Shown here: positions 1 through 64,000 of the stretch, one piece after another
How the letters are laid out: each line of letters begins with the position of its first letter
Position numbering within the stretch: position 1 is the stretch's first letter
Origin: Pseudomonas tensinigenes
GTDB lineage: Bacteria; Pseudomonadota; Gammaproteobacteria; Pseudomonadales; Pseudomonadaceae
Direction: 5' to 3'
Assembly: GCF_014268445.2 (NCBI RefSeq)
Contig: NZ_CP077089.1
Span: 3,031,501 to 3,095,500 of the forward strand
Length of the DNA: 64,000 nt
Program-made: the position numbers and the translations under genes
The notes under the pieces: model-generated
The model's database searches: none
The model's input: only the letters and a program-made list of their open reading frames with translations
What the model was told of the DNA's origin: nothing

Positions 1-3000
1 GCTCGATCTCGCTGGCGCAGGCCGCCAGCGACTCGACGCGGATCAATCTGGCCGCGCCATACATGCGCTTGTCGGGGCTGGGTCTCTACGTGCCTTCGGA
101 TGTCAGCATGCGTCCACGGGTGCTGGCCAACGCGACCACTGAGCTGTCGAACGCCCGCTTCACCGCCACCGCTGACCTGCTGGATCTGAGCAACACCTTG
201 TCGTTCGGCACCGAAGGGACGATCGCGCAGCTCGACGCGCCGGCCGCTGCCGTCAGCCGTCGTGGCTTCGACCAGGTCACCCTCGACAGTCGTGGCGACA
301 TGCGTTTTCTCGCGCCGAACGATAAAGAACGCAGCTCGCGGTTGTGGACACCCGGTGATCTCGACTTGCGCGCTGCGCAGATTTATCCGGCCACGGGTGT
401 TTCGGCCGATGTCCGTGTCGGTTATCAGGGCTATACGGCTGTCCCGGAACTGGCGCGCACCTTGCGTATCAGCGGCCATGGCGAGGCACCGCAGGCCTTG
501 CCGTATTCCGCGTTTGGCAACTTGCTGCTGGTTGCCGGGAAGATCGAGCAGGGCGGCGTCATCCGCGCCCCGTTGGGGTTGATCAGATTGGGCGAGAACT
601 CGCTGGGCAAAACCCAGGAGCTGCGCCTGTTGCCCGGCAGTGTCACGTCGGTCAGCGGCGCTGGCCTGGTCATGCCGTATGGCGGTACCACCGACGGTAT
701 CGACTATCGCTACGACGGCAAATCCGTGGTGTTGCACGGGATCGCCAGTGCCCTGGATGGCGTGATCCTTACCGGGCAGTACGTCGATGTGCAGGGCGGC
801 GCGTTGATTGACTTGTCAGGCGGCGGCGATCTGCGTGGCGCCGGTTTTGTCTCCGGGCGCGGCGGCTCCACCGATGCCCGATTCAATCCATTGGTGCGCA
901 ACGCTGCCGATGGCACGTTCAGTTTGCCGAGCCTGAGCAGTAACCCGGTGTACGCCATTGTGCCGGGCAACCAGAGTGCCTTTGCACCGGCACTCGCCGA
1001 GGCCGGTGCAAGCGATCCGCGCATTGGCCAGCAAATTACCGTAGGCGCCGGTGTTCCTGGCCTGGCCGCCGGCACCTACACCTTGCTGCCTTCAACCTTT
1101 GCCTTGTTGCCCGGCGCGTTCCGGGTCGAGGTCAACGGCCAGGCGACGCCAGGCATGACCAGCGGCGCGTTGAAAATGCGCAATGGTTCGTGGTCCAGTG
1201 CCGGGCTGATGTCGATTGCCAACAGCGGTGTGCGCGATAGTCTGCCGAGCCAGGTGATCCTGACGTCGGCCGATGTTCTGCGCCGCTATTCGCAGTACAA
1301 CGAAACCAGCTTCACCCAGTTCATCGAAAGCGATGCGGCCCGTCGAGGTGTGCCACGTGCGTTGGCGCCAATGGATGCGAAATCGCTCAACGTGCAATTG
1401 GTGGCCGGGGGCACGCACGACATCGACATGAACTTTCAGGGCCAGGCCCTGTTTGCCCCGAGCAAAGGCGGCGTGGCCGGGAGCGCTGTCGTGTTGGCCC
1501 AGGACCTGGAGGTACTCGGTGAAGGCCGTTCGCGCACGCCGGGGTTTAGCGGGATTTCGCTATACGCCGGCAGCCTTGACCGGCTCGAAGCCGGACGGCT
1601 GAGCCTTGGCGCCACGCCGACGGTTGAATACGGCTCGGCGGGTAACTTCATTCGCTTTGAGGGTTCGGCTGCCAATATCACTCTGCGTGAAGGCGCAGTG
1701 TTATCGGCACCGGAAGTGCTGTTGCGCACTGACAAAGTCGACGGTGGCATCACGCTGGAAGCGGGCGCCGGTATCAACACCCTCGGCCGCGGTGATGCGC
1801 CTTACGACTCGACCGACGGCTTCATTTATCAGCCGGGTTCCGCCAGTCTGTTGGTCGTGTCCAACGGTTGGACCAGCACGCTCGCACCGACGGTCGCCAC
1901 CTATTCGGAAGGCCCGGGCAGCATCCGCATCGGTACGTGCGTTGCGCAGCCGTGCGCGCAGCCAACGTTGCTCTATTCCAATGGCAGCATTACCGCTGCC
2001 ACCGACAACCAGTTCGAACTGAACGAATCCGTGCGCTTCGGCACCCGTCACCTAGCGCTGGCCGTTGGCGCGGTCAATGCCGGTAGCGCCGAGGCGCTGG
2101 CCGCAGCAGGTCGCGTACCGAGTGGCCTGACCTTGAACCAGAACGTGCTCGATCGCCTGCTGCGTGGCGATACGCAGTTCGGTGCTCCGGCACTGGAAAC
2201 CCTGAGTCTGACCACTCGCGACGCGTTCAACTTCTTCGGCAACGTCAGCCTCGATACGCTTGACCCGCAGACCGGCGTCAGTCGCTTGCAGAACCTGTTA
2301 TTGGCCACGCCCGCCGTCTATGGCTGGGGCGAGGCTGGCGATGTGGCGACCATTCGCACCGCCAACCTGATCTGGAACGGTGCGACCCAGGCGCCGGGCG
2401 CGGTGGCCAGTGGTGGCGCCGGGACTGGAAGCGGCACACTGGACATTCAGGCGCAACGCATCGAGTTCGGTTATGGCCCGAACCCGCAACCCAACGGCCT
2501 GGATCAGAACAACCGATTGGCGTTGGGTTTCGCCAACGTCAACCTCAACGCCAGCGAGCGCATCACCGCCAACCACAAAGGCAGTCTTGCGGTGTATCTG
2601 GCGCAAGGGGCTTACGACCCGATTTCCGGCTACGTCTACAGTGGCGGCAACCTCAATCTGCGCACGCCGTTGCTCACTGGTGAAGCGGCCTCGGTCAACC
2701 TGCTCAAGGCGGGCGACGACCTGACGGTGAGTGGCGTTGCGAATGCTGCGGTGGCCGATGCCTTGGGTGCGGAGTTGACGCTTGAAGGGCGCAATGTGCT
2801 GCTCGACGGTCGCATTGCATTGGCCAGCGGCAAACTGGTGGTCAAGTCCGAGAACGATCTGACCCTGACCAACGCCGCGTACCTGGACCTGGCCGGGCGT
2901 ACCTTGCCCTTCAATGACGTCAGCAAATACAGCTGGGGCGGCGATGTGGCGCTGTACAGCAGCCACGGCAATATCCGCCAGGCAGCCGGTTCACGTATCG

Positions 3001-6000
3001 ATCTGTCGGCGCACAACAACCAGGCCGGCAATCTCAGTGCGGTGGCGCTGGCAGCGGATGCCGGGGTGGTCGATCTGCAAGGCGAGATCCTCGGTGCCAG
3101 CAGCGGTTACTACGATGCCGGTGGCACGCAGGTGCCGTACAAGGCCGGTGGCGTGGACATTCGCGCACAACGGCTGGGCGACGATTTGAACCAGGACTTC
3201 GCTGCGCTGAACCAGCGCTTGAACGCCGGGCAGGTGTTCGGCAGCCGCAGCTTCCAGCTCAAGCAGGGCAGCCTGGTGCTCGGCGACGGGCTCAAGGCCG
3301 GTGAAGTCAATGTCTCGGTGGACAACGGCAGTCTGACCGTGGCCGGCCTGATCGACGCCAGTGGTGAGCGGGTCGGCAGCATTCGTCTGTCCGCCAATAA
3401 CGGTCTGACTCTGACTGGCAATGCCGTGCTCGATGCCCATGGTCGCGTGCTGCGTGTCGACAGCTACGGCAAGATCATCGATGCCCCCAACCGCGCCATG
3501 GTCGAACTCGATTCCGGCAATGGTTTGCTGACGCTGGCGTCAGGCGCACGGATCGATTTGCGCCATGGCACCGACGCGCCGCTTGGCAGCGCAGCCGGTC
3601 ACAACGATGGTCGGCCGCGCGGTACGCTGGAACTCGATGCACCGCGTATCGGCGCCGACGACATCGCCATCGATGCCAGCGGTGTGCTGAACATTCAGGG
3701 CGCGCGTTCCATCGGCCTGAATGCCATGCGCCGCTACACCGATGCAGTCGACGGCACCGATGCCGCCGTCAGCGGGCGCCCGTATCAGGTGATCGATCAG
3801 GCTTATCTGGACGGTATCCATGGCGACAGCACGGCGTTCATCGATGCGGCGCTGGGCAACGGCGATTTGCTGCAACGCAAACTGGCCGGATTGAATAACG
3901 CGGCTTATAGCGATGCGTTCCATCTACGCCCAGGCGTCGAGCTCGCCAGCAAAACCGCCGACGGCGATCTGGTGGTGCAGGGCGATCTGGACCTGTCCGC
4001 TTACCGTTACGCCAGTCTGAATCCGCACACGCAAAAAACCGCTGTTTATGGTTCGGGCGAATCCGGCAGCCTGCTGATCCGCGCCGGCGGCAATCTGGAT
4101 ATTTACGGCAGCATCAACGACGGCTTCGCGCCGCCGCCGGAAACCGTTGACGACGCCGGGTGGAAACTGGTTCCGGGCATCCAGCCTTTTGGTGGTGACC
4201 TGATCGTTCCGGGCGCCGGGGTGACGCTGGCAGGAGGCACCTCGTTCCCGGTCGGCACGACGCTCAATTACGACTTGCCGATACAGGGCGCGACGCTGGC
4301 CAGCGGCACGCTGCTGCCAACCCAGGGCATCCTCGCCGGGCCTTACACACTGACGGGCGGCACAGTCCTGGCCGGTGCGGTGCATGACGCCGCCGGCAAC
4401 CTGCTGTACGCCGCCGGTACCTTGCTCAGCGACAACGTGACCTTGCCGGCGGGCAGCCGCCTCGGTGCCGGGACGCGGTTGAACGTGGCCACCGCCATGC
4501 AGGCGATGCTCTGGCCCAAGGGCGTGCCATTGCCTGGCACGTTTGCCGACAACAAAATCGTTGGCGTGAAATTAAGCGGTGCATTGGCGTTGTTGCGCGG
4601 CTCGCTGATTCCGTCGATGACCGACGTGGTGCTGGCCGACGGCACAGCGTTCATCGATTTGCGTCCGTTGAACGGCACGCAGCAGGGACGCAACTGGGCC
4701 CTGGCGAGCATGCTGCCGTCGGGCAGCACCTCGTGGTCGATGCGCGTAGTGGCGGGTGCGGATCTTGATGCTGCCGACAGTCGCACCGTGAAACCGCTCA
4801 CCAGCGAAGGTCACTTGCGACTGGCGGATACGCATTACGGCATGGTCGTCACTACGAAAAAACTCGACACCACTTGGGCGGTTGATAATGCGCTGGGGTT
4901 CCCGGCCGGAGAGGTCGTAAAGGAAGATGAAATGTTCTGGTGCGATTACATTCCTGGTGTCTGTGTCGCGCCCGCCAAGTTCCTCTGGACGGAGGGCAAT
5001 CCGATGGGCGCACCGGCCGGGTCGCCGGTCAGCGAAGACGATCTGTTCTGGTGTGATATTGACCCTGCTTATTGCGCCGCCAACGTAGGCGGTACCACGG
5101 TCTCCACTCATTCGCAGATGTTCAGCGTTTTGCGAACCGGCGCCGCCGATCTGGACGTGATGGCCGCTGGCAATCTGAGCATGGAATCACCTTTCGGGGT
5201 GTACACCGCGGGTACCCAATCCAGCGATGTCGACGCGCGTTACAACCAGCCACGCGGTCGTTTGTCGGACGATGGTTCGGTGCTGGGCAGCGCGGGCAGT
5301 GATAACGAAAAATGGGTAGATGGTGGTAGCGACAGTTTGTATCAGGCCTGGTATCCGCAACTGGGGGGTAACCTCACGATTGGCGCCGGCGGTTCTGTTT
5401 CCGGCGATGTCGTCGGGCGACGTGCGACCAGTATCGCGATGGAAACCCCAGAGCAGGTGCCAAGCGTTGCCGTTGGCAACTGGCTGTGGCGTCAGGGTAC
5501 GGGGAACGACGAAATACCGACCGCCTGGTGGATCAACTTCGGCAGCTATGCCAGTCAGCCGTTGGCGGATTCGAGCAGGAGTACCGCGCCGTATCTGGTG
5601 GGTTTTACGGGTTTCGGCACTCTTGGCGGCGGTAACATCAGCCTGCGCGCTGGCGCAGACGGTGGCATGCTTGACCCGGTCGGTGATGGTCGCAGTAATC
5701 TTTATCCGCGTGGCCAGGGCCTGATCGTCGCCGTGGGCAGCACCGGGCGAGTGGGCAGCGATGGCAGCCTGCAACTGACCGGTGGTGGCGATATCGACAT
5801 GCGTTTCGGCGGTTCGCTCAACCCCTCGCTGCAAGCCCGGGCGGGAGAAACCGGAACGCAAGCGCCGCGCCATGATCTGCAAGGCGCGGTGATCAACTTG
5901 CGTGGCGCTGCGCAAATCAATGCCAGTGCCGTGGGCGGCGTCAATCTGCAGTACGGTGCGTTTTCCCTGGATCAGGATTCGCGCGAAGTCCGTGCATACG

Positions 6001-8375
6001 ATCCGTTCAAATCGACCCTGGGCAGTGCCTCCGGCGGTCTGGTACTGATTCCGGGAGATTCGGGGATGCGCCTGAGCACCCGTGGCGACCTGGTGTTGGG
6101 CGGTGCAGCAGATCCGGGACGCGTGCGCTTGCAAAACTCCACAGCCTTTACTGACGCCAGTGGGGTGGGCCATGCAGGCGGTGGATTGACCGGTTTCTCG
6201 CTGTGGACCGATCACACTGCGATCGATCTGTTCTCGGCGGGGGGCAACCTCACACCCAGCACGCAGTTGGCCGAATCGGACAATTTGTTGGTTTCCACAT
6301 CCAATACATCACCCACTGACGGTCGCTTCGTCTATCCGTCGATCCTGCGTGCCGTGGCTGCCAAAGGCTCGATTTACGCGGGATCCTCGGCCGCTTATGG
6401 CACGGGCAATGTTCCGCCGGCCGAGGGCTACTCGTTGCTGTTGGCACCGTCTACTTCCGGTCAGCTGGAACTGCTGGCAGGCGATTCGATCTATGCCGGC
6501 GGTTATGCGATCAATCAGTCAGGCGCCAGTCCAGCGGCGATTACTTCGCCATTTGCGCCGTCCTTCAATGGGTTCGTCAGCAACAGCGCGGACAGGCCGC
6601 TCATGACCAATAACAGCGTTGACGGCGTGGCGACGCAACGCAACGCGCGCTACCCATTATTTGCGTTTGGTGCCAATAGCTATTCCGGGTTGAGTGGCGT
6701 GCAAGGGCCCGCACGGTTTTACGCGTTGACTGGAGATCTGGTCGGAGTCCGCAGTGGCGAGACGCTGACATTCTTTAGGTCCGGCGTACAGCAGCGCACC
6801 TGGTACGAAGCGGCAGGGCCTGTGTGGATGCTCGCCGGGCGCGACCTCGTCGCCTCGGGCACTTATCTGGGCCAGCCAACAGCCGTACCGAATGAAGTCC
6901 TGAGCTACAACGGCGACGAGATCAGATCCACCGGCAACCTGTTCATTCACAACCGGCCCAACGATGTGTCGCGGGTTGCGGCCGGGCGCGACATTCTCTA
7001 CAGCAGCTTCGATATCGCCGGCCCAGGTGTGCTTGACGTCAGCGCAGGGCGCAACCTCCTGATGGAGGACCGTGCCAGCATCACCAGCATCGGGCCGGTG
7101 CTGGCAGGCGATAGCCGACCGGGTGCCAGTGTGGTGCTGCAGGCCGGTGTTGGTGCGCAAGGGCTGGATTACTCACGGTTCATCGCGCGCTACCTGAACC
7201 CGCAGAACGTTGCTGATTCGCAGGTCTCTCTCAACGGCCAACCGGGCAAAGTGGTCAAGACGTACCTGGACGAACTGCAGAGCTGGCTGACCCTCGGTTA
7301 CGGCTTCAAAGGCAGTGATGAGCAGGCGCAAGCGTTCTACGCCGCACTGCCGAGTGCCGAGCAGGCGATCTTCGCGCGGCAGGTCTACTTCGCCGAACTG
7401 CGCGCCGGTGGCCTGGAATACAACGACGTCGATGGCCCGCGCAAAGGCAGTTATCTGCGCGGTCGTAATGCCATTGCCGCGCTGTTTCCGACCACTGATG
7501 TGGCGGGCAATCCGATCCGCTACGACGGCGATATCACGATGTACGGCGGGGCAGGGGTCAAGACCTTGTTCGGCGGCGACATTCAGATGCTTACGCCGGG
7601 CGGCGGTCAGGTGTTCGGCATCGAAGGCGCGGCGCCACCGTCGACAGCGGGGATCATCACGCAGGGTTCGGGCAACATTCAGCTCTATTCGCAGGGCAGC
7701 ATTCTGCTGGGGCAGAGCCGGATCATGACCACGTTTGGCGGCTCGATTCTCGGCTGGTCTTCTGAAGGCGACATCAACGCCGGTCGCGGCTCGAAAACCA
7801 CCGTGGTCTACACCCCGCCGAAACGGGTTTACGACACTTGGGGCAACGTGACCTTGTCGCCGTCGGTGCCGAGCACCGGCGCCGGTATCGCCACGCTCAA
7901 CCCGATCGCCGAAGTGGCACCGGGCGACATCGACCTGATCGCGCCGCTGGGCACGATTGATGCGGGCGAGGCGGGGATTCGCGTGTCGGGCAACGTCAAC
8001 ATCGCCGCGCTGACGGTGGTCAACGCCGCGAACATTTCGGTGCAGGGCAAGGCGACGGGTGTGCCGGTGGTGTCGGCGGTGAATACCGGGGCGATTACTT
8101 CGGCCAGTTCGGCGGCATCGTCGGCCACCCAAGCGGCGGAAGACGTGGCGCGTCAGCAGCAAGCAGCGTCGCGGCAGAATCAGGCGTCGGTGTTTACCGT
8201 GCAGGTGTTGAGTTTCGGCAACGAACAACTTGCACCTTCACGTGATGGTGTCAGCCGTGCACCGACCCCGGGTTACAACCCGAACAGCCCGGTGCAGGTG
8301 TTGGGCGCCGGGGCGCTGGATGATCAGGCGAAACAGCAGTTGACCGAGGAGGAGCGTGGGCAACTGTCGTTGTAA
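1..8375 (+). CDS. Filamentous haemagglutinin-family exoprotein, 3' part
   Basis: The frame is open from base 3, so the true start lies upstream; about 2,790 residues are visible. The protein is rich in Gly, Ala, Ser, Asp and Asn, with long stretches of short beta-helix-like repeats. This is the composition of a large surface or secreted adhesin of the two-partner (TpsA) type. The last third resembles the DUF3739 C-terminal region of haemagglutinin-like exoproteins, including a block (about nt 7380-7490) with FAELRAGG and RGRNAIAALFP. Two copies of a Cys-containing motif (FWCD...C) lie near nt 4935-5075. The end is a low-complexity Ala/Gln tail. The N-terminal secretion domain and any TpsB transporter would be outside the window. 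The family call is firm; the receptor or function of this adhesin cannot be told. Confidence 0.9.
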   Translation, partial: SISLAQAASDSTRINLAAPYMRLSGLGLYVPSDVSMRPRVLANATTELSNARFTATADLLDLSNTLSFGTEGTIAQLDAPAAAVSRRGFDQVTLDSRGDMRFLAPNDKERSSRLWTPGDLDLRAAQIYPATGVSADVRVGYQGYTAVPELARTLRISGHGEAPQALPYSAFGNLLLVAGKIEQGGVIRAPLGLIRLGENSLGKTQELRLLPGSVTSVSGAGLVMPYGGTTDGIDYRYDGKSVVLHGIASALDGVILTGQYVDVQGGALIDLSGGGDLRGAGFVSGRGGSTDARFNPLVRNAADGTFSLPSLSSNPVYAIVPGNQSAFAPALAEAGASDPRIGQQITVGAGVPGLAAGTYTLLPSTFALLPGAFRVEVNGQATPGMTSGALKMRNGSWSSAGLMSIANSGVRDSLPSQVILTSADVLRRYSQYNETSFTQFIESDAARRGVPRALAPMDAKSLNVQLVAGGTHDIDMNFQGQALFAPSKGGVAGSAVVLAQDLEVLGEGRSRTPGFSGISLYAGSLDRLEAGRLSLGATPTVEYGSAGNFIRFEGSAANITLREGAVLSAPEVLLRTDKVDGGITLEAGAGINTLGRGDAPYDSTDGFIYQPGSASLLVVSNGWTSTLAPTVATYSEGPGSIRIGTCVAQPCAQPTLLYSNGSITAATDNQFELNESVRFGTRHLALAVGAVNAGSAEALAAAGRVPSGLTLNQNVLDRLLRGDTQFGAPALETLSLTTRDAFNFFGNVSLDTLDPQTGVSRLQNLLLATPAVYGWGEAGDVATIRTANLIWNGATQAPGAVASGGAGTGSGTLDIQAQRIEFGYGPNPQPNGLDQNNRLALGFANVNLNASERITANHKGSLAVYLAQGAYDPISGYVYSGGNLNLRTPLLTGEAASVNLLKAGDDLTVSGVANAAVADALGAELTLEGRNVLLDGRIALASGKLVVKSENDLTLTNAAYLDLAGRTLPFNDVSKYSWGGDVALYSSHGNIRQAAGSRIDLSAHNNQAGNLSAVALAADAGVVDLQGEILGASSGYYDAGGTQVPYKAGGVDIRAQRLGDDLNQDFAALNQRLNAGQVFGSRSFQLKQGSLVLGDGLKAGEVNVSVDNGSLTVAGLIDASGERVGSIRLSANNGLTLTGNAVLDAHGRVLRVDSYGKIIDAPNRAMVELDSGNGLLTLASGARIDLRHGTDAPLGSAAGHNDGRPRGTLELDAPRIGADDIAIDASGVLNIQGARSIGLNAMRRYTDAVDGTDAAVSGRPYQVIDQAYLDGIHGDSTAFIDAALGNGDLLQRKLAGLNNAAYSDAFHLRPGVELASKTADGDLVVQGDLDLSAYRYASLNPHTQKTAVYGSGESGSLLIRAGGNLDIYGSINDGFAPPPETVDDAGWKLVPGIQPFGGDLIVPGAGVTLAGGTSFPVGTTLNYDLPIQGATLASGTLLPTQGILAGPYTLTGGTVLAGAVHDAAGNLLYAAGTLLSDNVTLPAGSRLGAGTRLNVATAMQAMLWPKGVPLPGTFADNKIVGVKLSGALALLRGSLIPSMTDVVLADGTAFIDLRPLNGTQQGRNWALASMLPSGSTSWSMRVVAGADLDAADSRTVKPLTSEGHLRLADTHYGMVVTTKKLDTTWAVDNALGFPAGEVVKEDEMFWCDYIPGVCVAPAKFLWTEGNPMGAPAGSPVSEDDLFWCDIDPAYCAANVGGTTVSTHSQMFSVLRTGAADLDVMAAGNLSMESPFGVYTAGTQSSDVDARYNQPRGRLSDDGSVLGSAGSDNEKWVDGGSDSLYQAWYPQLGGNLTIGAGGSVSGDVVGRRATSIAMETPEQVPSVAVGNWLWRQGTGNDEIPTAWWINFGSYASQPLADSSRSTAPYLVGFTGFGTLGGGNISLRAGADGGMLDPVGDGRSNLYPRGQGLIVAVGSTGRVGSDGSLQLTGGGDIDMRFGGSLNPSLQARAGETGTQAPRHDLQGAVINLRGAAQINASAVGGVNLQYGAFSLDQDSREVRAYDPFKSTLGSASGGLVLIPGDSGMRLSTRGDLVLGGAADPGRVRLQNSTAFTDASGVGHAGGGLTGFSLWTDHTAIDLFSAGGNLTPSTQLAESDNLLVSTSNTSPTDGRFVYPSILRAVAAKGSIYAGSSAAYGTGNVPPAEGYSLLLAPSTSGQLELLAGDSIYAGGYAINQSGASPAAITSPFAPSFNGFVSNSADRPLMTNNSVDGVATQRNARYPLFAFGANSYSGLSGVQGPARFYALTGDLVGVRSGETLTFFRSGVQQRTWYEAAGPVWMLAGRDLVASGTYLGQPTAVPNEVLSYNGDEIRSTGNLFIHNRPNDVSRVAAGRDILYSSFDIAGPGVLDVSAGRNLLMEDRASITSIGPVLAGDSRPGASVVLQAGVGAQGLDYSRFIARYLNPQNVADSQVSLNGQPGKVVKTYLDELQSWLTLGYGFKGSDEQAQAFYAALPSAEQAIFARQVYFAELRAGGLEYNDVDGPRKGSYLRGRNAIAALFPTTDVAGNPIRYDGDITMYGGAGVKTLFGGDIQMLTPGGGQVFGIEGAAPPSTAGIITQGSGNIQLYSQGSILLGQSRIMTTFGGSILGWSSEGDINAGRGSKTTVVYTPPKRVYDTWGNVTLSPSVPSTGAGIATLNPIAEVAPGDIDLIAPLGTIDAGEAGIRVSGNVNIAALTVVNAANISVQGKATGVPVVSAVNTGAITSASSAASSATQAAEDVARQQQAASRQNQASVFTVQVLSFGNEQLAPSRDGVSRAPTPGYNPNSPVQVLGAGALDDQAKQQLTEEERGQLSL

Positions 8376-8397
8376 AAGACTCTCGTGCAGTACGTTT

Positions 8398-8424
8398 GGG
8401 CGGCCGGTTGGTCGCCCTTTTTTT
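8398..8424 (+). terminator. Rho-independent terminator of the exoprotein gene
   Basis: An 8-bp stem (GGGCGGCC with GGTCGCCC, one G:U pair) and a GGTT loop are followed directly by a run of seven T. It starts 22 bases after the exoprotein stop codon. Confidence 0.85.
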
Positions 8425-8428
8425 ATAT

Positions 8429-8722
8429 TTATGAGGTTCGTGGGTATTGTTGTCGGGTGTGGACTAACGTCAGGATTTTGATGCGCCCGTTCACTCGATA
8501 GACCAGCAGATAGTTTGAATTGACCACCATTTCCCGAGTGCCTGGCACTCGGCCGGACCTGTAACCAAAGGGAATTGATGAAAGCCTTTGCGTTGCTGCA
8601 CCACCTTGCGCTGCAAAGCCGCTGAAGCGTTGGAATTGTGTTGTTCAATGTAATCGATAATGTCAGCCAGATCGTCCAGAGCCTGATCGCTCCATTCAAG
8701 CGGCAGCGAGTCGATTCTTGCG
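8429..8722 (-). pseudogene. ParE/RelE-type toxin, frameshifted
   Basis: Two frames together spell a ParE-family toxin. The 5' half reads LEWSDQALDDLADIIDYIEQ and continues to about nt 8600. The 3' half, in another frame, reads PFGYRSGRVPGTREMVV and then NYLLVYRV, IKILTLVHTRQQYP and a TAA at 8429-8431. These are the usual N- and C-terminal motifs of the family, so one base appears to be missing at roughly nt 8590-8605. The 5' half overlaps the end of the antitoxin gene, as is normal for such pairs, and has no clear ATG. Either the toxin is inactivated or the assembly has a one-base error. Confidence 0.75.
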
Positions 8723-8890
8723 TTTCTCTTCTAATAATTGGTCGAGCCGCACCATGGCTTCCTCATGGGGAATGCCCGGGCGAGGATCATCCAGTGCAGC
8801 CTGCACCTTGGCACGAAACCAGCGATCGTAGCTCTCTGCCTCTTCTTCGGATTCGAACTCAGAATAAAACGGGGAAAGCAATATGCTCAT
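8696..8890 (-). CDS. Antitoxin of a ParE-type toxin-antitoxin pair
   Basis: A 64-residue acidic protein starting MSILLSPF, with a helical, charged body and a C-terminal EEKRKNRL tail. I chose the ATG at 8890 because GGAGG lies 4 bases upstream; a longer form from 8947 lacks this. Proteins of this size and composition commonly stand just before ParE-type toxin genes, and the toxin remnant follows with overlap. It resembles the stability-determinant type of antitoxin found with ParE. It has no recognisable ribbon-helix-helix or Xre domain that I can name. If the toxin is dead, this gene would be a leftover or may neutralise a related toxin elsewhere. Confidence 0.7.
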   Translation of the reverse strand: MSILLSPFYSEFESEEEAESYDRWFRAKVQAALDDPRPGIPHEEAMVRLDQLLEEKRKNRLAAA

Positions 8891-9144
8891 ATGACCTCCG
8901 TGATCAATTTCAAGCAGTCTAAGGCGGGAACGGCCCATTGTCGTCACTGGCTGACGATGCTTCCCATGAGCCCTTGAGGAGCCATGGGATAACGGAGCCC
9001 AGTATCTGCAAGCACACCCTTTAAATCTGCCAGACGTTTCCCTCTGTTGTCCGGTAATCTCGACCGCCGCTGTAGGCGTATTCCACCCATGCGGTTTTCA
9101 GGTTTTCAGGCTACAAATCCAGGTGCGCTTTCCTACAAATGCAC

Positions 9145-10092
9145 TCAGAACGCATAGGGAATACTCACCTTCGCCCACAACATTTCCCCCTCCGGCCGGT
9201 TCTCCACATCAAATTCCTTGGCCCAGCGAATCTCCGCACTGGCGTACTTGAGAAAGGTGAAGTGCAGCGCCGGGCCAATCGCGAACACTTTGCCGCGCAC
9301 GCCGTCATTCACGTCCTGCCCGGCAAACTGCACGGTGTGGCCGAACTGTTTGTCGTCGGTGGTTTGGTTGAGGTAGTAGCCGTTGACGCCGAGCATCAGG
9401 TCGTCGGTGATCTTGTAGCTGGCCGAATAATCGAAGTGGAAGATCTGCCCGGACTTGTAGTCGGTGTCTTTGTTTTTCTCGTTGAAGCTGTAGGTGGTCT
9501 TCATCGAGACTTCGGTGCGTTCAGTCGGCAGCCAGGTGAACGAGAACAGCGGCTTATACGTGTAGAAATTGTTACTGGTGTTGGCCAGTCGATCGACGCT
9601 GTATTCGCCGGTGGGCACGGTGACTTCCAAGGCGGCACCGAGGGTCAGGTGCTTGCCCATGTCCCACAGAATGATCGGCGCGAAGGTGGTATCGCCCATG
9701 CCTTCGCGGGTGTCGCTCAAGCCGAACACCGAGACTTCCTGCTTCAGCCAGGGCTGGGCGATGTAGCCGGCCAGGCGTCCGCCGAATATCCGCACCGGGC
9801 TCAAGTAATCGAGACGCGGAATCACCGCGGTGGACTCGATTTCGACATTCGGCACTTTGCCGCCGAACGAGCTGATGTTGAGCTTTCGCGCCTTGTAGTG
9901 GTTGTAGTAGAGGTTGAACGCGACCATGTTCTCCGGAAGGCTGTCGACTTCCAGCGGCAGCATGAAAAAGCCGTCGGTGCCGGTGCCGATGTTGTCGACC
10001 CCGGCTTCGGTGGCCAGCGCCGGTAAGGTCACGCCGCAGCCCAGCAAGGAAAGGGCCAGGCGCAGGGGCAATGTCGCGCGGTTCGGGTGCAT
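9145..10092 (-). CDS. SphA/phenol meta-pathway-type outer-membrane protein
   Basis: A 315-residue protein with a signal peptide (MHPNRATLPLRLALSLLG, cleavage after LPALA) and alternating aromatic strands ending in IPYAF, typical of an outer-membrane beta-barrel with a C-terminal Phe. The sequence (TGTDGFFMLPL, GMGDTTFAP, GAALEVTVPTGEY) fits the 'meta-pathway of phenol degradation' family (SphA type), thought to pass hydrophobic or aromatic substrates across the outer membrane. The ATG at 10092 has GAGGA 7 bases upstream and is preferred to the ATG at 10104. The gene is divergent from an AraC-type regulator 200 bases away, which probably controls it. Confidence 0.85.
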   Translation of the reverse strand: MHPNRATLPLRLALSLLGCGVTLPALATEAGVDNIGTGTDGFFMLPLEVDSLPENMVAFNLYYNHYKARKLNISSFGGKVPNVEIESTAVIPRLDYLSPVRIFGGRLAGYIAQPWLKQEVSVFGLSDTREGMGDTTFAPIILWDMGKHLTLGAALEVTVPTGEYSVDRLANTSNNFYTYKPLFSFTWLPTERTEVSMKTTYSFNEKNKDTDYKSGQIFHFDYSASYKITDDLMLGVNGYYLNQTTDDKQFGHTVQFAGQDVNDGVRGKVFAIGPALHFTFLKYASAEIRWAKEFDVENRPEGEMLWAKVSIPYAF

Positions 10093-10192
10093 ATCCGTCC
10101 TCATTATTATTGTGTTTTGGGCGCAACGCCGGCACGCAGTACGCCCGGCACTATAGAAATAAGCGCTTGGCGCCCGGCGGGGCAGGGTATTG

Positions 10193-10223
10193 GCGGACAG
10201 TTAGGGGGACTTCTGCGGACAGT
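10193..10223 (+). promoter_or_regulatory. Tandem direct repeat, likely AraC-type operator
   Basis: GCGGACAGT occurs twice, at 10193-10201 and 10215-10223, with starts 22 bases apart (two helical turns). The repeats lie in the divergent intergenic region between the outer-membrane protein gene and the AraC-type regulator. AraC-family proteins usually bind direct repeats with this spacing. Function is inferred from layout only. Confidence 0.55.
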
Positions 10224-10291
10224 CGGCCAACCCTGTGCTAACTTCCTTCGACATAACCGGTTACAAAAATAACAATCAAGCGTGATCCGGA

Positions 10292-11401
10292 ATGTCAGCC
10301 CCCATGAACGTAAAAGTCCAAGACCCGACCTTTGAATTGGCGCTGGTTTCGCCATTTCTTTTGCAAACCCTCGCCGAAGTTGCGCAGAACAAGGGTATCG
10401 ATCCCCAGAACCTGTGCCGTGGGCTGGGTTTTACCCTTGAGGATCTGCAGGATCCGGCGCAGCGGATTTCTTATCGTCAGGCGGTGGCGATGATTCAGCG
10501 CGCACTCAAAGTGCTGCCCAATCAAGGCTTGGGGCTGTGGGTCGGCGCGCAGAACGTACTCGGCACTTTGGGTCTGCTTGGGCATGTGCTGTCGCTGTGC
10601 AAGACCTTGCGCGACGCCTTTGCGCTGGGGATTCGTCATCAGCACACGTCGGGCGGGATTGTGGTGTCCAGCGTCGATGTGGTCGACGGTCAAGTGCATC
10701 TCGATGCCGAGTGCCGCTTGCCATTTGCCGATGTGCAGGTATTTGCGGTCGAGGAGTTTTTCGCCAGCCTGCTGGTGTATGGCCGCGCACTGGTGGGGGC
10801 TGAGTTCAAGGCGATTGCCGTGGAATTCGTGCATGCCGCGCCGGATTATCTGAGCGAATACCAGCGTTTGCTCGGGCCGGAGGTGCGCTTCGGCTGTCTG
10901 CACAATCGCATGCTGATCGATGCGCAGTGGCTGGACGTGAATCTGCCCAATCATCATTCGCTAGCGCTGCGTCAGGCCGTTGCCTTGCTGGAACTGGAAG
11001 CAGCGCAGGTGCATCAGAAACTCGATCTGATTCAGGCTGTGGAGCGGGCGATTGCCCGGGATCTGAGCAGCGGCAGCCACATTGAAAAGATTGCTGGTGA
11101 TTTGAATATGAGCAGTCGTACGTTGCGGCGGCGGTTGACTGAGCATGCGCTGACGTTTGAGGCGCTGCTGGAACAGGTGCGCCAGGCGCGCACGCTGAGT
11201 CTGTTGGCCAATCCCGATATGCCGATCGAGCGGATTACCGAGGAAGTCGGGTACAGCGATGTGCGCAGTTTTCGCCGGGCGTTCAAGCGCTGGACGGGGT
11301 TGAGTCCGAGTGCCTGGCGTAATGACGCTAACCCTCACCCCAGCCCTCTCCCGGAGGGAGAGGGGGCCGACCGAGGTGTCTTGCGAGTTACATCGACCTG
11401 A
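10292..11401 (+). CDS. AraC-family transcriptional regulator (AraC-binding domain type)
   Basis: 369 residues. The N-terminal two thirds match the ligand-sensing domain found in OruR/ArgR-like AraC regulators (motifs GLGLWVGAQ, LGTLGLLGHVL). The C-terminus (about residues 235-345) has the two helix-turn-helices of the family, with IAGDLNMSSRTLRRRL and ITEEVGYSDVRSFRRAFKRWTG. The protein should end soon after the final LSPSAWR, but the frame runs on for another 20 or so residues through a copy of the CCTCACCC intergenic repeat. So the C-terminal tail is repeat-derived. It probably regulates the divergent outer-membrane protein gene. The start at 10292 has only a weak ribosome binding site; an ATG at 10304 is an alternative. 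Confidence 0.88.
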   Translation: MSAPMNVKVQDPTFELALVSPFLLQTLAEVAQNKGIDPQNLCRGLGFTLEDLQDPAQRISYRQAVAMIQRALKVLPNQGLGLWVGAQNVLGTLGLLGHVLSLCKTLRDAFALGIRHQHTSGGIVVSSVDVVDGQVHLDAECRLPFADVQVFAVEEFFASLLVYGRALVGAEFKAIAVEFVHAAPDYLSEYQRLLGPEVRFGCLHNRMLIDAQWLDVNLPNHHSLALRQAVALLELEAAQVHQKLDLIQAVERAIARDLSSGSHIEKIAGDLNMSSRTLRRRLTEHALTFEALLEQVRQARTLSLLANPDMPIERITEEVGYSDVRSFRRAFKRWTGLSPSAWRNDANPHPSPLPEGEGADRGVLRVTST

Positions 11402-11584
11402 AAGATTGTGTCGATTATGGACTTGAGAGAATGAAGGCTAACCGGGGTTTCTTGTGTCAAACATCGACCTGAAAGTTTTTTGTCGATTATGGATTCGGTA
11501 CAGCAATTTCAAGTCGGCGTATCTCCACAGCATCCCCCAATCAGTTCCCTCTCCCTCCGGGAGAGGGCTAGGGTGAGGGGCTTT
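11331..11584. repeat. CCTCACCC/CCCTCTCCC dispersed repeat, composite copy
   Basis: It begins with CCCTCACCCCAGCCCTCTCC, a short hairpin of GGAGGGAGAGGG type and GACCGAGGTGTC. Two diverged copies of an ATCGACCTGAAAG...TCGATTATGGA block follow, and it closes with the inverted CCCTCTCCCTCCGGGAGAGGG and AGGGTGAGGGG. The same unit recurs near 18.2, 45.4 and 51.9 kb. The first 70 bases encode the tail of the AraC-type regulator. Otherwise the 254 bases between the regulator and the peroxidase hold no gene. Confidence 0.8.
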
Positions 11585-11655
11585 TGACTCCCGCCAAACC
11601 CACACAAACCCTCCGGCCACAGGTAAACTCCCGCGCACTTTCCCAAGGAGTTCAC

Positions 11656-12543
11656 ATGAGTTACTACCAGCCGGGCATTCTCGCCACCCCAGTTCCTGCG
11701 CAAGCACGTCACCTGTTTTTCGCCCTTGAGTCGGTGGAAGCGCTGCCGCAGGCGATCGACAACCTGATCAATCAGGTGGACGGCCAGTCGGCGGTGGTCG
11801 GTTTCGGCGAATCCCTGGCCAAAGCCCTCAACGTGCAGATCGACGGCCTGCGCAGTTTTCCGGCCATGACTGGCGTTGGCGTCGAAAACCCGTCGACCCA
11901 GCACGCACTGTGGGTCTGGCTGCACGGCGTCGACCGTGGTGACCTGCTCAACCGCTGCAACGCCCTCGAAGCCGCACTGGCCCCGGCCCTGCGCCTGGTA
12001 GAAATGCAGGAAGCCTTCCGCCACAAGGACGGCCACGATCTGACTGGCTATGAAGACGGCACCGAAAACCCGCACGACGAAGCCGCGCTTGCCGCCGCCC
12101 TGCAAAGCGCCGGCGCTGACGGCATGGTCGGCGGCAGCTTCGCCGCGATCCAGCAGTGGCAGCACGACCTCAAGGGTTTCCACAAACTCTCGTCCGACGA
12201 CAAAGACAACATCATGGGCCGTCGCCTCAGCGACAACGAAGAGATTGACGATGCGCCAATCTCCGCCCACGTCAAACGCACCGCGCAGGAAAGCTTCGCC
12301 CCGGAAGCGTTTGTCGTGCGCCGCTCGATGCCGTGGATCGAAGGTGATCGCGCCGGCCTGATGTTCCTCGCTTTCGGTTTCTCGCTGGATGCCTTCGAAG
12401 CGCAACTGCGCCGTATGAGCGGTCTGGAAGACGGCATCACCGATGGCCTGTATCGCATCAGCCGACCGATTACTGGCGGCTACTACTGGTGCCCGCCGCT
12501 GAAGGACGGTCACCTCGATTTGCGCGCTTTGCGCATTGGCTGA
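11656..12543 (+). CDS. Dyp-type haem peroxidase
   Basis: A 295-residue cytoplasmic peroxidase of the dye-decolorising (YfeX/DypB-like) family, which uses hydrogen peroxide to oxidise dyes and other electron donors. The signature GYEDGT is at residues 131-136 (catalytic Asp) and the proximal haem-ligand His is probably in SAHVKRT near residue 205. There is no signal peptide or Tat motif, so it is presumably cytosolic unless packaged by an encapsulin, which is not encoded nearby. I chose the ATG at 11656 because AAGGAG lies 5 bases upstream; an in-frame ATG at 11584 would read through repeat DNA. The oxidoreductase gene follows 22 bases later, probably in the same transcript. Confidence 0.92.
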   Translation: MSYYQPGILATPVPAQARHLFFALESVEALPQAIDNLINQVDGQSAVVGFGESLAKALNVQIDGLRSFPAMTGVGVENPSTQHALWVWLHGVDRGDLLNRCNALEAALAPALRLVEMQEAFRHKDGHDLTGYEDGTENPHDEAALAAALQSAGADGMVGGSFAAIQQWQHDLKGFHKLSSDDKDNIMGRRLSDNEEIDDAPISAHVKRTAQESFAPEAFVVRRSMPWIEGDRAGLMFLAFGFSLDAFEAQLRRMSGLEDGITDGLYRISRPITGGYYWCPPLKDGHLDLRALRIG

Positions 12544-12565
12544 TCTTGAAAAAAGGGACTGAAAA

Positions 12566-13534
12566 ATGAACGTGGTGCGCTGGGGTATGATCGGTTGCGG
12601 TGATGTCACTGAACGCAAGAGCGGGCCGGCCTTCTACAAGGTGCCCGGTTCGGCGTTGGTGGCGGTGATGGGCCGACGGTTTGAGGCGGTGACTGACTAC
12701 GCCGCGCGCCATGGCATCGACCGGGTTTACACCGATGTCGATGCGCTGATCAACGATCCCGAGGTGGACGCGGTGTACATCGCCACGCCACCCGACAGCC
12801 ACCACGCCTACAGCCTGAAAGTCGCCGCTGCCGGCAAACATTGCTGCGTGGAAAAACCCATGGCGCTGAATGCCGGGCAAAGCCGTGAAATGCAGCAGGC
12901 GTTTGCCGAGGCGGGTTTGCACCTGTTCGTGGCCTATTACCGCCGTTCGTTGCCGCGTTTTGCGCAGGTGCGGCAATGGCTGGAGCAGGGGCGCATCGGT
13001 GACGTGCGGCACTTGAACTGGACGCTGACCAAGGCACCTTCGCCGGCGGATCTGGACGGTCGCGACAATTGGCGCACCGATCCTGCGGTGGCCGGTGGCG
13101 GGTACTTTGCCGATCTGGCCAGCCATGGGTTTGACCTGTTCCAGTATTTGCTCGGCGACATTGTCGACATCGCCGGTTTCACCGCGCGTCAGGCCGGGTT
13201 GTATGCGGCAGAAGACGCGGTCAGCGCCAGTTGGCGGTTCGCCTCCGGGGCGTTGGGTATGGGCTGCTGGAGCTTTGTCGCGGATCGGCGTGAGGATCGG
13301 GTCGAGATCATCGGCAGCCTTGGGCGGATCAGTTTTTCGGTGTTTGATGAACATCCGGTGCAGTTGCAGGCCGATGAACACATCAGCCTGGAAATCCCCC
13401 ATCACGAACACATTCAGTGGCATCACGTGCTGGGCATGAATGCGCATATTCGTGGCGAATCACAACACCCCGCCGTCGCCGAACAAGCGCTCAAGACCGA
13501 CTGGGTCATGGACCAGATCCTCAAGCGCCACTGA
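12566..13534 (+). CDS. Gfo/Idh/MocA-family oxidoreductase
   Basis: 322 residues. The N-terminal Rossmann fold has GMIGCGDVTERKSGPA, and the family EKP motif (CCVEKPMALN) follows at about residue 95. The C-terminal alpha/beta substrate domain includes GGGYFADLASHGFDL. Members are NAD(P)-dependent dehydrogenases of sugars, inositols and related polyols; the substrate here cannot be read from sequence. It starts 22 bases after the Dyp peroxidase, with AAAGGGA before the ATG, so the two are likely co-transcribed, although no shared pathway is obvious. Confidence 0.9.
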   Translation: MNVVRWGMIGCGDVTERKSGPAFYKVPGSALVAVMGRRFEAVTDYAARHGIDRVYTDVDALINDPEVDAVYIATPPDSHHAYSLKVAAAGKHCCVEKPMALNAGQSREMQQAFAEAGLHLFVAYYRRSLPRFAQVRQWLEQGRIGDVRHLNWTLTKAPSPADLDGRDNWRTDPAVAGGGYFADLASHGFDLFQYLLGDIVDIAGFTARQAGLYAAEDAVSASWRFASGALGMGCWSFVADRREDRVEIIGSLGRISFSVFDEHPVQLQADEHISLEIPHHEHIQWHHVLGMNAHIRGESQHPAVAEQALKTDWVMDQILKRH

Positions 13535-13559
13535 CCTTACCGACTTACACAAACCCCCT

Positions 13560-13647
13560 GTGGGAGCGAGCCTGCTCGCGAAGGCTGCGTGTCAGTCGCC
13601 ATCATTGCTGAAATAACCACCGCTTTCGCGAGCAGGCTCGCTCCCAC
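13560..13647. repeat. REP inverted pair
   Basis: Two REP units (GTGGGAGCGAGCCTGCTCGCGAA) in inverted orientation, about 40 bases apart. They lie between the oxidoreductase and the GntR regulator. Confidence 0.92.
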
Positions 13648-13703
13648 ATTGGGCAGTACGTCGTCGTATCTAAGGTTATGCCCATTCGGTATTTCTCAAC
13701 CTT

Positions 13704-13751
13704 GTCATAACAACTCTAAGATCACGTCATAACTCGTTATAACATGTGATC
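13704..13751 (+). promoter_or_regulatory. Candidate GntR operator cluster
   Basis: Just before the GntR gene are GTCATAAC (13704-13711), GTCATAAC (13726-13733) and the palindrome GTTATAAC (13736-13743). The latter two sit inside an outer inverted repeat, GATCAC (13720-13725) and GTGATC (13746-13751). Short AT-rich palindromes of this kind are usual GntR/HutC sites. The position, ending 6 bases before the start codon, fits autoregulation of the whole cluster. Confidence 0.5.
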
Positions 13752-13756
13752 CCGCG

Positions 13757-14509
13757 ATGACCGATAACGTTCTCTCTTTAAGCAGCGTCCCGCTGCACAC
13801 CCAACTGCGCGACGTCCTCCGTGCGCGCATCCTCGACGGCGAATACCCGCAAGACAGCCAGATGCCCTCCGAAAGCGAACTAGGTGCCTTGTTCAAAGTC
13901 AGCCGCATCACCGTGCGCCAAGCCTTGGGCGACCTGCAAAAGGAAGGGCTGATCTTCAAGATCCACGGCAAAGGCACCTTCGTCGCCAAGCCGAAAACCT
14001 TTCAAAACGTCAGCAGCCTGCAAGGCCTCGCCGAGTCGATGACCGGCCGTGGCTACGAGGTGATCAACCGCCTGCGCAGCTTCAAATTCATCCCGGCCGA
14101 CAAGCGCGTCGCCGAGCGTTTGCAAGTTGCCGAAGGCGAAACCGTCGCGCAGATCAAACGCGTACGCCTGATCAACCGTGAGCCGATCTCGCTGGAAATC
14201 ACCTATCTGCCCAAAGCCGTCGGCGAGCGGCTGGAGAAGGCCGATCTGGTCACCCGCGACATCTTTCTGATCCTTGAAAACGACTGCGGCATCGCCCTCG
14301 GTCACGCCGATCTGGCTATCGACGCGGTGCTGGCCGACAGCGACCTGACCCAGGCGCTGAACGTCGAGGCCGGTTCGCCGATCATGCGTATCGAACGCCT
14401 GACCCACGACGCGCAAGGCCAGCCGCTGGACTTCGAACACCTTTATTACCGTGGCGATGCGTTCCAGTACCGCCTGCGGATCGACCGGCAAAAAGGGGAG
14501 CAGGCATGA
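13757..14509 (+). CDS. GntR-family (HutC/UTRA) transcriptional regulator
   Basis: 250 residues. The N-terminal winged helix-turn-helix (about residues 12-75) includes MPSESELGALFKVSRITVRQ and IHGKGTFVAKP. The C-terminal UTRA ligand-binding domain (about 95-240) has the family sequence PISLEITYLP and ends with DFEHLYYRGDAFQYRLRI. Its stop codon overlaps the start of the flavoprotein gene (ATGA), so the regulator is the first gene of the operon it presumably controls. The effector is unknown; it is likely a substrate or product of the flavoprotein/ABC-importer pathway downstream. Confidence 0.92.
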   Translation: MTDNVLSLSSVPLHTQLRDVLRARILDGEYPQDSQMPSESELGALFKVSRITVRQALGDLQKEGLIFKIHGKGTFVAKPKTFQNVSSLQGLAESMTGRGYEVINRLRSFKFIPADKRVAERLQVAEGETVAQIKRVRLINREPISLEITYLPKAVGERLEKADLVTRDIFLILENDCGIALGHADLAIDAVLADSDLTQALNVEAGSPIMRIERLTHDAQGQPLDFEHLYYRGDAFQYRLRIDRQKGEQA

Positions 14510-16236
14510 CCCGCAACGTGCTCGAACAGGAATACGACATCGTCGTCATCGGCGGTGGCACCGCAGGCCCGATGGCCGCGATCAAGGCCAAGGAAAAGAA
14601 CCGCGATCTGCGCGTGTTGCTGGTCGACAAGGCCAACGTCAAACGCAGCGGCGCCATCAGCATGGGCATGGACGGCCTGAACAACGCGATCATTCCCGGC
14701 CACTCGACGCCCGAGCAGTACACCAAGGAAATCACCATCGCCAACGACGGCATCGTCAATCAGGCCGCCGTTTACGCCTACGCCACCCACAGCTTTGAAA
14801 CCATCGAGCAGCTGGACCGCTGGGGTGTGAAGTTCGAGAAGGACGAGACCGGCGATTACGCGGTGAAAAAAGTCCACCACATGGGCGCCTACGTGCTGCC
14901 GATGCCGGAAGGGCACGACATCAAACAGGTCCTTTATCGCCAGTTGAAACGTGCGCGAGTGAGCATCACCAATCGCCTCGTTTGCACGCGGTTGCTGACT
15001 GACGCGGAGGGCACCGTCAACGGTGTGATGGGCTTCGACTGTCGCAGCGCTGACTTCCATGTGATCAAAGCGAAAGCCGTGATCCTCGCCTGCGGTGCCG
15101 CCGGACGCCTCGGTCTGCCGTCGTCGGGTTACCTGATGGGCACTTACGAAAACCCGACCAACGCCGGCGACGGTTACGCGATGGCCTATCACGCCGGCGC
15201 CGAACTGGCCAACCTCGAGTGCTTCCAGATCAACCCGCTGATCAAGGATTACAACGGCCCGGCCTGCGCCTACGTCACCGGCCCGCTGGGCGGCTACACC
15301 GCCAACAACAAGGGCGAACGCTTCATCGAGTGCGACTACTGGAGCGGGCAGATGATGTGGGAGTTTCATCAGGAACTGGAGAGCGGCAACGGCCCGGTGT
15401 TCCTCAAACTTGATCACCTCGCGGAAGAAACCATCCAGAACATCGAGGAAATTCTGCACAGCAACGAGCGGCCGAGTCGCGGTCAGTTTCACGCCAATCG
15501 CGGCACCGATTACCGCACGCAGATGGTTGAAATGCACATCTCCGAAATCGGTTTTTGCAGCGGTCACTCGGCGTCCGGTGTATGGGTCAACGAACGCGCC
15601 GAGACCTCGGTGAAGGGTTTGTACTCGGCGGGTGACATGGCCGCTGTGCCGCACAATTACATGCTCGGTGCCTTCACCTACGGCTGGTTCGCCGGGCATA
15701 ACGCCGCAGATTTTGTCGCCGGCCGCGAGTTTTCTGCGCTGGACGCCGAGCAGATCGAGAAGGAAAAGGCCCGGGTCTACGCACCGCTGGATCGCGAACA
15801 CGGTCTGCCGCCGGCGCAGGTCGAGTACAAGCTGCGGCGTTTCGTCAACGATTACCTGCAACCGCCGAAAGTCACCAAGAAGATGCAGATCGGCCTGCAA
15901 CGCTTCAGCGACATCGAACGCGATCTCGAGCAGATGAAGGCCAACAACGCCCACGAACTGATGCGCGCCATGGAAACCAGCGTGATTCGCGATTGCGCCG
16001 AAATGGCCGCGCGTGCCTCGTTGTTCCGCGCCGAAAGTCGTTGGGGCCTGTACCACTATCGCATCGACCACCCGCAGCGCAACGACAGTGAATGGTTCTG
16101 CCATTGCCATTTGAAGAAGGGCGATGACGGCCAGATGACCAGTTTCAAGAAAGCCGTCGAGCCTTACATCATCCCGCTTGATGCCGAGGAAATGCAGGCT
16201 TACGACCGCTTGCGGGTCGGCGCTTTCGCCGCTTGA
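14506..16236 (+). CDS. FAD-dependent flavoprotein, AprA/fumarate-reductase-like
   Basis: 576 residues. The FAD-binding dinucleotide fold is at the N-terminus (DIVVIGGGTAGPMAA, residues 11-25), with further FAD contacts around AVILACGAAGRLGLP and GLYSAGDMAAVPHNYMLGAF. The overall plan and the pairing with a two-cluster ferredoxin resemble adenylylsulfate reductase alpha (AprA) and the fumarate reductase/succinate dehydrogenase flavoprotein family. However, the cluster has no other dissimilatory sulfur genes (no sat, no dsr), so real AMP-sulfite chemistry is doubtful. It overlaps the GntR gene by 4 bases and precedes the ferredoxin by 28 bases. It probably oxidises or reduces a compound brought in by the adjoining ABC importer. 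The active-site residues could not be checked by alignment. Confidence 0.8.
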   Translation: MTRNVLEQEYDIVVIGGGTAGPMAAIKAKEKNRDLRVLLVDKANVKRSGAISMGMDGLNNAIIPGHSTPEQYTKEITIANDGIVNQAAVYAYATHSFETIEQLDRWGVKFEKDETGDYAVKKVHHMGAYVLPMPEGHDIKQVLYRQLKRARVSITNRLVCTRLLTDAEGTVNGVMGFDCRSADFHVIKAKAVILACGAAGRLGLPSSGYLMGTYENPTNAGDGYAMAYHAGAELANLECFQINPLIKDYNGPACAYVTGPLGGYTANNKGERFIECDYWSGQMMWEFHQELESGNGPVFLKLDHLAEETIQNIEEILHSNERPSRGQFHANRGTDYRTQMVEMHISEIGFCSGHSASGVWVNERAETSVKGLYSAGDMAAVPHNYMLGAFTYGWFAGHNAADFVAGREFSALDAEQIEKEKARVYAPLDREHGLPPAQVEYKLRRFVNDYLQPPKVTKKMQIGLQRFSDIERDLEQMKANNAHELMRAMETSVIRDCAEMAARASLFRAESRWGLYHYRIDHPQRNDSEWFCHCHLKKGDDGQMTSFKKAVEPYIIPLDAEEMQAYDRLRVGAFAA

Positions 16237-16264
16237 TACATCAATAAATCAAAGAGTCCGAACC

Positions 16265-16510
16265 ATGGCCTATCAAGCTCAGGAAATCTTCTTCCGCTCC
16301 AACGCCCCCGTCACCGTGGACGAGGACAAATGCATCGCCGAAAAAGGCTGCACCGTGTGTGTCGACGTTTGCCCGATGGACTTGCTGGCGATCAACCCGG
16401 CGACGCAAAAGGCCTACATGGCGTTCGATGAATGCTGGTACTGCATGCCGTGCGAGAAGGATTGCCCGACGGGTGCCGTCAAGGTCGAGATCCCCTATTT
16501 ATTGCGTTGA
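16265..16510 (+). CDS. Two-[4Fe-4S] ferredoxin, AprB-like
   Basis: 81 residues with two cluster motifs: C-x5-C-x2-C-x3-CP (CIAEKGCTVCVDVCP) and C-x2-C-x2-C-x3-CP (CWYCMPCEKDCP). The longer gap in the first motif resembles AprB-type subunits. It is much shorter than the AprB of sulfate reducers, which has a C-terminal tail. It most likely passes electrons to or from the flavoprotein encoded immediately upstream. The ATG at 16265 is preferred; the longer open frame reads back into the flavoprotein gene. Confidence 0.85.
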   Translation: MAYQAQEIFFRSNAPVTVDEDKCIAEKGCTVCVDVCPMDLLAINPATQKAYMAFDECWYCMPCEKDCPTGAVKVEIPYLLR

Positions 16511-16523
16511 CCCCAGATCCACT

Positions 16524-16611
16524 GTGGGAGCGAGCCTGCTCGCGAATGCGATTTTTCATTCACAAATGATGGTGACTGGCACGCCGCCTTCGCGAGCAGG
16601 CTCGCTCCCAC
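16524..16611. repeat. REP inverted pair
   Basis: GTGGGAGCGAGCCTGCTCGCGAA and its inverted copy, between the ferredoxin and the ABC substrate-binding protein. It may partly uncouple expression of the two halves of the cluster. Confidence 0.92.
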
Positions 16612-16741
16612 ATTGGAATCGAGACAACCCAAAGCCATCCGGAAACACCGGACGCTGGATTCACCGAAAACCCCTCGTTTCCCACCGCGCCCTGATCGCG
16701 GCGGAGACGAACTCAAATAAATGATTCGAGGGGATACAACC

Positions 16742-18133
16742 ATGTTGCGAGCAGCAATCGCCGGTCTGGTACTGGCTTCGTTCACCGTGTCGGCCTCGGC
16801 CGAAACCATCCGTATCGCCATCGGCACCCAGGACACCACCATCAACTGCGCCGCCGGCGGCTTGTTGATTCGTGAGCTCGGTCTGCTCGACAAATATTTG
16901 CCCCACGACGGCGCCTACAAAGACGCCAAATACGACGTGCAGTGGAAGAACTTCACCAGCGGCGCGCCGCTGACCAACGAGATGGTCGCCGGCAAACTCG
17001 ACTTCGGCGCCATGGCCGATTTCCCCGGTGCGTTCAATGGCGTCGCGTTCGAAACCGCCGGCAAGCACAGCCTGTTCATCAGCGTTTTGTCGGGGAGCAT
17101 CAAGGGCAGCGGCAACGGCATCGTCGTGCCGAGTGCATCCGGTGTGCAGGCGCTCAGCGAACTCAAAGGCAAGACGATTTCTGTGCCGTTCGCCTCCACG
17201 GCCCACGGCATGTTGCTGCGCGCGGTAGCGGCGCAGGGCTGGGATCCGCTCAAGGACGTCAACATCATTGCCCAGCCGCCGGAAGTCGCCGGCTCCGCGT
17301 TGCAGGCCGGCAAGATCGACGCCCACGCTGATTTTGTGCCGTTCGCCGAACTGTTCCCGAGCCGGGGTTTCGCCCGCAAGATTTATGACGGCGCTCAGGC
17401 CAATGCGCCGACGTTCCATGGTGCGCTGGTGGATCAGGCGTATGCGAAGAAGTACCCGGAAGTCGTCGTCGCGTACCTGCGCGCGAGTATCGAGGCCAAT
17501 CAATTGCTCGCCGCCGAGCCTGAGAAGTACAGCGAGCTGATCGCCAAAGTCACCGGCGTCGATGCCGAGGTGAATTACCTGTTCCACGGCCCGCTCGGCG
17601 TGCAGACCCGCGACCTGAGCTGGAAGCCGGAATATCGTCAGGCGGTTGGTACGGCCATCGATACGTTGAAGCTGTTGAAGAAGGCTGATCGTGGGCTCGA
17701 TCTGAATACGTTTATTGACGATCAATACATCCGGGCGGCGTTCAAGGCGTCGAACCTGGATTACACGGCGCAGTTGGCCAACTACGCGCAGACACCGTTG
17801 AAGGCTACCGGTAAAGCGATCACTGACTTTAGCCACGTTGCAGAAATCTGGGTGCGCGGTGAGAGCAAGGTGCGGCAGTACGCGTCTGCGGAAGAGGCGT
17901 TCGCTGCACTGGCCGCGTTGAAGCAGGAAGGCAAAACCATTCGCGCGGTGTATGCGCAGGCCAGTGACAGCGGGATCAAGTTGCTCGCGGAGCAGGCGTG
18001 GTTTGCCAGTGATGAGAAGGGACGGTTAAGTGCGTTTTTGCTTAAGGGGCAGGCTCAGCAATATGCCTCGGCGCAGGGTGGCAAGGTTTTTGACTTTACG
18101 GATGCCACGACCCAAGCGGTTGCTGCTCGCTGA
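16742..18133 (+). CDS. ABC transporter substrate-binding protein, NitT/TauT type
   Basis: 463 residues with a signal peptide (MLRAAIAGLVLASFTVSASA, then ETIR). The mature part starts like nitrate/sulfonate/taurine-binding proteins (IRIAIGTQDTTINCAAGG), followed by a periplasmic-binding-protein fold with LKGKTISVPFASTAHGMLLR. It is over 100 residues longer than the usual SsuA/TauA protein, with an extra C-terminal domain (about residues 330-463) that I do not recognise. The ATG at 16742 follows GAGGGG; an in-frame ATG at 16721 would spoil the signal peptide. Permease and ATPase genes follow after a repeat. The ligand is unknown, perhaps a small organosulfur or carboxylate compound. Confidence 0.88.
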   Translation: MLRAAIAGLVLASFTVSASAETIRIAIGTQDTTINCAAGGLLIRELGLLDKYLPHDGAYKDAKYDVQWKNFTSGAPLTNEMVAGKLDFGAMADFPGAFNGVAFETAGKHSLFISVLSGSIKGSGNGIVVPSASGVQALSELKGKTISVPFASTAHGMLLRAVAAQGWDPLKDVNIIAQPPEVAGSALQAGKIDAHADFVPFAELFPSRGFARKIYDGAQANAPTFHGALVDQAYAKKYPEVVVAYLRASIEANQLLAAEPEKYSELIAKVTGVDAEVNYLFHGPLGVQTRDLSWKPEYRQAVGTAIDTLKLLKKADRGLDLNTFIDDQYIRAAFKASNLDYTAQLANYAQTPLKATGKAITDFSHVAEIWVRGESKVRQYASAEEAFAALAALKQEGKTIRAVYAQASDSGIKLLAEQAWFASDEKGRLSAFLLKGQAQQYASAQGGKVFDFTDATTQAVAAR

Positions 18134-18147
18134 TTGAAAATCAAAAG

Positions 18148-18355
18148 CCCCTCACCCTAGCCCTCTCCCAAAGGGAGAGGGGACTGACCGAGGTGTTCGG
18201 GCAAGGTACGCCGACCTGAAATACCGAGTCGAACTCAGGTTCTGAAAAGCATGAAGATCAGCTCCCTTTCAAGCTGAGCGCAGGTTTTGAAAAGCGTGAA
18301 GATCGGCTCCCTTTCCCCCTCGCCCCCTTGGGGGAGAGGGCTGGGGTGAGGGGGT
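18148..18355. repeat. CCTCACCC/CCCTCTCCC dispersed repeat
   Basis: This starts with CCCCTCACCCTAGCCCTCTCC, GGGAGAGGGGACTGACCGAGG and a diverged GACCTGAAA block, and ends with the inverted GGGGGAGAGGGCTGGGGTGA. Inside, a segment of about 50 bases (TCAGGTTCTGAAAAGCATGAAGATC-like) is present twice. The 265 bases between the binding-protein and permease genes hold nothing else. Confidence 0.8.
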
Positions 18356-18398
18356 AAATCTCAGCCACAACACAGATCCAGAACTGGAAACCCGCTCC

Positions 18399-19178
18399 AT
18401 GAAAACACCCATCCGCTGGACATCAAGAGCCGCCTCACTGCTGCTCTGCCTGCTGTTCTGGCAACTCGCCGCCAGCCACCACTGGAACCTCGGCCTCGTC
18501 ACCTTCGCCAACGTGCCGACACCTATCGCGGTGATCGAAGCGGCATTGGGCCTCGGCGACTCCGGCAAGCTCCTGCAACACCTGAGCGCCAGCCTCAGCC
18601 GCGTGTTCGCCGGTTACCTCGCCGCACTGCTGATCGGCATCGCCCTCGGTCTGGCCATCGGCCGCTCGAAATGGGCCGAAGACCTGCTGCTGCCACCCCT
18701 CGAAGTCCTGCGCCCAATCCCTGCGGTCGCATGGATTCCATTGGCCATCCTGATGTTCCCATCGTCCGAACTGTCGATGGTCTTCATCACCTTCACCGGT
18801 GCGCTGTTCCCGATCCTGCTCAACACCGTGCACGGCGTCGAAGGCGTCGACCCACGCCTGATCGCCTCAGCGAAAAGCCTCGGGGCAGGGCGCCGCGCAA
18901 TCCTGCTCGAAGTGATCCTGCCCGGCGCTGCGCCCAGCATCATCACGGGTCTTGCGATCGGCATGGGCACTTCGTGGTTCTGTCTGGTCACGGCAGAAAT
19001 GATCTCCGGCCAGTTCGGCATCGGTTACTACACCTGGGAGTCCTACACCATTCAGAACTACGCCGACATCGTCGTCGGCATGTTGCTGATCGGCGTGTTG
19101 GGCATGGGCAGCAGTCTGCTGATCAAACGCCTCGGCGGGTTGTTCACGCCCTGGCATCGACCGCGAGGAAAAGCCTGA
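18399..19178 (+). CDS. ABC transporter permease, SsuC/TauC type
   Basis: 259 residues with about six membrane segments and the inner-membrane EAA loop (PRLIASAKSLGAGRRAILLEVILPGAAPSI read in parts, about residues 150-178). The sequence PLEVLRPIPAVAWIPLAIL is typical of nitrate/sulfonate/taurine permeases. The stop overlaps the ATPase start by one base (TGATG). It should form the homodimeric channel for the binding protein upstream. Confidence 0.92.
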   Translation: MKTPIRWTSRAASLLLCLLFWQLAASHHWNLGLVTFANVPTPIAVIEAALGLGDSGKLLQHLSASLSRVFAGYLAALLIGIALGLAIGRSKWAEDLLLPPLEVLRPIPAVAWIPLAILMFPSSELSMVFITFTGALFPILLNTVHGVEGVDPRLIASAKSLGAGRRAILLEVILPGAAPSIITGLAIGMGTSWFCLVTAEMISGQFGIGYYTWESYTIQNYADIVVGMLLIGVLGMGSSLLIKRLGGLFTPWHRPRGKA

Positions 19179-20026
19179 TGAGCGTGATGCAAACCCCTGA
19201 GGGGCGGATCGACATTCGCCAACTGTCCATCGTTCTCGGCGCAGGGCGGGAAGCGTTCGAAGCGGTGCGCGAACTCGATTGCCAGATCGAACCGGGCCAG
19301 TTCGTCTGTATTCTCGGCCCGTCCGGTTGCGGTAAATCGACCTTGCTCGGTGCGTTGGCCGGGCATCTGAACGCGCACGCCGGCAGCCTGAAAGTCGATG
19401 GCGCCGCAGTGTCCGGTCCATCACCGCAGCGCGGCATGGTGTTCCAGCATCACACGCTGTTTCCCTGGCGCACGGTGCGTGACAACGTGGCTTTTGGCCT
19501 GAAGATGCGCGGCATCGGCAAGGCCGAACGTCATCGTGCTGCCGATGACATCCTCAAGCTGGTCGGCCTCGAAGGCTTTGCCGAACGCTGGCCCGATCAG
19601 CTGTCCGGCGGTATGCAGCAACGCGTCGAGATCGCCCGAGTGCTGGTCAATCGGCCACGGCTTTTGCTGATGGACGAGCCGTTCGGCGCGCTGGATGCGC
19701 TCACCCGTTTGAACATGCAGGAACTGCTGCTGGACATCTGGACGCGGATCCGCACCACGGTGGTGTTCGTCACTCACGACATCGACGAGGCGCTGTTCCT
19801 CGCCGACCGCTTGCTGGTGATGAGCGCACGACCGGGGCGAATCATCGAAGACTTGCGCCTGGATTTCGCCCGGCCACGCACCAGCGAACTGGTCACCAGT
19901 CCTGAATTCTCGCGCCTCAAGCGCCACTGTCTCGACCTGCTGCGCCACGACGATGACCGACCGCTGCCGCGCCTCAATCCGCTCGGCCTGCCTCCTGAAA
20001 ACCCTTTGCCGCGATTTGCCCTATGA
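19178..20026 (+). CDS. ABC transporter ATP-binding protein, SsuB/TauB type
   Basis: 282 residues. Walker A is GPSGCGKST (47-55), the signature is LSGGMQQRVEIAR, Walker B is LLLMDEPFGALD, and the H-loop is VTHDIDEALFLADR. I chose the ATG at 19178 because it overlaps the permease stop and follows GAGGAA; the longer open frame starts inside the permease gene. The stop overlaps the HEAT-repeat gene by 4 bases, showing tight coupling. It energises the uptake of the unknown substrate. Confidence 0.93.
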   Translation: MSVMQTPEGRIDIRQLSIVLGAGREAFEAVRELDCQIEPGQFVCILGPSGCGKSTLLGALAGHLNAHAGSLKVDGAAVSGPSPQRGMVFQHHTLFPWRTVRDNVAFGLKMRGIGKAERHRAADDILKLVGLEGFAERWPDQLSGGMQQRVEIARVLVNRPRLLLMDEPFGALDALTRLNMQELLLDIWTRIRTTVVFVTHDIDEALFLADRLLVMSARPGRIIEDLRLDFARPRTSELVTSPEFSRLKRHCLDLLRHDDDRPLPRLNPLGLPPENPLPRFAL

Positions 20027-20985
20027 CCTCTATTTTTGCTGTGACCGATAACGATGAAATCCTCGCCCTGCAACCGCGCCTCACTGCCGAGGATGCCGGT
20101 GTGCGCCGTATTGCGCTGATTGATCTGGCGGATCTCGAAGAGCCGGATGGCTTGCTTTGGCTGGTCGATCGCCTCGGCCAGGATCCCGCTGAAGACGTCC
20201 GCGCTGAAGCCGCGCGTTTGCTGGAGGCCTGGGAGGATGAAGACGTTGTGCAAGCCTTGTGCGAGGCGCTGACCGACCCGTCGCCCGCTGTGCAATCTGC
20301 CGCTGCACAAAGTCTGAGCCTGCTCAAGACTGAAGCGGCGGGGCGGGTGATTCTGCCGTGGACCGATCACGCCGACGTCAGTGTGCGCATCGCCGCGTTT
20401 CGCGCCTTGCGCGAATTGCGTTTCGCCGACGCGGCTCCTTCAGCCGTCGCGGCATTGAACGATGCCGACGCTAATGTCCGTCGCGAAGCCGTCGGCGTGC
20501 TCGGCTGGCTCAAACAACTCGACGCACTGCCAGCCCTAGCGCGATTGGCCAGCGATGATCCGGACACCGAAGTGCGCCGCGCCGCCACCGGTGCTCTCGG
20601 TTTGGCCTCCAGTGCTGAAGTCCTGCCAGCTCTGCGCCAGGCCTTGCAGGACACTGCCTGGCAAGTGCGTGAAGAGGCCGCAACGACATTGGGCAAAGTC
20701 GGCCACCAAGACGCCGGCCCGGCCTTGGTCGAAGCGCTGAGCGATGACTACTGGCAAGTGCGCCTGCGCGCCACTCGCAGCCTCGGTCGGCTGCGTTTCG
20801 CTCCAGCGCTGGACGCGTTGATCGAGACCCTCGGCCATCGCATCAGCAACCTGCGCAAAGAGGCCGCGCTGGCCTTGGGTGAATTGAATGATCGTGGTGC
20901 TGTGGCGGCATTACAGGCCGCCAAGGACGACGGCGACCCGGAAGTGCGCAAAGCCGTGCGCATCGCCTTGAGTCAATTGCAATGA
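20023..20985 (+). CDS. HEAT-repeat (PBS-lyase type) protein
   Basis: 320 residues made of about nine to ten helical repeats of roughly 31 residues, each with the pattern DxxxxVRxxAxxALG (for example VRREAVGVLGWL, VRRAATGALGLA, VREEAATTLGKVG, VRLRATRSLGRL). There is no signal peptide or membrane segment. Proteins of this type act as scaffolds or as maturation and protein-protein interaction factors. The 4-base overlaps with both the ATPase and the DUF971 gene argue that it belongs to the same process. It could be an assembly factor for the flavoprotein/ferredoxin or a regulator of the importer; neither is shown. Confidence 0.87.
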   Translation: MTSIFAVTDNDEILALQPRLTAEDAGVRRIALIDLADLEEPDGLLWLVDRLGQDPAEDVRAEAARLLEAWEDEDVVQALCEALTDPSPAVQSAAAQSLSLLKTEAAGRVILPWTDHADVSVRIAAFRALRELRFADAAPSAVAALNDADANVRREAVGVLGWLKQLDALPALARLASDDPDTEVRRAATGALGLASSAEVLPALRQALQDTAWQVREEAATTLGKVGHQDAGPALVEALSDDYWQVRLRATRSLGRLRFAPALDALIETLGHRISNLRKEAALALGELNDRGAVAALQAAKDDGDPEVRKAVRIALSQLQ

Positions 20986-21260
20986 ACCCGCTGTCGGTGG
21001 GTAATTCACAGAGTGAAGGGACGCTACGCCTGAGCTGGCCGGATGGCCGCGAACAACAGCTCAACCACGCCGAACTGCGCCGCCAATGCCCGTGCTCGCA
21101 ATGCCGCGCGTTTCGCCTCAAAGGCCTGACGCCGCTGGTTGATGAGCGCGTGCGCCTGATCGAACTCAACCCCCAGGGCTACGGCGTGCAACTGGTGTTC
21201 AGCGACGGCCACCAGCGCGGCATCTACCCGTGGGCCTACCTGGCAAACCTCAACTCTTAA
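20982..21260 (+). CDS. DUF971 (GBBH-like N-terminal) protein
   Basis: 92 residues of the DUF971 family, with the typical LRLSWPDGREQQL start, a Cys-rich motif CPCSQCRAFR that may bind metal, and the ending DGHQRGIYPWAYL. The domain is also found at the N-terminus of gamma-butyrobetaine hydroxylase and in proteins linked to Fe-S biology. The start overlaps the HEAT-repeat stop (ATGA). With a two-cluster ferredoxin in the same operon, a role in Fe-S assembly is possible but inferred. Confidence 0.88.
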   Translation: MNPLSVGNSQSEGTLRLSWPDGREQQLNHAELRRQCPCSQCRAFRLKGLTPLVDERVRLIELNPQGYGVQLVFSDGHQRGIYPWAYLANLNS

Positions 21261-21278
21261 CCTGACAAATATCCAAAT

Positions 21279-21366
21279 GTGGGAGCGAGCCTGCTCGCGA
21301 ATGCGGTGGTTCATTCAGCGTTGATGGCGACTGATATACCGCCGTCGCGAGCAGGCTCGCTCCCAC
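21279..21366. repeat. REP inverted pair
   Basis: Two inverted GTGGGAGCGAGCCTGCTCGCGA units. They lie between the converging DUF971 and porin-pseudogene ends. Confidence 0.92.
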
Positions 21367-21382
21367 AGGTGGTCAGCGTTTT

Positions 21383-22120
21383 TCAGAAGGATTTGCTGAC
21401 GCTGGCGACGACGGTGGCAGTGCAGACATCCTTGAAGCCCCAGTTGCTCAGACATTGGGTTTGTGAGAGATCGGTGTCGATGTAGCTCAGGCCCAACACC
21501 ACGCCGGCCAGATTGTGGGTGAGTTTCACCTCCCATTCGCGGTACGACTCTTCGGCGCTACCGGACGCCGAATACAAATGCGGATCCTTGAAATCCATAT
21601 TGCCGTAACGCAGCTTCAAGCCTGAATCGTACGGCAATTCAGTTTCATAACTGATGTAGGTATAGAGCGAGTTCTGCTGGCTATCGATCCCCGGCGCATC
21701 GCTGGAGTAATACGCCGCCAGTTTCACCCCATAAACCCCGAGAATCCCGTAAACCTCGCTCTGGTTGAACTGGCTTTCCTTGGGGTAGGCGTACTTGATG
21801 TAACCCAGATCGAGACTGACATCCTCGGTCGCCTGCCACAGCCAACCGCCTTAGTAATCGACTTCCTGACGGGTTTTCAGGTCGCCGCCGAAATCGACGT
21901 TGGAGCTCCACGCACCAAGGTACAGGCCGCTGCTGTGGGCGAGGGTCAAACCGGCTTGAGCGGCGGGGTCATTTTGCGTTTGCGAGATGCCGCGGGTGCG
22001 GTAATCGCTGGCGAGGGTCAGGTCTACCTCCAGCGCAAAGTCATCGTTCAAGGGGATCGCTTGGCTGCTCAACGGCAGCAGACTGAAAAAAATCAGGGCG
22101 AACAGGGGCAAGGCTTTCAT
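21383..22120 (-). pseudogene. TorF-family putative porin, interrupted by a nonsense codon
   Basis: From the ATG at 22120 the frame encodes a signal peptide (MKALPLFALIFFSLLPLSSQA) and then ALEVDLTLASDYRTRGISQT, the characteristic start of TorF-type porins. At nt 21851-21853 the frame hits TAA after EVDY. It then continues in the same frame with GGWLWQATEDVSLDLGY through to a normal barrel end, VVASVSKSF. A Tyr codon at that place would restore one product of about 245 residues. So this is a single-base nonsense change, not a frameshift. Unless read through, the product is a fragment of about 89 residues. A sequencing error cannot be ruled out. Confidence 0.82.
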
Positions 22121-22203
22121 GTGAAGTCCCGATGTTGTGATTATTTTTGGGCAGTACGAAAACTGTGGGGGGGAATGCAATCTCAGCCACCCTCACAAAC
22201 TCT

Positions 22204-22291
22204 GTGGGAGCGAGCTTGCTCGCGAAGGCGGTGGGTCAGTCAGTGAAGATGTTGAATGGACTGGCCTCTTCGCGAGCAAGCTCGCTCCCAC
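22204..22291. repeat. REP inverted pair (AAGC variant)
   Basis: Inverted pair of GTGGGAGCGAGCTTGCTCGCGAA. Both arms carry T/A at the same stem place (CTTGC with GCAAG), a compensated variant of the usual CCTGC stem. Confidence 0.92.
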
Positions 22292-22309
22292 AGGGTGGGA
22301 TGGTTGTTG

Positions 22310-24052
22310 TTATTTTGTGGCGGTGTAGACCTGACGGCCGCCGAACCAGGTTTGCAGCACTTTGGTGTCATGCAGGGCTTTGTTGTCGACGCTGAACACA
22401 TCGCGGTCGAGCACGATAAAGTCCGCCTGCTTGCCCGGCGTCAGCGAGCCGATCTGCTTCTCCAGGCCAATCGTGCGCGCGGCGTTGATGGTGTAGGCAT
22501 AGAACATCGTGTCGCGGTCCAGACGTTCCTCGGCGTTGAGCACACCCAACGATCCGACGCGGGTGATGGCCTGGGCCATGGCATTGAACGGATTCGGCGT
22601 CGACACCGGCCAGTCACTGGCGCCGGCAATCGTCGCGCCCTGTTTCAGCAACGAGTGCGCTGGATATTGATAGCGAAAGGCGAGGGCGCTGACGTAGGGC
22701 TTGATCATGTCGGTGGTGTAATCGTCGGCGCTGGCCCACAGCAGTTGCATCGAGGCGATCACGTTGAGCGGTTTGAAACGGGCGAACTCTTGCGGGTTGA
22801 CCATTTGCAGGTGAGTGATCGAGTGGGTCACGCCGCTCTGGCGATCCTTGCGCGCCTGGGCGATGCCGTTCAGCGACTCACGCACCGCACGATCGCCGAT
22901 CGCGTGGATGTGCACCAGCCAGCCGCGCTGGTCGATGGCGCTGACCAGTTCGCCAAAATGTTTTGGATCAATCAGCAGTTCGCCCTGTTTGTGCGAGTTG
23001 CTGTAGGGGTCGATCATCGCCGCGCTCTGCGCCGGGAATTCGATCACACCGTCGGCGAAGATCTTGATGCCGGGCAATGTCAGGTTGGGGATGCCCTGAA
23101 ATTGCTGGCGCACCTTGTCCAGTGTCTCGAGGTCGGCGGGCACGCTTTTCGGGTTGGCCACCAGCAGCGCCGCGACGTGCACGCTCATGTCGCCGCTTTC
23201 CGACAGGGCTTTGTAGGCCGGCAGCACGCCGACGGTTTTTTCGCTCGGCTTGAGCGCGAACACCGCTTCGCCCGGTGCGGCGTTGGCGGCCGGATCCATC
23301 CACGCGGTGATACCCAGGCTGTTGTTGTAGCGCACCGCTGATTTGGCGGCGTTCAACATGTCGGCGGGGCTTGGCACCGGCATTTTCGAGGCGACCCGAT
23401 CCCAACCGGCGTCGACCACAAATCCATTGGGCTCACCGTTGGCCAGTTTGCCGATGGTGTCTTTTTCCGCGTCGGGCAGGGTTTTCAGCAGCGCCGCGTC
23501 GATGCCGGCGCGCTTGAGCATGACGTTGTTGGCCCACGCCGTGTGGTGGTCGCTGCCGATAAACACCACCGGCACATCGGCCCATTCGCCGTTGTTGAAG
23601 GTGGTGCCCAAGGCTTCGGCCTGCGCCCAGTAAACCGAACTCATGCCGGCAATGCTCAGCACATCGCCGTGTCTGGCCTTGCCGTCTGCACGCCAGTTGC
23701 GCAGACGCTTTTGCAGTTCGTCGAGGCCGACGACTTCGTCTTCCATGTTCGCCGAAACCATTTCCAGACCGCCGAAAATCGCGTGGGAATGGCTGTCGAT
23801 CAGCCCGGGCATGAGCGCTTTGCCCTTGAGGTCGATGACCTTTGTGCCGGGTTCGATCAAAGCTTTTATCTGCGCGTCGGTGCCGACTTTCAGCACTTTG
23901 CCGTTTTCCACGGCCAGGGCCTGCACCTTGGGTTGCGCGCGGTCGGCAGTGAAAATCTTGCCGTTGAGCAGGATCAGCTCAGGTGCGGCGATGGCTTCCA
24001 TCGAGGCAAAACTTACAGCGGCTACCAGCAGACTCGGGATGAATCTTTTCAT
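22310..24052 (-). CDS. Exported amidohydrolase (YtcJ-like, amidohydrolase_3)
   Basis: 580 residues with a signal peptide (MKRFIPSLLVAAVSFASMEAIAA, in two parts). The metal-binding DSHSHAIFGG motif is at about residues 86-95, with later ligands in HIHAIGDRAVR and SDWPVSTPNP, and the C-terminal small domain GSLTPGKQADFIVLDRDVF. The family hydrolyses C-N bonds in amides, formamides or cyclic imides; the real substrate is unknown. The start at 24052 has AAGGAAA 7 bases upstream. It is divergent from a LysR gene about 100 bases away, the likely regulator. Periplasmic export is unusual for the superfamily but common in this subgroup. Confidence 0.9.
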   Translation of the reverse strand: MKRFIPSLLVAAVSFASMEAIAAPELILLNGKIFTADRAQPKVQALAVENGKVLKVGTDAQIKALIEPGTKVIDLKGKALMPGLIDSHSHAIFGGLEMVSANMEDEVVGLDELQKRLRNWRADGKARHGDVLSIAGMSSVYWAQAEALGTTFNNGEWADVPVVFIGSDHHTAWANNVMLKRAGIDAALLKTLPDAEKDTIGKLANGEPNGFVVDAGWDRVASKMPVPSPADMLNAAKSAVRYNNSLGITAWMDPAANAAPGEAVFALKPSEKTVGVLPAYKALSESGDMSVHVAALLVANPKSVPADLETLDKVRQQFQGIPNLTLPGIKIFADGVIEFPAQSAAMIDPYSNSHKQGELLIDPKHFGELVSAIDQRGWLVHIHAIGDRAVRESLNGIAQARKDRQSGVTHSITHLQMVNPQEFARFKPLNVIASMQLLWASADDYTTDMIKPYVSALAFRYQYPAHSLLKQGATIAGASDWPVSTPNPFNAMAQAITRVGSLGVLNAEERLDRDTMFYAYTINAARTIGLEKQIGSLTPGKQADFIVLDRDVFSVDNKALHDTKVLQTWFGGRQVYTATK

Positions 24053-24155
24053 TGAAGATTTCCTTGTTATTGCGTCTGATGGCGAGATTAGTGGCTGGCG
24101 ACGGCCGACAGAACGCCTCCCTCACGAAAAACGTTTTTGCCTGAATGGAAAAAGC

Positions 24156-25073
24156 ATGGACAAGTTGGGTGCATTGAAAATGTTCGTGGTCACCGCGCAG
24201 CTCGGCAGTTTCAGTCGCGCCGCCGAGCAGTTGGGCAAGACCCCGTCGGCGCTGACCAAAGCGGTCAATCACCTGGAATCGGAGCTGGGCGCACGGCTGT
24301 TTGAGCGCAGCACACGGCGGATTCTGCTCACCGAAATCGGCCGGGTGTACCTGGAAACCGCACGGCTGGTATTGCAGCGGCTGGACGAGGCCAGCGAGGA
24401 AATCGAGCAGTTGCAGCACGGCTTGCGCGGCAGCCTGAAAATCACTGCGCCGCTGGCGTATGGGCGGGCATTTCTCGATCAGGTGTGTGACGGCTTTTTG
24501 CAGCAATACCCGCAGATCAGCCTGCAAGTGGACCTGTGCGATGCCTTCGTCAATCTGCTGGAAAGTGGCTACGACCTGGCATTGCGCGAGGGCCATGATG
24601 ATTTGCCGGGGCTGATTGCGCGGGTGGTTGGCAGCAATCGTCTGGCTTTGTGCGGCAGCCCCGAATACCTCGCGCGCAAGGACTTGCCGGTGAATCCGCA
24701 AACCCTCGAACAGCATGAATGGCTGCTCTATCAGCACCCGTTGCTTAGCCGCGAATTCTGGTGGGCCGAGCGCGACGGGCAGCGCTTGAGCCTGGCGCAA
24801 CCGGCGAATCCGCTGTTGCGCAGTGACAATTACGATTTGTTGCTGGCCAGTGCCCTGGCCGGGCGCGGTTTGCTGCACACGCCGCTGTGGAGCGCTGCGC
24901 CGTACATGGCCGATGGGCGATTGGTGCGGGTCATGGCTGACTACGAGATCGATCCGGATACCTTCGGCCCGCACATTCTGGCGGTGTACCCGAGCCATCG
25001 GCGGGCCACGGCGAAGGTCGTTGCCTTCATCGATTACATCGCAGCATTTCTCGCCGAACGCGGCCTTGGCTAA
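24156..25073 (+). CDS. LysR-family transcriptional regulator
   Basis: 305 residues. The N-terminal helix-turn-helix is GALKMFVVTAQLGSFSRAAE through SELGARLFERSTRR, followed by the usual linker helix and a LysR substrate-binding domain (about 90-300). I chose the ATG at 24156, which gives the canonical LysR N-terminus; a longer frame reads through the amidohydrolase gene. GGAAAA precedes it. The divergent layout points to control of the amidohydrolase gene. Confidence 0.92.
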   Translation: MDKLGALKMFVVTAQLGSFSRAAEQLGKTPSALTKAVNHLESELGARLFERSTRRILLTEIGRVYLETARLVLQRLDEASEEIEQLQHGLRGSLKITAPLAYGRAFLDQVCDGFLQQYPQISLQVDLCDAFVNLLESGYDLALREGHDDLPGLIARVVGSNRLALCGSPEYLARKDLPVNPQTLEQHEWLLYQHPLLSREFWWAERDGQRLSLAQPANPLLRSDNYDLLLASALAGRGLLHTPLWSAAPYMADGRLVRVMADYEIDPDTFGPHILAVYPSHRRATAKVVAFIDYIAAFLAERGLG

Positions 25074-25086
25074 CACCCACGCACTG

Positions 25087-25188
25087 ATCGTTCCCACGCT
25101 CCGGCGTGGGAATGCAGCCCGTGACGCTCCGCGTCACTGGACGCAGAGCGTCCCTAGAGGCGTTCCCACGCAGAGCGTGGGAACGATC
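25087..25188. repeat. GTTCCCACGC inverted repeat element
   Basis: An imperfect palindrome of about 100 bases: ATCGTTCCCACGCTCCGGCG at the left and CGCAGAGCGTGGGAACGAT at the right, with internal GTGACGCTCCGCGTCAC and GGACGCAGAGCGTCC hairpins. This is a repeat class distinct from REP. It occurs once in the window, between the lysR and lexA genes. Confidence 0.8.
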
Positions 25189-25255
25189 AAGAACGTAGGA
25201 ACGATCAACGTGGGGTGGGCCGACCTGCGGCGCTTGTCAGGAAAATCCTACAGGA

Positions 25256-25267
25256 GTACAAATGTAC
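25256..25267 (+). promoter_or_regulatory. LexA2-type SOS box over the lexA start codon
   Basis: GTACAAATGTAC is a perfect GTAC-N4-GTAC palindrome that contains the ATG at 25262. Pseudomonas LexA2 repressors are known to bind GTAC-N4-GT(A/G)C-type sites rather than the CTG-N10-CAG box. Binding here would block the whole lexA-imuA-imuB-dnaE2 operon. Confidence 0.75.
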
Positions 25268-25879
25268 TCCATGACCAATCTGACTCCCCGTCGTACTGCC
25301 ATCCTGACCTTTATCCGCGATCGAATCGCCGAACACGGTCAGCCTCCAAGCCTCGCTGAAATCAGCGAGGCTTTTGGTTTTGCCTCGCGCAGCGTGGCGC
25401 GCAAGCACGTGCTCGCGCTCACCGAAGCCGGTTTTATCGAGGTCAATCCGCATCAGGCCCGGGGCATTCGCCTGCTCGGGCAACCGCCGCGCCCGGAGCT
25501 GCTCGACATCCCCGTGCTCGGCCGCGTTGCTGCCGGTGCGCCGATTGGCGCCGATGCCGACATCCATAGCCGCTTGCTGCTCGACCCGGCGCTGTTCTCG
25601 CGCACACCCGACTACATGCTGCGGGTGCAGGGCGATTCGATGATCGAGGACGGCATCCTCGACGGTGATCTGGTCGGCGTGCGGCGCAATCCCGAAGCGC
25701 TCAACGGCCAGATCGTCGTGGCGCGGCTCGACGGTGAAGTCACCATCAAACGCTTCGAACGGCTCGGCGCTGAAGTGCGGCTGTTGCCGCGCAACCCGGC
25801 GTACCAGCCGATTGTCGTGCGCGACGATCAGGATCTGGCCATCGAAGGGGTGTTCTGTGGTCTGGTGAGGCAAGGCTGA
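25262..25879 (+). CDS. lexA: LexA2-type SOS repressor
   Basis: 205 residues. The winged helix (about 8-70) has LAEISEAFGFASRSVARKH. The cleavage site is A91-G92 (RVAAGAPIG) and the serine/lysine dyad is S126 (GDSMIEDG) with K163 (VTIKRFE). It represses the mutagenesis cassette it heads and is self-cleaved on RecA activation. The ATG at 25262 has AGGAG 5 bases upstream; an ATG at 25271 is possible. The stop overlaps the imuA start by one base. The binding site and cassette context mark this as the LexA2 paralogue rather than the main LexA. Confidence 0.93.
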   Translation: MYSMTNLTPRRTAILTFIRDRIAEHGQPPSLAEISEAFGFASRSVARKHVLALTEAGFIEVNPHQARGIRLLGQPPRPELLDIPVLGRVAAGAPIGADADIHSRLLLDPALFSRTPDYMLRVQGDSMIEDGILDGDLVGVRRNPEALNGQIVVARLDGEVTIKRFERLGAEVRLLPRNPAYQPIVVRDDQDLAIEGVFCGLVRQG

Positions 25880-26496
25880 TGGGCGCCGTCGTTGCGTTGG
25901 ATACGCTGTTCAATGGCGGCCAGGTCTGGAAGGGCCGGCCTGCGCCCCCGGCCGCCAGCCCGCAACCGACCGGGCACGCCGCGCTGGACGCGGCATTGCC
26001 CAGCGGTGGCTGGCCGGAGGCGGCGCTGAGCGAAATCCTGTTGGCCGGCCCCGGTGTCGGCGAACTGCAACTGGTCTGGCCGACGCTGGCGCGGTTGTCG
26101 GCGGCGGGCGAGCGCATTGTGCTGGTGGCGCCACCCTTTGTGCCGTACCCGCAGGCATGGGAAAACGCTGGGGTCGATTTGCGCCAGTTGTCGGTGATTC
26201 AGGCCAGCGAGCGCGATGCCTTGTGGGCGGCGGAACAGTGTTTGCGTTCGGGCAGTTGCGGCGCCGTACTGTGCTGGCCGCACAAGGCTGATGACCGCGC
26301 GTTGCGGCGTTTGCAGGTCGCGGCGGAAACCGGCCAGACCCTGGCGTTTGCCTGGCGCCCGTTGAGTGAAGCAGTCAATCCGTCACCGGCGGCGTTGCGC
26401 ATCGCCATCGACGCCAAACCCGCGCAGTTGCGCGTGCTCAAGTGCCGTGGCGGTTTGGCGCGTGCGGCGCCGATTGCCTTTGCCGTGGGTCACTGA
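25879..26496 (+). CDS. imuA: ImuA, translesion synthesis accessory protein
   Basis: 205 residues, RecA/SulA-like fold, with LPSGGWPEAALSEIL near the N-terminus and a degenerate P-loop region (LLAGPGVGELQLV). ImuA works with ImuB and DnaE2 in SOS-induced error-prone translesion synthesis. Its start overlaps lexA (TGATG), and imuB follows after 7 bases. Confidence 0.92.
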   Translation: MGAVVALDTLFNGGQVWKGRPAPPAASPQPTGHAALDAALPSGGWPEAALSEILLAGPGVGELQLVWPTLARLSAAGERIVLVAPPFVPYPQAWENAGVDLRQLSVIQASERDALWAAEQCLRSGSCGAVLCWPHKADDRALRRLQVAAETGQTLAFAWRPLSEAVNPSPAALRIAIDAKPAQLRVLKCRGGLARAAPIAFAVGH

Positions 26497-26503
26497 GGTC
26501 GCC

Positions 26504-27919
26504 ATGCGCTGGGTGTGTATTCTGTTCCCGCAATTGGCCCTCGACGCCGTGCTGCGTCAACGCCCCGATCCTGATGAACCGCTGGTGCTGCTCAACGGCC
26601 CGGCCCAGCGCCGCGTGCTGCAAGCGGTCAACCCGGCGGCACGCAAACTCGGTTTGCGTCCCGGCCAGTCGATGACCGCCGCGCAGGCGATGAGCAAAGG
26701 TTTTGCCACCGCCGATTACGAGGCCGCCGAGGTCGAGCACTGGCAGCAGTTTCTCGCCGCGTGGGCCTACCGTTTCAGCGCGCAGGTCAGCGTGCACTAT
26801 CCGCGCACTGTAGTGTTCGAGATCGAATCCAGCCTGGGTCTGTTCGGTTCGTGGGCGCAGTTTGAAGCACGACTGCGCCAGGAACTGACCGATCTGGGTT
26901 TTCGTCATCGCATCGTTGCCGCACCGAACCCGGTGGCGGCGCGGGTGCTGGCCAACGCCTATGACGGCTTGGTGGTGCCCGACGGCGAAGCCTTGCAGCA
27001 TCACCTCGGTCAGTTACCGGTCGACCGCGTCGGCCTGGAACCAAGCGTGGCCACGGCGTTGTCGCGCATGGGCCTGCGCAATCTCAGTCAGGTGCAGAGC
27101 CTGCCGCGTCAGGCGCTGGCCCGACGTTTCGAGGCGCAGATGCTCAAGCATCTCGACACCTTGTTCGGTGCGCGCCCCTTGGCGCTGGAGTTCTACCTGC
27201 CACCGGATCGTTTCGACGTACGCATCGAACTGAATTTCGACGTGCAGTCGCATCAGGCATTGCTGTTCCCGTTACGCCGTTTGACCGGTGACCTGTCGGC
27301 GTTCCTCTGCGGGCGTGACAGCGGCGTACAACGTTTCGACCTGCATCTGGAGCACGCCGGGCTGCCGGACAGCGTGATCAAAGTCGGTTTGCTCAGCGCC
27401 GAACGTGATCCGGCGATGCTGTTTGAACTGGCGCGCGGGCGGCTGGAACAGGTGCAAGTCGAGGCGCCCGTGCGCGGCTTTCGTCTGCGCGCCGAGGACC
27501 TGCCTAGCTTCGTGCCGCAGTTTCAGGAACTGTTCGACGATCGTCCGCAGCAGACCTTGCCGTGGGAGCAGTTGCGCGAACGCCTGCGTGCACGCTTGGG
27601 CGATGACGCCGTGCAGGGGCTGCGTTTTCAGGCTGATCATCGGCCGGAGTGCGCGTGGCAGCACGGCGTCGACAAACAACGCTGCGCAGGCTTGCCCAGT
27701 GTGCATCGTCCGGGCTGGTTACTGGGTGAACCGCAGAGCGTGGCGCAAGGTTCGGCGCGGATTCTGATGGGGCCGGAACGTATCGAGTCCGGCTGGTGGG
27801 ACGGTGACGATGTACGCCGCGATTATTACCTGATCCAGAACCGCGCCGGTCAACAGGGCTGGGCTTATCGCGCGGTGGGTGAGGGCGGTCCGTTGTGGCT
27901 GCAGGGCTGGTTTGCATGA
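26504..27919 (+). CDS. imuB: ImuB, catalytically degenerate Y-family polymerase-like protein
   Basis: 471 residues in the DinB/UmuC fold. The N-terminal metal-binding site of active Y-family polymerases (DxDCF type) is replaced by LFPQLALDA, and the second acidic pair is replaced in [11 protein letters not shown]. This matches the known inactive, scaffold-like ImuB that recruits DnaE2 and the beta clamp. I chose the ATG at 26504, 7 bases after the imuA stop with GAGG upstream, over a longer frame inside imuA. Its end overlaps dnaE2 by 4 bases. Confidence 0.93.
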
Positions 27920-30900
27920 ATGACGGTTATGCCGAACTGCACTGCCTGTCGAACTTCAGTTTCCAGCGCGGTGCTTCCAGTGCCCTTGAGCTGTTTCAAC
28001 GGGCGAAGAAACACGGTTATCAGGCACTGGCGATCACCGATGAATGCACGCTGGCCGGGATCGTCCGCGCCTGGCAAGCGGCGAAATCCGTTGAGCTGCC
28101 GCTGATCATCGGCAGTGAAGTGCGCATTGAAAACGGCCCGAAACTGGTGCTGCTGGTGGAGAATCTTGCGGGCTATCAGGCGCTGTGCGGCTTGATCACC
28201 CGTGCACGACGGCGCACGCAAAAAGGCCAGTATCAGGTGTTGCGCGAGGACTTCGACGAAGCGCTGCCGGGATTGCTGGTGTTGTGGGTGCCAGACTCGC
28301 TTGATGACGTGGAGGAGGGTCGTTGGCTGCAGCAGACCTTTGGCGAACGGTTGTGGCTGGCGGTGCAATTGCATCGTGGCCAAGACGATCAGCAGCGGTT
28401 GGCGGAGTTATTGAGTCTGGCCGCCGAGTTGCAGATTCCGGCGGTGGCTAGCGGCGATGTGCATATGCACGCCCGTGGTCGCCGCGCCTTGCAGGACACC
28501 ATGACCGCGATCCGTCATCACGTGCCGGTGGCTGAGGCTGGGCTGCGTCTGCATCCCAATGGCGAGCGGCATTTGCGCAGCGTTGAGGTGTTGCGTGAGT
28601 TGTATCCGCAGGCCTTGCTGGATGAGTCGGTAAGGCTGGCCCGGCGTTGCACATTTGATCTGGGCGAGTTGCGTTATCAATACCCCAAAGAGTTGGTGCC
28701 CGAGGGGCACAGCGCCAGTTCCTGGCTAAGGCAACTGACCAAGGAAGGCATCGCCTGGCGTTGGAAAAAGGGCGCGCCCTTCAAGGTGCTGAGGCAGATC
28801 AACAAGGAGCTGAAGCTGATCGCCGAACTTGGCTACGAAAGCTACTTTCTCACCGTACACGACGTGGTGCGCTTTGCTCGTGAGCAAAAAATCCTCTGTC
28901 AGGGCCGTGGCTCGGCGGCCAACTCGGCGGTGTGTTTTGCCTTGGGCATCACCGAAATCGACCCGGATCGCACCACGCTGCTGTTCGAGCGCTTCATGTC
29001 CAAAGAGCGCAACGAACCGCCGGACATCGACGTCGACTTCGAGCACGAACGCCGCGAAGAAGTCCTGCAATACGTGTTTCGCCGTTATGGCCGTGGTCGT
29101 GCGGCGCTGACGGCGGTGGTCAGCACCTACCACGCTGCCGGCGCCGTACGGGATGTGGCCAAGGCCCTGGGCCTGCCGCCCGATCAGATCAATGCACTGG
29201 CCGATTGCTGCGGCCACTGGAGCGATGAAACCCCGCCGGTCGAGCGCTTGCTCGAAGGCGGCTTTGACCCGGACAGTCCGGTGCTGCGCCGGGTGCTGAG
29301 CCTGACCGGGCAACTGATCGGTTTCCCCCGGCACCTGTCGCAGCATCCCGGCGGTTTCGTGATTTCCGAGCAGCCGCTGGACACGCTGGTGCCGGTGGAG
29401 AACGCGGCGATGGCCGAGCGCACGATCATTCAGTGGGACAAGGACGACCTCGACGCCGTCGGCCTGCTCAAGGTGGATATCCTCGCCCTCGGCATGCTCA
29501 GTGCAATCCGCCGCTGCTTCGACTTGCTGCGACGTCACCGCAATCTGGACTTGAGTCTGGCGACGATTCCGCCTGAAGACAAACCGACCTACGACATGAT
29601 CAGCCGCGCCGACACCATTGGCGTGTTCCAGATCGAGTCCCGCGCACAGATGTCGATGCTGCCGCGCCTGAAGCCGGCGAAGTTCTACGATTTGGTGATT
29701 GAAGTGGCCATCGTCCGCCCGGGGCCGATTCAGGGCGGGATGGTCCATCCGTATCTGCGCCGCCGGAACAAGGAAGAGGAAGAAACCTACCCGTCGCCAG
29801 AACTCAAGGTCGTTCTGGAAAGAACCCTCGGCGTGCCGCTGTTTCAGGAACAGGTCATGCAGATCGCCATCGTCGCCGCCGACTACAGCCCCGGCGAGGC
29901 CGATCAATTACGTCGCTCGATGGCCGCGTGGAAACGTCATGGCGGACTTGAACCGCACAAGGAACGCCTCGCCGCCGGCATGAAGAAGAATGGCTACACA
30001 CCGGAGTTCGCCGCGCAGATTTTCGAGCAGATCAAAGGCTTCGGCAGCTACGGTTTTCCCGAATCCCACGCCGCCAGTTTTGCTTTGCTGACCTACGCCA
30101 GTTGCTGGCTCAAGTGCCACGAACCGGCGGCGTTCGCCTGTGCGTTGATCAACAGTTGGCCCATGGGTTTCTACAGCCCGGACCAGATTCTGCAGGACGC
30201 GCGCCGGCATCAGTTGCAGATCCGCCCGGTCGACGTGCGCGCCAGTGACTGGGATTGCAGCCTGGAAACCACCACGGCGGCGCAACCGGCGATTCGCATG
30301 GGCCTGCGCATGATCAAGGGCTTTCGCGAAGACGATGCCCGGCGCATCGAGGCGGCGCGGGCGCGCGGGGCGTTTGCCGATGTCGCCGATCTGGGCGAAC
30401 GGGCCGCACTCGACAGTCGGGCGCAGGCGTTGCTCGCCGATTCCGGGGCGTTGCGCGGTTTGGCCGGGCATCGGCATCGGGCGCGCTGGGAAGTCGCCGG
30501 GGTGCAGAAACAGCTGGGCCTGTTTGCTGGGTTGCCGAGCCAGGAGGAGCCGGAGGTGGAGCTGCCCAAACCCAGCGTTGGCGAGGATCTTCACGCCGAT
30601 TACAGCACCGTCGGTACCACGTTGGGGCCGCATCCGCTGGCGCTGTTGCGCGGCCAGTTGAAGGCATTGCGCTGCCGCAGCTCGCAGGAATTGCTCGACG
30701 TCGAGCACGGTCGGCCGGTGAGCGTCGCCGGGCTGGTGACCGGACGCCAACGGCCGGGCACTGCCAGCGGTGTAACCTTTGTAACCCTGGAAGACGAATT
30801 CGGCAACGTCAACGTGGTGGTCTGGCGCGATCTGGCCGAGCGTCAGCGGCAAGTGCTGGTCGGTTCGCAATTGCTCAAGGTCGATGGCCGCTGGGAGCGC

Positions 30901-30993
30901 GAGGGCGAAGTGCGCCATCTGATCGCTGGCCGGCTGAGCGACCTCAGCCCGCTGCTAAATGGCATTCGCGTACAGAGCCGCGATTTCCATTGA
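27916..30993 (+). CDS. dnaE2: Error-prone DNA polymerase DnaE2 (ImuC)
   Basis: 1,025 residues, the usual size for DnaE2. The N-terminal PHP domain starts [16 protein letters not shown], the polymerase palm has PDIDVDF at residues 369-375 (catalytic Asp), then [20 protein letters not shown], and a C-terminal OB fold (about 930-1000). It performs lesion bypass and SOS mutagenesis with ImuA/ImuB. The ATG at 27916 overlaps the imuB stop (ATGA). The complete lexA-imuA-imuB-dnaE2 set is intact. Confidence 0.95.
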
Positions 30994-31023
30994 TCCTTTC
31001 TCCCAAGCCGAACACAAAACCCT

Positions 31024-31110
31024 GTGGGAGCGAGCCTGCTCGCGAAAGCAATCTATCAGTCAGAGATGATTCGTCTGACATACCGCTTTCGCGAGCAGGC
31101 TCGCTCCCAC
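31024..31110. repeat. REP inverted pair
   Basis: Inverted pair of GTGGGAGCGAGCCTGCTCGCGAA just after dnaE2. It occupies much of the 267-base gap before the lipoprotein operon. Confidence 0.92.
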
Positions 31111-31161
31111 AGTGGATTTGTGGAAGGCCAATCCAAGCCAATTCACTGACGTCAAAAAAAC

Positions 31162-31191
31162 CTGTCACGAATGATGGCACTTTGTCATAAT
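31162..31191 (+). promoter_or_regulatory. Candidate sigma-70 promoter of the lipoprotein operon
   Basis: CTGTCA and CATAAT are 18 bases apart, four and five matches to the consensus, about 70 bases before the first lipoprotein gene. This is a prediction only. Confidence 0.35.
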
Positions 31192-31260
31192 GCCGGCCCT
31201 TTTCAGCTCCCGCCGCGCATTGCCGTGCCGGGACATCCCCGTTTTTCAAAGGAATACTCA

Positions 31261-31953
31261 GTGAGAATGATCTCCCGGATGCTGGTCTCAGGCGTCGCAA
31301 TTGCTGTGCTTGGCACGATGGCTGGCACACTCTCAGGTTGCGCGACGGAAAGCTCCCGTGCCTTGCCGGTGGCCAAGGTTGAAAGCGCCACACAAGTCTG
31401 GACCGGCGTTCGCGTGCCAATGGCCGTGGGCAAGTTCGACAACCGCTCCAGCTACATGCGCGGGATCTTCTCCGACGGCGTCGACCGTCTCGGTGGCCAA
31501 GCCAAGACCATCCTCATCACCCACTTGCAGCAGACCAACCGCTTCAGCGTGCTGGATCGCGACAACATGGGCGAAATCCAGCAGGAAGCGGCTATTAAAG
31601 GTCAGGCCCAACGCTTGAAAGGCGCTGATTACGTGGTCACCGGTGACGTCACCGAGTTCGGCCGCAAAGAGACTGGCGATCACCAGTTGTTCGGCATTCT
31701 TGGCCGTGGCAAGACTCAAGTCGCCTACGCCAAGGTCAACCTGAATATCGTCAACATCAGCACTTCCGAAGTGGTCTATTCGACCCAGGGCGCCGGTGAA
31801 TACGCTCTGTCCAACCGCGAAATCATCGGTTTCGGCGGCACCGCTGCCTACGACTCCACCCTCAACGGCAAAGTACTGGATCTGGCCATGCGCGAGGCGA
31901 TCAATCGTCTGGTCGATGGCATGAACGCCGGTGCCTGGAAACCGGGCAACTGA
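31261..31953 (+). CDS. CsgG-family outer-membrane lipoprotein
   Basis: 230 residues with a lipoprotein signal (MRMISRMLVSGVAIAVLG, lipobox LSGC). The body resembles the CsgG/HfaB family, with VAVGKFDNRSS-like start (AVGKFDNRSS), FSVLDRDNMGEIQQE, ADYVVTGDVTEFG and a final MREAINRLVDGM. The GTG at 31261 has AAAGGAA 7 bases upstream; the ATG at 31267 is also possible. It is first of three lipoprotein genes in line. There are no curli genes here, so it is not the curli exporter itself. It probably forms part of a small cell-envelope complex. Confidence 0.85.
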   Translation: MRMISRMLVSGVAIAVLGTMAGTLSGCATESSRALPVAKVESATQVWTGVRVPMAVGKFDNRSSYMRGIFSDGVDRLGGQAKTILITHLQQTNRFSVLDRDNMGEIQQEAAIKGQAQRLKGADYVVTGDVTEFGRKETGDHQLFGILGRGKTQVAYAKVNLNIVNISTSEVVYSTQGAGEYALSNREIIGFGGTAAYDSTLNGKVLDLAMREAINRLVDGMNAGAWKPGN

Positions 31954-31981
31954 TCGACGCCCATTGCAAGGAGCAACATCC

Positions 31982-32353
31982 ATGAATCTGACTTTGTCGC
32001 GCTCGCTGATGGCGCTGACGCTGGCCGCCAGCGCCTTGCTGACCGGTTGTGCCCCCGGCCCGCAAACCCTGTACCAATGGGAAGGCTACGAACCCCAGGT
32101 CTACGAATACTTCAAAGGCGAAGAGCCGAAGGAAGCCCAGGCCGAAGCGCTGGAACGTGACCTGCAGAAAATCCGCTCCACCGGCAAAGCCGTACCGCCG
32201 GGTTACCACGCGCACCTTGGCCTGCTCTATCTGAGCATGGGCAAGGACGACCAGATGGTGCAGCAGTTCAAAACCGAGAAAACCCTGTTCCCCGAGTCCG
32301 GCACGTACATGGATTTTCTGCTTAAGAACGCCAAGACCGGAGACGCGAAATGA
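31982..32353 (+). CDS. DUF4810 lipoprotein
   Basis: 123 residues with a lipobox (LLTGC) and the sequence TLYQWEGYEPQVYEYFKGE, typical of DUF4810 proteins. The rest looks TPR-like (YHAHLGLLYLSMGKDDQM, VQQFKTEKTLFPES). AAGGAG precedes the ATG at 31982. It sits between CsgG-like and DUF799 lipoproteins, the standard partners of this family. Its stop overlaps the next start by 4 bases. Confidence 0.87.
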   Translation: MNLTLSRSLMALTLAASALLTGCAPGPQTLYQWEGYEPQVYEYFKGEEPKEAQAEALERDLQKIRSTGKAVPPGYHAHLGLLYLSMGKDDQMVQQFKTEKTLFPESGTYMDFLLKNAKTGDAK

Positions 32354-33009
32354 TCGCGCGTACCTTGAAACTGCTGGCCGCCGGTCTGGCCCTGACCGTG
32401 CTGGGTGGCTGCGTTGCGCCCAAGACCGTGGATTACTCGGCCTACAAACAGGCGCGGCCGAAAACCATTCTGGTGCTGCCACCGCTGAACACTTCGCCGG
32501 ATGTGAAGGCGTCGTACAGCCTGCTGTCGCAAGTGACGTTCCCGCTGGCCGAGGCCGGTTACTACGTGCTGCCGATTACGCTGGTTGACGAGACATTCCG
32601 CCAGAACGGCCTGACCACCCCCGACGACATCCATCAGGCACCGGCAAACAAACTGAGGGACATCTTCGGTGCGGACGCGGCGCTGTACATCACCGTGACC
32701 GAATACGGTACGCGTTACATGGTGATCAGCAGCGAAACTGCGGTCACTGCGACGGCGAAACTGGTTGATCTGAAAAGCGGCACTACGCTGTGGACCGGTT
32801 CGGCGCGGGCGTCGAGTGAAGAGGGCGGCAACAATGGCGGTGGCGGTCTGATCGGCATGCTGATCACGGCGGCTGTGAAGCAGGTCATCAACAGCGCCAC
32901 CGATGCTGGCTACCCGATCGCCGGCGTGGCGAGCAATCGTCTGCTCTCGGCCGGACACCGGGCAGGCCTGCTGTACGGCCCGCGCTCGCCGAAGTACGGC
33001 ACGGACTAA
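32350..33009 (+). CDS. DUF799 (GNA1162-like) lipoprotein
   Basis: 219 residues with a lipoprotein signal (VLGGC). It belongs to the DUF799 family that includes Neisseria GNA1162: the motifs TILVLPPLNTSPDVKASYS and ADAALYITVTEYGTRY are characteristic. A Gly/Asn-rich loop (EEGGNNGGGGLIG) lies in the C-terminal third. It is translationally coupled to the DUF4810 gene (ATGA overlap). The exact role of the set is not established; a periplasm-facing outer-membrane assembly is likely. Confidence 0.88.
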   Translation: MIARTLKLLAAGLALTVLGGCVAPKTVDYSAYKQARPKTILVLPPLNTSPDVKASYSLLSQVTFPLAEAGYYVLPITLVDETFRQNGLTTPDDIHQAPANKLRDIFGADAALYITVTEYGTRYMVISSETAVTATAKLVDLKSGTTLWTGSARASSEEGGNNGGGGLIGMLITAAVKQVINSATDAGYPIAGVASNRLLSAGHRAGLLYGPRSPKYGTD

Positions 33010-33027
33010 GAAACGACATAAATCCCT

Positions 33028-33114
33028 GTGGGAGCGAGCCTGCTCGCGAAGACGGTCTGTCATTCAAAGATTATTTGTCTGATATACCGCTTTCGCGAGC
33101 AGGCTCGCTCCCAC
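33028..33114. repeat. REP inverted pair
   Basis: Inverted pair of GTGGGAGCGAGCCTGCTCGCGAA after the lipoprotein operon. Confidence 0.92.
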
Positions 33115-33139
33115 AGGGGTGATGCGTTTCCCTGCTGGG

Positions 33140-33448
33140 TTATTTGGCGGTGGGCCAAAACCGCTCGCCACCGCCCGGTGCTTCCGTCCACGCTTGCAAC
33201 GAGCGGGTCGGCAAATCGAAGTGATCGCGGGTTCGTGCGTAACCATGGCCACCTATGCGTCCGATCGCATCCAGGCCCAATTGATCGATGTACAGCGTCT
33301 TCGCATCGATCAGCTCATCGCGCACATGCGCCATCAACACCTCGCCAAAAATGATCTCCTGCGACTGACCAATGTTCAGCGCCATCCTCCGCCGGTATGC
33401 AATATATGAATGCAATTTGCAAAGGCCCGGATTAATCTGCGTTTCCAT
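33140..33448 (-). pseudogene. Flavin reductase family protein, C-terminal remnant
   Basis: A 102-residue frame. From about CKLHSY onward it reads like the C-terminal half of flavin-reductase-domain proteins (QSQEIIFGEVLMAHVRDELI, LYIDQLGLDAIGRIGGHGY, TRDHFDLPTRSL). Family members are usually about 200 residues, and the N-terminal FMN-binding half is absent. The first dozen residues (METQINPGL) look like chance coding. The break is near nt 33420, just before the GntR promoter region, so a deletion probably removed the 5' half. Whether the rest is expressed cannot be told. Confidence 0.7.
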
Positions 33449-33497
33449 GGCCAGGCATCGCCAAGGGCTGGTTGCCTGACGCTAAAGGAGGGTTCGA

Positions 33498-34187
33498 ATG
33501 ACCGAGAAGAAACTGGAAACCACGGTCGACCGCGTCTACCAAGGGGTTTACGAGGCGATCAGCAAGCGTTCGTTGCGCCCGGGGATGAAACTGGGCGAGG
33601 CCTCGCTGGCCGAGTTATTCAATGTCAGCCGCACGTCGGTGCGCGCCGCGTTGAAGCAATTGGAGGCCGATGGGCTGGTCACCACCGAGCCCAATAAAGG
33701 GGCATCGGTGTCGCTGCCGAGCAATGAAGAGCTCCGCTCGCTGTTTGAAACCCGCCGGCTGATCGAGATCGGCATCGTCACCGAACTGTGCCGGCGCAAG
33801 GACGGCGCGGCGATGCACGACCTGCGCGAACACCTGTTGCTCGAAGATCAAGCCCACGCGGCGGGTGATCACGAACGCTTGATTCACCTGCTCGGCGAGT
33901 TCCACATCAAATTGGCGCGCAGCCTCAATAATCCGGTGCTGCTCGACTGGTTCCAGAAGCTGATCTCCCGCGCCTCGCTATACGCCGCCGCGCTGGACGA
34001 CGACAGCCATGAAGTCTGCCGCGACAACGAACACCTGCGCCTGATCGAGTACATCGAGGCCGGCAATCAGAGCGCCGCCATCGAGCTGACCTGTACGCAT
34101 CTCAACGGTATCGAGAAGGCCATTCTCGACGTCGCCGCGAAAATGAAAACTGGCTACCATCCGCTCAAACACCTGATCGGAGTTTAG
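33498..34187 (+). CDS. GntR-family (FCD) transcriptional regulator
   Basis: 229 residues. The winged helix (about 10-75) has LGEASLAELFNVSRTSVRAA and TEPNKGASVSLP, followed by an all-helical FCD ligand domain (about 80-215) with the usual Asp/His metal-binding pattern (EFHIKLARSLNNPVLLD, DNEHLRLIEYIEAG). Such regulators usually answer to small organic acids and control a neighbouring catabolic operon. Here the neighbour is only a truncated flavin reductase, so its original target operon may be lost. AGGAGG lies 9 bases before the ATG. Confidence 0.88.
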   Translation: MTEKKLETTVDRVYQGVYEAISKRSLRPGMKLGEASLAELFNVSRTSVRAALKQLEADGLVTTEPNKGASVSLPSNEELRSLFETRRLIEIGIVTELCRRKDGAAMHDLREHLLLEDQAHAAGDHERLIHLLGEFHIKLARSLNNPVLLDWFQKLISRASLYAAALDDDSHEVCRDNEHLRLIEYIEAGNQSAAIELTCTHLNGIEKAILDVAAKMKTGYHPLKHLIGV

Positions 34188-34321
34188 GTTTCAGGCGGAG
34201 ATTAAATCGGCTATACCTCAAATGAAACCAATGCGACTGCAGACGCTCGAAACAGACGGGCGTCGCGTCGATACGGCGTCGCGATTTATCGGGCAATCAC
34301 CACAGGACACTGAGTCAGTCG

Positions 34322-36433
34322 ATGCAGTTTTTATCCGATAGCCATGGTTGTGACGGCTGGAGAGGCGAAATGGCCGGACGCATCAGTGCGTTCGACTGGA
34401 GCCACACCGAACTCGGCCCGCTGAACAGCTGGCCGGCCAGCCTGTGCAGCGCGGTGCAATTGATGCTGGCCTCGCCGCTGCCGATGGTCATGCTCTGGGG
34501 CCGCGCCGGCTACATGATCTACAACGATGCCTATTCGATATTTGCCGGTGGTCGGCACCCGTATCTACTCGGTGCGCCGGTGGAGCTGGGTTGGCCGGAA
34601 GTCGCAGATTTCAACCGGCACGTGGTCGATACCTGCCTGGCCGGCGGCACTTTGTCTTTCCGCAACAAAGAATTGGTGCTGTTGCGCGACGGCGTCCCCG
34701 AAGACGTCTGGATGGATCTGTATTACAGCCCGGTGGCCAATGATGATGGAGCGCCCGGCGGGGTGATGGCAATGGTGGTGGAAACCACCGAATTCATGCA
34801 CTCCGAACGCCGGCGTCAGGCGGCGGAACAAGCCTACCGCGCTGACAATGAGCGGGTACGTCTGGCGCTGAATGCCGGGGCCTTGCTCGGCTCGTTTGTC
34901 TGGGACGTGAAAAACAACACATTGTCCGCAGACGAGCGTTTCGCCCGTACGTTCTCGTATCCGCCGGATCACGACCTGAGCAATCTCGCTCAGGACATTG
35001 CCGAGTCGCGCATCCATCCCGATGACCACGCCTGGGTCCAAGAGCGGGTCGCCCATTCCGTGCAGACCGGCGAGCCGTATAACGCCGAGTATCGCGTCCG
35101 GCGCAGTGATGGCAGTTATTCGTGGGTGTTGGCCAGTGGCGCGTGTGAGTTCGACGAACACGGTGCGCCGTTGCGTTTTCCCGGGATACTGATCGACATT
35201 CATGAGCGCAAGATTGCCGAAGAATCGCTGCTCAAATTTACCCGCAACCTCGAACAGCGCGTGGGCGAAGAGGTCGAGGCGCGGCTGGCGGCTGAAGAAC
35301 AGTTGCGCCAGTCGCAGAAGCTCGAAGCGATCGGCGGTCTCACCGGCGGCGTCGCCCACGACTTCAACAATCTGCTGCAAGTGATCGCTGGCAATCTGCA
35401 TTTGCTCGCCCGCCACGAACCGGACAACGCCAATGTGCAGCGCCGGGTCAGTGCCTCGCTGGCGGCGGTCGAGCGCGGTGCCAAGTTGTCCTCGCAACTG
35501 CTCGCGTTTGCCCGCCGCCAACCGTTGTCGCCAGCAGTGTGCAACCCGCAGCAGATTTTCGAAGGTGTCGGCGAATTGCTGCAGCGGGCGCTGGGTGAAA
35601 CCATTCAGATCAACGTGCAGTTGCCGCAAAAACCGTGGCACATCAACGTCGACCGCAACCAGTTGGAAAACGCCATTCTCAACCTGGCGATCAATGCCCG
35701 TGATGCGATGAAGGGCGAGGGCACCATTGCGCTCAGCGCTGCCAACGTGCGCCTCGACCGCGAATTCTGTGCCGGCAAAGGCATCGTCCCCGGCGAGTTT
35801 GTCCGCGTCGCCGTCAGCGACACCGGCGCCGGCATTGCGCCAGAGATTCTCGAGCAAGTGTTCGAGCCGTTTTTCACCACCAAGGCCGATGGCCTGGGCA
35901 CCGGGTTGGGCCTGAGCATGGTGTTCGGCTTCGTCAAACAGAGCGGCGGGCATGTCGACATTGCCAGTGCCGTCGGCGAGGGCACGCAGGTGCAGTTGTA
36001 CTTCCCGCGCAGCCTGCGCCCGATCCTTGATGAATCGCCCAACCTGCAACGGCAGCAGAGCGGCGGCCACGAGACGATTCTGGTGGTTGAGGACAACGAC
36101 GCGGTGCGCGCTTCGGCGGTGGAATTGTTGCGCGAGGAGGGCTATCGCGTGCTGACCGCCGGTCACGGCGATGCGGCCATGCAAATGCTCCTGGAAGGCA
36201 CCGAAGTCGACCTGATCTTCACCGATGTGGTCATGCCGGGGCTGATCAAAAGCTCCGACCTGTTCGCCTGGGCCAAGGTGCAAACGCCGCCGGTGGCGGT
36301 GCTGTTCACCTCCGGACACACCCGCGACATCATCTCGCGCAATCACCAGTTAAGCCCTGACACCCATTTGCTCGGCAAACCGTACAGCCCCGAAGCCTTG
36401 TTGCAGATGATTCGGGTGGTTCTCGGCAACTGA
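34322..36433 (+). CDS. Hybrid sensor histidine kinase (PAS-HK-REC)
   Basis: 703 residues, no membrane segment. Order: a PAS-like sensor (about 20-160), a second PAS/PAC (about 180-305, with FPGILIDIHERK), a coiled linker, a HisKA domain with the phospho-acceptor His in GGVAHDFNNLL (about residue 348), an HATPase (NLAINARDAM, DTGAGIAPEIL, GTGLGLSMVFGF), and a C-terminal receiver domain (TILVVEDNDAVR, DLIFTDVVMPG). The family relates to bacterial PAS-type soluble kinases such as those with bacteriophytochrome-like cores. There is no cognate regulator gene next door; UvrA2 follows after 31 bases. Confidence 0.9.
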   Translation: MQFLSDSHGCDGWRGEMAGRISAFDWSHTELGPLNSWPASLCSAVQLMLASPLPMVMLWGRAGYMIYNDAYSIFAGGRHPYLLGAPVELGWPEVADFNRHVVDTCLAGGTLSFRNKELVLLRDGVPEDVWMDLYYSPVANDDGAPGGVMAMVVETTEFMHSERRRQAAEQAYRADNERVRLALNAGALLGSFVWDVKNNTLSADERFARTFSYPPDHDLSNLAQDIAESRIHPDDHAWVQERVAHSVQTGEPYNAEYRVRRSDGSYSWVLASGACEFDEHGAPLRFPGILIDIHERKIAEESLLKFTRNLEQRVGEEVEARLAAEEQLRQSQKLEAIGGLTGGVAHDFNNLLQVIAGNLHLLARHEPDNANVQRRVSASLAAVERGAKLSSQLLAFARRQPLSPAVCNPQQIFEGVGELLQRALGETIQINVQLPQKPWHINVDRNQLENAILNLAINARDAMKGEGTIALSAANVRLDREFCAGKGIVPGEFVRVAVSDTGAGIAPEILEQVFEPFFTTKADGLGTGLGLSMVFGFVKQSGGHVDIASAVGEGTQVQLYFPRSLRPILDESPNLQRQQSGGHETILVVEDNDAVRASAVELLREEGYRVLTAGHGDAAMQMLLEGTEVDLIFTDVVMPGLIKSSDLFAWAKVQTPPVAVLFTSGHTRDIISRNHQLSPDTHLLGKPYSPEALLQMIRVVLGN

Positions 36434-36464
36434 GTGCTGAACATTCCTTTATCAAGGCAGGTCG

Positions 36465-39098
36465 ATGACTTCCAAACGCACCTCCAAAGCACCCGCCGGC
36501 ATGGTCCGAGTGCGCGGCGCCCGTGAACACAACCTTAAGAACGTTGATATCGACATTCCTCGCGATGCGCTGGTGGTGTTCACCGGGGTGTCAGGTTCGG
36601 GCAAATCCTCGTTGGCCTTCTCGACCTTGTATGCCGAAGCCCAGCGCCGCTACTTCGAATCGGTGGCACCGTATGCGCGACGGCTGATCGATCAGGTTGG
36701 CGTGCCGGATGTCGACTCCATCGAAGGCCTGCCACCAGCCGTGGCCCTGCAACAGCAGCGTGGCACGCCGAGTACACGTTCGTCGGTGGGCAGCGTGACG
36801 ACGTTGTCGAGCCTGATCCGCATGCTGTATTCGCGCGCCGGGAGTTATCCGCCGGGGCAGCCGATGTTGTATGCCGAGGACTTTTCGCCGAACACGCCAC
36901 AGGGTGCCTGCCCGGAGTGCCATGGCCTCGGTCGCGTCTACGAAGTCACCGAGGCGCTGATGGTGCCCGATCCGAACCTGACCATCCGCCAACGTGCGGT
37001 GGCGTCCTGGCCGCTGGCGTGGCAGGGGCAGAACCTGCGCGACATTCTCGTAACCATGGGCATCGACGTCGACATCCCGTGGAAAAAACTGCCGAAAAAG
37101 CAGCGCGACTGGATTCTCTTCACCGAAGAAACCCCGACCGTGCCGGTGTATGCCGGGCTGACCCCGAAAGAAACCCGCGTCGCCCTCAAACGCAAAATGG
37201 AACCGAGTTATCAGGGCACGTTCACCGGAGCCCGCCGCTACATCCTGCACACGTTTACCCATTCGCAAAGTGCGCTGATGAAGAAACGCGTCTCGCAGTT
37301 CATGCTCGGCAGTCCTTGCCCGTTGTGTGACGGCAAGCGCCTCAAGCGTGAAGCGTTATCGGTGACGTTCGCCGGGTATGACATCGGTGAGCTGTCGCAG
37401 ATGCCATTGTTGCAAGTGGCCGAAGTATTGCGGCCGGTGGCGGCGGCCAGTTATCTGCAGCAGGCTGAAGAAACCGGCGAGACCTTGAGCCACGCGCAAA
37501 CCCGCGAGGCCCGCCAGCAGCGCGTGGCCCATGGTGCCAGCGGCCACGGCTCCGCGCCGGACGTGCGTCACACACCAAACCTGTCGCTGGAAAAACGTCT
37601 GGCGGCGCAGCGCATTGCCGAGGATCTACTGGAGCGCGTCAGCACCCTGACCGATCTGGGCCTCGGTTATCTGGCGCTGGAGCGCAGCACGCCAACGTTG
37701 TCGTCCGGTGAGCTGCAGCGTTTGCGCCTGGCGACGCAACTGGGTTCGCAATTGTTCGGGGTGATTTACGTGCTCGACGAACCTTCCGCCGGTTTGCATC
37801 CCGCCGACGGCGAGGCGTTGTTCGAGGCCTTGCAACGCTTGAAGGCTGATGGCAACACGTTGTTTGTGGTCGAGCATGACCTGGAAACCATGCGACGCGC
37901 TGACTGGCTGATCGATGTCGGCCCGGCAGCCGGCGAGCAGGGTGGGCAGGTGCTGTACAGCGGCCCGCCGGCAGGTCTGGCCGTGATCGAAGCGTCGCAG
38001 ACGCGGGCTTATCTGTTTGCCGAGTCGCAGCGCCAGACGCGCGTTGCGCGCAAGCCGACGGCGTGGCTGAAACTCGACGGGATCACTCGCAATAACCTGA
38101 ATAATCTCAGTGCCGAATTCCCGCTGGGCTGCTTCACGTCAGTGACCGGCGTGTCCGGTTCCGGCAAGTCGAGTCTGGTCAGTCAGGCCTTGCTGGAACT
38201 GGTTGGCGCGCAGTTAGGGCGTCCGACGCTGGAAAGCGAACCGGAAGAACTCAGCCTCGAAGACGACGCCCCGCAGGTCAGCAGCGGCCAGGTCACGTCC
38301 GGGCTGGAGTCGATCAAACGCCTGGTGCAGGTCGACCAGAAACCCATCGGCCGCACGCCACGCTCCAATCTGGCGACCTACACCGGGTTGTTCGATAACG
38401 TCCGTAAGCTCTACGCCGCGACTGACGCTGCTCGGGCCGCAGGTTATGACGCCGGGCAGTTTTCCTTCAATGTCGCCAAGGGCCGTTGCGCCACCTGTGA
38501 AGGTGAAGGCTTTGTCAGTGTTGAATTGTTGTTCATGCCCAGTGTTTATGCGCCGTGCCCGACCTGCCATGGCGCACGCTACAACCCGCAGACCCTGGCG
38601 ATTCTGTGGGAGGGCTTGAGCATTGCCCAAGTTCTGCAACTGACCGTCGATGAAGCGGTGACGGTGTTTGCCGGGCAAGCGGGGATTCGCCGTTCACTGG
38701 AAGTGTTGCGCGATATTGGTTTGGGTTATCTGCGCCTTGGGCAACCGGCCACGGAACTGTCCGGTGGCGAAGCGCAACGGATCAAACTGGCTACCGAGTT
38801 GCAGCGCAACCAGCGCGGCGCGACCTTGTACGTGCTCGATGAGCCGACCACCGGGCTGCATCCGCGTGATGTCGATCGGTTGCTGGAGCAGTTGGATGCG
38901 CTGGTGACGGCGGGGCATACGGTGATTGTGGTCGAGCACGAAATGCGCGTGGTCGCGCAGAGTGACTGGGTGATCGACATCGGGCCGGGGGCGGGGGATC
39001 AGGGCGGCAGGATTGTCGTGGCGGGTACACCGCAGAAGGTTGCGGCGAGCAAGAAGAGCCGGACGGCGCCGTTTCTGGCCCGGGCGTTGAGGCGGTAA
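36465..39098 (+). CDS. uvrA2: UvrA-like excinuclease ATPase, class II (UvrA2)
   Basis: 877 residues with two ABC ATPase halves. Walker A motifs are GVSGSGKSS (about residue 41 and again about 559), signatures [12 protein letters not shown] and [12 protein letters not shown], and Walker [12 protein letters not shown] and [11 protein letters not shown]. Zn-finger-like pairs are present ([21 protein letters not shown]). It is shorter than the roughly 940-residue housekeeping UvrA, and the region that binds UvrB in class I proteins appears reduced. Class II proteins have been linked to drug tolerance or repair of unusual lesions. AAGGCAGG precedes the ATG. Confidence 0.88.
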
Positions 39099-39189
39099 TT
39101 GCGTTGCTGTTACTGGCCTCTTCGCCAGCAGGCTGGCTCCCACAGGTTTTTGCGGTGAGCCCGGAATATGGGTACACCACAAGCCCCCT

Positions 39190-39276
39190 GTGGGAGCGAG
39201 CCTGCTCGCGAAAGCGGAGTGTCAGTCACAGATGAAGTCACTGATCTGACGCCTTCGCGAGCAGGCTCGCTCCCAC
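39190..39276. repeat. REP inverted pair with decayed flanking copies
   Basis: A full inverted pair of GTGGGAGCGAGCCTGCTCGCGAA. A degenerate unit (TTCGCCAGCAGGCTGGCTCC) precedes it at about 39120-39143. A copy at 39305-39325 lacks four bases (GTGGGAGCCTGCTCGCGAAGG). Confidence 0.9.
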
Positions 39277-39332
39277 ATTGGATCTGTAATCTACAGAAGT
39301 ATCTGTGGGAGCCTGCTCGCGAAGGCATTGGC

Positions 39333-41276
39333 TCAGGCGCCATCGAGCGTGCGGCGGACTTTGTCGAGCAGTTCACTGATCTGAAACGGCTTGACCAGCA
39401 TGTCCATGCCGCTGCCCAGAAACACCTGGCGATTGATCGCCGTCTCCGCATACCCGGTCATGAACAGAATCGGCAATCCGTCTCGCCAATCCCGCGCCAC
39501 ATCCGCCAATTCCCGGCCGCTCATGCGCGGCAGGCCAACGTCGGTCAGCAGCAGGTTGATCGACGGATCATTCTGCAATCGCTCCAGCGCCGTTTCGATA
39601 TCCGCCGCCTGGGTGCAGCGATAACCGGCGTCCTCCAGCACTTCAGTGACAAACATGCGCACCGATGGCATGTCCTCGACAATCAGTACATGCTCGCCGC
39701 CACCTTGCGGATCAACCACTGGCGCGGGGATGTCGGTGCCTGTCGGATCGGTGGTGGCCGGCAACATGATGGTCACTTCGGTGCCGCGCCGCGCGACGCT
39801 GCGGATGTGCGCATCACCGCCCGACTGACGGGCAAAACCATAGATCGTCGACAACCCCAGCCCGGTGCCCTGGCCCAACGGTTTGGTGGTGAAAAACGGA
39901 TCGAAGACCTTGTCGATGACGTTGTGCTCGATGCCCGTACCGTCGTCGCGCACCGACAGCGCCACGTAGGCGCCATCGGCCAGATTCGGATCGCCGTGTG
40001 AGTACGCGGCGTAGGTGTTGACCCAGATATTGCCGCCCGCCGGCAGGGCATCCCGGGCGTTGATCACCAGGTTCAATACCGCACTTTCCAGCTGCACCGG
40101 ATCGACCAGGGCGATGGCCGGTTTGTTGGTCAGTTCAAGCTTGAGGTTGATCCGTTCGCCGATGGTGCGCACCAGCAATTCTTCCAGCGAACGGACTTGC
40201 TCGTTGATGTCCACCGGCCGTGTATCCAGCGGTTGCTGACGGGCAAAGGCCAGCAAGCGGTGGGTGAGGGACGCGGCACTCATCGCTGAATTCAGCGCCG
40301 CTTCGGAATAAAACTGCACCTTGTCCAGACGCCCATCGACCACGCGTTTCTGGATCAGCTCGAGGCTGGTGATGATGCCGGTCAGCAGGTTGTTGAAGTC
40401 GTGGGCGATACCGCCAGTGAGCTTGCCCAGTGCGTCCATCTTCTGCACTTGCAGCAACTGCGCTTCGGCGCGCACGCGCTCGGCGACTTCCTTGGCCAGT
40501 TGCGTGGTGGTGTCATCCAGACGCGCCAGATGCGAGCGCTCGCGGTGGCGGTGCTCGGTAACGTCTTCGACGAAGACCAGGCTCAGTTCGGGCGTGCGGT
40601 ACGGGGAAATCTGCCACTCGGTCTCGCGAATCTCGCCCTGCACACGCATGTTCAGCGTGCCTTTCCAGCGCTCGCCATCGACCAGGCGCAGGCGCAGTTC
40701 ATTGAGGATCGCGCTCTGGTCCTCGGCGAAGCATTCACGCAGGGCTTGCGGATCCCGATTGTCGAGAATCAGTTGCGCGAAGGCATGGTTGCATTCATGT
40801 ACCTTAAGGCTGGCATCAAGCACCGCGATCGGCGCGGACACATTGGCGAAAATTTCGCGGAACCGCGCTTCACTTTCGCGCAGGGCATTTTCCGTATCGC
40901 GCACCCGCAATAGCGTGCGCAGGGTCGCCAGCAGTACATCCGGGTCAACCGGGTGAATCAGGTAGGCATCGGCACCGGCGTCGAGGCCGGTGATGATGTC
41001 GCCGGTCTGGATCGACGCCGCGGACACATGGATCACCGGCAGCAGCGCGGTGCGCGCATCAGCGCGCAGAATGCGCACGATATCGAAGCCACTCATGTCC
41101 GGCAGATTGACGTCGAGAATCAACGCATCGAGTGCTTCGCTGTCGATCAGCGCGAGCCCGTCGCCGCCGGTCCCGGCCTCAAGGACTTCGTAACCGTGGC
41201 GCTCCAGCCGTCGACGCAGGGCGTAGCGGGTGGCGACGTTGTCATCGACGATCAATAGGCGGATGTCACGTTTCAT
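39333..41276 (-). CDS. Hybrid histidine kinase (REC-PAS-HK-REC)
   Basis: 647 residues. The N-terminal receiver (LLIVDDNVATR, phospho-acceptor Asp in LILDVNLPD, about 1-120) is followed by a PAS domain (about 135-245), a coiled linker, HisKA with His in GGIAHDFNNLL (about residue 297), HATPase (NLVINARDAL, GQGTGLGLSTIYG), and a second receiver (VLIVEDMPSVR, LLLTDVGLPR). It is the last gene of the stressosome operon and its start overlaps the upstream kinase gene by 11 bases. It is probably the final output or relay of the RsbRST signal; no DNA-binding domain is present. The REP cluster lies downstream. Confidence 0.9.
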   Translation of the reverse strand: MKRDIRLLIVDDNVATRYALRRRLERHGYEVLEAGTGGDGLALIDSEALDALILDVNLPDMSGFDIVRILRADARTALLPVIHVSAASIQTGDIITGLDAGADAYLIHPVDPDVLLATLRTLLRVRDTENALRESEARFREIFANVSAPIAVLDASLKVHECNHAFAQLILDNRDPQALRECFAEDQSAILNELRLRLVDGERWKGTLNMRVQGEIRETEWQISPYRTPELSLVFVEDVTEHRHRERSHLARLDDTTTQLAKEVAERVRAEAQLLQVQKMDALGKLTGGIAHDFNNLLTGIITSLELIQKRVVDGRLDKVQFYSEAALNSAMSAASLTHRLLAFARQQPLDTRPVDINEQVRSLEELLVRTIGERINLKLELTNKPAIALVDPVQLESAVLNLVINARDALPAGGNIWVNTYAAYSHGDPNLADGAYVALSVRDDGTGIEHNVIDKVFDPFFTTKPLGQGTGLGLSTIYGFARQSGGDAHIRSVARRGTEVTIMLPATTDPTGTDIPAPVVDPQGGGEHVLIVEDMPSVRMFVTEVLEDAGYRCTQAADIETALERLQNDPSINLLLTDVGLPRMSGRELADVARDWRDGLPILFMTGYAETAINRQVFLGSGMDMLVKPFQISELLDKVRRTLDGA

Positions 41277-42141
41277 CGACGTTCTCCAGAGCGATCGCCA
41301 ACGGGATGATCACGAAAAAGGTCGAGCCGACCCCCGGCGCACTGTCCATCCCGACTTCACCGCCGAGCAGGGCGGCGAAGCGTTTACACAGCGACAGGCC
41401 CAGCCCGGTGCCGCGCAGACGTTTCTGCAACGGCGAGTCGACCTGGGAAAAGTCCTCGAACAATGCGCCATGCAGCTCGGCAGCGATACCGATTCCGGTG
41501 TCACTGACGGCAAATCGCACCTTGTCTGCACCTTCGAGCCGCGCGGACACCCGCACTTCGCCACGGGTGGTGAATTTCAGCGAGTTGGAAATGAAGTTGC
41601 GCAGGATCTGCGCGAGTTTCTTGTCGTCGGTGTACAGGCGCGGCAAACCGACAGGCTCTTCGAAAATCAGATCGACGGCGGAGGCATCGACAATCGGCCG
41701 GAACATCCCGCGCAGGGCGGAGAACAGGTCGAACATGTCGAACCACGCCGGGGAAATGCTGATGCGTCCGGCCTCGATCTTCGCCAGATCGAGCAGGTCA
41801 TCGACCATGTCGCTGAGTTCGCGTGCGGCGGTGCTGACGAACGCCACCTGCTTGTGTTGTTCAGGGCTGAGCGGGCCGTCGAGTTCATCGGCGAGCAGGC
41901 TGTTGATGCTCAGGATCGAACCCAGCGGCGTGCGGAACTCATGGCTCATGTACGACAGGAAACGGCTTTTCAAGTCCGAGGCCTGGCGCAATTCCTCAGC
42001 CTGTATGTCGAGTTCGGCGTACAGGGCCAGCACGCCTTGGTTGGTTTCATCGAGTTCTTCGCGCAGGGCTGCAGTCTCGCTCTGCAACTGCGCAATCAGT
42101 GCGGCCTGTTCGGCACTGCTCAGAATGGGCGACTCAGCCAT
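41266..42141 (-). CDS. Histidine kinase of the stressosome operon
   Basis: 291 residues: a coiled-coil N-terminus (LIAQLQSETAALREELDET), HisKA with His in SYMSHEFRTPLGS (about residue 65), and an HATPase with NFISNSLKFTTRG, VSDTGIGIA and GTGLGLSLCKRF. There is no sensor or membrane domain, so input probably comes from partner proteins such as the phosphatase/RsbT module. The ATG at 42141 has GGAGG 6 bases upstream and is preferred over that at 42159. It overlaps genes on both sides. Confidence 0.9.
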   Translation of the reverse strand: MAESPILSSAEQAALIAQLQSETAALREELDETNQGVLALYAELDIQAEELRQASDLKSRFLSYMSHEFRTPLGSILSINSLLADELDGPLSPEQHKQVAFVSTAARELSDMVDDLLDLAKIEAGRISISPAWFDMFDLFSALRGMFRPIVDASAVDLIFEEPVGLPRLYTDDKKLAQILRNFISNSLKFTTRGEVRVSARLEGADKVRFAVSDTGIGIAAELHGALFEDFSQVDSPLQKRLRGTGLGLSLCKRFAALLGGEVGMDSAPGVGSTFFVIIPLAIALENVDET

Positions 42142-43150
42142 GGGCGGCCTCCAGGGCAACGACCAGCACCGTTACATCGTCGCGCCCGCGACAGAAATCG
42201 CGGTGCAGGACGCTGGCTATCACGGCGGGATGGCGGTGCACCAGACCGGGGTAGTCTTGAAGATTCCAACGGGACTGCAAGCCGTCGCTGTACATGATCA
42301 ATAGATGTCCGTTCACGTGAGCATAGTCAAAGGGTCTGGCTTTCCGATACTGCACGCCGACAATGCCTGGGTGCGAGGCCAGTCCTCGGGACTTGTCGGC
42401 GTTGATCAGGCTGGCGCCGATGTTGCCGACGCCGGCAAAGGTCAGGCTGTCGCGCCGCGCATCGAACCGGGCAAACGCAACAGCGCCACCGCGAGTGCCG
42501 ATCATGTCGCGGTGCATGTCCTCCATCAGCATCACCGGCTCGGCGAAAGGCATCAGGGCGAAAGTTTGTGCTCCGGCGCGGCCGGCGCGTTCGGCTTCTT
42601 CACCATGACCGAGGCCGTCGATGATCAGCGCGCTGACGCTGCCGTTGTCATACGCCAGGTGCCAGACATCGCCGCAGGCCGGATCGTTGTGCAGTGAGTG
42701 CTGGCTTATCCCAAAGCGCATGTCAGGCTCGCGATCCGTGCGCGGATAAAATCGCGCCAATAACACCGCGCCACGGGCATCGGCGTACACATCAAACACT
42801 TCGGTCTGACGCGATATCGAGCCGAGGCCGATGCCTTGGGTGCCGCCGGTAGAAAACCCGTCGGCCATGCAGGCCTGCAGATCAAACCCCTGAGCACGGT
42901 CGATGGCGAGCAGTTCAATGCCAAAACCATTGGCGCGCGGCAACACCCGCAGGTGCATTTCACCGTGGCTCGCGTGCTTGAGCACGTTACTCGCCAACTC
43001 CGTAGCCACCAGTGCCACGCGTCCGGCATCGCGCTCGTCAAAGCCATGTTGTTCGGCCAGTTGTTGCGCGGTGCGGCGGGCGTGGCCGATCTGGCTGCTG
43101 TCTTCGATCAGTAAAACCTGGGTCATCGACCCGCTGATATTCATGTCCAT
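42134..43150 (-). CDS. RsbT-like ATPase fused to SpoIIE/PP2C-type phosphatase
   Basis: 338 residues in two parts. Residues about 10-140 are an anti-sigma-type HATPase (ARRTAQQLAE, VALVATELASNVLKHA, GIGLGSISRQTEVFD). Residues about 150-335 are a PP2C/SpoIIE phosphatase (SALIIDGLGHGEEAERAG, SLTFAGVGNIGASL, LIMYSDGLQSRW, GRDDVTVLVVAL). In stressosome clusters such a protein (RsbX-like) dephosphorylates the RsbR/RsbS scaffold and resets it. The start may instead be the ATG at 43144, which overlaps the rsbT stop as ATGA. Confidence 0.88.
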   Translation of the reverse strand: MDMNISGSMTQVLLIEDSSQIGHARRTAQQLAEQHGFDERDAGRVALVATELASNVLKHASHGEMHLRVLPRANGFGIELLAIDRAQGFDLQACMADGFSTGGTQGIGLGSISRQTEVFDVYADARGAVLLARFYPRTDREPDMRFGISQHSLHNDPACGDVWHLAYDNGSVSALIIDGLGHGEEAERAGRAGAQTFALMPFAEPVMLMEDMHRDMIGTRGGAVAFARFDARRDSLTFAGVGNIGASLINADKSRGLASHPGIVGVQYRKARPFDYAHVNGHLLIMYSDGLQSRWNLQDYPGLVHRHPAVIASVLHRDFCRGRDDVTVLVVALEAAHG

Positions 43151-43545
43151 CGGGTAATCGTTATTCGGGTGCCCTTGCCGGGCTCGGTGTCCAGTTCGAA
43201 CTCTTCGACCAGACGTTTTGCCCCGGTCAGGCCCAGGCCCATGCCGCTGCCGGAGGTCCAGCCGTCGGTCATCGCCAGTTTCAGGTCGGGAATGCCCGGG
43301 CCTTCGTCGCGAAAGGTCAGGCGCAGACCGACCTTGTGATCCTCATCGAGGATCTGCCAGTCCATGTCGCCGCCGCCACCGTAAACCATGGTGTTACGCG
43401 CCAGTTCGCTGACCGCCGTGACCATTTTGGTCAGGTCGATCAGGCGCATCCCGCATTCGGTGGCCAGCTTGCGTGCGGTCTGGCGCGCGAGCACGACATC
43501 CTGCTCGATGTTGATGGGTTGAGTACCGCTGCTGCGTACGGTCAT
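43141..43545 (-). CDS. rsbT: RsbT, serine/threonine kinase of the stressosome
   Basis: 134 residues, one GHKL ATPase domain: VSELARNTMVYGGGG (N box), FRDEGPGIPDLKLAMTDG (G1) and GMGLGLTGAKRLVEEF (G2). In characterised stressosomes RsbT phosphorylates RsbS and RsbR and, when released, activates a downstream partner. Here that partner is probably one of the kinases or the phosphatase encoded next, as there is no rsbU-sigB. The start overlaps the rsbS stop by 4 bases. Confidence 0.93.
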   Translation of the reverse strand: MTVRSSGTQPINIEQDVVLARQTARKLATECGMRLIDLTKMVTAVSELARNTMVYGGGGDMDWQILDEDHKVGLRLTFRDEGPGIPDLKLAMTDGWTSGSGMGLGLTGAKRLVEEFELDTEPGKGTRITITRWT

Positions 43546-43904
43546 TGCCGGTCTACTCGTTCCTGCAGCAGCTTCATCCCGCGCTCGACGTTCAATGCCG
43601 TGCTGACGCCGGGCAGGGTCAGGCCGAGTTCGACGAGTGTGATCGCCACCGCTGGTTGCATGCCGACCAGCATGGTTTCGGCGTCCATGATTTTCGACAG
43701 GCCGGAGATCGTGCTGATCATCCGGCCAATGAACGAATCGACCATGTCCAGCGCCGAGATGTCGATCAACACGCCACGCGCCGAGGTCTTGCTGATGCGC
43801 TCGGACAAGTCGTCCTGCAAGGTGAGGGCGAGTTGGTCATGCATGTCGACCTGAATGGTCACCAGCAGGAACTTGCCCATCTGGAGAATCGGAATACGTT
43901 CCAT
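43542..43904 (-). CDS. rsbS: RsbS, STAS-domain stressosome protein
   Basis: A 120-residue single STAS domain. The phospho-acceptor Ser is in DMVDSFIGR (S57), matching the conserved RsbS site. It starts MERIPILQMG at 43904, three bases after the rsbR stop; the longer open frame inside rsbR is out of phase with it functionally. With RsbR it forms the icosahedral stressosome core. Confidence 0.93.
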   Translation of the reverse strand: MERIPILQMGKFLLVTIQVDMHDQLALTLQDDLSERISKTSARGVLIDISALDMVDSFIGRMISTISGLSKIMDAETMLVGMQPAVAITLVELGLTLPGVSTALNVERGMKLLQERVDRQ

Positions 43905-43906
43905 GC

Positions 43907-44758
43907 TTATACCGTCTTGACGAGGCTGACACCCAGACGGGTCAGGGCCAGTTTCAACGCATCGGCCAGATTGGCTTTGGTCACCACGCCTTGCAGGTCG
44001 AGGCCGAGGTGGACGATGGTTTGCGCGATTTGCGGACGCACGCCGCTGATGATGCAGTCGGCGCCCATCAGGCGGATTGCGGTCACGGTTTTCAGCAGGT
44101 GTTGCGCGACTAGGGTGTCGACTGTCGGCACGCCGGTGATGTCGATGATGGCGATTTCCGAACCGGTGTCGACGATGCGTTGCAGCAGCGATTCCATCAC
44201 CACTTGCGTGCGCTGCGAGTCGAGGGTGCCGATCATTGGCAGCGCCAGCACGCCGTCCCACAGCTTGACCACCGGGGTCGACAGCTCCAGCAGTTCTTCC
44301 TGTTGACGCTTGATCACCGCTTCGCGGGATTTCTGGAAGGTGCGGATGGTGTGCATGCCGAATGCATCAAGCAGCTCGGAGACTTCCCAGAGTTGTTCGG
44401 CGAGCAGCGCCGGCTGGTCTTTGTAATGGCTCTGCAGCAGGTTAAACAACGGGCCTTTGAGGGCGAAGATGAAACTGGCGGTCTGCTGCGAATCCTGGCC
44501 GAGCAAGGCGCGGCTGTGGGAGAGCTTCTCGAGGAACTGGCGGGTGGCTTCCCAGCCCGGTGCGGCAATGTTGGTGCCGTTGTCGTTCTCGATGCCACTG
44601 ACCACCAGTTGCAGGAATTCTGTGGTCTGTTGCTGCAGATCGTGGTCTTTCAGGTTGCGGGTGGCACCGCTGGCTTGCAGGCCGTTGATCCATTCGCCCA
44701 GCAGTTGTGCTTGTTTGTTTTTCATCGCATCGAGTGTGCTGTTCTGCAGTGCTGCCAT
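43907..44758 (-). CDS. rsbR: RsbR, stressosome sensor protein
   Basis: 283 residues. An N-terminal helical, globin-like sensor domain (about 1-145) is joined by a helix to a C-terminal STAS domain (about 160-275). The STAS part has IAIIDITGVPTVDTLVAQHL and ISGVRPQIAQTIVHLG, carrying the threonines (about 208-215 and 247) that RsbT would phosphorylate. What the N-terminal domain senses is unknown. It is the first gene of the six-gene operon. The ATG at 44758 is chosen on family length; the open frame runs far upstream through intergenic DNA. Confidence 0.93.
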   Translation of the reverse strand: MAALQNSTLDAMKNKQAQLLGEWINGLQASGATRNLKDHDLQQQTTEFLQLVVSGIENDNGTNIAAPGWEATRQFLEKLSHSRALLGQDSQQTASFIFALKGPLFNLLQSHYKDQPALLAEQLWEVSELLDAFGMHTIRTFQKSREAVIKRQQEELLELSTPVVKLWDGVLALPMIGTLDSQRTQVVMESLLQRIVDTGSEIAIIDITGVPTVDTLVAQHLLKTVTAIRLMGADCIISGVRPQIAQTIVHLGLDLQGVVTKANLADALKLALTRLGVSLVKTV

Positions 44759-45007
44759 GTGCCTGTTGCTCCGTCGCGAATTGGGGGGCGATCGTGAAAA
44801 TGATCGCCGCGAAGTGATCGACATTTGCCGTTCGAAATAGTTGTTCGTTCTTGCACGTATATTTTTGATCTGGCGCAAGGAACGTCCCGGTAACTCTAGT
44901 CGGCGTGGCCGGGCGCGGCGAAGTTTTGAACGTTGGCGTGGGGCAGGCTTCGAATCTTCAAGGCCCGGCGGGTTTGCGCCGGGCTGGTTTTGACGAACGA
45001 GGTGGTC

Positions 45008-45277
45008 ATGAACGAGCAATCGCAAAATCAGCAGAAACCCTCCGCCGAGCCGATCAACCGCAACGACCCGGCGATTGACCCGCAGGTGCCGGGGCAAGCG
45101 GTGCCGACGCAGCAACAGGGCGATGACGGTCAGGCGCAGAGTGCGGATCCGGTGGTGGATCAAAAGAACAAGCACACGGACAACGACAATGAATTCAGTC
45201 CGGGCTTCGAACCGCAGCCGGATCGGGCGAAACCGGGGGAGGAGACGGATGCCGATATTGATACGGATGGCGGTTGA
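45008..45277 (+). CDS. Small disordered hydrophilic protein
   Basis: 89 residues, rich in Gln, Asp, Pro and Asn, with no hydrophobic core, signal peptide or known motif. GAGGTGG lies just before the ATG and a strong terminator follows 18 bases after the stop, so it is a real single-gene unit. It could be a stress-linked hydrophilin; no function can be assigned. A GC-rich hairpin (GCCCGGCG with CGCCGGGC, nt 44963-44984) lies in its leader. Confidence 0.7.
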   Translation: MNEQSQNQQKPSAEPINRNDPAIDPQVPGQAVPTQQQGDDGQAQSADPVVDQKNKHTDNDNEFSPGFEPQPDRAKPGEETDADIDTDGG

Positions 45278-45295
45278 TGTTCGGTGGAGATGACA

Positions 45296-45326
45296 AGGCC
45301 GCATCTTATGGATGCGGCCTTTTTTT
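45296..45326 (+). terminator. Rho-independent terminator
   Basis: The stem AGGCCGCATC pairs with GATGCGGCCT around a TTATG loop, followed by six more T residues. It ends the small hydrophilic-protein gene. Confidence 0.9.
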
Positions 45327-45358
45327 GCTTTGGATTTGTGGTGTTGCTGAGATCGATC

Positions 45359-45643
45359 CCCCTCACCCCAGCCCTCTCCCCCAGGGGGGCGAGGGGGAAA
45401 GGGAGCCGATTGGGGGATGTTCAAATCCTGCGTTCAACCCAAGACTTTCAGGTCGGCGTAACTCGAACATTCAACCCGCCCGAATCCCTCTCGCTTGCTC
45501 AAAGGGAAGGGGAGCCGATCGGGGGCTATTCAGAACCTGAGTTCGAAGCAAGACTTTCAGGTCGATGTAACTCGAACATCCACCTCGGTCGGCGCCCTCT
45601 CCCTCCGGGCGGTCCGACGTTTCGGGAGGGCTGGGGTGAGGGT
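45359..45643. repeat. CCTCACCC/CCCTCTCCC dispersed repeat, multi-unit copy
   Basis: It opens with CCCCTCACCCCAGCCCTCTC and closes with the inverted GGGAGGGCTGGGGTGAGGG. Between are two copies, about 115 bases apart, of a block with CAAGACTTTCAGGTCG and TAACTCGAACAT, each followed by an AAGGG or CTCTCCC hairpin. This fills the 325 bases between the terminator and the DUF4142 gene. Confidence 0.8.
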
Positions 45644-45651
45644 AAGGCTTT

Positions 45652-46173
45652 TTACTTGCTCGGATGTTTGGCCTGCAGCTCTTTGGCAGCCGCGAGATGT
45701 TTTTCCAGCCCCGGCAGCATTTTCTGCGCAAACGCTTTCAGTTCAGTCGCGCCTTTGACCTTGTCATCGGTCACGGTATTGGCTTGCTTCTTGAACAGCT
45801 CAATAGTCTCTTCGTGCGCCTTCACCTGATTGTTGGCGTACGCCGCGTCGAAAGATTCATCACGCACTTCGAGGATTTTTTCCTTGGCCTGTTTGACCAA
45901 CGTCGTGGTGTCCGGAACTTCGATGTCGTTAGCTTTGGCAATGGTCGCCAGCTCATCGTTGGCCTTGCCATGGTCGGTGATCATCATATTGGCGAAGGCC
46001 TTGATGTCAGCCGATTGACTTTTTTCCAGGGCCAGACGACTGGTTTCGATTTCGGCAATGCCACCGGCCGCGGCGTTATCGACAAAATCATTGTCAGTCG
46101 CAGCGAAGGCGCTGCCCATACCGCTGCTCAAAGCGACAGCCAAAACCAGATGACGCAGGTTGAATCCGTCCAT
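45652..46173 (-). CDS. Periplasmic DUF4142 protein
   Basis: 173 residues with a signal peptide (MDGFNLRHLVLAVALSSG, cleaved near SAFA) and a DUF4142 ferritin-like four-helix body (FVDNAAAGGIAEIETSRLAL, IKAFANMMITDHGKANDEL). GGAG lies 8 bases before the ATG. Such proteins are common in Pseudomonas and often stress-induced; biochemical function is unknown. Confidence 0.9.
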   Translation of the reverse strand: MDGFNLRHLVLAVALSSGMGSAFAATDNDFVDNAAAGGIAEIETSRLALEKSQSADIKAFANMMITDHGKANDELATIAKANDIEVPDTTTLVKQAKEKILEVRDESFDAAYANNQVKAHEETIELFKKQANTVTDDKVKGATELKAFAQKMLPGLEKHLAAAKELQAKHPSK

Positions 46174-46378
46174 TGGTGTATCTCCACGCAGTTTTTGTTG
46201 GTGTTAAGCAATGGAGGCAATGCGGGGAACAAAGGTTTGATCGCATTTGCGACAGGGCGACGAACGGGCACCGCTGGTCTGACAGGTGGTCGACAGAACC
46301 GTGCAACCGAGGCCATTCTGATAACTGGCCAGCGCAATCGGTCGCGTTGGCCAGCCGATCAACTGACGGAGGTGTTCC

Positions 46379-46621
46379 ATGCCGGTTCCCCATGACCTGT
46401 TTCAGGACTTGAGTTGCACGAAGGAAGAGATCCAGCAAAAACGCATCCAGGATCCACGATTGGATTCACTGATCAACAAGTATTCCCAAGCCGATGCCGA
46501 TGTGGTCAAAGCCGAAACGGCCACCTCAGATGCTCCCACCGACGACGCATTGAAAAAGCTCAAAGAGAAGCGCCTGAAGGTCAAAGACGAAATCGTCAGC
46601 CATTTGCAGGCTCCGTCCTGA
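46379..46621 (+). CDS. YdcH-like (DUF465) small protein
   Basis: 80 residues, helical and charged, with LINKYSQADADVVKAE and LKKLKEKRLKVKDEIVSHL typical of the YdcH/DUF465 family. GGAGG lies 6 bases before the ATG. It is divergent from the DUF4142 gene. The function of the family is unknown. Confidence 0.8.
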   Translation: MPVPHDLFQDLSCTKEEIQQKRIQDPRLDSLINKYSQADADVVKAETATSDAPTDDALKKLKEKRLKVKDEIVSHLQAPS

Positions 46622-46717
46622 TCCGCCGACCTGCGGTTGCGGATTGACGGGAACGACAGCCACGAGCGGCACCTCGAATGTACAGAGTCTTCCATCCGAC
46701 TCATTGCGAGGTGCCTT

Positions 46718-46882
46718 ATGAACGATCCCAAATTCCCCAGTGAAGAGCAGGGCGCATTCGACCCGGTTCCCACGCATCCCGAACCCAATAGCCCGGCGCA
46801 TACCACGGCCAATCCCGAAGAGCCGGATGAGGATCTGCCTGAAGACGAAGATCCGGACAAGTTCGATAAATCGAGTAACTGA
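46718..46882 (+). CDS. Small acidic hypothetical protein
   Basis: 54 residues, very acidic and proline-rich (EEPDEDLPEDEDPDKF), no hydrophobic segment. GAGG lies 8 bases before the ATG, and it follows the YdcH-like gene by about 100 bases. No family recognised. Confidence 0.5.
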   Translation: MNDPKFPSEEQGAFDPVPTHPEPNSPAHTTANPEEPDEDLPEDEDPDKFDKSSN

Positions 46883-46887
46883 CAGAC

Positions 46888-46984
46888 CGCTTTCGCGAGC
46901 AGGCTCGCTCCCACAAGGTTCTCGGCTGACCACAGCATTTGTGGTCAACACAATCCAATGTGGGAGCGAGCCTGCTCGCGAAGG
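46888..46984. repeat. REP inverted pair (tail-to-tail order)
   Basis: CGCTTTCGCGAGCAGGCTCG precedes GTGGGAGCGAGCCTGCTCGC, so the pair is in the reverse order to the others. A small hairpin, GACCACAGCATTTGTGGTC, lies between. Confidence 0.9.
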
Positions 46985-47015
46985 CGTCAGTCCATGCAAC
47001 ACAAAAAGATCAGGT

Positions 47016-48092
47016 TCACTTAAGGGCCGCATCCAACGGCATCCGTGCCATATGCGTCGCCTTCAACGAGCCAAAATACAACCACGACCCATACTCGCGC
47101 ACCGTGGTGATCGGCGAGTAATTGCCACTGCTCGCGTCCTGCAAATTGGCAATCACCTTGCCGTCCAGATCCAGCCCCAGCACAAACCCGCGCTTCTCCT
47201 CCGGTTTAGGCAAAACCGTCAGCGCCCGCACGATCATCTTGCGCACGAACGGATGCCCGGCGGTGCCATCAAGCAGAGCATTGCGCGGCGCATACAACGC
47301 CACCCAGAACCGGTTACTGCCATTGAACGCGAGGTTGTCCGGCAGCCCCGGCAGGTTGTCGATAAACAGGTCATGAGTACCGGCTTTCGGCCCGGTCAGC
47401 CAGTAACGGCTGATACGATAGGCGCCGGTTTCGTTGACCAGCACATAGGCATCGTCCGGGCCGAGGGTGACGCCGTTGGCGAACTCAAGCTTATCGAGCA
47501 GCACACTGGTTTTGCCGCTCTGAAAGTCATAGCGCAGCAGACGTCCATCGCCGCCGTGCTCAATGACCGCCTCGCCGTCATGGCCATAACCCCAGCGACT
47601 GGAAGCATCGCTGAAATAGGCGTAATGCCCTGACTTGTCGATGGCCACGTCATCAGTAAAACCGAAGGCCAGTCCATTGGCCTCCGTGGTCAAAGGAACC
47701 AGCTGACCTTGCGCATCAAGGGACAGCAAACCCTTGACCCCGTCGGCGATCACCAGCAAGCCGTTCGGATGTCGGGCCAAGCCCAGCGGACGGCCACCGG
47801 TGTCGGCGAGTACTTTGCGTTGCTGGCCGTCGAGGCTGGTGCGGATCAGTCGGCCGTCGTGCAGGCCGGTGATCAAAAAGTCACTTTCCAGCAGCAAGGC
47901 TTCTGGCCCTTCGATGTCGCTCGGCCCGACCTGCGCTATGCCTTTGAGTTTCTGGTTCTCGGCATATATACCTTCTGTCAGCGAAGGTGCTGGCGGCGGT
48001 GTCCAGGCCACCGGTTCGACTTTGGTGGGCATCAACAATAAGAACGCGATGACGATGAGCACCAGCAGCAACAGCAGATGTCGTAGCTTCAC
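47016..48092 (-). CDS. Membrane-anchored SMP-30/strictosidine-synthase-like protein
   Basis: 358 residues with one N-terminal membrane segment (LRHLLLLLVLIVIAFLLLM) followed by a six-bladed beta-propeller. Motifs include GGRPLGLARHPNGLLVIADG, FTDDVAIDKSGHYAYFSDAS and FANGVTLGPDDAYVLVNETG, as in strictosidine-synthase-like and gluconolactonase-like hydrolases. The GTG at 48092 overlaps the stop of the upstream hydroxylase gene (GTGA), so the two are translated together. The substrate is unknown; a lactone or ester of a lipid made by the hydroxylase is possible. Confidence 0.87.
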   Translation of the reverse strand: MKLRHLLLLLVLIVIAFLLLMPTKVEPVAWTPPPAPSLTEGIYAENQKLKGIAQVGPSDIEGPEALLLESDFLITGLHDGRLIRTSLDGQQRKVLADTGGRPLGLARHPNGLLVIADGVKGLLSLDAQGQLVPLTTEANGLAFGFTDDVAIDKSGHYAYFSDASSRWGYGHDGEAVIEHGGDGRLLRYDFQSGKTSVLLDKLEFANGVTLGPDDAYVLVNETGAYRISRYWLTGPKAGTHDLFIDNLPGLPDNLAFNGSNRFWVALYAPRNALLDGTAGHPFVRKMIVRALTVLPKPEEKRGFVLGLDLDGKVIANLQDASSGNYSPITTVREYGSWLYFGSLKATHMARMPLDAALK

Positions 48093-49234
48093 GCGCTGGC
48101 CCTCGCCGAGGCCAGGTATTGCGCGGCCATGTCGCGCAGCGCCAGCATCGACGCGGCGGATTCGCGCTCGATGCGGCGTTTGAGCAGCAGGTGATTGGCG
48201 ATGCGCATGGCCAAACCGTCGAAGCGATAATCCAGCGTGCGCACGAACCGCGTGCCGCTGCCCTCGGCGGTACATTCATACGTCAACAGCAGCGATAATC
48301 CATGATCACCTTGCGCCCGCGCGCACCAGCGCCAGCCGGGCAAGTACTCAGTGACTTCCCAGCTTAAATGGCCTTCACGTCCACCCGCGTGAATGTCCTC
48401 TTCAAAGCGCGAGCCGGCATGCAGTGGGCCGTGGGCGCCGTCGATCTTCAGCGACGAGGGGTGCCACTCCGGCCAGCGACCGACACTGGCGGCGTAGGCA
48501 AGCACAGCATTGGGTTCGCCAGCGATATCGACGGTGTGCTGCATGCGGGTCATGGGCATTCTCGCGTAGCTCAAAGGGGCGGTTTCCGGCTCCCAGTAAA
48601 GGGTGCCGAACAGGTAGTCCATCAGCGGCAGGACGATGTTGAAATTGCTCTGCTGCATGCGCTCGCGGCGGTGATGCAGCTCGTGCAAGCGGCGCATCTG
48701 GCGGATCCATGGCAGGCGCGCCAGAGGATTGTCTGCCGGCAAATGCTCGCAGGCATGAAACACCTCGTAAGTCAGATAACCCAGCACCATGCAGCCGCCG
48801 AACAGTCCGGCGACGTTGGCGTTTACCTGTGCCAACAGCCACCACAGCGGCAGGGTAATCAGCAGTGTGTGCAGCACGATCAGCCAGGCAGGGAACAGGA
48901 TCACCCGCCAGTCGCGGGCACTGTCGTAGGTCATGTGGTCGGGGGTGAAGAAACTGTGATGATCGCCGGCATGCCGGGCGTAGAACATTTTTGCGAAGGT
49001 TTTTTTGTGGTGACCGAGATGGCGATGGACCATGTACACGCCGAAATTGAACAGCAGCAGGGTCAACGGCAGCGTCAGCCATTCCAGCAGGCTGACCTGC
49101 TGCACGCTGCTCCAGAACGCACCTATGGCCAGCACGCCGAACAGCAGCACGAAGGCGCCGTGCAGCCACGGGTTGTACAGCGGATGAATGGCCGCGCGGT
49201 AACGGCTGCGGAATGTCTCGGTGGTCTGCCTCAC
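48089..49234 (-). CDS. Fatty-acid hydroxylase fused to SRPBCC domain
   Basis: 381 residues. The N-terminal two thirds are an integral-membrane di-iron hydroxylase of the sterol-desaturase superfamily, with His clusters HRHLGHHKK, HAGDHHSFF, HACEH and HELHHRR and about four membrane segments. The last third (about 240-370) is an SRPBCC/START-like lipid-binding domain (MQHTVDIAGEPNAVLAYAAS, GSRFEEDI). I chose the GTG at 49234 with AGGTG upstream; the open frame runs back to 49435 through AT-rich DNA that is unlikely to be native coding. It heads the two-gene operon. Confidence 0.83.
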   Translation of the reverse strand: MRQTTETFRSRYRAAIHPLYNPWLHGAFVLLFGVLAIGAFWSSVQQVSLLEWLTLPLTLLLFNFGVYMVHRHLGHHKKTFAKMFYARHAGDHHSFFTPDHMTYDSARDWRVILFPAWLIVLHTLLITLPLWWLLAQVNANVAGLFGGCMVLGYLTYEVFHACEHLPADNPLARLPWIRQMRRLHELHHRRERMQQSNFNIVLPLMDYLFGTLYWEPETAPLSYARMPMTRMQHTVDIAGEPNAVLAYAASVGRWPEWHPSSLKIDGAHGPLHAGSRFEEDIHAGGREGHLSWEVTEYLPGWRWCARAQGDHGLSLLLTYECTAEGSGTRFVRTLDYRFDGLAMRIANHLLLKRRIERESAASMLALRDMAAQYLASARASA

Positions 49235-49399
49235 TGCGTCACCTGCGGGTATTGTTGTTATACCCGGCAGATTAGCCGATCCGGCCGTTTGTGCAGGCCG
49301 GACCTCGGTGTCACATGCGCCATGCTCCGGTGCAAAACTGCCTTTCTTTTGAGTTGATTTTTTTCGTATTTTTTGTCGCTGGTTGTATGTTGTTGAACT

Positions 49400-49433
49400 G
49401 GCTGCGAGCGGTTTGGGTACGCAGCCATTTTTC
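49400..49433 (+). terminator. Hairpin with T-run at the edge of the AT-rich island
   Basis: GGCTGCG (49400-49406) pairs with CGCAGCC (49420-49426), followed by ATTTTTC. As a terminator it would act on plus-strand transcripts; no plus-strand gene is seen before it. It may instead be an mRNA hairpin at the end of the minus-strand ParA operon. Confidence 0.4.
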
Positions 49434-49435
49434 AT

Positions 49436-49810
49436 TTATTCTTGATTGATGAAGACGTCCTTAGTTCTTTTTGTTACGTGGTCTGCGATAAACTCTGAAA
49501 GTTTTTCATTGGATGTAAGTTTTGTGGCTCCAATGCTGTATTTTTTGATGATGTATTTTAGTTCTTCTTTGTTCATTGTAATCAATTCTTTCTCGATCTC
49601 GCTTTTCTTTTTTTCTTTGAATGCTTCAAAAATATTGAGGTTCTGGATTTCCTCTCGAACCACTTCCTTTTCTTTTTGCTCTTTCTGGTTCTTTTCGTAG
49701 TACGGTCTTAGGAGGTTCAGAAGGATTTCTGGATTCTCCTCCAAAGTCGTTCCTAGTTCTGAAAGGACTTTTCCAAATATCTCGATATCTTTTTTGTTGA
49801 TGCTTTTCAT
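49436..49810 (-). CDS. Small charged partner protein of ParA, unknown family
   Basis: 124 residues, rich in Lys, Glu, Ile and Asn, mainly helical, with a coiled-coil-prone centre (about 38-75, KNQKEQKEKEVVREE) and a C-terminal block (LKYIIKKYSIGATKLTSNEK) that vaguely recalls SAP/Rho-N-like nucleic-acid-binding folds. It is not a recognisable ParB. It follows the ParA gene by 3 bases (GTAGGAG as ribosome site) and shares its low GC content. It may be the cargo adaptor or DNA-binding partner of that ATPase. Function unknown. Confidence 0.7.
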   Translation of the reverse strand: MKSINKKDIEIFGKVLSELGTTLEENPEILLNLLRPYYEKNQKEQKEKEVVREEIQNLNIFEAFKEKKKSEIEKELITMNKEELKYIIKKYSIGATKLTSNEKLSEFIADHVTKRTKDVFINQE

Positions 49811-49813
49811 GCA

Positions 49814-50659
49814 CTATACTCCTACCCGACGAACGAATTCGTCAGTGAGATTCGTAATAATGTTTTTCGTATCTTGAAAGTCCGATTTTCTTTTTGCGGT
49901 AGCGGAAGTTATGAACGGCCTAGAGTCAACTGGAGCCTCAGCCACAGAAATTCGTTGAGGGAAATCATTTTCGAAAACGACTTCACTATTATCGCCGGAC
50001 CGAAGTTCAGTCATAGTGGACTTATGTAAATTCGTTCTGTAGTCGACTTTAGTAAAGATTATGCCCGCCAAATCGATTTTGCAGCTGTGCTTTCTTTTTT
50101 TGAAGGAATTGATTCTATTTAGAATTAAGCTAATGCCAATTTTGGATAGGATGTCCGGGACTGTTGGAACAACATAAAAATCGCTTATGCTAATGCCGTT
50201 TAAAGTGATTGCTCCCAAGTTTGGAGGGCAGTCGATTAATATATAGTCGTAGTCTACTTTGATGTTTTCGATGATGTTTCCGAGTACGTCTACATGGCTA
50301 ACGTATGCTTTGTTGTCCATGTCAGGGATGTCGTCTTGAATCTCAACCAGATGTATACTTGATGGCAGCAGGTCTAGACCTTCGATGTCTGCCACGTCTT
50401 GTAGGATTGCTTTGTCTATATCGAATTGACTTTCTCCTTTTAGCATGTCGTTGAACATGTGGTAAAGAGTTTGTCCGCTGTCATGTCGCTCTTGCCACTC
50501 TTCTTGATCTATAAGCGAAACTGTGGCGTTGGTTTGTGGATCTAAGTCAATTACTAAAACTTTGTAGCCGTCCGTTGCAAGTGTTGCAGCAATATTTACT
50601 GTTGTAGTGGTTTTTCCAACGCCGCCTTTGAGATTTATAAAGCTTACTGTTTTTGTCAT
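49814..50659 (-). CDS. ParA-family ATPase
   Basis: 281 residues with the deviant Walker A KGGVGKTT (residues 11-18), VLVIDLDPQTNAT (Walker A') and YILIDCPPNLGAITLN (Walker B region). These are the marks of ParA/Soj ATPases that segregate DNA or position protein complexes. There is no N-terminal helix-turn-helix. The gene is about 40% GC by spot count, far below its surroundings, and codons are AT-rich, so it was acquired. Its partner is the small gene just downstream rather than a classic parB. A chromosomal insertion, plasmid remnant or defence-type module are all possible. Confidence 0.88.
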   Translation of the reverse strand: MTKTVSFINLKGGVGKTTTTVNIAATLATDGYKVLVIDLDPQTNATVSLIDQEEWQERHDSGQTLYHMFNDMLKGESQFDIDKAILQDVADIEGLDLLPSSIHLVEIQDDIPDMDNKAYVSHVDVLGNIIENIKVDYDYILIDCPPNLGAITLNGISISDFYVVPTVPDILSKIGISLILNRINSFKKRKHSCKIDLAGIIFTKVDYRTNLHKSTMTELRSGDNSEVVFENDFPQRISVAEAPVDSRPFITSATAKRKSDFQDTKNIITNLTDEFVRRVGV

Positions 50660-50914
50660 GACCTTGTCCTTTTGGTATGCTTTTCAGTTTTTATGATTGC
50701 TACGGAGCTGGATTTTCTCGGAGATCAGACTCTCTGTAGCTATTTGACGCTACTATTTTGCCATCGCTCAGTCTAGAGCTTTCATCATGGAAAACTCCGA
50801 AAACAGTAGCTGATCGCCGAAAACGTGATCAACGATATTCATTTTTTGGACGGTTCAAGCTAATGCCGCTTTTAGTCGCAGAGGACCTCACAATTAGTGG
50901 CAAAATAAGTAAAG
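50660..50914. other. AT-rich non-coding end of the ParA island
   Basis: 255 bases between ParA and the LysR gene with no credible coding. CCGAAAAC occurs twice, at 50797-50804 and 50817-50824 (20 bases apart), each followed by TGATC, like binding sites for a recombinase or regulator. GTAGCTATTTGACGCTAC (about 50736-50753) forms a short inverted repeat. No transposase or integrase is present. Confidence 0.45.
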
Positions 50915-51778
50915 TCAACTCAGCGGGTTCCAGCGTTGCGACCAGTCGTCATCGGTGCGGATCACTTCGCGCAGCAGGTGGAAGGCTTGTTGCAGCGTCG
51001 CCGAATCGCGGTCGCGTGAGTAGACCAGGTAAGTCGGATAGCCGAATTCTGGGGCCTTGGTCACTGCTTCCAGGGCGCCGCTTTCCAGATAGGTGCGTAC
51101 CACGCGGGTGCGGAAGTAGCCGCTGCCGCCGTGTTCGAGAATGTATTGCAGGGCCAGTGGGCCGAGGTTGAAGCTTAGCGCCGCTTTGGCTTTTTCCGGC
51201 AGGGCGGCGTCATGCTGACGGCGGAAGTCCGGGCCCCAGTCGATGTAGACGTAGGGATCGGGACGATCGGGCGCACGCACCAGAATCAGTTTTTCTTCCA
51301 GCACTTGCTCGACCTGCAATCCCGGCCAGTATTCCGGCTGATAGACCAGCGCCGCGTCGAGCACGCCGAGTTCGAGCTGGCGCAGCAGGTTTTCGCCGTC
51401 GCGGATTTCCATGCGCAGGGCATGCCCGGGAATTTTCTCGCGCAGCTCCGCCGCCCAACTGAGCATCAACGGGTTGCACAAGCTGACTTCGCCGCCGATG
51501 TGCAGCACGTTGTGATACCCCTCGGGCAGCGGCAGATCGCGGCGCGCGGCTTCCCAGGTCTGCACCAGTTGATTGGCGTAGACCACGAAGGCCTCGCCAT
51601 TGGGCGTCAGTTTCGCCCCGGCGCGGTTGCGCACGAACAGCGTACTGCCCAGCTGACTTTCGAGTTTTTGCACCCGGGCGGTGATCGCCGTTTGCGTGAC
51701 GAACAGCTTCTGCGCGGCCGCGGCGAGGCTGCCGTGGCGGACGATTTCCAGGAAGGTGCGAGCGAGATCGATGTCCAT
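50915..51778 (-). CDS. LysR-family transcriptional regulator
   Basis: 287 residues starting MDIDLARTFLEIVRHGSLAA, a canonical LysR helix-turn-helix (with VTQTAITARVQKLESQLG), then the substrate-binding domain. An upstream ATG at 51808 would add ten residues and neither start has a good ribosome site. The stop is about at the edge of the AT-rich island, so the island inserted just after this gene. It may regulate the HoxX-like gene on the same strand upstream, separated by repeat DNA. Confidence 0.9.
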   Translation of the reverse strand: MDIDLARTFLEIVRHGSLAAAAQKLFVTQTAITARVQKLESQLGSTLFVRNRAGAKLTPNGEAFVVYANQLVQTWEAARRDLPLPEGYHNVLHIGGEVSLCNPLMLSWAAELREKIPGHALRMEIRDGENLLRQLELGVLDAALVYQPEYWPGLQVEQVLEEKLILVRAPDRPDPYVYIDWGPDFRRQHDAALPEKAKAALSFNLGPLALQYILEHGGSGYFRTRVVRTYLESGALEAVTKAPEFGYPTYLVYSRDRDSATLQQAFHLLREVIRTDDDWSQRWNPLS

Positions 51779-51822
51779 GGGCGGGCCGGTGTTTGAGGTG
51801 TCGGGCATTGTAAAGGCAAAAG

Positions 51823-52130
51823 CCCCTCACCCTAACCCTCTCCCCGAGGGAGAGGGGACTGACCGAGGTGTCTGGCGTCATACATCGACCTGAAAGATCG
51901 GGTCGATTATGGATTCAGAACATGAATCTCACATCGGTGTAGATCTCCAATATCCCCGGCTCGGTTCCCTCTCCTTTGGGAGAGGGGACTGACCGAGGTG
52001 TCTTGCGTCATACATCGACCTGAAAGATCGAGGCGATTATGGATTCAGTAGAGATCGTTCATGTCGGCGAACCTCTACAGCATCCCCCAATCGGTCCCCT
52101 CTCCCTTGGGAGAGGGCTAGGGTGAGGGGA
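51823..52130. repeat. CCTCACCC/CCCTCTCCC dispersed repeat, tandem copy
   Basis: CCCTCACCCTAACCCTCTCC opens the array. Two tandem units of about 130 bases follow, each with GACCGAGGTGTC, ATCGACCTGAAAGATCG, GATTATGGATTCAG and CTCTCC...GGGAGAGGG. The inverted GGGAGAGGGCTAGGGTGAG ends it. The 370 bases between the LysR and HoxX-like genes hold no gene. Confidence 0.82.
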
Positions 52131-52148
52131 AAGCAGTCACCGCCAAAA

Positions 52149-53867
52149 TCAACTGGCCAACTCGGTCAAACGCACCCGCGCCCACTCTTCGATCAACCGC
52201 GCCGGCGTGCCACACACCTTGCGCTTGTAGACAAAATTTCGGCACTTCTCGGCAAACTGATTGCGGTTGTAGAGCATGTCTTCCTGCATCTCCTGCAACT
52301 CGGTTTCGCGACACTGCTGGATCAATACCTGATCAACCCGCGCCTTGCGCTCACGCACCGCGGCATAGGCTGGATCGCTCACCACGCCGTTGGCCCGTTG
52401 CAACAACCATAACGAAAACTCATCCGGGCAACGCGGGCCGATTTCCTGAACCATGCCCAGTTGCCACGCCTGCACCGCGCTCACCGGCAGGCACGCCTGA
52501 GTCAGTTGCTCGGCCATCGCCGGGCCGACGGCGCGGGGCAGGCTGTAAGTCCAGTATTCGGAGCCATACAAACCCATGCTCTTGTAATGCGGATTGAGCA
52601 CGACATCGGCGCGGGCAAACACAATATCGGCGGCCAGTGCGAGCATCACGCCACCGGCGCCGGCGTTGCCAGTAACGCCGCTGACCACCAGTTGCCGGGC
52701 CGTCAGCAGTTCTGCGCAGACATCATCGATCGCCTGAATATTCGCCCAGGCTTCAGCACCGGGATCCTGCGCAGCCTGGATCACGTTCAAATGCACGCCG
52801 TTGGAAAAGCTGCCGCGCCCGCCCTTGATCAGCAACACCTGCGTATCACGGGATTTGGCCCAGCGCAGCGCAGCGACCATGCGCTGGCATTGCTCGGTGC
52901 TCATGGCGCCGTTGTAGAACTCGAATGTCAGCTCACCGACGATGCCGGATTCGCGATACCGCAGCGGTTGATAGCCTTCATCACTGAACGGCTGTGTAGC
53001 GATCGACCAGTCGAGCACCGGCACGTCGGCCAATTGCTCGGCCAACAGGTGCCGCGCCGGTTGTTTGAAGGTTTCTTCGCCGGGTTGCGGTTTGCGCCGT
53101 AGTGCACCGATCCACAGGCTTTGATCGCCGGCTGCGACGAGTACGGCATCGTCATGCACCGCGAGAATTTCGCCGGGCACGCCGCTGCGCGAATCGAGGT
53201 GTGCGTCGTAAACGTAATATTGACCGCCGGCCAAGCTGGCCAGCACGCCGGGCTGACCATCGGCGGCATCGATGCAGCGTTTGATGAAGCGCGCGCAGTC
53301 GTGCCAGCTGAAACTGCGGTCGACCTGTTTCATGTTCGGCTGCAAACGCCCGCGCACTTTTGCATTGGCATAGTCGAGGACAACCGGTTCAAAGCCCTCG
53401 ATGAATTTCTCCACCACTTCGCGTATGCAGCGAATCGCCGCATCACTGACCCGGCCGTTATACAGCTCGGATTTGCGCAGGCCCGCCGGCAGGTTGAATT
53501 CACAAGTGGCCCACACTGGCCCGGCGTCCATTTCCTCGACCGCTTGCAACGCGGTGACGCCCCAACTCGGCAGCTCGTTGGTAATCGCCCAGTCGAGGGC
53601 ACTGGCGCCCCGATCGCCGACGATGCCGGGATGAATGATCACCACCGGACGCTGTGCATTGCTCCACAGTGCCTCGGGCACACGGTCCTTGAGGAACGGG
53701 CAAATCACCAGATCCGCGCCGCTGTGTTCGATCTGTTCGCATACAGCGTTTTCATCGGTAAACAGCACGACGCTCGGCGAGTGCCCGGCCTCGCGCAGTT
53801 CCAGCCAGGCACGTTGGGTCAGGCCGTTAAACGCTGACGACAGCAGAATGATGTTGAGTGGTCGCAT
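52149..53867 (-). CDS. hoxX: HoxX-like protein (formyltransferase + enoyl-CoA hydratase fusion)
   Basis: 572 residues. The N-terminal part (about 1-270) is a formyl-transferase-type domain with its C-terminal OB-like part (PVVIIHPGIVGDRGASALDW, SWGVTALQAVEEMDAGPVWAT). The C-terminal part (about 300-570) is a crotonase/enoyl-CoA-hydratase domain (GGRGSFSNGVHLNVI, NAGAGGVMLALAADIVFA). This is the plan of HoxX/HypX, which makes the CO ligand of aerobic [NiFe] hydrogenases from formyl-tetrahydrofolate. No hydrogenase structural or hyp genes are seen in the window, so the role may differ. AAGGAAG precedes the ATG. Confidence 0.85.
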   Translation of the reverse strand: MRPLNIILLSSAFNGLTQRAWLELREAGHSPSVVLFTDENAVCEQIEHSGADLVICPFLKDRVPEALWSNAQRPVVIIHPGIVGDRGASALDWAITNELPSWGVTALQAVEEMDAGPVWATCEFNLPAGLRKSELYNGRVSDAAIRCIREVVEKFIEGFEPVVLDYANAKVRGRLQPNMKQVDRSFSWHDCARFIKRCIDAADGQPGVLASLAGGQYYVYDAHLDSRSGVPGEILAVHDDAVLVAAGDQSLWIGALRRKPQPGEETFKQPARHLLAEQLADVPVLDWSIATQPFSDEGYQPLRYRESGIVGELTFEFYNGAMSTEQCQRMVAALRWAKSRDTQVLLIKGGRGSFSNGVHLNVIQAAQDPGAEAWANIQAIDDVCAELLTARQLVVSGVTGNAGAGGVMLALAADIVFARADVVLNPHYKSMGLYGSEYWTYSLPRAVGPAMAEQLTQACLPVSAVQAWQLGMVQEIGPRCPDEFSLWLLQRANGVVSDPAYAAVRERKARVDQVLIQQCRETELQEMQEDMLYNRNQFAEKCRNFVYKRKVCGTPARLIEEWARVRLTELAS

Positions 53868-54163
53868 GCTTGCTCTTCCTTGAGTGGGTTCGCCGTGGGC
53901 TCTCGGTGAGCCGTCCCTGGCTTTCGATGGAGCCGCGAGATTAATCAGTGGCCGGCCACGCGCCAGTGACCGAGGTCAACGTTGTGTCAGCCAATGTTTC
54001 TGCGGCGACCAAGTGCCTTATGCTCAATGGTTTGCTTGTGCTGATTTTTTATTACTTCAAATGTCTTCGAGGCTATTGCACAGTCGCGCCTGATCAGAGC
54101 CGGACGATCCCGGCAGAACGATGGTTTTTCGCAGCGGGTGGGACCCGTTTCAGGGAGCAAGGC

Positions 54164-54670
54164 ATGGGTGGGTACAACCCGCATTACCAGATCATTGGGC
54201 AGATGTTCCAAAAGGACTATCGCTGGCTGTGCGCTGCCGTTGGCCGCACGTTGGGTTGCCCGCACAGTGCGCAGGACATCGCTTCGGAAACCTTTCTGCG
54301 GGTGCTGGCATTGCCGGACCCCACGGCCATTCGCGAGCCACGGGCACTGTTGACCACCATCGCCCGGCGACTGGTGTACGAAGGCTGGCGCCGTCAGGAC
54401 CTTGAACGCGCCTATCTGGAAAGTCTGGCGCTGGCGCCCGAACCGGTGCATCCGTCTCCGGAAGAACGGGCGCTGGTGATCGAAGCGCTGCTGGCGGTCG
54501 ATCGTTTGCTCAACGGGTTGTCGGCCAAGGCCAAAGCGGCGTTTCTCTACCACCAACTCGACGGCTTGACCTACAGCGAGATCGGCGAACGCCTCGGGGT
54601 GTCCACCAGTCGCGTGCAGCAATACATGGTCGAGGCGTTCAAGCGTTGCTATCAGGCCATGCAGGCATGA
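54164..54670 (+). CDS. ECF RNA polymerase sigma factor, FecI type
   Basis: 168 residues with sigma-70 region 2 (FQKDYRWLCAAVGRTLG, AQDIASETFLRVLAL) and region 4 (LSAKAKAAFLYHQLDGLTYS, IGERLGVSTSRVQQYM), the FecI pattern. I chose the ATG at 54164 with GGGAGC upstream; the longer open frame would add a non-family N-terminus. It overlaps the FecR gene by 4 bases, and a TonB receptor with a signalling domain follows. So this is a complete cell-surface signalling triplet, probably controlling the receptors downstream. No clear Fur box was seen in the 296 bases before it, which hold nothing else I can name. Confidence 0.92.
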   Translation: MGGYNPHYQIIGQMFQKDYRWLCAAVGRTLGCPHSAQDIASETFLRVLALPDPTAIREPRALLTTIARRLVYEGWRRQDLERAYLESLALAPEPVHPSPEERALVIEALLAVDRLLNGLSAKAKAAFLYHQLDGLTYSEIGERLGVSTSRVQQYMVEAFKRCYQAMQA

Positions 54671-55614
54671 GGCCGGACGACGCGGTGATCGACGAGGCGG
54701 CACAATGGCTGGCGCTGTTGCAATCGGGCGAGGCAGGCATGGCCGAGCGGGCAGCGTTTGAGGCCTGGCGGCTTGCCGATCCACGGCATCAGCAGGTCAT
54801 CGAACAGATGGGCGGCGGCCTGAATTTGCTGCGCAGCCCGAGCTTGCGCAACGTGCCGCGCAATAGCCTGCTGCACAGTCTCAATGCGCCGTCGAGTCGT
54901 CGACGCTTTATCAGCGGCAGTTTGAGTGTGCTCGGTGTTGCGCTGTTAGCCGGATTACTCGGACGGCGCTACGGCTGGCTGCCGGAGGCGGGGGAGTTGT
55001 CGACCGGCACCGGTGAACGACGTGACTTCACCTTGGCCGACGGCAGTGCGCTGACCCTCAACGCGCGCAGTCGTGTGGTGCCTTTGTTCGATAGCCAACA
55101 GCGCCTGCTCGCTTTGCGCAGCGGCGAGTTGTTGGTCGATGTGGCGAAAGAGTCGGCGCGACCCTTCGTGGTCGAGACCGAGCACGGGCGCATGCGTGCG
55201 CTGGGGACGAAATTTCTCGTGCAGTACAGCGAGGATTCGACGCGTTTGGTGATGCTCCATTCGCAGGTCGAAGTGGTCACCGCAGGTGGCGCGCGGCAAG
55301 TGGTGGCGGCCGGCGAGAGTCTGCTGTTCAACGGCGCAGGGTTGCTGGCGCTGGAGCGCAGCAGTGGCCAGGAAAGTGCCTGGGTGCAAGGTCGACTGGA
55401 AGTGCGCGACCGGCCTCTGCGCGAGGTCATCGACAGCCTGCGCCGCTACCGTCGCGGCATCTTGCATCTGAGCCCGGAAGTCGCCGACCTGCGCCTCAGC
55501 GGCCTCTATCCGCTCGACGACAGCGATCGTACGTTGCAGTTGCTGGAGCGCTCGCTGCCGATCCGCGTCACCTGGCACAACCCGTACTGGGTCAGCATCG
55601 ACGCGCGGTTATAA
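54667..55614 (+). CDS. FecR-family anti-sigma factor / regulator
   Basis: 315 residues. A cytosolic DUF4880 region (EAAQWLALLQSGEAGMAERAAF, WRLADPRHQQVIEQM) is followed by one membrane segment (about 80-100, SGSLSVLGVALLAGLLG), then the periplasmic FecR domain (RRDFTLADGSALTLNARS, GRMRALGTKFLVQYSEDS) and a C-terminal STN-like part. The ATG overlaps the sigma gene stop (ATGA). It relays occupancy of the receptor to the sigma factor. Confidence 0.92.
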   Translation: MRPDDAVIDEAAQWLALLQSGEAGMAERAAFEAWRLADPRHQQVIEQMGGGLNLLRSPSLRNVPRNSLLHSLNAPSSRRRFISGSLSVLGVALLAGLLGRRYGWLPEAGELSTGTGERRDFTLADGSALTLNARSRVVPLFDSQQRLLALRSGELLVDVAKESARPFVVETEHGRMRALGTKFLVQYSEDSTRLVMLHSQVEVVTAGGARQVVAAGESLLFNGAGLLALERSSGQESAWVQGRLEVRDRPLREVIDSLRRYRRGILHLSPEVADLRLSGLYPLDDSDRTLQLLERSLPIRVTWHNPYWVSIDARL

Positions 55615-55631
55615 ACCCATAACTTCTTGGC

Positions 55632-55650
55632 CTAATCGCCGCCCTATAAA
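55632..55650 (+). promoter_or_regulatory. Shared promoter motif, copy 1
   Basis: CTAA-TCGCCG-CCCTATAAA, ending 55 bases before the first receptor's ATG. The same arrangement occurs before the second receptor and before the binding-protein gene. Confidence 0.6.
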
Positions 55651-55705
55651 AAGAGCCGGCCCGCTGCTCATTCCCTGCAGATGCCTCCAACAGGGAAACC
55701 CTTCG

Positions 55706-58615
55706 ATGTTCTCAATCAAACAACAATTACCTCGATTGACCCTCGCCGCTGCCTTGGCGCTGGGCGTCAGTCCATTGGCGGCGGTGGCCCAGGAATCGGC
55801 AGCGGCGGTGTTCACTTTCGACATCGCCAGCGGACCGCTCGATGAAGTGCTGCTGGGCATCTCGCGGCAGAGCGGTGTGCCGATTTCCTTCAGCCAAGAA
55901 CTGGTGCAGGGCAAGCGCAGCGCGGCGGTGCGCGGCGCGTTGGGTGGCCGGCAGGCAGTCGAAAAAGCCTTGCTCGGCAGCGACCTGCAAGTCGAGCAAA
56001 GCGCTCAGGGCCTGACCGTTCGCGCAGCCGATGCGCCGGCGAAAGTCACTGCCGTGGCACCGGTCACCAGCGCCGATTACCGCATGGAAAAAGTCACCGT
56101 GACCGGTTCGCGCATCGCCCGCGCGCAGAGCGATGGCGCCACGCCGGTCAACGTCATCACCCACGAGGAAATGGAAGCGCGCGGCTACAAAAACGTCTAC
56201 GACGCCCTTGCGACGCAGACGCAAAACACCGGCATGACCCAAGGCGAAGATTACGGCAACACCTGGCAACCGGCGGCCAGCGCGCTCAACCTGCGCGGCC
56301 TCGGCCCGAACCATACGCTGGTGCTGATCAATGGCCGTCGCGTGGCCGACTACCCGACGCCGTACGACGGCAAGGTCAACTTCACCAACCTGGCGAACAT
56401 TCCGTCGGCGGTCATCGAACGCATCGAAATTCTCAGCAGCGGCGCCTCGGCGATTTACGGCTCGGACGCGATCGCCGGGGTGGTCAACATCATCCTCAAG
56501 GACAAGATCAACGGCGTCGACGTCAACCTCAAGGGCGGCACCAGTGAGCGCGGCGGCGGTGACAACCAGCGTTTGCAGATCAGCGGCGGCGGCAGTTGGG
56601 GGGATTTTGACGGTTTGTTCGGTCTGGAGCTGACCAACCGTGATCCGATCTGGGCCGATGACCGTGGCTTTATGCAAAACGGCCCGTTGGCGGACGTCGG
56701 TTACCGCCGCGACCTGAGCAACAGTCGTTATCTGGGACCGGGTTGCGGTGCTTATCAGGGCACCTTCGACAATAAACTGGTCAACAGCGGCGGGCGCTGC
56801 CGCACCGACCAGATGTACAACGATTACTGGACCGTGCAGACCCAGAAGGAAAACTACGACGGCTACACCCGTGGCACCTGGCATTTCAGCGACAGCGGTC
56901 AGGTCTTCGCCGATTTGATGTACGGCCTCGACCATATCCAGAACAACACGCGCGGGCCGACCTTCACCTCGCCGGATTTCATCAATCAGAACAGCGGCAA
57001 TCTGGAGCGCTGGTATCGACGCTTCGGTGAAGAGGAAATCGGTGGTCGCACCAGCAACAACAGCAAGTGGCGCGACACCTCGTGGACCGGCACCCTCGGC
57101 CTCTCGGACAAGATCGCCGACACTGGCTGGAGTTACGATCTGGCGGCCAACCGCTCGGAATATCGCAGCGTCAGGACCACGCGCTACACGCCACTGTCTT
57201 CGATTCAGGGCTTTTACCTCGGCCCGCAACTCGGTGTCAGCGGCGGTTATCCGGTGTTCGCCCCGGATGCTTCACGGCTCGACCGGCCGCTGACGCCGCA
57301 GGAGTGGCAGCAGTTTCGCGGCAACCTCACCCAGAGCAGCAAATCGGTGTCGACCAGTTACAACGCTTCGGTCAACGGTGATCTGTTCGACTTGCCGGCC
57401 GGCCCGGTGGGCTTCGCCGGAGTACTGGAAGCGGGCAAACAGGAATACCGCGTCGACCCGGATGACGGCCTCAACGACGGCACGTTTTACGGCGTGAGCC
57501 CACAACAAAGTTCCGGTGGTTCGCGCAAGCGCTATGCGGCGGGTGGCGAGTTCAGCATTCCGGTCACCGATACGTTGTTGGCGACTGCCGCCGGACGCTG
57601 GGACCAATACAAATTCAGCGGCCGCACCGAGCAGCAGAAAACCTACAACCTGGGACTGGAATGGCGCCCGGTCACCAGCCTGTTGCTGCGCGGCAGTTAC
57701 GGCACCAGTTTCCGTGCGCCGGACCTGAACTACATCTATCAGTCCGACAGCAACGGCTACTACCCGGCGCAGATCGATTACTACGGTTGCAGCCAGGGTG
57801 TGGAAGGCGCGTGTGATCGTGGGCGGGTCGATTACACCCAGAGCGGTACGGCGAATCTGGAGTCTGAACGCGGCAAATCGTGGACCTACGGCTTTGTCTG
57901 GTCGCCGTCGCGCAACTTCGATTTCTCCACGGATTTCTGGCGTGTCGAGATCGACGATCTGCTGACCACCGTAGATGAAAACCGCTTGTTGCAACAAGAG
58001 AACGAGTGCCGCAACGGTACGCAGGACATCAATTCGGCCAATTGCCAGTCGACCCTGGCGCGCATCGATCGCAACGCCGGCAATGCCGCAGTCGATCCGA
58101 ACCAGTTGAACCGCGTGCGAGTCAACGCGATCAACGCCGCCAGCGAGCGGGTCAGTGGTCTGGATTTCAAGAGCAACATCCGCTGGGGCGCCGGGCAGTA
58201 CGGCGCGTTCAGTTCGGCGCTGGGTTACACCCTGGTGCTTTCGCATTACTACAAGGAATCTGAGGAAGCGCCGACGCAAGACTGGCGTACTTCACGCACC
58301 AATTACGACTGGCGCAGCAAGGTCAACGCCAGCCTGACCTGGGATTATCAGAAAGCCACGGCGACGCTGATGGGCATTCGCTACGGCTCGGTCACCAATG
58401 GCGCGGGAGACGGGCGTCTGTCGCCGTGGACGGTGTTCAACGCCAGTGCGCGTTACAAACTCAATGACCGGGCAAGTGTCGGTCTGACCGTGAACAACGT
58501 GCTCAATCAGGTCAAACACGATGATTCAGCGGGGTGGCCGTATTACCCGACCGGCAACTATGACCCGTACGGGCGGCAATGGTGGTTGGACGTGAGTTAT
58601 CACTTCGGCGGCTGA
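55706..58615 (+). CDS. TonB-dependent receptor with STN signalling domain
   Basis: 969 residues. Signal peptide to about residue 29 (SPLAAVAQ), STN domain (about 35-85, FDIASGPLDEVLLGISRQSG), plug domain (about 130-240, with ITHEEMEARGYKNVYDAL, SALNLRGLGPNHTLVLINGR and GASAIYGSDAIAGVVNIIL) and a 22-strand barrel ending WLDVSYHFGG. The STN domain is what talks to FecR, so this receptor both imports and signals. Two Cys pairs occur in extracellular-loop-like regions (GCGAY...GRCRTD). The AGGGAA before the ATG and the shared promoter motif support the start. The ligand is not identifiable; an iron chelate or peptide-type substrate is likely. Confidence 0.92.
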   Translation: MFSIKQQLPRLTLAAALALGVSPLAAVAQESAAAVFTFDIASGPLDEVLLGISRQSGVPISFSQELVQGKRSAAVRGALGGRQAVEKALLGSDLQVEQSAQGLTVRAADAPAKVTAVAPVTSADYRMEKVTVTGSRIARAQSDGATPVNVITHEEMEARGYKNVYDALATQTQNTGMTQGEDYGNTWQPAASALNLRGLGPNHTLVLINGRRVADYPTPYDGKVNFTNLANIPSAVIERIEILSSGASAIYGSDAIAGVVNIILKDKINGVDVNLKGGTSERGGGDNQRLQISGGGSWGDFDGLFGLELTNRDPIWADDRGFMQNGPLADVGYRRDLSNSRYLGPGCGAYQGTFDNKLVNSGGRCRTDQMYNDYWTVQTQKENYDGYTRGTWHFSDSGQVFADLMYGLDHIQNNTRGPTFTSPDFINQNSGNLERWYRRFGEEEIGGRTSNNSKWRDTSWTGTLGLSDKIADTGWSYDLAANRSEYRSVRTTRYTPLSSIQGFYLGPQLGVSGGYPVFAPDASRLDRPLTPQEWQQFRGNLTQSSKSVSTSYNASVNGDLFDLPAGPVGFAGVLEAGKQEYRVDPDDGLNDGTFYGVSPQQSSGGSRKRYAAGGEFSIPVTDTLLATAAGRWDQYKFSGRTEQQKTYNLGLEWRPVTSLLLRGSYGTSFRAPDLNYIYQSDSNGYYPAQIDYYGCSQGVEGACDRGRVDYTQSGTANLESERGKSWTYGFVWSPSRNFDFSTDFWRVEIDDLLTTVDENRLLQQENECRNGTQDINSANCQSTLARIDRNAGNAAVDPNQLNRVRVNAINAASERVSGLDFKSNIRWGAGQYGAFSSALGYTLVLSHYYKESEEAPTQDWRTSRTNYDWRSKVNASLTWDYQKATATLMGIRYGSVTNGAGDGRLSPWTVFNASARYKLNDRASVGLTVNNVLNQVKHDDSAGWPYYPTGNYDPYGRQWWLDVSYHFGG

Positions 58616-58678
58616 GGGCAGGAATCTCGCGTTGACGTCCTACGGAAAATGGCGGGTTTTGCGGTAAGCAGGGGATAT

Positions 58679-58710
58679 TTCCGACGACTTTTTCAGGTTG
58701 GTCGTCGGAA
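58679..58710. other. Strong inverted repeat
   Basis: TTCCGACGAC and GTCGTCGGAA form a perfect 10-bp stem with a 12-base loop, 64 bases after the receptor stop. No T-run follows, so it is more likely a factor-assisted terminator, an mRNA-stabilising hairpin or an operator of the toxin-antitoxin operon than an intrinsic terminator. Confidence 0.55.
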
Positions 58711-58789
58711 GCGCGATCTATAGCATCGGACCTGACATTGAAGTCGCTGAGCGGCTTGAACGCTCAGGCTCCCAGATCAAGGATCAATT

Positions 58790-59362
58790 ATGCGTACACC
58801 ACACATTCAGCATGAAACCTCTGTTTATTCCCTGCGCAACTTCTGGATCGACGATCGCGCCAGATGCCCCATGGAGGATGTCGCGATGCCCACAGCAAAA
58901 GTGCCCCGGCTGACGGGGCTGAAGAAGGTCGCGGGCAAGCCTGTCGATTTGCTCGTGCATGGCCAGGACCTCGGTGACGACGCCATGCTGATTGTCCGCC
59001 TTACCGAGGAGGGCTTTGAGCTGAGCGACGTCGTCAACATGCTTTCGACTTCCGAAATGTACCTGTGCGAAGACATGGTCAAACGCATCACCGGCCGGTC
59101 TGTCAGAACCGTGCAGCGGCTGTTGAAGGAAGGCAAATCGATACGGCTTGACTCGCAGCAGAGTGTTGTCGCCTACCAATATGCGCTGGTGCTGGAGATG
59201 GCCACTCGTGCGTTCGGGGGGCTGCCACAGGCGGAGGTATGGATGCAGAAATCCACCCCTTACCTTAACGGCTACGTGCCGTTGGAACTGACCCACCATC
59301 CGCTCGGTTTCCAGATGGTCGAGCAATACTTGTGTCGGCTCCTGTACGGGGGTTACCCATGA
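58790..59362 (+). CDS. Antitoxin Xre/MbcA/ParS type (DUF2384)
   Basis: 190 residues. The central part (LSDVVNMLSTSEMYLCEDMV, RITGRSVRTVQRLLKEGKS) is the Xre-like helix-turn-helix and the C-terminus (FGGLPQAEVWMQKSTPYLN, PLELTHHPLGFQMVEQYLCR) is the DUF2384 toxin-binding domain. It represses its operon and neutralises the RES toxin. AAGGA lies 6 bases before the ATG at 58790. An ATG at 58886 with GGAGGA upstream would give 158 residues starting MPTAKVPRLT, equally plausible. Overlaps the toxin gene by 4 bases. Confidence 0.88.
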   Translation: MRTPHIQHETSVYSLRNFWIDDRARCPMEDVAMPTAKVPRLTGLKKVAGKPVDLLVHGQDLGDDAMLIVRLTEEGFELSDVVNMLSTSEMYLCEDMVKRITGRSVRTVQRLLKEGKSIRLDSQQSVVAYQYALVLEMATRAFGGLPQAEVWMQKSTPYLNGYVPLELTHHPLGFQMVEQYLCRLLYGGYP

Positions 59363-59862
59363 ATCCCTTGCCTTGGGAAGGGCACTGGTATGGCTGGCGC
59401 CTTGATCAGGAGGCCTACGGAGAGACATGGGACAGCGGGATGGGTTCAAAACTGAAGGGCGGTCGATGGAATGCGCCTGGCCGGCGAGTCGTCTATGCAT
59501 CTGTTGACCCGTCCTCGGCCATTCTGGAGGTGGCGGCCAATAACAGTTTTGATGCACTGGACAGAGAGCCTTATGTGCTGACGTGCTTTGAAGTCATCCG
59601 AGATGCACGGGTCAAAGTCGTTCAGCCTGAAGAGGTACCGAATCCTTACTGGTTGAGTCCCGCGTGGCCGTCGCCCAATCAACAGCGGTTTGCCGACGCT
59701 TTACTGGATGAGCATCCGTTTGTCCTGATTCCCTCGGCGGCAACCCGCCACTCGTGGAATCTGCTGGTGAGCTGCGACCTCGCAGAGGGGCAGTTCAAGA
59801 TGGTCTCCCAGGAGCGGTTTGGCCTGGATACCCGGTTGTTGAGGGAGGTGACATTGGCTTGA
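59359..59862 (+). CDS. RES-domain toxin (NAD-degrading type)
   Basis: 167 residues with the RES signature residues: Arg in WYGWRLDQE, GGRWNAPGRRVVYAS, and a C-terminal LIPSAATRHSWNLL (Arg/Ser/Asn). RES toxins (as in the Pseudomonas putida Res-Xre pair) degrade NAD+ and stop growth. Translationally coupled to its antitoxin (ATGA). The gene appears intact. It lies between two TonB receptor genes of one likely regulon. Confidence 0.9.
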   Translation: MNPLPWEGHWYGWRLDQEAYGETWDSGMGSKLKGGRWNAPGRRVVYASVDPSSAILEVAANNSFDALDREPYVLTCFEVIRDARVKVVQPEEVPNPYWLSPAWPSPNQQRFADALLDEHPFVLIPSAATRHSWNLLVSCDLAEGQFKMVSQERFGLDTRLLREVTLA

Positions 59863-59906
59863 TGCGGACGCACGGCATTTTGTGCATAACCTCATCACCC
59901 AACGGT

Positions 59907-59925
59907 CTAAACCGCCCTCTATAAA
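59907..59925 (+). promoter_or_regulatory. Shared promoter motif, copy 2
   Basis: CTAA-ACCGCC-CTCTATAAA, ending 55 bases before the second receptor's ATG, the same distance as copy 1. Confidence 0.6.
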
Positions 59926-59980
59926 TCCTTATTCGTCATTGCACATCCCTGCATAAACCAAAACGCAGGGATGGCTGTTC

Positions 59981-62635
59981 ATGATTCAGTTTTCACCCGT
60001 CAAATCACCTTTGAGCCTGGCCTTGCTGCTGGCAATCAACACGCTGCCGGCCATCGCCGCCGACGGCACGGCAACCGAACCGACCACTCAACTGCAGCGT
60101 GTCGAAGTCACGGGGACGGCAATCCGCCGGGTCGATGCAGAAACCGCAGTGCCGGTGACCATCCTGCGCGTCGAAGAGTTACGCGAGCAGGGCGTGTCCA
60201 CCACCGAGGAACTGGTCAGCCGGATATCCGCCAACCAGTCTTCGGTCGGCTCCGGGCGTTCGGTGGGTTCAAGCAGTGGCGGGGCGTCTTATGCGGATCT
60301 GCGCGGCATCGGCGCCAATAAAACCTTGGTGCTGCTCAACGGTCGGCGTCTGAGCAACAACGCCACCAATGCGATCAACGGCTCGGGTGTCGATCTCAAC
60401 ACCATTCCGTTCGCTGCCATCGACCGCGTCGAAGTGCTGCGTGATGGCGCCTCGGCGCTGTACGGCACCGATGCGATTGGCGGGGTGATCAACTTCATCA
60501 CCAAGACCAGCCTCACCGAAGGGCAGATCAGCACCAACTACGACACGCCAACCCATTCGGGGGGCGGTGAAAGTAGAAACTTCAGCGGCAGTTGGGGCTT
60601 CGGTGATTTGCAGGATGATCGCTTCAACGTGTTTGGTGTGGTCAGTTACGACAAGCAGCAACGCCTGGCCGCTGAGGATCGCGGCTACACCTACAACTAT
60701 CAGCCGAACCGTGGACTCGATTACACCTCCGGCACCGCTTCGCCGGCCAACTGGAGCCAGGGCAGTAACGCCACCAACCCTTTGGCCGGTTCTGGCTGCA
60801 ACGCACCGGGTTTGCTGGCGCGCAACGGCATCTGCCGGCAGAGCCTGTGGAACTACCTTGATCTGGTGCCGGAAACGGAGAAGACCTCGGCCTTCGCCAA
60901 AGCCACCGGCAAGCTGTCGGACGATCACAACGTCAGCCTCGAATACTTCTGGGCGCAAAACGAAAACCGCACGCAAATCGGCCCCGGCACTTTGATGGGT
61001 AATCAGGTCAACCCCGGCACGGCGTTCTATCCGGGCAACGGCATCACCCCAGGGCCGAACGGTTTTGCCCTCGACCCGACGCAACCGGTCGACGTGAACT
61101 GGCGCGAAACTGCCGTCGGCGCGCGTCAACACGAAGACGACAACACCAGTCAGCGTTTGCTGCTGAGTTTCGACGGCACGCTGGTCGGCTGGGATTACAA
61201 CCTCGGCGCCTCGTACAACCAGAACAAAGTGGTCAACAGCATTCAGGACGGTTACGTCAACGACCGCGCCGTCAGCGCCGGTATTGCCAACGGCGTGATC
61301 AACCCGTTCGGCCCGCAGACGGCTGCCGGTTCCGCGCTGTTGGCGGCCAACGCGGTGGAGGGTGATTACGCCACGGCGGTAGGGCGGGTGAAGGCCATCG
61401 ATGGGCGCATCAGTCGTGAAATCGGCGACTGGTTCGGGGCCGGCCCTTCGGCATTGGCGCTGGGCGGCGAGTACCGCAAGGAAGACTTCCACCAGGATTT
61501 CGCGGCATTTGCCGGCGACGTGCAAAGCCTCGGTGTCGATCCGAACGGCAGCGTTGCCGGAGATCGCAGCGTTTCCGCCGAGTACGCCGAGGTCAACGTG
61601 CCGGTGCTCGACAGCCTCGAACTGTCCGCCGCCGTACGCCACGACAAGTACAGCGACTTCGGCAGCACCACCAATCCGAAGTACTCGTTCCGCTTCCAGC
61701 CGTTCAAGGAACTGGTGGTACGTGGTGCCTACAGCGAAGGGTTCCGTGCACCGTCGTTGTATGAGCTGTACAACCCGACCTTTACCAGTTTCACCAATGC
61801 CAACTACAACGATCCACGTCTGTGCGCTGGCGGCAATCCGAGCAATGGCGGCATCGCCAACCGTGATTGCGCGCAGCAGTTCAATCGCACCAGCGGCGGC
61901 AATACCGACCTCAGCCCGGAAACCGCGCGCAACGTTACCCTCGGGTTTGTCTATCAACCGTTTGAGCGCCTGAGCGCCGGGATGGATTTCTGGTGGATCG
62001 ACATCGCCAACCAGATTGCCGAGTTCCCCGAATCGGCTGTGTTCGAGAATCCTGAGCTGTACCCGGATCGGCTGGTGCGCAAGCCGGATGGCTCCATCGA
62101 TCACATCGTCACCGGCCTGGCCAACCTCGGCAAGATCAAGACCAACGGCGTCGACGTCAGCTTCGATTACCGTTTGCCGAGCACGCCGTACGGAAACTTC
62201 GGCATCGGCCTGCAAGGCACTTACGTCACCCGTTATGACTATCAGCAGCAACTCAAGGGCGACTATATCGACAAGCTGGGCGATTTCCGTGGCGGTGACT
62301 TTGCCTCGGCGGGTGCCGTGGCGCGCTGGCGCCACAGCCTGACCGGCAGCTGGAATTACGGCCCGTTCGGCGCCGCGCTCACCAACCGCTACACCAGCGG
62401 TTACCACGACTCCGATCGCGACACCCACGATTACGTCGGCTCGTACAACGTCTGGGATCTGGCCGGTACTTACACCTGGCGCAAGACCCTGAGCGTGACC
62501 CTTGGCGCGAAAAACCTGTTCGACCGCGAGCCACCGTTCAGCAACCAGACCTACACGTTCCAGAGCGGCTACGACCCGAAATATGGCGATCCGTTTGGGC
62601 GGACGCTGTACACGCGGGTCAGTTACAAGTTTTGA
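59981..62635 (+). CDS. TonB-dependent receptor without STN domain
   Basis: 884 residues. Signal peptide to about residue 27 (LLAINTLPAIAA), a TonB-box region (LQRVEVTGTAIRR), plug domain (about 45-165, VPVTILRVEELREQGVSTT, LRGIGANKTLVLLNGRR, GASALYGTDAIGGVINFIT) and a barrel ending LYTRVSYKF. It is the same broad receptor class as the first receptor but with no signalling domain. So its expression probably depends on the FecI factor through the shared promoter motif. The ATG at 59981 follows AGGGATGG. Confidence 0.92.
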   Translation: MIQFSPVKSPLSLALLLAINTLPAIAADGTATEPTTQLQRVEVTGTAIRRVDAETAVPVTILRVEELREQGVSTTEELVSRISANQSSVGSGRSVGSSSGGASYADLRGIGANKTLVLLNGRRLSNNATNAINGSGVDLNTIPFAAIDRVEVLRDGASALYGTDAIGGVINFITKTSLTEGQISTNYDTPTHSGGGESRNFSGSWGFGDLQDDRFNVFGVVSYDKQQRLAAEDRGYTYNYQPNRGLDYTSGTASPANWSQGSNATNPLAGSGCNAPGLLARNGICRQSLWNYLDLVPETEKTSAFAKATGKLSDDHNVSLEYFWAQNENRTQIGPGTLMGNQVNPGTAFYPGNGITPGPNGFALDPTQPVDVNWRETAVGARQHEDDNTSQRLLLSFDGTLVGWDYNLGASYNQNKVVNSIQDGYVNDRAVSAGIANGVINPFGPQTAAGSALLAANAVEGDYATAVGRVKAIDGRISREIGDWFGAGPSALALGGEYRKEDFHQDFAAFAGDVQSLGVDPNGSVAGDRSVSAEYAEVNVPVLDSLELSAAVRHDKYSDFGSTTNPKYSFRFQPFKELVVRGAYSEGFRAPSLYELYNPTFTSFTNANYNDPRLCAGGNPSNGGIANRDCAQQFNRTSGGNTDLSPETARNVTLGFVYQPFERLSAGMDFWWIDIANQIAEFPESAVFENPELYPDRLVRKPDGSIDHIVTGLANLGKIKTNGVDVSFDYRLPSTPYGNFGIGLQGTYVTRYDYQQQLKGDYIDKLGDFRGGDFASAGAVARWRHSLTGSWNYGPFGAALTNRYTSGYHDSDRDTHDYVGSYNVWDLAGTYTWRKTLSVTLGAKNLFDREPPFSNQTYTFQSGYDPKYGDPFGRTLYTRVSYKF

Positions 62636-62673
62636 AAATGCTCAGAGATGGCGGGTTTTAGTCACCTATTGAT

Positions 62674-62692
62674 CTAAAGCACGCCCTATAAA
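62674..62692 (+). promoter_or_regulatory. Shared promoter motif, copy 3
   Basis: CTAA-AGCACG-CCCTATAAA, 169 bases before the binding-protein ATG. The extra distance compared with copies 1 and 2 is about the length of the REP pair that lies between. Confidence 0.55.
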
Positions 62693-62740
62693 AATCGCCG
62701 GCCTGTTGCACATCACAGGTAGGCAGGATGTGTGGTGACT

Positions 62741-62830
62741 GGCCCGGCGTTATCGCGAGCAGGCTCACTCCTACATTGGATTTGTGTTCACCGCAGACCC
62801 TTGTAGGAGTGAGCCTGCTCGCGATGAGGC
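62741..62830. repeat. REP-like inverted pair (GTAGGAGTGAGC variant)
   Basis: ATCGCGAGCAGGCTCACTCC and its inverted copy GTAGGAGTGAGCCTGCTCGC. It differs from the other REP copies in the outer stem (compensated changes). It lies in the leader of the binding-protein gene. Confidence 0.88.
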
Positions 62831-62861
62831 CAGTAGCAGCACCGTGTAAAAGGATCTGCCC

Positions 62862-64000
62862 ATGTTCTCCAGGCTCATTTTATTCAGCGCATGTGCGCTA
62901 TTAACCCCGTTCAGTTGGGCCGCCCCGCAACCGGCGTTAACGGTCTACGGCGAACCCGCCAAATACGCCCCCGACTTCCAGCACCTGGCCTACGCCAATC
63001 CCGACGCACCGAAGGGCGGCAGCCTGCGCCGTTCTTCGCTGGAAAGCGGCCCGTTCGATCACCTGATGCCTTACACCGACAAAGGCACCGGCGTGGCCGA
63101 TATCGATGGCTGGCTCTACGCGCCACTGGCCTATCGCAGCAAGGACGAGCCCTACAGCGTCTACGGTCTGGTGGCGCAGCAGATGGAGCTGGATCCGGAT
63201 CGCCGCTGGATCCGCTTCTATCTGAACCCGAAGGCACGCTTCGACGACGGCACGCCGATCACTGCCGAAGACGTGCGCTACACCTTCAACCTGTTCATCA
63301 CCCAGGGCAGCCTCAAATACCGCCAGCAGTTTCGCGATGTCGCTGAAGTCGTCGTGGAGTCGCCGACACAAGTGCGCTTCCTCTTCAAGAACAACGACAG
63401 CCGCACCTTGCCGCTGGACCTGGCGACACTGCCGGTGCTGCCCGAACATTGGTGGCGGACTCGTGATTTCGCCGAGGGCGGCGGTTTCGAAATTCCGCCG
63501 GGCAGTGGCCCGTATCGCATCAGCGCGGTGGATGCCGGGCGCAGCGTGAAATTCCAGCGGGTGCAGGACTGGTGGGCCAAGGATCTGCCGATCACCCGTG
63601 GGCTGTACAACTTCGATCAGTTAAGCGTGGAGTTCTTCGCCGACACCGACGTGTCGCGGCAGGTGCTCAAGGCCGGCGGCTTCGATTACAACCGCGAGTT
63701 CTCCGCCACCAGTTTCACCATCGGTTACGCGGGCGCTGCACTCGAGCAAGGCAAATTGCTTCGTGAACATCTCGCACCCGGTGCTGCGCAAGGCGCGCAG
63801 GGCTTTGTGTTCAACCTGCAAAAACCGCTGTTTCAGGATCGCCGGGTGCGTCAGGCCATCGCCATGCTTTGGGATTTCGAATGGAGCAACCGGCAAATGA
63901 TGCGCAGCATGTACCTGCGTCAGCGCAGCTTCTTCTCGCACAGCGCACTGGCGGCCACTGCATTGCCGGATGCCGAAGAGCTGAAGATTCTTGAGCCGTT
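62862..64000 (+). CDS. Peptide ABC transporter substrate-binding protein, YejA/NppA-like, 5' part
   Basis: Open from the ATG at 62862 to the window end, 379 residues visible of an expected 600 or so. Signal peptide MFSRLILFSACALLTPFSWA, then LTVYGEPAKYAPDFQHLAYA, the start typical of YejA-type family 5 solute-binding proteins. Further motifs are DAPKGGSLRRSS, ARFDDGTPITAEDVRYTFNL and GSGPYRI. These proteins deliver oligopeptides, microcin C or nucleoside-peptide antibiotics to the YejBEF/NppBCD importer, whose genes probably follow. AAAGGA lies 8 bases before the ATG. The shared promoter motif ties it to the two TonB receptors. Confidence 0.9.
   Translation, partial: MFSRLILFSACALLTPFSWAAPQPALTVYGEPAKYAPDFQHLAYANPDAPKGGSLRRSSLESGPFDHLMPYTDKGTGVADIDGWLYAPLAYRSKDEPYSVYGLVAQQMELDPDRRWIRFYLNPKARFDDGTPITAEDVRYTFNLFITQGSLKYRQQFRDVAEVVVESPTQVRFLFKNNDSRTLPLDLATLPVLPEHWWRTRDFAEGGGFEIPPGSGPYRISAVDAGRSVKFQRVQDWWAKDLPITRGLYNFDQLSVEFFADTDVSRQVLKAGGFDYNREFSATSFTIGYAGAALEQGKLLREHLAPGAAQGAQGFVFNLQKPLFQDRRVRQAIAMLWDFEWSNRQMMRSMYLRQRSFFSHSALAATALPDAEELKILEP

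Follow-up and report, generated by a model that had tools for sequence, protein, structure and literature searches.

A conserved flavoprotein-ferredoxin operon of Pseudomonas tensinigenes is a candidate system for sulfonate sulfur scavenging

Results and discussion

An eight-gene operon of Pseudomonas tensinigenes probably serves to import an organic sulfonate, or a close anion, and to scavenge its sulfur during sulfate starvation (rough probability 60%). It lies in the window, the whole stretch of DNA analysed (64,000 nucleotides of contig NZ_CP077089.1), to which all coordinates refer. The case is built on the conservation of the gene set, a promoter element shared with organosulfur genes of the same genome, and the families of the importer and flavoprotein, from which we infer the substrate and the reaction.

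Gene content and conservation

The original prediction described eight co-directional genes at 13757-21260, several of them joined by overlaps of 1-4 bases. All eight ORFs read on the + strand, and the overlaps are present between the regulator and flavoprotein genes (4 bases), the permease and ATPase genes (1 base), the ATPase and HEAT genes (4 bases) and the HEAT and DUF971 genes (4 bases). Because the gaps between the ferredoxin and binding protein genes (230 bases) and between the binding protein and permease genes (265 bases) hold repeats, a single transcript for the whole operon is not proven. The features are as follows.

13676..13695, +, sulfate-starvation box of the TTATGCNNAAANNRTATTTC type (2 mismatches), located 81 nt before the start codon of the GntR gene
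13700..13715, +, further palindrome resembling a GntR operator, imperfect (2 mismatches)
13732..13747, +, putative GntR operator palindrome ACTYGTYATRACAWGT, between the box and the GntR gene
13757..14509, +, GntR/UTRA regulator (Pfam GntR and UTRA), probably a substrate-sensing repressor
14506..16236, +, FAD flavoprotein of family PRK08275 (Pfam FAD_binding_2 and Succ_DH_flav_C), a relative of AprA and PAPS reductase alpha with a changed active site
16266..16511, +, short AprB-like ferredoxin of 81 aa, with two 4Fe-4S-type motifs and a tryptophan in a CWxC motif (read from the sequence)
16514..16616, no strand assigned, REP-like hairpin repeat within the operon (repeat analysis)
16742..18133, +, periplasmic binding protein related to SsuA/TauA (Pfam NMT1/NMT1_2)
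about 17837-18118, +, NosL-like C-terminal domain of the binding protein
18399..19178, +, ABC permease of the NtrB/SsuC/TauC type (Pfam BPD_transp_1)
19178..20026, +, ABC ATPase of the TauB/NtrD type (Pfam ABC_tran)
20023..20985, +, HEAT-repeat protein (Pfam HEAT_2), counterpart of the C-terminal part of PRK13800
20982..21260, +, DUF971 protein (Pfam GBBH-like_N, equal to DUF971) with a CPCxxC motif (read from the sequence)

The grouping of these genes is more than chance. Among 80 named Pseudomonas loci, the ferredoxin gene adjoins the flavoprotein gene in all 80, the HEAT and DUF971 genes are present in 76, the same importer type in 75 and all of these in 74; a GntR regulator was found in 79. 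The loci without the full set are four on pieces of 6.8-13 kb and two (L085 and L091) with another ABC transporter. A survey of 129 loci bore out the conserved module that had been predicted: the flavoprotein gene is followed by the ferredoxin gene in every one, HEAT and DUF971 genes complete the set of four in 119, and the importer type of the window is nearby in 110. The importer counts use strict thresholds, as looser ones took in the other ABC transporters of L085, L091 and L133. The expectation that all eight families co-occur thus held for the flavoprotein, ferredoxin, HEAT and DUF971 proteins and not for the importer and the regulator (GntR or Crp/Fnr), which are exchangeable. A tally of LysR genes across the loci was dropped, as one query (from L007) was a LysR-NMT1 fusion that probably matched binding proteins.

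Of the genomes sampled, the flavoprotein was found in 21 of 398 from the phylum and 50 of 149 from the genus (both including the window genome), and in 109 of 299 from one further family, which appears to be Burkholderiaceae-like.

Two clusters of neighbouring genes were used, FNR-like and PF03601; the majority of large clusters resemble shadow ORFs of the core genes, either antisense or frame-shifted. Three members of the FNR-like cluster were checked against Pfam and two against NCBIfam, and two members of the PF03601 cluster were checked. An FNR-like gene is a neighbour in 12 and a PF03601 exporter gene in 6 of the 44 loci outside the Pseudomonas sets, an fdxA gene is near in 8 of the 49 loci of three smaller samples, and a TauE/SafE gene in 2 of 13 plasmid loci. 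Exporter, FNR and FdxA genes accordingly occur at a minority of loci only. The window genome itself has Fpr (67%) and FdxA (60%), away from the operon.

Promoter

The starvation box was found at ≤3 mismatches in 72 of 84 orthologous promoters from Pseudomonas and its kin, and by inference is a site for a CysB-type activator. The ACTTGTYATRACAAGT motif was present at ≤2 mismatches in 83 of these 84 promoters and in 18 of 27 others. The operator palindrome of the window is the sole exact site in the genome, with one 1-mismatch site elsewhere.

A matrix trained on boxes from orthologous promoters in other genomes (55 distinct boxes) scored 15.7-24.2 at seven sulfur-type loci of the window genome, whereas the highest score in 13 arbitrary 20-kb stretches (260 kb) was 10.1. 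Five of the seven loci had been picked via a looser form of the box and two (tauA and a LysR/sulfatase-like pair) by homology alone. The window's own box scores 31.8, which carries no weight as a test because an identical box from a near relative was used in training. One site in the genome, scoring 12.6, has no gene start to explain it, and the matrix scan gave no good box at the ssu operon (4.1, in the opposite orientation). The consensus pattern alone gave no excess over a reversed control (30 versus 28 matches); the seven sulfur regions, five of them picked by the forward pattern, contain 7 of the 30 forward and none of the 28 reversed matches.

Similar boxes lie upstream of tauA, a tauD-like gene, the LysR/sulfatase-like pair and genes for sulfonate-type binding proteins. 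Among the proteins encoded downstream of boxes, two scored above the curated cut-off of TauA and one above that of SsuA_fam; a tauD-like protein, a sulfatase-like protein, a further binding protein and an amino-acid-type ABC permease, all of sulfur-type or transporter families, scored below them. From the box shared with these organosulfur genes, the operon is predicted to belong to the sulfur-starvation response of the genome.

Importer

The three parts of the importer have SsuABC/TauABC among their best curated models, each scoring below the curated cut-off. The binding protein reached 122.9 bits with SsuA_fam (cut-off 163.5) and 94.8 bits with TauA (cut-off 304.25), and differs from those proteins by its extra NosL-like domain. 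Its two best solved relatives are taurine and sulfonate binders, which weakly suggests a sulfonate-like ligand; the substrate class is weakly defined because the SsuA_fam cut-off is unmet and the third solved relative was deposited as a nitrate transport protein. The operon has no SsuD or TauD gene of its own and, as predicted, ssuD and the detected tauD homologues lie far beyond the window. However, the further statement that the cluster does not represent ordinary sulfonate use was misleading, given that the box links it to the genome's own taurine and sulfonate uptake genes and that the two best solved relatives of the binding protein are taurine and sulfonate binders.

Flavoprotein and its partners

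The flavoprotein is a member of NCBIfam family PRK08275 (1135.3 bits, curated cut-off 587). It fell below the cut-offs of the AprA model TIGR02061 (197.6 versus 641.75 bits) and of the SdhA/FrdA models TIGR01812 (165.6 versus 567.3), TIGR01816 (127.2 versus 727.35) and TIGR01176 (119 versus 932.7). The cut-off of PRK13800 was also unmet (866.3 versus 1196). This model covers a flavoprotein and a HEAT part together, and the two window proteins, encoded by separate genes, match its respective halves, which supports the idea, in line with the original prediction, that the HEAT protein partners the flavoprotein directly. Most named homologues among the matches listed are called fumarate reductase/succinate dehydrogenase, and PRK08275 and PRK13800 are named as flavoprotein subunits of that enzyme, a name that stands for no tested function and that the present evidence does not support.

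The FAD subunit of Archaeoglobus fulgidus AprAB (2FJA/1JNR) aligns near full length with the flavoprotein. AprA Tyr95, Trp234 and Arg265, which we take to be APS-site residues, are replaced by Glu75, Tyr214 and Leu245 in all nine family rows (alignment A1), and the APS loop is swapped for a near-invariant KVHHxGxYVLPMPEG in PRK08275-family rows of the same alignment. AprA Asn74 and His398, presumably located at the flavin, are kept as Asn59 and His354 in all nine. In AprA, Arg265 and Trp234 are believed to position the sulfite group, and their loss makes it less certain that the flavoprotein attacks sulfur directly. As judged by these scores and alignments, the flavoprotein is not AprA, being related to but distinct from the enzyme of sulfate respiration, and 'AprA-like' finds no support as a functional label. 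The AprA loop contains Gln145, according to a passage of PMC10322725.

The closest solved chain is the alpha subunit of the Methanothermococcus thermolithotrophicus PAPS reductase (8A8O), matched over the full length (216.9 bits; 627.8 bits by profile). Unlike the flavoprotein, it carries an Arg where AprA has Arg265 and a Trp where AprA has Trp234. Structure predictions were too poor for use, with a mean pLDDT of 56.5 for the binding protein and 57.4 for the flavoprotein.

The ferredoxin had no Pfam match of its own at E 0.001. Its two motifs hold eight cysteines, and among the matches listed, relatives of a ferredoxin homologue carry Fer4 domains. As a two-cluster ferredoxin it resembles AprB, which has a long tail that the window protein lacks. 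The DUF971 protein is plausible as an Fe-S factor, as is the predicted flavin/Fe-S redox chemistry on an imported compound.

Proposed function and alternatives

In the proposed pathway, two keys would control expression: a CysB-type activator bound at the -81 box, and the substrate or a compound derived from it, which would free the GntR protein from its palindrome. The sites were observed; the proteins bound there and the effector are presumed. The compound would enter through the SsuA/TauA-like ABC importer. Electrons would pass from NADPH via ferredoxin-NADP+ reductase and FdxA to the two-cluster ferredoxin and on to the FAD of the flavoprotein, a reducing direction proposed because of the FNR-like and FdxA neighbours in relatives and the Fpr and FdxA of the window genome. 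The flavoprotein keeps the flavin-side Asn and His found in APS/PAPS reductases and would have a different, strongly conserved substrate pocket; it may then attack the sulfonate sulfur, freeing sulfite for cysteine synthesis. Sulfite is proposed as the product because PF03601 and TauE/SafE exporter genes lie near some loci, where excess sulfite may be exported. The HEAT protein would be a structural partner of the enzyme, as the PRK13800 model suggests, and the DUF971 protein may serve Fe-S insertion or assembly. In its most specific form, which we put forward tentatively, the flavoprotein, ferredoxin, HEAT and DUF971 proteins would constitute a new reductive desulfonase of AprAB fold, whose flavin N5 would accept the sulfite group directly from the organic sulfonate, with no need of oxygen.

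The pair may possibly belong to the AsfAB family. In a rival reading, flavoprotein and ferredoxin would be AsfA and AsfB acting as an electron-transfer pair, with arylsulfonate desulfonation left to another oxygenase of lower specificity, for example SsuD, and with the binding protein as AsfC; we regard this as rather unlikely. As outlined in passages of PMC4267179, asfRABC of Pseudomonas putida S-313 comprises a binding protein, an ABC-type transporter, a reductase/ferredoxin and a LysR regulator, is active under sulfate limitation and is required for aromatic sulfonates. The order of regulator, reductase, ferredoxin and binding protein, and the presumed sulfur control, fit the window, as does the occurrence of both systems in soil Proteobacteria (PMC4267179 and PMC2864759, in part). 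Passages of PMC2864759 report asfRAB in C. metallidurans with adjacent AsfA and AsfB locus tags, and asfA is reported with Variovorax, Cupriavidus, Burkholderia and Pseudomonas in part of PMC9694294; these taxa are those, or close kin of those, with the flavoprotein family. The window genome also has an SsuD. However, AsfR is a LysR protein, whereas the window, like nearly all named Pseudomonas loci, has a GntR/UTRA regulator. No AsfA or AsfB name occurs among the 120 relatives listed (of 1361 and 581 matches), many being unnamed and long names shortened, and HEAT and DUF971 proteins are not named in the asfRABC descriptions in those passages of PMC4267179 and PMC2864759. The systems were compared by description. 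The strongly conserved substrate-like pocket is also more in keeping with a catalytic role than with electron transfer alone.

A further reading, which we consider improbable, is redox metabolism of a compound without sulfur, such as a nitrogen or carbon source, by an enzyme that by chance belongs to the AprA superfamily. Binding proteins of the NMT1 type collectively serve many ligands and GntR regulators are typical of carbon and nitrogen catabolism, but this reading is opposed by the box common to tauA and other sulfur-type genes, the sulfite-exporter-type neighbours in some relatives and the best solved relatives of the binding protein. Least probable is that the pair forms an AprAB-type reductase of APS or PAPS for assimilation, as in M. 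thermolithotrophicus, whose enzyme acts on PAPS within sulfate assimilation (PMC10322725, in part). Such a role would fit the closest solved chain and the adjoining AprB-like ferredoxin gene. However, the APS-site residues and loop are replaced throughout the family rows, whereas an Ilyobacter homologue adjoining cysC and cysD retains the Tyr, Trp and Arg; the AprA score is far below its cut-off, and a sulfonate-binder-type importer would have no obvious place.

Significance

The gene set was absent from the accessible parts of literature on DMS use in Acinetobacter, Rhodococcus IGTS8, Pseudomonas UW4 and root-exudate transcriptomes, and titles, abstract openings and term counts of literature on HEAT or DUF971 proteins with sulfur contained no treatment of it. 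Soil sulfur is mostly organic, as stated in passages of PMC4267179 and PMC9694294.

The operon is a complete and widespread candidate for the sulfonate-opening step of the soil sulfur cycle, with regulatory evidence. To our knowledge, how aromatic and other recalcitrant sulfonates are opened enzymatically has yet to be settled biochemically. If the pair transfers electrons as AsfA and AsfB, the HEAT and DUF971 proteins would be added as partners, together with a likely electron source. If the reductive mechanism is true, the chemistry of APS reductase would extend to carbon-bound sulfur, and a reductive desulfonase would give aerobic soil bacteria a second chemistry, beside the oxygenases SsuD and TauD, for obtaining sulfonate sulfur.

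Organisation of the operon and its gene families

The eight co-directional genes of the original prediction (13757..21260, forward strand) are all present in the P. tensinigenes genome, a single contig of 6.62 Mb of which the window takes up 3031501-3095500, and overlaps of 4, 1, 4 and 4 bases join regulator to flavoprotein, permease to ATPase, ATPase to HEAT and HEAT to DUF971 gene. Curated profiles assigned the products to the GntR-UTRA, FAD_binding_2/Succ_DH_flav_C, NMT1, BPD_transp_1, ABC_tran, HEAT_2 and GBBH-like_N (DUF971) families. The ferredoxin had no Pfam match of its own; it carries eight cysteines arranged as two 4Fe-4S-type motifs, and Fer4 domains were found in relatives of a ferredoxin homologue among the matches listed. 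A NosL-like domain at the C-terminus of the binding protein and three copies of a repeat were also located:

17837-18118, NosL-like domain of the binding protein (profile match)
13550-13652, REP-like hairpin repeat, 103 nt
16514-16616, REP-like hairpin repeat, inside the operon between the ferredoxin and binding protein genes
21269-21371, REP-like hairpin repeat

The NosL-like piece scored 23.9 bits, slightly below the cut-off of 24, and its counterpart in the Leptolyngbya binding protein scored 29.2 bits (cut-off 24). NosL helps deliver copper to nitrous oxide reductase. As judged by eye, the NosL-like part of the window protein lacks Met and Cys, and copper binding therefore looks unlikely. 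Relatives from Variovorax, Rhizobium and Leptolyngbya also matched this domain, the majority under the cut-off. Beside the operon (21383-22180, reverse strand), two same-direction ORFs resemble one interrupted outer-membrane-type protein.

Conservation of the neighbourhood

Proteins of the window and of plasmid copies served as tblastn queries for a survey of the neighbourhood, the importer being tallied under stricter thresholds. Four samples were used: 80 named Pseudomonas loci; 19 phylum-level loci, drawn from the 21 genomes that gave a match in a set of 398; 17 loci in the family of genome G328, where 109 of 299 sampled genomes matched and 16 of these supplied the loci; and 13 plasmid loci, out of 217 records with a match.

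Table. Genes accompanying the flavoprotein gene (Pseudomonas; phylum; G328 family; plasmids)
Ferredoxin gene directly after flavoprotein gene: 80/80; 19/19; 17/17; 13/13
Ferredoxin, HEAT and DUF971 genes all within 8.5 kb: 76/80; 19/19; 15/17; 9/13
Importer of the window type: 75/80; 17/19; 8/17; 10/13
GntR regulator: 79/80; 9/19; 17/17; 7/13

The operon is real and widely conserved. The counts define a core of flavoprotein, ferredoxin and HEAT protein, nearly always with the DUF971 protein; the four Pseudomonas loci missing the three-gene set are on sequence pieces of 6.8-13 kb. The importer is a frequent partner but replaceable, and a Crp/Fnr regulator takes the place of GntR at 10/19 phylum and 6/13 plasmid loci. 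As worded, the idea that all eight families travel together does not hold, since the regulator (GntR or Crp/Fnr) and the importer can both be exchanged. The NCBIfam model PRK13800 combines flavoprotein and HEAT in one model, of which the window flavoprotein covers positions 11-566 and the HEAT protein positions 611-896 (82.4 bits). The gene after HEAT, which at other loci is DUF971 or something else, encodes an Mrp/NBP35-type iron-sulfur carrier in Leptolyngbya.

Comparison of the flavoprotein with AprA

The named best matches of the flavoprotein are from Pseudomonas, including P. rustica, P. fluorescens and P. koreensis, and it scored 1135.3 bits against PRK08275, above the cut-off of 587. 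Identity as AprA was rejected (197.6 bits, cut-off 641.75), and the score with SdhA/FrdA was also below the cut-off (165.6 bits, cut-off 567.3). The closest solved chain is the alpha subunit of M. thermolithotrophicus PAPS reductase, followed by A. fulgidus AprA.

In AprA, Asn74 and His398 lie at the flavin, and Tyr95, Trp234 and Arg265 at the APS site. The alignment showed that the former two are kept as Asn59 and His354 of the flavoprotein, whereas the latter three are changed to Glu75, Tyr214 and Leu245, in each case in 9/9 family rows. A second alignment of 21 rows, some of them partial, had Tyr214, Leu245 and His354 in 21/21 rows and Glu75 in 18/19 rows covering that position. At the three changed positions, an Ilyobacter homologue encoded next to cysC and cysD differs from the flavoprotein family and carries Tyr, Trp and Arg. 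The APS loop around Gln145, described as conserved among APS reductases in PMC10322725, gives way in the flavoprotein family to KVHHxGxYVLPMPEG, a nearly invariant motif (its second His in 8/9 rows, its Glu in 7/9). With the APS-site residues lost, the earlier description of the flavoprotein as 'AprA-like' finds no support as a label of function. On its sequence, the flavoprotein is most simply read as an enzyme that would have a different yet conserved substrate. The family is compact, since identities among plasmid matches of at least 80% coverage fall from 63-82% straight to 28% and lower (among the matches listed, 60 rows over 217 records).

Promoter elements

Two elements, a palindrome and a box, are common to the regions upstream of the GntR gene. 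With up to two mismatches, the palindrome ACTTGTYATRACAAGT was found in 83/84 promoters of Pseudomonas and kin and in 18/27 others; shuffled sequence gave ~0.2/84 at three mismatches. The sole exact match to ACTYGTYATRACAWGT in the P. tensinigenes genome is in the window promoter (13732-13747), and a one-mismatch site lies at 3666063. At two mismatches, 6 sites were found genome-wide versus 15 for a reversed control pattern. The Pseudomonas sp. SLFW cluster (locus L065, upstream of 8998) showed no adjoining GntR gene; the ORFs at that place resemble, by eye, a cysteine desulfurase, a C-S lyase and a regulator of the Lrp type. The Leptolyngbya plasmid locus (L007, 6382-8415) encodes a 678-aa regulator, LysR fused to an NMT1-type binding domain, which may sense the imported compound directly.

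The box TTATGCNNAAANNRTATTTC was present with up to three mismatches in 72/84 promoters, 79-92 nt ahead of the start codon among the distinct variants listed. Its count alone says nothing, because the pattern with up to three mismatches gave 30 matches genome-wide versus 28 when reversed. Directly downstream of some matches are genes for sulfonate-type binding proteins, a tauD-like gene and an ABC transporter of amino-acid type. A matrix trained on 55 distinct boxes from other genomes was then applied to seven regions: tauA and a LysR/sulfatase-like pair had been picked by homology alone, and the five others through the box pattern.

The tauA and LysR/sulfatase-like regions scored 18.5 and 18.9; the regions picked through the pattern scored 24.2 (tauD-like gene), 19.5 (ABC transporter) and 15.7, 21.0 and 19.3 (binding proteins), and the maximum in 13 arbitrary 20-kb stretches was 10.1. 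The window box (13676..13695) scored 31.8, which is no test because the training set includes a relative with an identical box. Two results count against the box: the matrix scan found no good one at the ssu operon of P. tensinigenes, and near 468549 it scored 12.6 at a site that no gene start accounts for. Cut-offs were exceeded by two TauA proteins (443 and 432 bits, cut-off 304.25), an SsuA_fam protein (214.2, cut-off 163.5), SsuD (634.5, cut-off 518.2) and SsuE (240.6, cut-off 164.05). The tauD-like (243.2 versus 313) and sulfatase-like (338.7 versus 900, best model) proteins, the binding protein at 4094577 (64 versus 163.5) and the ABC permease fell below their full-protein cut-offs.

The box is good evidence for placing the operon in the response to sulfate starvation instead of treating it as a generic redox cluster. 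Judging from Pseudomonas biology as described in the UW4 genome paper (PMC3596284), its activator would be CysB. Box and operator together suggest a two-key control, by starvation and by substrate. By eye, four betaproteobacterial promoters (L005, L136, L169 and L171) show a related box form, ATATCNGAAATNNTTCGTT, about as far ahead of the GntR gene.

Electron supply, sulfite export and the likely role

Outside the Pseudomonas sets, 12 of 44 loci encode an FNR-like protein near the cluster (ferredoxin-NADP+ reductase being the best NCBIfam match, under the cut-off, for the two members checked) and six of the 44 a PF03601 YeiH-type exporter (two members checked, one annotated). FdxA is found at 4/19 phylum, 2/17 G328-family and 2/13 plasmid loci, and TauE/SafE exporters are annotated at the Leptolyngbya and Aquabacterium loci. 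FNR-like, FdxA and exporter genes are absent from most loci; P. tensinigenes encodes Fpr (67% identity) and FdxA (60% identity) away from the operon. TauE and SuyZ-type (PF03601) proteins are sulfite exporters in sulfonate users.

The operon most likely serves sulfonate sulfur. NADPH would drive the flavoprotein enzyme in the reducing direction, with sulfite as the probable product, and the flavoprotein may desulfonate reductively and directly. Alternatively, it may supply electrons to an oxygenase.

Several arrangements were also recorded. Luciferase-type FMN monooxygenases adjoin the cluster at L004 (Cupriavidus, with SsuA/ABC genes) and L175, an arrangement like a sulfur-scavenging island. 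On Acidithiobacillus caldus plasmid pTcM1 (L006, 10574-14035), the flavoprotein, ferredoxin and HEAT genes lie beside FdxA, and a 1153-aa FAD protein also adjoins the cluster. A second ferredoxin-NADP+ reductase-like frame in P. tensinigenes (L277, G000:C1:5950640-5951392) has one in-frame TGA.

Relationship to the asf system

No assignment of the gene set was found in the literature searched, the coverage of which was without most subscription journals. The closest rival identity is the arylsulfonate system asfRABC, of which asfRAB reportedly sufficed for arylsulfonate use by P. aeruginosa. In P. putida S-313, according to PMC4267179, asf combines a binding protein and a transporter with a reductase/ferredoxin and a LysR regulator, is active under sulfate limitation, and is required for aromatic but not aliphatic sulfonates. 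Compared by description, its gene order and the inferred sulfate control agree with the window operon, whereas the regulator is LysR in asf and GntR in the window. If AsfA belongs to the flavoprotein family, the window operon would be an asf variant with extra proteins.
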